Assembly: GCA_014376885.1 (NCBI GenBank)
Contig: JACMQR010000064.1
Coordinates: 1 to 20,049, forward strand
Direction: 5' to 3'
Length of the DNA stretch: 20,049 nt
Source: Polaromonas sp.
GTDB lineage: Bacteria; Pseudomonadota; Gammaproteobacteria; Burkholderiales; Burkholderiaceae_C
Under the pieces are notes generated by a model that was given only the letters and a program-made list of their open reading frames with translations, searched no databases and was not told the DNA's origin. Of the stretch, positions 1-20,049 are shown piece by piece. A program made the translations under genes and the position numbers. Position 1 is the stretch's first letter. Each line of letters starts with the position of its first letter.

Positions 1-1667
1 AAATCCGCCAAGCGCGAGCGCTCGCCTCGCGCCAGGGTGATGTGTCCTCCGTGCGGCCAGCCCTTGAAGCGGTCCACAGCAAATGTCATGCCTGAAGAAC
101 CTTCGGTCAGATATGGCGTGTCAATTTGTGCCAAGTTTCCCATGCAGACAATTTTGGTGCCGGGGCCAGCGCGGGTGATCAGCGTTTTCATCTGTTTTGG
201 CGTGAGATTCTGGGCTTCATCGATGATGACGTACTTGTTTAAAAACGTCCTGCCTCGCATGAAGTTCATGCTTTTGACCTTGATTCTCGACCGGATCAAC
301 TCGTTGGTTGCAGCGCGACCCCATTCGCCCGAGCCGCCATCCGTTTTGCCCAGCACTTCAAGGTTGTCATCCAGTGCGCCCATCCATGGCCCCATCTTTT
401 CTTCTTCGGTTCCTGGCAGAAAGCCAATGTCTTCTCCAACCGACACGGTGGCGCGGGTCATGATGATTTCAGTGTAGCGGCGGTCATCAAGCACCTGAGT
501 CAGGCCACTGGCCAAGGCCATCAAGGTTTTTCCGGTGCCTGCAGTGCCAGCCAATGTGACAAAGTCAACCTCTGGGTCCATCAACAAATTCATGGCAAAG
601 TTTTGCTCGCGGTTGCGCATCGTCACACCCCAGATCGAATTTTTCAGGTGGGTGTAGTCCTTCAGCGTCTTCAAAACTGCTGTTTTTGCTTGAATTTCAG
701 TGACACGTGCGTAAAGTGACGGCTCCCCTGGAGATTCAAAAAACACGAACTGGTTGATCAGCAGGCTGGACACAATCGGGCCGGTAATGCGGTAAAACGT
801 ATAAATGCCTTGCTGCCAGCTTTCAATCGTTTTGCTCTGGCGTGTCCAGAAATCTAGCGGCAATGCCAGCGAACCCGAATACAGCAGGTCCCCGTCTTCC
901 AGCACTTTGTCGTTCTGGTAGTCGTCAGTGGCTAGGCCTAGCGCACGTGCCTTGACACGCATATTGATATCCTTGGACACCAAGACTACCTCGCGCGGCG
1001 CGTTCTCCTTACGAAGTGCCTCGACGACGCCAAGGATCTGGTTGTCTGCTTTGCCTTGGGGCAGGCTAGTTGGCAGGCTGTAGTCAAGCACCTTGGTTTG
1101 AAAAAACAAAGAACCACCCGATTCACGGTGGCCGGTCGTGTTGAGTTTCAGGCCCAAGGCAATGTCTGCACCACTTGCGCCTGCTAGCGCGTCCAGCGAA
1201 CGGCTGGTTTGACGGGCGTTACGAGCCACTTCAGTCATTCCTTTTTTATGGCCATCCAGCTCTTCCAGCACGATCATCGGCAGAAAAATGTCGTGCTCTT
1301 CAAAACGAAATAAGCACATCGGATCGTGCATGAGGACATTGGTGTCAAGAACAAACAGTTTGGTGGGCCCGGACGATTTGGTTTTTTTGGGTCTGAACGC
1401 TGTCTTTATTTCCATAACGCTCTCTTTTGGAGAGCTGGCCACCATCGGCGCTATTGCGACCAATATATTTTCATCGGCGCGTGCATCGGATTGGTCGCGA
1501 TTTTTGGACGACCGTCCTGCTTTAGGTTTGACGACAACCGCCTGAGAGAGGGATTCACTGATCTTGGCTGTCTTGCGCGGAGTTTTCGGCAGTGTGTGCG
1601 CCGGCGCGTCGAGCTCCGCAGGTGAGAGTAGTGCGGCGCGTTTGGTGGGAGCGGGAGGCAGAGGCAT
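1..1667 (-). CDS. PhoH family protein, PIN domain fused to PhoH ATPase (PhoH2 type), 3' end outside window
   Basis: Predicted RNA-acting ATPase/helicase with an attached PIN-type ribonuclease domain; PhoH2 proteins of this layout are known to unwind and cleave RNA. The reading frame runs from ATG at 1667 leftward to the window edge, giving 555 complete residues. Residues 1-100 are a basic Ala/Pro/Lys-rich extension with no recognised fold. The PIN domain (about 103-250) starts with KLFVLDTNVLMHDP (Asp108) and has later acidic motifs VLEELDG and VSKDINMRVKARALG. The PhoH ATPase follows, with Walker A GTAGTGKT (Lys380) and Walker B VIIDEAQN (Asp483, Glu484). The last visible residues, RGERSRLADF, are typical of the family C-terminus, so only a few codons are probably missing. 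A second possible start is ATG at 1415 (residue 85), just before the PIN domain. Codons are noticeably more A/T-rich than in the hom-clpB block. Confidence 0.93.
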   Translation of the reverse strand, partial: MPLPPAPTKRAALLSPAELDAPAHTLPKTPRKTAKISESLSQAVVVKPKAGRSSKNRDQSDARADENILVAIAPMVASSPKESVMEIKTAFRPKKTKSSGPTKLFVLDTNVLMHDPMCLFRFEEHDIFLPMIVLEELDGHKKGMTEVARNARQTSRSLDALAGASGADIALGLKLNTTGHRESGGSLFFQTKVLDYSLPTSLPQGKADNQILGVVEALRKENAPREVVLVSKDINMRVKARALGLATDDYQNDKVLEDGDLLYSGSLALPLDFWTRQSKTIESWQQGIYTFYRITGPIVSSLLINQFVFFESPGEPSLYARVTEIQAKTAVLKTLKDYTHLKNSIWGVTMRNREQNFAMNLLMDPEVDFVTLAGTAGTGKTLMALASGLTQVLDDRRYTEIIMTRATVSVGEDIGFLPGTEEEKMGPWMGALDDNLEVLGKTDGGSGEWGRAATNELIRSRIKVKSMNFMRGRTFLNKYVIIDEAQNLTPKQMKTLITRAGPGTKIVCMGNLAQIDTPYLTEGSSGMTFAVDRFKGWPHGGHITLARGERSRLAD

Positions 1668-1702
1668 AGTGCTGGAGATTTCCTAAATAGCGTTTCAGAA
1701 AT

Positions 1703-1736
1703 AAAAAAGCCGCCTCGGGGCCGGGCGGCTTTTTTT
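1703..1736 (-). terminator. Strong intrinsic terminator, near-symmetric, between the peroxiredoxin gene and phoH
   Basis: GCCGCC (1709-1714) pairs with GGCGGC (1724-1729) across a 9-nt loop. Six A residues precede the left arm and seven T residues follow the right arm, so the hairpin has a U-tract in either direction. On the minus strand it lies 78 nt after the peroxiredoxin stop and only 36 nt before the phoH start codon. Its likely role is ending the peroxiredoxin transcript, but its position also places it inside or at the edge of any phoH leader. Confidence 0.88.
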
Positions 1737-1813
1737 GAGCATGGTCACTGGTATCGATTGCATCGCTTCATTATGCACAACCCAAAAGAAATCTCCGCTG
1801 GGCAGCACTGGTT

Positions 1814-2290
1814 TCAGGTTTCTTTCTTAAGGCCTTTAACGGCTTTGAGCACTTCCTCCACATGACCGGGAACCTTCAAACCGCGCCATTCTTCTTTCAG
1901 CAACCCGTCAGGACCCACCAAAAAAGTGCTGCGTTCAATGCCCTTGACTTTTTTACCGTACATGATTTTGTTTTTGACAACGCCAAACATGTGACACATT
2001 TTTTCTTCAGTGTCGGCAATCAATTCAAACGGAAGCTCAAGCTTGGACTTGAATTCATCATGCGACCGCATGTTGTCCCGCGAAACACCAAAGACTGTTG
2101 CGCCTGCCTTGATAAAATCCTTGTGGTGATCGCGAAACTGCATGGCTTCTGTGGTGCAGCCCGGAGTGTTATCTTTGGGGTAGAAAAACAGCACGACCAC
2201 TTTGCCGAGATGCGTTTGGTTGGAAACTTTGAGGCCGCCGGTCGCGAGCGCTTCAAATTCAGGAAGAGGTTTATTGACGACAACAGCCAT
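1814..2290 (-). CDS. bcp: Peroxiredoxin, Bcp/PrxQ type
   Basis: Thiol peroxidase that reduces hydroperoxides in the cytoplasm, normally recharged by thioredoxin. The 158-aa product matches the Bcp/PrxQ length and carries the peroxidatic site NTPGCTTEAM with Cys45. In two-Cys members such as E. coli Bcp the resolving Cys is five residues later; here that position is Met50. The only other Cys is Cys99 (KMCHMFGV), a position where E. coli Bcp also has one. I chose ATG at 2290 because the following MAVVVNKPLPEFEA is the usual family N-terminus; a frame open up to 2419 would add 43 residues unlike the family. The Shine-Dalgarno sequence is weak. A 129-nt gap separates it from the Mth938 gene upstream, enough for its own promoter, though I see no convincing one. 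The 1703-1736 terminator follows. Confidence 0.95.
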   Translation of the reverse strand: MAVVVNKPLPEFEALATGGLKVSNQTHLGKVVVLFFYPKDNTPGCTTEAMQFRDHHKDFIKAGATVFGVSRDNMRSHDEFKSKLELPFELIADTEEKMCHMFGVVKNKIMYGKKVKGIERSTFLVGPDGLLKEEWRGLKVPGHVEEVLKAVKGLKKET

Positions 2291-2419
2291 ACTTGAGGAA
2301 CCCTGACGAAAATAGTTGTAATTAGCCGCGGCCTTTGCCAGTGAAGCCGAAAAAGTGTCGCTGGGTGCGGTGCCAAATGCAACCCTATATTTTAGCCTGA
2401 AAGACGCTGCCTGCAGCAC

Positions 2420-2812
2420 TCAGGCAGCATCCGGCTCAATCAGCAAAGCTGCGACGACATGGCGGCCTTCGCCGGCCAAAATGTTGTAGGTCCGGCAGGC
2501 GGCCAGGGTGTCCATGGTTTCAATGCCGATTCGGGCAGCCATCAAATGGCGAAGCAGCAGCGCAGGCGCGAACCGCAGGCGGGTACCACTGCCGAAGATG
2601 ACGAGCTCTGGTTTGAGATTTGCTAACAGCTCAAAATGCTCTGCTGTGAGGTCTTCAAAGCGGGACCCCTGCCAAGCAAACTTCTCGCCACGCGACCCGA
2701 TGACAACGCTGTAGTCGATTTTTTCGGCAACGCCGTTGTTGCCAAGGCCGACCCACCCGGCACCGTAGGCCAAGATGGATTGAACTTCGAGGCGGTCGGG
2801 CTGGAGTTTCAT
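2420..2812 (-). CDS. Mth938-domain (DUF498) protein
   Basis: Small 130-aa protein of the Mth938 / NDUFAF3-like fold. The molecular role is not settled in bacteria; the eukaryotic relative NDUFAF3 helps assemble respiratory complex I. Family features visible are an N-terminal segment with GAGWVGLG, a central motif LVIFGSGTRLRF (about residues 70-81) and ETMDTLAACRTYNILAGEGRHVVAALL near the C-terminus, given here as separate recognisable pieces ETMDTLAACRTYN and EGRHVVAALL. It covers essentially the whole domain. It is the first gene of the leftward group and is divergent from alaA across a 196-nt gap. The start at 2812 gives the expected N-terminus; the ribosome-binding site is poor. The link to the peroxiredoxin downstream is positional only. 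Confidence 0.9.
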   Translation of the reverse strand: MKLQPDRLEVQSILAYGAGWVGLGNNGVAEKIDYSVVIGSRGEKFAWQGSRFEDLTAEHFELLANLKPELVIFGSGTRLRFAPALLLRHLMAARIGIETMDTLAACRTYNILAGEGRHVVAALLIEPDAA

Positions 2813-2869
2813 GCGGCACTCATGGTTTTGGACTGACTCGGACTGCCTTTAAGCAGCAGCATCAGCCAG

Positions 2870-2899
2870 TTGATTACGGGCTGATGCCAGTAGTTTATG
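2870..2899 (+). promoter_or_regulatory. Weak candidate promoter in the divergent alaA / Mth938 intergenic region
   Basis: TTGATT (2870-2875) and TTTATG (2894-2899) are separated by 18 nt, a loose match to a housekeeping promoter reading toward alaA, about 105 nt before its start codon. The region 2813-3008 must hold promoters in both directions because the flanking genes diverge, but no hexamer pair is close to consensus. Confidence 0.22.
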
Positions 2900-3008
2900 T
2901 GGTCAAATTATAGGTTCCGCTTTAGCCTGCCATATCTGCAGCGGTGCTTGGCCTTGAACCCGTCACCAAGCCGAAGCGGCCCCACCCAACATGACCCCGG
3001 AAAGCGAC

Positions 3009-4232
3009 ATGAAACCGATTACCAAGTCTGCCAAGCTGGCCAACGTGCTCTACGACATTCGTGGGCCGATCATGGATGCGGCCAAGCAGATGGAAGAGGA
3101 AGGCCAAAAGCTTATCAAGCTCAATTTGGGCAACCTGGCGGTGTTCGGCTTCGACGCGCCCGAGGAAGTCCAGCAAGACATGATCCGTAATTTGCCCGCG
3201 TCGGCGGGTTATTCGGACAGCAAGGGCATTTTTGCGGCGCGCAAGGCGGTGATGCACGAGACGCAAAAGCAGGGCATCAAAGGCGTGATGCTCGACGACA
3301 TCTACCTGGGCAATGGCGCCAGCGAACTGATTTCCATGGCCACCAATGCGCTGCTCGACAACGGCGACGAGTTGCTGCTGCCGTCGCCCGATTACCCGCT
3401 GTGGACCGCATCGGTCAGTCTGGCCGGCGGCACGCCGGTGCATTACCTGTGCGATGAAGCCAATGGCTGGATGCCCAGCCTTGATGACATCCGCGCCAGG
3501 ATCACGCCCCGGACCAAGGGCATCGTTGTCATCAACCCGAACAACCCGACCGGCGCGCTGTATTCGGATGCGCTGCTGAAAAGCATTGTCGAGATTGCCC
3601 GCGAACACAACCTGGTGATTCTGGCTGACGAGGTGTATGACAAGGTGCTGTACGACGGCGCCCGGCATACGGCGCTGGCCAGCTTGTCCACCGATGTGCT
3701 GACGCTGACCTTCAATTCGCTGTCCAAGAGCTACCGCTCCTGCGGCTACCGGGCGGGCTGGCTGGTGGTGTCGGGCCCCAAGAAAAGGGCGCAGGACTAC
3801 ATCGAGGGCCTGAACATGCTGGCCAACATGAAGCTGTGCTCCAACGTGCCGGGCCAGTGGGCGATTCAGACGGCCCTGGGCGGCTACCAGAGCATCAACG
3901 ACCTGACCGGCCCGGGCGGGCGGTTGCGGCGCCAGCGCGACCTGGCGTATGAGCTGATCACCGCCATTCCGGGCGTCAGTTGTGTCAAGCCGAGCGCCGC
4001 GCTGTACATGTTTCCCCGGCTCGACCCGGAGGTCTATCCGATCACCGACGACCGGCAGTTCTTCCTTGAGCTGCTCAGGGAAACCAAGGTCATGCTGGTG
4101 CAGGGCACCGGCTTTAACTGGGCCGCACCCGACCATTTCCGCATTGTCTTTTTGCCGCATGAAGAAGACCTGCGCGAAGCCATTGGCCGCATTGCCCTGT
4201 TTCTTGAAAAATACCGCAACAAGCTGATTTGA
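3009..4232 (+). CDS. alaA: Alanine aminotransferase, AlaA/AlaT type
   Basis: PLP-dependent fold-type I aminotransferase that makes alanine from pyruvate with glutamate as amino donor. The 407-aa protein resembles E. coli AlaA (405 aa) along its whole length: YDIRGP near the N-terminus, DYPLWTA, the cofactor-site motif NPNNPTGA, ADEVYDK, and the Schiff-base lysine in SLSKSYR (Lys240), followed by YRAGW. The C-terminal part has ALYMFPRLD and DHFRIVFLP. I chose ATG at 3009 because GGAAAG lies just upstream and the product then begins like AlaA (MKPITKSAKL); an in-frame ATG at 2991 would add six residues and has no ribosome-binding site. It is first in an apparent alaA-hom-thrC operon, 86 nt ahead of hom, so it may be co-regulated with aspartate-family synthesis. 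Confidence 0.94.
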   Translation: MKPITKSAKLANVLYDIRGPIMDAAKQMEEEGQKLIKLNLGNLAVFGFDAPEEVQQDMIRNLPASAGYSDSKGIFAARKAVMHETQKQGIKGVMLDDIYLGNGASELISMATNALLDNGDELLLPSPDYPLWTASVSLAGGTPVHYLCDEANGWMPSLDDIRARITPRTKGIVVINPNNPTGALYSDALLKSIVEIAREHNLVILADEVYDKVLYDGARHTALASLSTDVLTLTFNSLSKSYRSCGYRAGWLVVSGPKKRAQDYIEGLNMLANMKLCSNVPGQWAIQTALGGYQSINDLTGPGGRLRRQRDLAYELITAIPGVSCVKPSAALYMFPRLDPEVYPITDDRQFFLELLRETKVMLVQGTGFNWAAPDHFRIVFLPHEEDLREAIGRIALFLEKYRNKLI

Positions 4233-4318
4233 GTGCGTGTGCCCGACGCTTCGTTTTCAACGGGACGGCGGCGCTTTTCGCGACATCAACGCCCAACAAC
4301 CAAACAGCAGGACCTCAG

Positions 4319-5665
4319 GTGAACCTTAAAACGACAATGAATCTAAGCCCGATCCGGGTGGGCCTTCTGGGCCTGGGAACCGTGGGCAGCGGCACCTTCA
4401 ATGTGCTCAGGCGAAATCAGGAAGAAATTCGCCGCCGCGCCGGCCGCGGCATCGAGATCACCATGGTCGCCGACCTCGACATGGCGCGGGCCCAGGCCCT
4501 GGTGGGCGAAGATGTGCAGGTTGTTGACGATGCGCGCCTGGTGGTTGCCAGCCCGGACATCGACATCGTCATCGAACTCATCGGTGGCTATGGCATTGCC
4601 AAGGCGCTGGTGCTCGAAGCCATCGAGTCGGGCAAGCATGTCGTGACGGCCAACAAGGCGCTGCTCGCCGTGCATGGCACCGAGATTTTCGCGGCGGCCC
4701 AGCGCAAGGGCGTGATGGTCGCTTTTGAAGCGGCGGTGGCCGGCGGCATCCCGATCATCAAGGCGCTGCGCGAGGGGCTGAGCGCCAACTCCATCCAGTG
4801 GATTGCCGGCATCATCAACGGCACGACCAACTTCATCCTGTCCGAAATGCGCGACAAGGGGCTGGATTTTGCGGCCGTGCTGCAGCAAGCGCAGCGGCTG
4901 GGCTATGCCGAGGCCGATCCGACATTCGACATCCAGGGCGTGGATGCGGCGCACAAGGCGACCTTGATGAGCGCCATTGCCTTTGGCATCCCGGTGCAGT
5001 TCGACAAGGCGTATGTCGAGGGCATCACCGGCCTGGCGGCGCAGGACATTCGCTATGCCGAGCAACTCGGCTACCGCATCAAGCTGCTGGGCATCACCAA
5101 GCGCGTGGCCGGCGGCATTGAGCTGCGCGTGCATCCCAGCTTGATTCCGGCCAAACGCCTGCTGGCCAATGTCGAAGGCGCGATGAACGCCGTCGTGGTG
5201 CATGGCGACGCTGTCGGCACAACGCTGTACTACGGCAAGGGTGCCGGCAGCGAGCCGACGGCCAGCGCGGTGATTGCCGACCTGGTGGACATCACCCGGC
5301 TGCACACGGCAGACCCCGGGCACCGGGTGCCGCACCTGGCTTTCCAGCCTGACGCGATGAGCGACCTGGCCATCGTGCCGATGTCCGACATCGTCACCAG
5401 CTATTACCTGCGCCTGAAGGTCGCCGACGAGGCCGGCGTGCTGGCCAGCGTCACCGGCATCTTGGCGTCGCTGGGCATCAGTATCGACGCCGTGCTGCAG
5501 CGCGAAGCCGACGAGGTGGGCGGCGAAGGCTCGACCCAGACCGACCTGGTCATCCTGACGCACGACTGTGTCGAAGCCCGGATGAACGACGCCCTGGCGC
5601 AGATGCAGGCCCTGGCCACCGTACTGGCGCCGATCACCCGCATCCGCAAGGAAGAACTCGCCTGA
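4319..5665 (+). CDS. hom: Homoserine dehydrogenase with C-terminal ACT domain
   Basis: Oxidoreductase that converts aspartate semialdehyde to homoserine with NAD(P)H, the branch point to threonine and methionine. Visible features are the nucleotide-binding motif GLLGLGTVGSGT at the N-terminus, TANKALLA, the catalytic-domain motifs GIINGTTNFIL and EADPTFDIQGVDAAHKA, and a C-terminal ACT domain starting around YYLRLKVADEAGVLASVTG, which in this family senses threonine. No aspartokinase domain is fused. I prefer GTG at 4319 (448 aa) because AGGA at 4309-4312 lies six nt upstream; ATG at 4337 (442 aa) is the alternative and lacks a clear ribosome-binding site. The stop codon shares one base with the thrC start (TGATG), so translation is probably coupled. 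Confidence 0.95.
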   Translation: MNLKTTMNLSPIRVGLLGLGTVGSGTFNVLRRNQEEIRRRAGRGIEITMVADLDMARAQALVGEDVQVVDDARLVVASPDIDIVIELIGGYGIAKALVLEAIESGKHVVTANKALLAVHGTEIFAAAQRKGVMVAFEAAVAGGIPIIKALREGLSANSIQWIAGIINGTTNFILSEMRDKGLDFAAVLQQAQRLGYAEADPTFDIQGVDAAHKATLMSAIAFGIPVQFDKAYVEGITGLAAQDIRYAEQLGYRIKLLGITKRVAGGIELRVHPSLIPAKRLLANVEGAMNAVVVHGDAVGTTLYYGKGAGSEPTASAVIADLVDITRLHTADPGHRVPHLAFQPDAMSDLAIVPMSDIVTSYYLRLKVADEAGVLASVTGILASLGISIDAVLQREADEVGGEGSTQTDLVILTHDCVEARMNDALAQMQALATVLAPITRIRKEELA

Positions 5666-7092
5666 TGCACTACCTCTCTACCCGCGCCTCCACCGGCAAT
5701 CCGCCCGAGCGCAAGCGCTTTTGCGACATCCTGCTGGAGGGCCTGGCGCCTGACGGCGGGCTTTACCTGCCCGAACACTATCCGCAGGTCAACGATGCCA
5801 TGCTCGCCAAGTGGCGCAGCCTGAGCTATGCCGAACTGGCTTTCGAGGTGCTGTCGCTGTACATCGACGACATTCCCGCCGCCGACCTGAAGGCGATATG
5901 CCTCAAGACCTACACCGAGGACGTTTTCGGCAGCCCGGAAATCGTGCCGCTGCGCCCTCTTGGCGACGGCTTGCATCTGCAGGCGCTGTCCAACGGCCCG
6001 ACGCTGGCCTTCAAGGACATGGCGATGCAGTTGCTGGGCAACCTGTTCGAGTACGAGTTGGCGCGGCGCGGCGAAGCGCTGAACATTCTGGGCGCCACCA
6101 GCGGCGACACCGGCAGCGCGGCCGAATACGCCATGCGCGGCAAGCAGGGCGTGCGCGTTTTCATGCTTTCGCCCAACGGCCGCATGAGCCCGTTCCAGCA
6201 GGCGCAGATGTTCAGCCTGCAGGACGAGAACATCCACAACATCGTGATCGACGGCGTGTTCGACGACTGCCAGGACATCGTCAAGGCGGTGTCCAACGAC
6301 CTGGCGTTCAAGCGCCGGTACCGGATCGGCACGGTCAACTCGATCAACTGGGCGCGCCTGATGGCGCAGGTGGTGTACTACTTCGCCGGCTACTTTCAAG
6401 CCACCCGGACGAGCGAAGAAAAAGTCAGCTTCACCGTGCCATCAGGCAATTTCGGCAATGTCTGCGCCGGCCATGTGGCGCGCATGATGGGCCTGCCGAT
6501 CGACCGGCTGGTGGTGGCGACCAACGAGAACGATGTGCTCGACGAGTTCTTTCGCACCGGCGTTTACCGGGTGCGCCAAAGCGCCGACACGCATGAAACC
6601 TCCAGCCCGTCGATGGACATCTCCAAGGCGTCGAACTTCGAGCGCTTCGTGTTCGACCTGCTGGGGCGGGACGGCGGCAAGACGCGCGCGCTGTTCCATG
6701 ACCAGATTTCCAGCCAGGGCTGTTTCGAACTGGCCAGCGACCCGGCGTTCACCATGGCGGCCAGCCGCTTTGGCTTTGCCAGCGGCAAGAGCACCCACGC
6801 CGACCGGCTGGCAACGATTCGCGACACCTGGGCGCGCTTTGGCGCAATGGTCGACACCCACACGGCCGATGGCGTGAAGGTGGCGCGCGAGCAGATGCAG
6901 GCCGGCGTGCCGATGATCGTGCTGGAAACCGCCCTGCCGATCAAGTTCGCGGCGACGATCGAGGAGGCGCTGGGCAGGTCGCCGATGCGGCCCGCCGGAT
7001 TCGAGGGCATCGAGGCCTTGCCCAAGCGGTTTGCGCGGCTGCCGGCCGATGCGGCCTCGATTCAGCGCTACATCATGCAAAATGTGGACTAA
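5665..7092 (+). CDS. thrC: Threonine synthase
   Basis: PLP enzyme of fold type II that converts O-phosphohomoserine to threonine, the last step of the pathway fed by hom. The 475-aa protein starts MHYLSTRAS, has APDGGLYLP near the N-terminus as in ThrC, the cofactor lysine in LAFKDMAMQ (Lys117), the phosphate-binding segment GATSGDTGSAA and the downstream motif VPSGNFGN. It is longer than E. coli ThrC (428 aa), which I believe is usual for the betaproteobacterial form. The ATG overlaps the hom stop by one base. No homoserine kinase gene is present in this window, so phosphohomoserine must be supplied from elsewhere. Confidence 0.96.
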   Translation: MHYLSTRASTGNPPERKRFCDILLEGLAPDGGLYLPEHYPQVNDAMLAKWRSLSYAELAFEVLSLYIDDIPAADLKAICLKTYTEDVFGSPEIVPLRPLGDGLHLQALSNGPTLAFKDMAMQLLGNLFEYELARRGEALNILGATSGDTGSAAEYAMRGKQGVRVFMLSPNGRMSPFQQAQMFSLQDENIHNIVIDGVFDDCQDIVKAVSNDLAFKRRYRIGTVNSINWARLMAQVVYYFAGYFQATRTSEEKVSFTVPSGNFGNVCAGHVARMMGLPIDRLVVATNENDVLDEFFRTGVYRVRQSADTHETSSPSMDISKASNFERFVFDLLGRDGGKTRALFHDQISSQGCFELASDPAFTMAASRFGFASGKSTHADRLATIRDTWARFGAMVDTHTADGVKVAREQMQAGVPMIVLETALPIKFAATIEEALGRSPMRPAGFEGIEALPKRFARLPADAASIQRYIMQNVD

Positions 7093-7127
7093 ATCGGTGC
7101 TTTGTGCTTGCTGCACAGGCATGGGCA

Positions 7128-7144
7128 GCTATTTATTGAATAGC
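7128..7144. repeat. Short palindrome GCTATT/AATAGC, copy 1
   Basis: GCTATT (7128-7133) and AATAGC (7139-7144) form a perfect 6-bp dyad with a 5-nt centre in the 69-nt gap between thrC and mobB, just before the mobB ribosome-binding site. The same core occurs at 12513-12551 and 18387-18407. It is too short and A/T-rich for a good terminator. Confidence 0.6.
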
Positions 7145-7161
7145 AAAAATAGGCGGAAGCA

Positions 7162-7704
7162 ATGGGCATGAAGGTGGTGGGTTTCGCCGGCTATTCCGGA
7201 TCGGGCAAAACCACGCTGGTCGAAAAGCTGATTCCGGCGCTCAAGCAGCGCGGCCTGCGGGTGTCGGTGGTCAAGCATGCGCACCACAAATTCGACATCG
7301 ACCATCCCGGCAAAGACACGTTCCGGCACCGGGGAGCAGGCGCGTTCGAGGTCGTGGTGGCGTCGCAAAACCGCCTGGCGCTGATGCGCGAGTTCGAGCA
7401 GCCGTCCGAGCTGACGGTGCACCAGCTAATTGCCGAGCTGCATGGCGGGGTGGACTGGGTGCTGGTTGAGGGGTTCAAGCGCAGCGACGTGCCGAAAATC
7501 GAAATCTGGCGCGCCGCCTCCGGCAAGCCCAACCGCTACCCGGACGATGATCTCGTGGTGGCCATCGCCACCGACTCCCCCGGCCAGCTGCCGGTGGCAA
7601 CCCTGCGCCCGGTGCTGGATTTGAACGACGCCGACGCCGTGGCCGATTTCCTGGTGAACAATCAGCAGCGCTTTTGCTATTCGTTTGAAAACCGGTTCGG
7701 CTGA
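7162..7704 (+). CDS. mobB: Molybdopterin-guanine dinucleotide biosynthesis adapter MobB
   Basis: P-loop GTP-binding protein that assists MobA in attaching GMP to molybdopterin to form MGD. Residues 3-20 hold VVGFAGYSGSGKTTL with the Walker A lysine; KHAHHKFDID and LVEGFKRSDVPKIEIWR are characteristic of MobB. The product is 180 aa, slightly longer than the usual 165-175. The start at 7162 follows AGGCGG by five nt; ATG at 7168 is a second in-frame choice two codons in. It opens a plus-strand molybdenum-cofactor group with moeA, moaD and moaE. It lies 69 nt after thrC, so it may be read through from the threonine operon or have its own promoter; none is obvious. Confidence 0.93.
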   Translation: MGMKVVGFAGYSGSGKTTLVEKLIPALKQRGLRVSVVKHAHHKFDIDHPGKDTFRHRGAGAFEVVVASQNRLALMREFEQPSELTVHQLIAELHGGVDWVLVEGFKRSDVPKIEIWRAASGKPNRYPDDDLVVAIATDSPGQLPVATLRPVLDLNDADAVADFLVNNQQRFCYSFENRFG

Positions 7705-7744
7705 GCCGCCTTCAAGCTGTTTTCACCTGTTCAGATCTTTTGCC

Positions 7745-9019
7745 ATGAGTCCCCTTGACCCTGTTTCTTTGCCTGCCAGCGGTTCGGCCGCCGCGCGGCC
7801 GCCGCCCACGCCCCTGAAGCCGCTTGACCAGGCGCTGGCCGAATTGCTGGTCCTTGCCGCGCCTCTGGCGCATTCGGAATGCGTGTCGACCTTTGATGCC
7901 GATGGCCGGGTGCTGGCCCAGGACCTGCGCTCCGGCCTGGACGTTCCGGCGCATGACAACAGTTCCATGGACGGCTATGCAGTGCGCTGCAGCGACTGGC
8001 AGGGTGCGGACACGCGCCTGCAGGTCAGCCAGCGAATTGCGGCTGGTAGCAGTGGCCAGTTGCTCGCGCCGGTTTCGATAGCGCGCATCTTCACCGGCGC
8101 GCCCATGCCGCCCGGGGCCGATGCGGTGGTGATGCAGGAAGACTGTGAAGCGGTCGACGGCGGCGTTTTCATCCGGGTTCAGCCCCGGCCCGGCCAATGG
8201 ATTCGCCGGCATGGCGAAGACGTCGCCAGCGGCGCGGTTGTGCTGCACAGCGGCGAACGCCTGAGCCCGGCGTCGCTGGGGCTGGCTGCGAGCATCGGTT
8301 TTGCGCAACTGCAGGTGGCGCGGCGCGTACGCGTCGCCCTGCTGTCGACCGGCGACGAACTGGCCATGCCGGGCGAGGTGGCGCCTGCCGACATGCTGCC
8401 GGGAGCGATCTACAACTCCAACCGGTTTTTCCTCAAAGCGCTGCTGCAGCGCCTGGGCTGCACGGTGAGCGACCTGGGTATCGTGCCCGACCGGCTGGAC
8501 GCGACGGTGCAGGCGTTCAGCGGCGCCAGCGGCCACCATGACCTGATCCTGACCAGCGGCGGCGTGTCGGTGGGCGAGGAAGACCATGTCAAGCCGGCGG
8601 TGCAGACCCTGGGCGAGCTCAAGCTGTGGCAGATCGCTATCAAGCCGGGCAAGCCGTTTGCCTGCGGGAAAATTGGTGCGGCCCACTTCATCGGCCTGCC
8701 GGGCAACCCGGTGTCCAGTTTTGTGACCTTCGTGCTTTTGGTGCGGCCGTTCATCCTCAGGCTGCAGGGCGCGGTGGATGTCGCGCCGCAAGCCATACCA
8801 GTGCGCGCTGACTTTGCCTGGGCCAAGGCTGACAAGCGCCGTGAATTCCTGCGTGCCCGGCTCAATCCGGCCGGCGGGCTCGATTTGTTTGACAACCAGA
8901 GTTCGGGCGTGCTCACCTCGGCCGTCTGGGCCGACGGGCTGGTGGACAACCCGGCGGGCCAAACCATCGCCCGTGGCGACACGGTGCGCTTCCTGCCGTT
9001 TTCGGCCCTGCTGTCGTGA
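7745..9019 (+). CDS. moeA: Molybdopterin molybdenumtransferase MoeA
   Basis: Inserts molybdate into adenylylated molybdopterin to give active molybdenum cofactor. The 424-aa product shows the family order: DVPAHDNSSMDGYAVR (domain I), GAPMPPGADAVVMQEDCE, RRHGEDVASGAVV, LLSTGDELAMPG, the MPT-binding motif LTSGGVSVGEEDHVK around residue 270, then IAIKPGKPFACG and GLPGNPVSS. E. coli MoeA has 411 aa. ATG at 7745 lies 40 nt after the mobB stop with no strong ribosome-binding site; the frame is open upstream into mobB, but earlier starts are TTG or GTG and would add a segment unlike the family. The residues before LKPLDQALAELL are a Ser/Ala/Pro-rich tail of low conservation. Confidence 0.95.
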   Translation: MSPLDPVSLPASGSAAARPPPTPLKPLDQALAELLVLAAPLAHSECVSTFDADGRVLAQDLRSGLDVPAHDNSSMDGYAVRCSDWQGADTRLQVSQRIAAGSSGQLLAPVSIARIFTGAPMPPGADAVVMQEDCEAVDGGVFIRVQPRPGQWIRRHGEDVASGAVVLHSGERLSPASLGLAASIGFAQLQVARRVRVALLSTGDELAMPGEVAPADMLPGAIYNSNRFFLKALLQRLGCTVSDLGIVPDRLDATVQAFSGASGHHDLILTSGGVSVGEEDHVKPAVQTLGELKLWQIAIKPGKPFACGKIGAAHFIGLPGNPVSSFVTFVLLVRPFILRLQGAVDVAPQAIPVRADFAWAKADKRREFLRARLNPAGGLDLFDNQSSGVLTSAVWADGLVDNPAGQTIARGDTVRFLPFSALLS

Positions 9020-9032
9020 AGGACCTGGCCCC

Positions 9033-9284
9033 ATGAACGTCACCGTCAGGTACTTTGCCTCGATCCGCGAAGCCATCGGGCAGGGCAGTGAACAGCGTGA
9101 AACCTGGGCTGCCACGCTGGCGGAGCTGCGCGATGAACTGCTGGTGCAAAGCCCGGCGCATGCGGCCAGCCTGGCGCGCGGCAAGGCCGTTCGCATGGCG
9201 GTCGACCAGGTGATGAGCGACGAGGCTACGCTGCTCACCAACGGCTGCGAAGTCGCCTTTTTTCCGCCTGTGACCGGCGGCTGA
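9033..9284 (+). CDS. moaD: Molybdopterin synthase small subunit (sulfur carrier) MoaD
   Basis: Ubiquitin-like sulfur carrier whose C-terminal glycine is thiocarboxylated and donates sulfur to precursor Z in the MoaD-MoaE synthase. The 83-aa protein starts MNVTVRYFASIREAIG, a normal MoaD beginning, and ends AFFPPVTGG with the required Gly-Gly tail. AAGGA lies nine nt before the ATG. It sits 13 nt after moeA and 5 nt before moaE, as expected for subunits made together. Confidence 0.94.
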   Translation: MNVTVRYFASIREAIGQGSEQRETWAATLAELRDELLVQSPAHAASLARGKAVRMAVDQVMSDEATLLTNGCEVAFFPPVTGG

Positions 9285-9289
9285 ACCGC

Positions 9290-9766
9290 ATGGCAACAGC
9301 GCGCGTCAGCATCCAGACCGGCGACTTCAACCTGACCGAGGAAGTGGACACGTTGCGCCACGGCGACAAGCGCGTCGGCGCCGTCTGCACCTTCACCGGC
9401 ACGGTGCGCGACCGCAACGACGGCTTGAGCGTCAGCAGCATGGAGCTTGAGCATTACCCCGGCATGACCGAAAAAGCCATCGAGGCGATGATCGACGAGG
9501 CTTTTGTGCGCTTTGACATCTTTGCCGCCCGGGTGGTCCACCGCGTCGGACTGCTCCAGCCGTTGGACCAGGTGGTGCTGGTCGCCGTCACCTCGGCGCA
9601 CCGGGGCGAGAGCTTCAAGGCTTGCGAATTCCTGATGGATTACCTGAAAACCCAGGCGCCGTTCTGGAAAAAGGAGCAAACGCCAGACGGCGCGCGCTGG
9701 GTCGATGCGCGCATCAGCGACGATGCAGCCCTGGCCAAATGGGGCCTTCGCGTTTCAAACGCCTGA
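9290..9766 (+). CDS. moaE: Molybdopterin synthase catalytic subunit MoaE
   Basis: Large subunit of molybdopterin synthase, which converts cyclic pyranopterin monophosphate to molybdopterin with sulfur from MoaD. The 158-aa sequence has FTGTVRDRN, LEHYPGMTEKAI, VHRVGLLQPLDQ, TSAHRGESFKACEFLMDYLK and then TQAPFWKKE. Lys120 and Lys127 correspond to the catalytic Lys119 and Lys126 of the E. coli enzyme. It is the last gene of the mob-moe-moa group; moaA, moaC and mobA are not in the window. A 140-nt gap with two regulatory-looking sites separates it from clpB. Confidence 0.96.
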   Translation: MATARVSIQTGDFNLTEEVDTLRHGDKRVGAVCTFTGTVRDRNDGLSVSSMELEHYPGMTEKAIEAMIDEAFVRFDIFAARVVHRVGLLQPLDQVVLVAVTSAHRGESFKACEFLMDYLKTQAPFWKKEQTPDGARWVDARISDDAALAKWGLRVSNA

Positions 9767-9783
9767 ATTGCAGCATCTGCGGA

Positions 9784-9799
9784 CTTGACCTGCGTCAAG
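9784..9799. promoter_or_regulatory. Perfect dyad resembling an FNR/CRP-family binding site
   Basis: CTTGAC (9784-9789) and GTCAAG (9794-9799) flank the tetranucleotide CTGC, giving TTGAC-N4-GTCAA. The FNR consensus is TTGAT-N4-ATCAA, and related ANR/DNR-type sites tolerate C/G at the fifth position. It lies 18 nt after the moaE stop and 54 nt upstream of the clpB heat-shock -35 element. No T-run follows, which argues against a terminator. Confidence 0.45.
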
Positions 9800-9837
9800 C
9801 TCACGCCGCACTGGGCTGCTCCTTGGCGTTGGCGCGG

Positions 9838-9866
9838 CTTGCAAAGTGCCGTAAAAGCCCCCAGCT
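9838..9866 (+). promoter_or_regulatory. Sigma-32 (heat-shock) promoter for clpB
   Basis: CTTGCAA (9838-9844) and CCCCAGCT (9859-9866) are separated by 14 nt. The sigma-32 consensus is CTTGAAA, an 11-16 nt spacer and CCCCATNT; only one base differs in each element. Transcription would start near 9873, about 34 nt before the clpB ATG. This is the expected promoter type for clpB. Confidence 0.75.
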
Positions 9867-9906
9867 TGGCAGGGTCTGAATTGAACCAAGTTCTACCGGA
9901 GAAACC

Positions 9907-12510
9907 ATGCGACAAGACAAACTCACCACCAAGTTCCAGGAAGCCCTGAGCGATGCCCAGTCGCTGGCGCTGGGCAGCGACCACGGCTACATCGAGCCGG
10001 CGCACCTGCTGGCCGCGATGCTGCGCCAAGAGGACGGTCCGCGCGCGCTGCTGGAGCGGGCCGGGGTGAATGTCAATGGCTTGGCGCAGGCGGCTGACGC
10101 GGCGGTCAAGAAACTGCCGCAGGTTCAGGGCCAGGACCAGGTCCAGGTCGGCCAGGACCTGGCCCGGCTGCTGCAAGCCACTGAAAAAGAAGCCCTCAAG
10201 CGAAGCGACCAGTTCATTGCCGGCGAGCTGTTTTTGCTGGCCCTGACCGATTCCAAAGCCGATATCGGCAAAATCGCCCGGGAAAACGGCCTGAGCCGCA
10301 AGGCGCTGGAAGCGGCGATCGATGCGGTGCGCGGCGGCCAGAATGTCAATAATGCCGATGCCGAGGGCCAGCGCGAAGCCCTGAAGAAATACTGCATGGA
10401 CCTGACCGAGCGCGCCCGCCTGGGCAAGCTCGACCCAGTGATCGGCCGCGACGATGAAATCCGCCGCGCCATCCAGGTGCTGCAGCGCCGCACCAAGAAC
10501 AACCCGGTGCTGATCGGCGAGCCCGGCGTCGGCAAGACCGCGATTGTCGAAGGCCTGGCCCAGCGCATCGTCGCCGGAGAGGTGCCCGACTCGCTCAAGG
10601 GCAAGCGCGTGCTCAGCCTGGACATGGCCGCGCTGCTGGCCGGTGCCAAATTTCGCGGCGAGTTCGAGGAGCGGCTGAAAACCGTGCTCAGCGAGCTGGC
10701 CAAGGACGAGGGCCAGACGATTGTCTTCATCGACGAGCTGCACACCATGGTCGGCGCCGGCAAGGCCGAGGGCGCGATGGACGCCGGCAACATGCTCAAA
10801 CCCGCCCTGGCGCGCGGCGAGCTGCACTGCGTCGGCGCGACGACGCTCGACGAGTACCGCAAGTACATTGAAAAAGACGCCGCGCTGGAGCGCCGCTTCC
10901 AGAAAATCCTGGTCGGCGAGCCGACGGTCGAAGCGACCATTGCCATTTTGCGCGGCCTGCAGGAAAAGTACGAAACCCACCACGGCGTGCAGATCACCGA
11001 CCCGGCCATCGTCGCGGCGGCCGAGCTGAGCCACCGCTACATCACCGACCGGTTTTTGCCCGACAAGGCCATCGACCTGATCGACGAGGCCGCCGCCAAG
11101 GTCAAGATCGAGATCGACTCCAAGCCCGAAGTCATGGACCGGCTCGATCGCCGCCTGATCCAGCTGCAGATCGAGCGCGAAGCCGTGCGCCGCGAAAAAG
11201 ACGAGGCGTCGCAAAAGCGTTTTGGCCTGATCGAGGAGGAAATCGTCAAGCTCGACAAAGAAATCGCCGACCTGGACGAAATCTGGCAGGCCGAAAAAGC
11301 CCAGGCGCTCGGCTCCAAGGATGTGATGCAAGAAATTGACAGCATCAACACCCAGATCGAAGGCTTTACCCGCAAGGGCGACTTTAACAAGGTGGCCGAG
11401 TTGCAGTATGGCAAGCTGCCCGAGCTGAAAAAGCGGCTCAAGGAAGCGCAGGATACCGAAGAGAACAAAGGCGTGGGCGACAAGCCCCGGCTGCTGCGCA
11501 CCCAGGTCGGCGCCGAGGAAATCGCCGAGGTTGTCAGCCGCGCCACAGGCATTCCGGTGGCCAAGATGATGCAGGGCGAAAAGGACAAGCTGCTGCAGAT
11601 GGAAGGCAAGCTGCGCCAGCGGGTTGTCGGCCAGGAAGAAGCGATCGGCGCGGTCGCCAACGCCATCCGCCGCTCGCGCTCGGGCCTGTCGGACCCGAAC
11701 CGCCCCACCGGCAGTTTTCTATTCCTCGGCCCCACGGGCGTCGGCAAGACCGAATTGTGCAAGGCGCTGGCCGGCTTTTTGTTCGACAGCGAAGACCACC
11801 TGATCCGGGTCGACATGAGCGAGTTCATGGAAAAGCATTCGGTCGCCCGCCTGATCGGCGCGCCGCCGGGCTATGTCGGTTACGAGGAAGGAGGCCACCT
11901 GACCGAGGCGGTGCGCCGCAAGCCCTACAGTGTGCTGCTGCTCGACGAGGTGGAAAAAGCGCATCCGGACGTGTTCAACGTTTTGCTGCAGGTGCTGGAC
12001 GATGGCCGGCTGACCGATGGCCAAGGGCGCACGGTGGACTTCAAGAACACGGTGATCGTCATGACCAGCAACATCGGTTCGCCCATCATCCAGTCGATGG
12101 TCGGCCAGCCGTATGAAGAGATCAAGGACGCGGTGACGGACGAGTTGAAAAACTATTTCCGGCCCGAGTTCCTGAACCGGATTGACGAGACGGTGGTGTT
12201 CCACGCGCTCGACGCCAGCAACATCGAATCGATTGCCCGCATCCAGCTCAAGGTGCTGATGGCGCGGCTTGAAAAGATGGACCTGACGCTGGAGGTGTCG
12301 GAAGCGGCGATTGCCGAACTGGCCAAGGTGGGGTTTGACCCGGTGTTTGGCGCCCGGCCGCTCAAGCGTGCGATTCAGCAGCGGATTGAAAACCCGCTGT
12401 CCAAACTGCTGCTCGAAGGCCGCTTTCCACCCAAAAGCACGATTCCTGTGGATGTGGACCCGATCCACGAGCCGGGTGTCTTCAAGTTCGCTGCGGCGGC
12501 AGAACTATGA
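9907..12510 (+). CDS. clpB: ATP-dependent disaggregase ClpB
   Basis: Hexameric AAA+ chaperone that pulls proteins out of aggregates together with DnaK/DnaJ. The 867-aa product is full length. The N domain covers about 1-150; NBD1 has Walker A GEPGVGKT (Lys210) and Walker [14 protein letters not shown]; the middle coiled coil, about 410-525, is rich in Glu/Lys/Arg; NBD2 has Walker A GPTGVGKT (Lys614), pore motif [11 protein letters not shown] and Walker [12 protein letters not shown]. The C-terminal domain includes [20 protein letters not shown] lies five nt before the ATG. A sigma-32 promoter match precedes it and a palindromic terminator follows, so it is probably a single-gene heat-shock unit. 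cbpA-cbpM further right supply a J-protein of the same chaperone network. Confidence 0.98.
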
Positions 12511-12512
12511 AC

Positions 12513-12553
12513 AAGCGCGAGCTGCTATTTAATAAATAGCAGCTCGCGCTTTT
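12513..12553. terminator. 19-bp perfect inverted repeat after clpB, likely bidirectional terminator; palindrome family copy 2
   Basis: The 39-nt segment 12513-12551 reads as a perfect palindrome with 19-nt arms around a single centre base (12532). The outer arm is GC-rich (AAGCGCGAGCTG at 12513-12524) and the inner part carries the GCTATTT/AAATAGC core shared with copies near 7128 and 18387. It begins two nt after the clpB stop and lies 69 nt beyond the stop of the convergent glutathione transferase gene. T residues flank it in both directions (TTTT at 12550-12553 on the plus strand), so it can serve both genes. Confidence 0.8.
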
Positions 12554-12621
12554 CCTGCAGGCGTCAGAGGCAGTTTTTAATAAGATTTAGCAGCTGCCAG
12601 GCTCTTTTCGAGCCTTGACTT

Positions 12622-13263
12622 TCAGGGCGCGACGGCACCTTCCTGATACTGTGGATGCGACGATTCAAACTCGGGCAACTTAAACAGCGATGTTCCTACA
12701 GCCGCCACGCGGGGAAACGCCGACACATCGACTCCAAAGCGTTCCGCACCGATCAGGTGGCTGGCCAGCGCCAGGTCGGCCAGGCTGAGCGTTTCGTTGT
12801 GGCAGCGTGTGGCGCCGTCGTGCAGCAGCCCTTCGTAAGCGCTCAAACCTTCGCGATACCAGTGCGCAGCCCATTCGCGTCCTGCTGCGGCGTCAGCGCC
12901 AAACTGCGCGGCCAGGCGCTTTTGCACGCGTGGTACTGCCAGAGGATGGGTGTCGGCTGCAGCCAATAAAAACATTGACCGGACACGCGCCCGCCCGGCC
13001 GCATCGGGCGGCAGCAGCGGTGTGGCGGGGTAGGTTTCTTCCAGCCACTCCAGGATCGCCAGGCTTTGCGTCAGCGGCTCGGGCGTGCCCCCTTCGAGCG
13101 CAGGCACTGCGCCGGCCGGGTTCAGGGCGCGAAACGCTGGCAGGTTGTGGTGGCCCGCTGACAGGTCGTGCATGCGTTCTTCAAAGACCACGCCCTTGAG
13201 CTTGAGGGCTGCGCGCACGCGGTAGGCGGCCAGTGACAGCCAGTAACCATGAAGAATGAGCAT
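12622..13263 (-). CDS. Glutathione S-transferase family protein, zeta (maleylacetoacetate isomerase)-like
   Basis: Two-domain GST of 213 aa. The N-terminal thioredoxin-like domain begins MLILHGYWLSLAAYRVRAAL and contains NPAGAVPAL and QSLAILEWLEETYP, both close to zeta-class signatures. The helical C-terminal domain includes HWYREGLSAYEGLL and LSLADLALASHLIGAERFG, again zeta-like. The zeta active-site motif SSCxxRVR appears as SLAAYRVR: the first Ser (Ser10) is kept, while the second Ser and the Cys are Leu and Ala. It may therefore act on a substrate other than maleylacetoacetate. ATG at 13263 follows AGGAG by five nt; the frame is open upstream to 13443 but that stretch is not GST-like. No tyrosine-degradation gene is adjacent, so a maiA name is not justified. 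Confidence 0.88.
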   Translation of the reverse strand: MLILHGYWLSLAAYRVRAALKLKGVVFEERMHDLSAGHHNLPAFRALNPAGAVPALEGGTPEPLTQSLAILEWLEETYPATPLLPPDAAGRARVRSMFLLAAADTHPLAVPRVQKRLAAQFGADAAAGREWAAHWYREGLSAYEGLLHDGATRCHNETLSLADLALASHLIGAERFGVDVSAFPRVAAVGTSLFKLPEFESSHPQYQEGAVAP

Positions 13264-13310
13264 GAAGGCTCCTGTGAAATGAAGGTGTGGTTTGGGGCGA
13301 AAGCGCCATG

Positions 13311-13336
13311 TCCGGCGCAGCGCTGGCCGGATTATG
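13311..13336 (-). promoter_or_regulatory. Dyad overlapping a -10-like hexamer upstream of the glutathione transferase gene
   Basis: TCCGGC (13311-13316) and GCCGGA (13326-13331) form a 6-bp dyad around a 9-nt centre. On the minus strand CATAAT (13336-13331), one mismatch from TATAAT, overlaps its edge about 70 nt before the start codon. No good -35 hexamer is present at normal spacing. The arrangement would suit a repressor operator, or the dyad may be only a leader hairpin. Confidence 0.25.
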
Positions 13337-13429
13337 TTGCAGCCTTGGCTTTGCGCCAGCCACGACTCGTCATTCAAATGCATGCCTTCTACAAAAAGGG
13401 CAATGCCTGCAGCCGGTGATTTGGCGTGC

Positions 13430-14035
13430 CTAACTGTCCACAAACCCTTCCAGTTGCGCCACCGAGCGCGGGTCGGGCGACCACACTTCCAACAAAAAGT
13501 CGGCTTCCTCGTGCCGCGCCAGACGGAGCCAGCCCAGTTGCGCTGCCAAGGCGCGGTGCACGTCGTCGCCGTTCAGCGCGTAGCCTTCAACGGGATGACG
13601 CCAGTGACAGGCCAGCAAGGTGCCGTCAGGCTCCAGTGCCGCTTTCATCTGGTCAATCAGTTTGGCCAGTTGTCCATGGTCGAGGTAAAAGCCGATTTCG
13701 CTGAACACGATCAGGTCAAAACTGCCCGTTGGCCAGTTGTCAGGCACCCAGCCCTGCAAAAAACGGATATTCGCCAAGCCTTCCAGCCGCTGGCGTGCGC
13801 GTTCGAGCGCGGCCGGCACGCCATCGGATACCAGCAATTCAGCACAACGCGGTGCCAGCGCAGCGGCCAGTTCGCCGTTGGCGCAACCGGGTTCGTAAGC
13901 GCGCCGGTAGCGCTGACGCGGCAAGCTCGCCACTGTCAGGTCGCGCTTGCGAGCCTCATACCAGCGGGTCTTGAAGCCCCACGGATCGTCTGCGCGCTCA
14001 AACAGCTGGGTGAATTCTTTTCTGTCCGGGTTCAC
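13430..14035 (-). CDS. NodS-like SAM-dependent methyltransferase
   Basis: Class I methyltransferase of 201 aa. Residues 17-31 (DPWGFKTRWYEARKR) and YEPGCANGEL (47-56, SAM-binding motif I) match the NodS-like family, whose founding member N-methylates the amino sugar of rhizobial Nod factor after deacetylation. Further motifs are LLVSDGVPAALERAR and the segment SFDLIVFSEIGFYLDH. It is the last gene of a four-gene leftward operon. The start is GTG at 14035, overlapping the PIG-L stop as GTGA, with GAGG seven nt upstream. The substrate is unknown; the neighbours suggest an aminated sugar or a hydroxyl on the same product. The product name is firm at family level only. Confidence 0.88.
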   Translation of the reverse strand: MNPDRKEFTQLFERADDPWGFKTRWYEARKRDLTVASLPRQRYRRAYEPGCANGELAAALAPRCAELLVSDGVPAALERARQRLEGLANIRFLQGWVPDNWPTGSFDLIVFSEIGFYLDHGQLAKLIDQMKAALEPDGTLLACHWRHPVEGYALNGDDVHRALAAQLGWLRLARHEEADFLLEVWSPDPRSVAQLEGFVDS

Positions 14036-14808
14036 AACGTGGCCTCGACTGGCATGAAGTATTCAAAGCCACGCTGCATTCGCGCCAAGGCAAAGCCGGG
14101 CAGCACAGCGGGTGCGCCGGTGTCTTGCGGCACCAATTGGGTTCGGTGGGCGGCTAGAGCCAAGGCTTTGTTGCGCAAGCTGTTGGCAGGCAATGCCAAC
14201 CGGCGCAGCTGTTGCCACGGCACACGCGTATCGCCAGGCCGTGCCCAATGCCACATCCACACCGGGGCCTGCCAATGGCGGCAGCCCCTTTGGCGGCAAA
14301 CCCGCGCGGCAACCTGGCCAGCGGCTTCATGGTCGGGATGGCCGTCCAGTTGCCACGTGGAAAACACCACATCGCGGGGCTGGAGCAATTCGGCGAGTCG
14401 CTGCGCCAGCAAATCGCCCGAAACGGCCAGCTTGCCATCCGGCAGCGACAGGCGGTTTTGGCTGCATGGTGGCAGCCCCAGCTGGCGCAGACCCGCCAGG
14501 CTTTCGCTGATGCGGGCCTCGGCCAGCTTCGCAGGCGGCCACTGCCGTGAGCCCGGATGGCTGGCTTCGCCGTCGGTCAGCGCAATCACCAGAACGGGGC
14601 TGCCGCGCGCAGCCAGCATCGACAGCAGGCCGCCAAAGCCAATCACTTCATCGTCCGGATGCGGCGCAAGCACCACGGCGCGGCAAGCCGGGGGCACCAG
14701 GTCGTCCAGTGTCAGCAAGGGCATCTGGCCCAGGCCGGACCACGCCTGCCATTGGATTTCAGGCGTGCCTTCGCCTGCGATCTGGCGGTCGAACACTACA
14801 GCGCCCAT
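14032..14808 (-). CDS. PIG-L family deacetylase (LmbE-like)
   Basis: Zinc hydrolase of 258 aa that in known relatives removes the N-acetyl group from GlcNAc-containing substrates (PIG-L, MshB, BshB). The metal site is visible as LAPHPDDEVIGFGG (HPDDE at 50-54) and the second motif DGHPDHEAAG (HPDH at 157-160). ALTDGEASHPGS is also typical. About 40 residues precede the catalytic domain, which is longer than many family members. The ATG at 14808 lies 13 nt inside the upstream flavoprotein gene, and the stop overlaps the methyltransferase GTG. There is no signal peptide, so it should act in the cytoplasm. It probably unmasks an amine for the following methyltransferase or the flavoprotein, which is an inference from context. 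Confidence 0.92.
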   Translation of the reverse strand: MGAVVFDRQIAGEGTPEIQWQAWSGLGQMPLLTLDDLVPPACRAVVLAPHPDDEVIGFGGLLSMLAARGSPVLVIALTDGEASHPGSRQWPPAKLAEARISESLAGLRQLGLPPCSQNRLSLPDGKLAVSGDLLAQRLAELLQPRDVVFSTWQLDGHPDHEAAGQVAARVCRQRGCRHWQAPVWMWHWARPGDTRVPWQQLRRLALPANSLRNKALALAAHRTQLVPQDTGAPAVLPGFALARMQRGFEYFMPVEATL

Positions 14809-15866
14809 GACTGTAGTTCTGCCGCGGCAGCGCGTTCGCCCAGGGCCGCAAAATCGCGTTCAGCATGACTTTGGCGCAGATACACCGGCAAGTCGCAGGC
14901 CATGCGTGCAAAGCGGGCATCCTTGCAAAAAGGGGAGGCGCCCAGCGCCCGGCCGGTTTGCGTCAGCACTAGTTCGGCGCTGGCTTCAGCACTCAGTCGC
15001 ACCCGCAACGCCAGCGCGCTGGCGTCGGCCGCAGGATGCGCGTCAATCCAGGCCGCTGCCTCGCGCAGCAATGCAGCGGTGTGCTGGAGCGCCAGGTCAA
15101 CTTTGCCCAGGGCGATATGGCGCAGCAGGGGTTTGTCACTTTGGCCGCCTTGCGACGTGGCTTGCCACAGCGCATGCGCCAGTGAATGCGCGCCGCCCAG
15201 CCAGCAGGCTGCAATGCCTGCGCCGCCGTGCCAGAAACCGGGGCGCTCCAGGTAAGCGCCAGCCTGGCCAATCAGTTGCGCGCGGGCGGAGGAAAAAACC
15301 ACATCGACGCTCGCGCTGGCCGCCATGCCAATGGCTGGCCAGACTTCTTTGGACACCTGCACGCCGGGCTGGCGCATGGCTACGCTGGCCAGAAAAGGTC
15401 CGCTGCCGTCGCGGCTCCACACGGTGAGCAGGCCATGCGAGACCGATCTGGCGCCGGAGCACCAGGCCTTGCGGCCCTCAAGCCAGATGCCGTGCGCGCC
15501 GTCATCAGCGTCTGACTTTTCAGCGTCGTTGCCAATCGGCAGGAAAACCACCTTGGCATCGGGCGGCTCGGCGGCCCACATGCCCCAGCTTGAACCGGGC
15601 GGAACTGGCGGTGCCCCCAGTTCGCGCATGATGGCCAGCGCATCGGTATGGCCCTCGAACAACTTGGCCAGCGACAAGTCCTGCGAACCCACCCGTGCCA
15701 GCGCCTGCCAACGCTCCAGCGTGCGACCGCTGCCTGGAGCAGGCAAGTCGGCCTGGCCGGTAGCCACAAGTTTTTGCAGACTTTGGGCAACCTCGAGTTC
15801 ATGCGACGGGACTGGCACAGCCGCGCTGATGGAAAGAGCGTGGTCAGGGCTGTCGGTTAGAGGCAT
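14796..15866 (-). CDS. Acyl-CoA dehydrogenase-fold flavoprotein, divergent
   Basis: A 356-aa protein recognised as acyl-CoA-dehydrogenase-like from the middle beta domain (LEGRKAWCSGA about 129-139, then PGVQVSKEVWPAIGMAAS) and the C-terminal helical domain (TGRALGASPFCKDARFARMA, 304-323, and LPVYLRQSHAERDFAALG, 326-343). It is shorter than typical family members (about 380-400 aa); the first 50 residues show little family signal. The usual C-terminal EGT-type segment carrying catalytic Glu is not seen; QSHAERD stands in its place, as in some monooxygenase-like members of the fold. It may therefore oxidise something other than an acyl-CoA. GAGG lies seven nt before ATG at 15866. It overlaps the glycosyltransferase gene by 10 nt and the PIG-L gene by 13 nt. 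No fatty-acid oxidation gene is nearby. Confidence 0.8.
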   Translation of the reverse strand: MPLTDSPDHALSISAAVPVPSHELEVAQSLQKLVATGQADLPAPGSGRTLERWQALARVGSQDLSLAKLFEGHTDALAIMRELGAPPVPPGSSWGMWAAEPPDAKVVFLPIGNDAEKSDADDGAHGIWLEGRKAWCSGARSVSHGLLTVWSRDGSGPFLASVAMRQPGVQVSKEVWPAIGMAASASVDVVFSSARAQLIGQAGAYLERPGFWHGGAGIAACWLGGAHSLAHALWQATSQGGQSDKPLLRHIALGKVDLALQHTAALLREAAAWIDAHPAADASALALRVRLSAEASAELVLTQTGRALGASPFCKDARFARMACDLPVYLRQSHAERDFAALGERAAAAELQSWAL

Positions 15867-16552
15867 GCAGCCGCCTCGCCGCCCAAGCCGGATTCAGGAA
15901 ACACGTTGAGCAAAGTGGCGCCAAATCCGCCAACTGCGCGAAAATCTTTGCGGGCGCTGGTCACGACGCGTGGCGCGGCCGACCAGGCAATCAGGGCGCC
16001 GCAGGCTTGCAGCGCATGCACCAGCGCCACGTCTTCGCTGCAGGCCAGTGGCGGAAAGCCGCCTGCATCGCGGTAAGCCTGGGCGCTGACGCCCAGGTTG
16101 GCCCCGTGGATATGCCGGTGACCATGCGCATCGTTGTAAGTGGTCTTGAAATGCATCGCCAGTTGCGGCGAATGCCCGCTCCAGTCGTTGACCGCTACCG
16201 TGCCGCAAACTGCATCGCTGCACTGCTCAAGTTGATCCGCCAGCCAATCGGGCGAAACCAGCGTGTCCGCGTCGGTGAATGCCAGCCAGCGCGCGCCCAT
16301 GTCCAGGCAGCGTTGTGCGCCAGTTGCGCGGGCAATGCCAACGTTGCGCGCCTGCACGTGGAGTGTTTGAACACCATGGGCGGCGGCAATATTTGCGCTG
16401 CCATCGGTGCAACTGTCGAGCACGACCAGGGTATGCACGATTTCGCTGTCAAGCTTGGGCGACGCCGCCGCCGCAGCGACAGCCTGCAAGCAACTGGCCA
16501 GCCACGCCTCTTCGTTGTGAACGGGTATGACTATGCCCAGCATGACCGGCAT
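15857..16552 (-). CDS. GT2 family glycosyltransferase
   Basis: Small 231-aa GT-A fold glycosyltransferase. GIVIPVHNEEAWLASCL at the N-terminus, VVLDSCTDGS (44-52), the metal-binding DAD motif in AFTDADTLVSPDW (94-96) and CSEDVALVHAL (SED at 172-174) are standard GT2 elements. There is no transmembrane helix, so it is a soluble or peripheral enzyme rather than a processive synthase such as NodC. It is the first gene of the four-gene operon. ATG at 16552 and ATG at 16543 (three codons later) are both possible and neither has a strong ribosome-binding site. The only promoter hint is a TTTAAT hexamer about 31 nt upstream without a -35 partner. Donor and acceptor are unknown. Confidence 0.9.
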   Translation of the reverse strand: MPVMLGIVIPVHNEEAWLASCLQAVAAAAASPKLDSEIVHTLVVLDSCTDGSANIAAAHGVQTLHVQARNVGIARATGAQRCLDMGARWLAFTDADTLVSPDWLADQLEQCSDAVCGTVAVNDWSGHSPQLAMHFKTTYNDAHGHRHIHGANLGVSAQAYRDAGGFPPLACSEDVALVHALQACGALIAWSAAPRVVTSARKDFRAVGGFGATLLNVFPESGLGGEAAACL

Positions 16553-17072
16553 GCACGATCAAGCGTGGCGTTGCAATGGAACATTAAATCGTTATGAATC
16601 GGATGAATGCGGGCTGCCGGGTGCAGCCGCTTTCCATCCAGGCCAGAGGCAAGAAGGTGAATCATCAAGTTGTCCGGGTAGAAAAACTTATAAAAACTAA
16701 AGCAGGGAACGTTGAAAATTGCCTTCAAGACTAATGTGCCGGTTTGTGTGGGCAGGTAAGAATCCACCATTTCTGGCGGTAAGCGCCTGCAACGAAGCTG
16801 CTGAGGGTTTGGGCTAGCCGGAGTAGGTCTTGCCGCCAGGGTGAGGACGGTTCTACTGAATAACTGTCAATGGCTTGGCCAATGAAGAATTACATTCAAG
16901 TGCGGTTTTGGAGCTTGAAAATCAGCAAACACGGGTGTGCCTGACAGTGCGTCATGCTGCCAAGTGAAATCTCAAAAGCGGTGGCTGTGCTCGCCCGTGT
17001 GTCCACCAGCAGCAGATTGAAAACCCGGGCTTTTCAGTCTGTTGCCTGGAGGCCGCTGTGCACCCGGTATTT

Positions 17073-17126
17073 TGTCCGTTTGAATAGGGACCAGACCCGA
17101 AATTCAGGTGCAGTCAAATTTGGACA
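17073..17126. repeat. Nested imperfect inverted repeat, possible extragenic element or relic
   Basis: Successive blocks pair across 54 nt: TGTCC (17073-17077) with GGACA (17122-17126), TTTGA (17079-17083) with TCAAA (17114-17118), and GGG (17087-17089) with CCC (17096-17098). The arms are separated by small unpaired pieces. The central GGGACCAGACCC is similar to motifs I recall from extragenic repeat relics, but this is only an impression. Confidence 0.35.
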
Positions 17127-17174
17127 GCCTCCAGCCCAAGCCTGTATTCCCTGAAAAGACGTTTTTATGGAAAT

Positions 17175-17195
17175 GCCTGCCATGGCAATGCAGGC
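17175..17195 (-). terminator. Possible weak terminator hairpin after the CAP lipoprotein gene
   Basis: GCCTGC (17175-17180) and GCAGGC (17190-17195) form a 6-bp stem with a 9-nt loop, starting nine nt beyond the stop of the leftward lipoprotein gene. The sequence after it on the minus strand is ATTTCCAT, only loosely T-rich. Confidence 0.4.
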
Positions 17196-17203
17196 CAGGG
17201 GCT

Positions 17204-18280
17204 TCAGCCGCCACTGCCGGTTGAAAAGGTGAAATTTCGACTGAAAGACGTGCCATTGTTGGTGCCACTGAGCATCACGGTATAACCCGTCTCCGATAGC
17301 AAGGGCGCGTCCGGTACGACATAGGCCTGGTGTGGCCCGAAGCAGCCAGTCAAGCATGGCCCGTACGGGTCGTTGGCTGAAGTGATTGGAGCCCTCAATG
17401 CCACGGCCTCGCCAGTGGCCGCCCGGAACATGGCTGCGCTGGTAATGGCCAGTCGATTTCCTTCCCGCACCGCGATGTACACGGTAGAGCCCAGCGGTTT
17501 CGTGCGCAGGTCGCGGCCTGGTACCGGATTGGGGGTTTCATTGCTCAGCTGCGGGTTCACGCTGCCCGTGCCTTCGCAGGGATAGGTTTGCACGTCATTG
17601 CTGCCCAGTCTTTGCGGGCCGGCGCTGGCGGTGTAGGCTGCGTTGATCTGCACAAAAACACCGGGTTGGCCCTTGCCGGTGTCGTCCCTGGAACGCACCG
17701 CCACGCCGACATCGCGGTAGCCGCTCATCAGCCCGTTGAGGTGGTAGGGCGCATTCAACAGCGCGCGAATTCCCAGCACGCCGATGCCGCGCTTGGGCAA
17801 CGATGCGTTGCTGGAAGTGAAAAAAGCGAATTCGTCGGTCACGCCACCCAGGTCGGTGTAGCCCTGCGCCCGCACGCGGGCGGCCGGGTCGGTGCCGGTG
17901 AAGCCTTCCGGAAACCGGTTGGCGTCTTCCAGGTGCGAATTCAGGCTGTTGATGATCAGGTAGTCGGCATGCGCGCGCGCTGCCCTGTCGAGCGATATGT
18001 TGGACGCCAGCAGCCCGAAACCGCAGCGCTCCCGCTCGGCATTAAGCAACTGATAGGCCGACAATTCTTCGCTGTTTGGCGGATAGTTGGTCGGCGTGGC
18101 CACCGTGGACACGATGGAGGGATTGGGCGACGCAGGTTGCGCGGCGGGTGGCGGCAATGTTGTATTGCCGTCGCTGCCACCGCCACAGGCCGATAGCAAT
18201 GCCGTCAGTGCGAGCACAGGCGCCAGCCGGGCAGAGGTGGCGACGCATGGCGATCCGAAATTGAAAAAGTGTGTATTCAT
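17204..18280 (-). CDS. CAP (SCP/PR1) domain lipoprotein
   Basis: A 358-aa predicted lipoprotein. Residues 1-32 form a signal peptide with hydrophobic core LAPVLALTALLSAC; the lipobox LSAC places the lipidated Cys at 32. A Pro/Ser/Thr-rich linker (about 33-70) follows. The CAP domain spans about 72-220: LSAYQLLNAERERCGFGLL, SLDRAARAHADYL, SLNSHLED, FTGTDPAARVRAQGY and GYRDVGVAV. The His and Glu residues that line the CAP cavity are plausibly the two in ARAHADYL and NSHLED and the Glu of TDEFAFF. The last 100 residues are beta-rich, may form an Ig-like domain and contain a CLTGC pair. Bacterial CAP proteins are extracytoplasmic with poorly known function. The ATG at 18280 was chosen because it starts the signal peptide; CGGA lies just upstream. 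It is probably monocistronic. Confidence 0.88.
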   Translation of the reverse strand: MNTHFFNFGSPCVATSARLAPVLALTALLSACGGGSDGNTTLPPPAAQPASPNPSIVSTVATPTNYPPNSEELSAYQLLNAERERCGFGLLASNISLDRAARAHADYLIINSLNSHLEDANRFPEGFTGTDPAARVRAQGYTDLGGVTDEFAFFTSSNASLPKRGIGVLGIRALLNAPYHLNGLMSGYRDVGVAVRSRDDTGKGQPGVFVQINAAYTASAGPQRLGSNDVQTYPCEGTGSVNPQLSNETPNPVPGRDLRTKPLGSTVYIAVREGNRLAITSAAMFRAATGEAVALRAPITSANDPYGPCLTGCFGPHQAYVVPDAPLLSETGYTVMLSGTNNGTSFSRNFTFSTGSGG

Positions 18281-18346
18281 AAATTCCGGATAAGTAACAA
18301 ACAACGACGAAGAAAAAAGCATCATCGGCAGTGATTCGACACGATA

Positions 18347-18368
18347 AGCGTGAATTGGTCCACACGCT
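18347..18368. promoter_or_regulatory. Dyad AGCGTG/CACGCT upstream of the CAP lipoprotein gene
   Basis: AGCGTG (18347-18352) and CACGCT (18363-18368) form a 6-bp dyad with 10-nt spacing, a layout common for operators. A related direct repeat, GATAAGCGT (18343-18351) and TGTAAGCGT (18368-18376), overlaps it. It is 67-88 nt upstream of the leftward CAP gene. No promoter hexamers could be paired with confidence. Confidence 0.28.
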
Positions 18369-18383
18369 GTAAGCGTTTGTCTC

Positions 18384-18443
18384 TTACTGCTATAAATTTA
18401 ATAGCAGAAACTACTTGTCCAATAAGCGCAAATGGCCTTTTTT
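18384..18443. repeat. Extragenic palindrome, GCTATT/AATAGC family copy 3
   Basis: CTGCTAT (18387-18393) and ATAGCAG (18401-18407) form a dyad around AAATTTA. It continues rightward through CTTGTCCAATAAGCGCAAA and GGCCTTTTTT. The core matches copies 1 and 2, and the right-hand tail resembles the longer form of intergenic repeats I recall from Comamonadaceae genomes. It lies between the CAP lipoprotein gene and cbpM and may also end the cbpA-cbpM transcript. Confidence 0.6.
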
Positions 18444-18541
18444 CTATAAAAAGTGTCATGCCATTTCGGGCTGGCTCGATTGATTCCGGGTGTCCGGGCT
18501 GAGAGCGACAGGAATTTATCTGGTGAATCCCGCGCTGCCGG

Positions 18542-18868
18542 TCAGCGGCCGCTGGCTTCGAGCCGCAGCACGCGGGCGCGCAGCGTGTCCAGTTCTTCCA
18601 GCAGTTCCAGCGCCAGCGCCGCACCGGCCAGGTTCACGCCCAGGTCGCTTTCAAGCCGCAGCGCCACGCGGGCGCGCTGCACGTGCACGCCGGTGAAGCG
18701 CCATTCGCCGGGCGCGTTGTGGGCCGGCGTCAGCAAACCTTCGTCCACCAGTTCGACAATGCGCTCGGTCTGCGCGGCGCAGGCGCGGCACAGCTCATCC
18801 AGGCTCAATTCGGTCTGGTCTTCGAGGATCAGTCCGGTGACGTGTACAAGTTGGAAGTCGGTGGTCAT
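18542..18868 (-). CDS. cbpM: Chaperone modulator CbpM
   Basis: Small 108-aa MerR-like protein that binds the J domain of CbpA and blocks its co-chaperone activity. The sequence follows the CbpM pattern: LSLDELCRACAAQTERIVEL and VDEGLLTPA (helix-turn-helix-like), a WRFTGVHVQRARVALRL segment, and a leucine-rich C-terminal helix (ALALELLEELDTLRARVLRL). E. coli CbpM has 101 aa. The ATG at 18868 overlaps the cbpA stop as ATGA, so the inhibitor is made by coupled translation after its target. The frame is open further right inside cbpA, but those residues are not CbpM-like. Confidence 0.92.
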   Translation of the reverse strand: MTTDFQLVHVTGLILEDQTELSLDELCRACAAQTERIVELVDEGLLTPAHNAPGEWRFTGVHVQRARVALRLESDLGVNLAGAALALELLEELDTLRARVLRLEASGR

Positions 18869-19857
18869 GGCTGGCCTTCCAGTTTGGCTCTGGGTTTGAA
18901 CGTGTTGAACTGCCTGGCCATGCTTTCGTAAAAGGCCTTGTTGCTGTCGCTGTCTGCGGCCGGCACGGAAATTTGCAGTACGAAGTAAAAATCGCCCGGC
19001 GTGCTGCCCGGCAGGCCGCGTCCCTTGACGCGCAGCTTGCGTCCGGCCGCCGAGCCGGGCGGCACCGTGACCTCGACGCGCCCGGTGGGCGTGGGCGCTT
19101 GCACATCGGCACCCAGTGCGGCTTCCCAAGGCGCCACGGGCAGGTCCAGGTAAACATCGCGCAGTTCCACGCGGAACAGCGGGTGTGGGTTGAATTCCAC
19201 GTCAAGGTACAGGTCGCCCGCACTGCCGCCGCCAACGCCGGGCGCGCCCTGGCCGCTCAGGCGGATATGCTGCCCGGCGCGAATGCCCTTGGGCACGCTG
19301 AAGCTGATCTGGTGCTCACGCGGAACGACATGGCCCTGATCGTCCATCTCGGGCACGCGCAGGCTGATGGTTCGGGTGGCGCCGCTGTAGGCGTCTTCCA
19401 GGTCAATGAGGATCTTGGCATGGCGGTCTTTGCCAGCGGCGCTGTAGCGGGCGCGCTGGCCGCCGGCGCCCGCGCGTGAACTTCCGGGGTTGCCGTCGGT
19501 GGCAAACCCCTGGCGGAACAGCGACTCGAAAAAGTCGCTGTAGTCGCCGTTGCCCTCCGGAAAACCCCGCGGTGCACTGCGGCCGGCATGTTCGGCGCCG
19601 GCGTTCCAGCCGGGCGGTGGACGAAAGTCCTGGCCTTCTTTCCAGTGTTGGCCCAGCTGGTCGTAGGCGGTACGTTTTTCCGGGTCTTTCAGCACCTCGT
19701 AGGCTTCGCCCAGCTGCTTGAAGCGTGCGTCGGCATCTTTTTCCTTGCTGACATCGGGATGGTATTTGCGTGACAGCTTGCGGTAGGCGCGTTTGATCTC
19801 GTCAGGCGCGGCATCACGGGCCAGGCCCATGACGGTGTAGTAATCCTTGAATTCCAT
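18865..19857 (-). CDS. cbpA: DnaJ-class co-chaperone CbpA
   Basis: J-protein that stimulates DnaK ATPase; in E. coli it also binds curved DNA in stationary phase. The 330-aa product has an N-terminal J domain with HPD at residues 33-35 (RKYHPDVS) and EAYEVLKDPEKRTAYDQLG, a Gly-rich linker (about 75-150), then two beta-rich substrate-binding domains (RHAKILIDLEDAYSGATRTI, PKGIRAGQHIRLSGQG, GDLYLDVEFNPHPLFR, LRVKGRGLPG). It lacks the Cys-rich zinc domain of DnaJ, which identifies the CbpA class. I chose ATG at 19857 (MEFKDYYTVMGL) with AAGG five nt upstream; ATG at 19887 would add ten residues. E. coli CbpA has 306 aa. cbpM follows with a 4-nt overlap. Confidence 0.94.
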   Translation of the reverse strand: MEFKDYYTVMGLARDAAPDEIKRAYRKLSRKYHPDVSKEKDADARFKQLGEAYEVLKDPEKRTAYDQLGQHWKEGQDFRPPPGWNAGAEHAGRSAPRGFPEGNGDYSDFFESLFRQGFATDGNPGSSRAGAGGQRARYSAAGKDRHAKILIDLEDAYSGATRTISLRVPEMDDQGHVVPREHQISFSVPKGIRAGQHIRLSGQGAPGVGGGSAGDLYLDVEFNPHPLFRVELRDVYLDLPVAPWEAALGADVQAPTPTGRVEVTVPPGSAAGRKLRVKGRGLPGSTPGDFYFVLQISVPAADSDSNKAFYESMARQFNTFKPRAKLEGQP

Positions 19858-19913
19858 GAAGGCCTTCTTAGTGCAGATGCGACCCATGGCGGGCCATCAG
19901 CCACCTTAGCGCA

Positions 19914-19928
19914 AAACCGCGCCGGTTT
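19914..19928. promoter_or_regulatory. Perfect dyad AAACCG-CGC-CGGTTT upstream of cbpA
   Basis: AAACCG (19914-19919) and CGGTTT (19923-19928) are exact reverse complements with a 3-nt centre, 57 nt before the cbpA start. On the minus strand the right arm continues into TTTTG, so it could be a weak terminator for the gene upstream. CTTGATA (19945-19939, minus) resembles a sigma-32 -35 element, but no matching CCCCAT-like element follows. Confidence 0.35.
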
Positions 19929-19973
19929 CACTGTCCTGTATCAAGCCGCTGTGTAAGCCATGGGCTCGCCCGG

Positions 19974-20049
19974 CTATTTCACCGGAATCGGTGTCGTGAC
20001 CGGCACCGAAACAGCGGTCACGCTGTTTTGCGGCGAGCCTTCGATCAAC
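19974..20049 (-). CDS. C-terminal end of an unidentified protein (partial, 5' part outside window)
   Basis: A leftward frame enters from the right edge and ends at TAG (19976-19974), giving 24 residues that finish SVTAVSVPVTTPIPVK. The composition, rich in Val, Thr and Pro, would fit an exported or beta-rich protein, but I do not recognise it. It would lie 116 nt upstream of cbpA on the same strand. The opposite strand is also open here from an ATG at 19960, so the assignment is uncertain. Confidence 0.4.
   Translation of the reverse strand, partial: LIEGSPQNSVTAVSVPVTTPIPVK

Follow-up and report, generated by a model that had tools for sequence, protein, structure and literature searches.

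Four overlapping genes in a contig of Polaromonas sp. encode a glycosyltransferase (GT), a flavoprotein of the acyl-CoA dehydrogenase (ACAD) fold, a PIG-L deacetylase and a methyltransferase (MT). We lean towards regarding them as a single biosynthetic unit that is patchy in its distribution, often carried on plasmids and linked with stress; its product would be an amino-sugar glycoside made under stress by a four-step scheme. A four-enzyme pathway in fixed order spans several phyla and lies beside stress genes of well-studied bacteria; if the reading is true, the compound it makes could be a missing piece of how bacteria tolerate drying and salt. The pathway has probably been overlooked because the flavoprotein is misleadingly named ‘acyl-CoA dehydrogenase’. 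No product assigned to the four-gene set was found in the open-licence literature searched.

Table 1. Genes of the unit in the window, i.e., the whole stretch of 20,049 nucleotides analysed (contig JACMQR010000064.1).
Gene product	Position	Strand	Length	Features
GT2 glycosyltransferase	15857-16552	minus	231 aa	GT-A fold; first gene in the window's arrangement
ACAD-fold flavoprotein	14796-15866	minus	356 aa	probable flavin-dependent oxygenase, judged from sequence; K133-x-x-C-S-G-A motif; Gln332
PIG-L/LmbE-type zinc N-deacetylase	14032-14808	minus	258 aa	PHPDDE and GHPDHE motifs intact
NodS-like SAM-dependent methyltransferase	13430-14035	minus	201 aa	GTG start

The four identities given in a preliminary description of this DNA were upheld by ORF coordinates and profile matches. 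Overlaps of 10 nt (GT/flavoprotein), 13 nt (flavoprotein/PIG-L) and 4 nt (PIG-L/MT) were likewise confirmed, but the description spoke of four junctions where three exist. The neighbours of the unit are housekeeping and chaperone genes (17 window ORFs scanned), and no trehalose gene is among the scanned neighbours. A second set is present in the same genome, its GT gene cut by the contig end.

Of 80 named loci (the 80 best out of at least 572), 67 had the four genes together, as did 41 of 53 sampled loci and 12 of 19 plasmid loci chosen for their spread; the three locus sets have some contigs in common. The cassette occurs in Pseudomonas, Acinetobacter and Polaromonas and reaches as far as Deinococcus and Actinomycetota; plasmid-borne sets were met repeatedly, in alphaproteobacteria, Deinococcus, Actinomycetota and one cyanobacterium. 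Setting aside the window's own genome, 65 genomes had a match, and 52 of them supplied the 53 sampled loci. Omitted were nine weak matches (G138, G282, G315, G401, G460, G481, G536, G578 and G611), one set broken by a contig end (G042) and three strong matches congeneric with retained genomes (G564, G588 and G621). Neighbouring genes were predicted with a codon-scored caller, as GC-rich DNA gives shadow ORFs.

The flavoprotein, PIG-L and MT genes always stood in this order wherever all three were found within 5 kb, and the GT gene occupied either end of the run. Among 141 loci retained after duplicate removal by flavoprotein sequence, junctions overlapped in 111/126 cases for flavoprotein/PIG-L, 99/124 for PIG-L/MT, 75/82 for MT/GT and 22/28 for GT/flavoprotein; these counts are biased upward because the script picks, of the in-frame starts, the one closest to the upstream stop. 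Distance matrices of the cassette proteins were correlated (0.84–0.92; 101 four-gene loci, run without a control protein), and one flavoprotein-MT fusion of 556 aa was detected (P0054). The preliminary description named families found mostly apart in other genomes as an argument against its reading; a strong MT match was present in 33 sampled genomes, and in 31 of these a flavoprotein gene lay within about 3 kb. In genomes G606 and G607 the MT match is strong, and none of the candidates scored (up to five per genome) matches the flavoprotein. Unit, order and overlaps are kept far beyond Burkholderiales, and fixed order, overlaps, co-occurrence, correlated divergence and the fusion support the earlier proposal that the proteins are produced together. 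Chance adjacency is ruled out by recurrence, conserved order and overlaps.

Incomplete sets also occur. PIG-L or GT is missing nearby at some loci, and L176, among the 53 sampled, has no core match under a stricter setting. In D. radiodurans, where the set lies on a plasmid of an isolate, a helicase gene separates PIG-L and MT, and tblastn did not find a GT. Homologues on Methylobacterium and Natrinema plasmids stand without a cassette, and in Gloeothece a methyltransferase-domain gene is present without an adjoining PIG-L.

The window flavoprotein gave no Pfam match at 1e-3. Its ACAD-like nature was deduced from a match to NCBIfam SfnB (E 4.3e-4), ACAD Pfam domains detected in many relatives, a PDB profile search and the predicted structure. 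In the profile alignment, its KawCSGA motif corresponds to KAFCSGS of TdsC, KSFCSGA of MsuC and KHFCSGA of DszC, so that it combines a predicted ACAD fold with the KxxCSGA-type motif of Group D monooxygenases and nitrososynthases. The motif residue C136 is kept in 74 of 95 aligned members; the other 21 have Ala, which marks the alphaproteobacterial type. The catalytic Glu considered here is that of the MCAD E376 type, as opposed to the base site seen in isovaleryl-CoA dehydrogenase; it is replaced by Gln332 in 95/95 family members, as placed by alignment to two ordinary ACADs and by counting from the aligned structure ends. An ordinary acyl-CoA dehydrogenase was rejected because this Glu is absent. 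The predicted structure, a check suggested earlier, displays the ACAD fold and the position of Gln332. KijD3 and DnmZ appear among fold and profile matches, and true ACADs are tied with oxygenases in Z, so the fold itself does not decide. By its sequence features, the flavoprotein looks more like an ACAD-fold flavin oxygenase than an acyl-CoA dehydrogenase, in agreement with the earlier view of an oxidative flavoenzyme from a fold that includes nitrososynthases. No flavin reductase is part of the unit or recurs among the neighbour families identified. An FMN reductase adjoins a distant homologue in Gloeothece, a single case. Two Deinococcus flavoproteins carry an extra domain of 400 aa with a sub-threshold glycosidase hint (GH35, E 0.008), and a free Polaromonas relative has a sub-threshold GH1 hint (E 0.006); these hints would fit sugar chemistry.

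The window PIG-L matches PF02585 (E 9.1e-25). PHPDDE and GHxDH were present in 77/77 cassette PIG-Ls of the named loci, which includes the Zn-ligand and base residues (HPDD, HxxH); by motif, the deacetylase is catalytically intact. Its PDB relatives are TT1542, diacetylchitobiose deacetylase and N-acetylglucosaminyl-malate deacetylase. The best NCBIfam matches are the thiol deacetylases BshB1 (E 2.3e-14; 53.7 bits against a cut-off of 182.5), BshB2 (30.7 against 195.25) and MshB (26.9 against 224.35), all under cut-off. In one Rubrobacter genome, no PIG-L is present in the 15 kb seen and a CE4 polysaccharide deacetylase directly precedes the flavoprotein; an unrelated deacetylase in this place suggests, for this single genome, that the step is de-N-acetylation.

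The GT matches PF00535 (E 4.2e-15) and has a GT-A fold with DxD, which assigns it to GT2; a D-A/G-D motif was conserved in 68/68 GTs of the named loci. It scores below the cut-offs for the arsenosugar-type GT TIGR04283 (59.9 vs 182 bits) and MftF (46.7 vs 280 bits). Fold comparison was uninformative on the donor because close matches use different donors. The MT matches NodS in Pfam (PF05401, E 1.6e-13; 51.4 vs 24), and a PADLOC mad2 match was taken as a generic methyltransferase-domain match. Its solved relatives include 4isc (E 1.6e-55), a close one, NodS 3ofj (E 5.5e-12) and the gentamicin N-methyltransferases (E about 8e-5); 4isc, presumably a Pseudomonas syringae structural-genomics entry, is listed as ‘Methyltransferase’ without function.

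Trehalose or glucan markers were near 11/53 cassette loci compared to 2/60 random windows (p 0.006), and any stress marker near 18/53 compared to 2/60 (p 3e-5), with markers picked after plasmid and Pseudomonas neighbourhoods had been seen and sampled loci not fully independent; 35/53 sampled loci have no marker. Comamonas has otsA-flavoprotein-PIGL-MT-GT-otsB as one contiguous run with four of five junctions overlapping. In two more genomes (L161 and L179), otsA is the nearest upstream same-strand marker. At 45/80 named loci (best 80 of at least 572), nearly all Pseudomonas, a same-strand glgX-type gene precedes the cassette; a glgX-type gene belongs to the Pseudomonas glgA-treZ-malQ-treY-glgX trehalose locus described in the accessible parts of PMC8982409 and PMC8084333. 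In the former, mutants had only glgA to glgX removed, and in the accessible part of the latter the terms ‘acyl-CoA’, ‘deacetylase’ and ‘methyltransferase’ do not occur. Cassettes are also found near catalase, Ku/LigD or ferritin-like genes without a trehalose gene in the stretch seen. Within the genus of the window, otsA-type genes are present in 7/7 cassette genomes, which is uninformative because 58/80 genomes without a flavoprotein match have them too.

Co-regulation in Acinetobacter is shown by a published table: in the accessible part of PMC5660220 (Table 2, RNA-seq), A. baumannii ACICU_02432-02435 are labelled one operon and are 31-62-fold down together with OtsA, OtsB and catalase. The adjacent tags read glycosyltransferase, SAM-dependent methyltransferase, LmbE protein and acyl-CoA-dehydrogenase-related; the GT comes last, whereas it is first in the window, and the table concerns expression, not function. 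In another A. baumannii record, homologues of the whole set run flavoprotein-PIGL-MT-GT; the ACICU genes were equated with these by names and order, not by sequence comparison. In the accessible part of PMC6181384, on BfmR and desiccation, the terms ‘LmbE’, ‘PIG-L’ and ‘acyl-CoA dehydrogenase’ do not occur. The preliminary description did not mention the trehalose and stress neighbourhood, the additional copy elsewhere in this genome or the published Acinetobacter table.

In the proposed pathway, the soluble GT2 would move an N-acetylated amino sugar, probably GlcNAc, onto a small cytoplasmic acceptor, and PIG-L would strip the acetyl group and free the amine. Using reduced flavin and oxygen, the flavoprotein may then oxidise the deacetylated product, either on the amine or next to it, and the NodS-like enzyme would methylate it. 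The resulting small modified amino-sugar glycoside would be produced alongside trehalose or alpha-glucan and further protectants when cells respond to osmotic stress, desiccation or stationary phase. We infer the donor, the acceptor, the order of the last two steps, the oxidation itself and the role of the product; the oxidised position is guesswork. More tentatively, the product may be a widespread stress metabolite, an N-oxidised and/or N-methylated glucosamine-type glycoside, perhaps on trehalose, serving as a desiccation or osmotic protectant or as a redox metabolite.

That the acceptor is trehalose or another trehalose/alpha-glucan sugar, giving an amino, N-methyl or N-oxidised trehalose-type protectant, is rather unlikely. 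The Comamonas cassette between otsA and otsB, the upstream otsA at L161 and L179, the upstream glgX and the A. baumannii co-regulation with otsAB (accessible part of PMC5660220) favour it, but shared regulation alone would look alike, some cassettes lie by catalase, Ku/LigD or ferritin-like genes with no trehalose gene in the stretch seen, no trehalose gene is among the scanned neighbours of the copy in the window, and otsA occurrence across the genus does not discriminate. A target resembling Nod factors, whether a glycan or signal at the surface, linked to lipid or exported, would accord with the NodS profile match and with the additional glycosyltransferases or sugar mutase beside certain copies (Sphingobium L146, D. 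gobiensis L149). In some Pseudomonas, cardiolipin-synthase-like, YbhN-like (both named by sequence reading) and autotransporter genes come after the cassette and would accord too, but these neighbours are clade-specific. As the GT is short and without a membrane-synthase part, and the unit has no recurring acyltransferase, flippase or exporter, we consider such a target improbable.

A cofactor- or thiol-like pseudo-disaccharide, comparable to the GlcN conjugates of mycothiol and bacillithiol, is quite improbable. The GT and PIG-L pairing follows the same logic, BshB1, BshB2 and MshB are the best PIG-L matches (under cut-off), and catalase or other redox genes adjoin several loci. However, the unit has no cysteine ligase, its GT is GT2-like while MshA and BshA are GT4, and it contains a flavoprotein and a NodS-like step, neither of which is known from the thiol pathways. 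Finally, the genes might merely be co-regulated and catalyse separate reactions, with the flavoprotein an ordinary acyl-CoA dehydrogenase; the tie of true ACADs with oxygenases and the public record names of its relatives (acyl-CoA dehydrogenase) agree with this. Fixed order, overlaps, correlated divergence, the fusion and the invariant Gln make it very improbable.

Of the known systems, the amino-sugar nitrososynthases KijD3 and DnmZ have the fold in common with the flavoprotein, and the flavin monooxygenases DszC, TdsC and MsuC the fold plus the KxxCSGA-type motif; identity is 15-21%, and the putative oxygenase role is read from sequence. MshA/MshB and BshA/BshB also pair PIG-L with a glycosyltransferase, but the cassette GT is of another family, there is no ligase, and PIG-L stays under the NCBIfam cut-offs. 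For the Nod-factor chemistry invoked by the preliminary description, the parallel is analogy only: the MT reaches 72.3 bits against the NodS equivalog cut-off of 300, and neither NodA, NodC nor another Nod acyltransferase or synthase is among the 17 window ORFs scanned, in line with the acyltransferase absence reported before. A Nod-factor operon was rejected on these grounds. The cassette resembles NodC/NodB/NodS in its logic of sugar transfer, N-deacetylation and N-methylation and in an MT related to the NodS profile, and differs in a PIG-L instead of a CE4 deacetylase (Rubrobacter excepted), in the missing acyltransferase and in the additional flavoprotein.

The four genes of the cassette (a GT2 glycosyltransferase, GT; an ACAD-fold flavoprotein; a PIG-L deacetylase; a NodS-like methyltransferase, MT) follow one another in this order on the minus strand with overlaps of 10, 13 and 4 nt; the preliminary description was right about the overlaps, but counted four junctions where there are three. 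The cassette is best read as a stress-regulated amino-sugar glycoside pathway, whose steps would be sugar transfer by the GT, de-N-acetylation, flavin-dependent oxidation and methylation. The remaining 13 scanned ORFs of the window are housekeeping or unassigned in the Pfam and NCBIfam scans, two of them having no family match there. The four cassette proteins themselves all score below the NCBIfam equivalog cut-offs. A 373-aa protein whose gene (17204-18325, minus strand) separates the cassette from the CbpA-like gene gave no Pfam or NCBIfam match at 1e-3; its start resembles a lipoprotein signal, judged by eye.

Cassette genes and other assigned ORFs of the window
Feature	Position	Strand	Basis
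GT2 glycosyltransferase	15857-16552	minus	ORF; PF00535 (family scan)
Flavoprotein	14796-15866	minus	ORF; no Pfam match at 1e-3
PIG-L	14032-14808	minus	ORF; PIG-L domain (family scan)
Methyltransferase	13430-14035	minus	ORF; NodS domain (family scan)
Aminotransferase, homoserine dehydrogenase, threonine synthase	outside cassette		family scans
MobB, MoeA-like, MoaE	outside cassette		family scans
ClpB, maleylacetoacetate isomerase, CbpA-like DnaJ protein	outside cassette		family scans
PrxQ-like, PhoH2-like proteins	outside cassette		family scans

Flavoprotein matches were present in 7/87 genomes of the genus, 23/200 of the family (two weak) and 41/398 of the phylum (eight weaker than 1e-8), each count including the window's genome. 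From a scan covering one genome per species (84,980 species), the best 80 of at least 572 relatives were retained as named loci, which lean to the window's type because the best-scoring relatives were kept. All four genes occur together in 67 of these 80, in 41/53 loci from sampled genomes (a set with some contigs in common with the named loci) and, among the plasmid loci picked for spread, in 12 of 19. Among 33 sampled genomes with a strong MT match (E 1e-17 or better, a threshold chosen after the table was seen; window's genome excluded), 31 have a flavoprotein match within ~3 kb of the MT. In 101 four-gene loci, the pairwise distances within the four families show correlations of 0.84-0.92 (distant pairs, 0.58-0.86), part of which is due to the hosts' shared ancestry, since the comparison had no control protein. 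The single pathway proposed in the preliminary description is close to certain. Two main arrangements were seen: GT-flavoprotein-PIG-L-MT, as in the window, and flavoprotein-PIG-L-MT-GT, the latter in Pseudomonas often extended by a second PIG-L. In one Pseudomonas locus (L080) an ORF call of ~1200 aa (family f78) separates the flavoprotein from PIG-L; in another (L086) such an ORF follows the second PIG-L.

Looked for outside Burkholderiales, as proposed earlier, the set was found there and also beyond Proteobacteria: plasmid records of Kitasatospora (GT detected by tblastn), Nostoc and many alphaproteobacteria carry it; the Roseomonas plasmid set has no GT within 7 kb. In Deinococcus radiodurans a helicase gene sits between PIG-L and MT, and no GT was found by tblastn; D. 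gobiensis has its GT on the opposite strand. The flavoproteins of both (L135:6543-8882 and L149:5585-7933, respectively) have an extra 400-aa N-terminal domain, which in D. radiodurans gave no Pfam match and only a sub-threshold hint of GH35. In one Polaromonas, a separate relative adjoins the cassette (L205:11632).

In Rubrobacter, the gene immediately before the flavoprotein encodes a polysaccharide deacetylase of family CE4 (PF01522, E 3.6e-26); MT, an FAD oxidoreductase and a GT come after the flavoprotein, and no PIG-L lies within the 15 kb covered. This enzyme, unrelated to PIG-L but sharing its chemistry and standing at its place in this one genome, is the best hint that the deacetylase step removes an N-acetyl group from a sugar; the cassette likely deacetylates an amino sugar. 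PHPDDE and GHxDH are kept in 77/77 cassette PIG-Ls of the named loci (best 80 of at least 572). The second PIG-L, after the GT in Pseudomonas-type loci (L055-L134; e.g. L133:12434-13249), has PHPGDE instead in 31/31; the Asp replaced by Gly is the family's usual base residue, and its loss suggests that this protein performs a different chemistry. The solved structure closest to the MT is 4isc, with NodS next and gentamicin N-methyltransferases further down, at weaker scores, which makes N-methylation of an amino sugar plausible, with O-methylation as an alternative. The donor of the GT, a short GT-A protein, is not readable from the fold, as the solved folds closest to it differ in the donors they use, one of these being UDP-GlcNAc. 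For the flavoprotein, oxygenase chemistry is slightly more probable than not.

In 45 of the 80 named loci (best 80 of at least 572), nearly all Pseudomonas, the set lies downstream of treZ-malQ-treY-DUF2934-glgX, preceded by glgA; these gene names are readings from Pfam domains and from the matching arrangement that PMC8982409 describes in P. syringae. In Comamonas it stands between otsA and otsB in a single run with overlaps at 4/5 junctions, and otsA is the nearest upstream same-strand marker in two further genomes. Catalase, otsA and otsB are near the set on an Acinetobacter ursingii plasmid, as are Ku/LigD, catalase or ferritin-like genes in other records. As a baseline, 60 stretches of 20 kb were drawn at random from 30 of the same genomes. 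Markers for trehalose/glucan were found at 11/53 cassette loci vs 2/60 of these (p 0.006) and any stress marker at 18/53 vs 2/60 (p 3e-5), p-values that serve as guides, since the markers were chosen after such neighbourhoods had been seen, with one query each, and the loci are related; 35/53 loci have no marker. Within the genus, otsA-type genes (65/87 genomes) do not discriminate cassette genomes, occurring in 7/7 with the flavoprotein and 58/80 without. Trehalose is a possible acceptor. Independent support for the stress context comes from Table 2 of PMC5660220, which lists A. baumannii ACICU_02432-02435 (glycosyltransferase, SAM-dependent methyltransferase, LmbE protein, acyl-CoA-dehydrogenase-related protein) as one operon, all 31-62-fold down in two colistin-dependent mutants, OtsA, OtsB and catalase likewise being 12-50-fold down in both; the section with this table assigns the operon no function. 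Another A. baumannii record has homologues of all four cassette genes in matching order.

The window's own genome holds a second set on another contig (G000:C86:1-4216, L207), with identities to the window's copies of 58% (flavoprotein), 54% (PIG-L), 58% (MT) and 67% over the 186 GT residues preceding the contig end, which cuts the gene. It is nearest to L060 (62%), a relative other than that of the window's copy, and represents either a separate gain or bin contamination; as the purity of the assembly (2.59 Mb, 401 contigs, 78% complete, 2.2% contamination) is uncertain, this copy is provisional.

Amino-sugar biosynthetic gene clusters are a known kind. The open-licence papers searched contained no functional description of this enzyme combination, its breadth or its stress setting. 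The parallel to Nod-factor chemistry drawn in the preliminary description survives as a useful analogy but not as membership.
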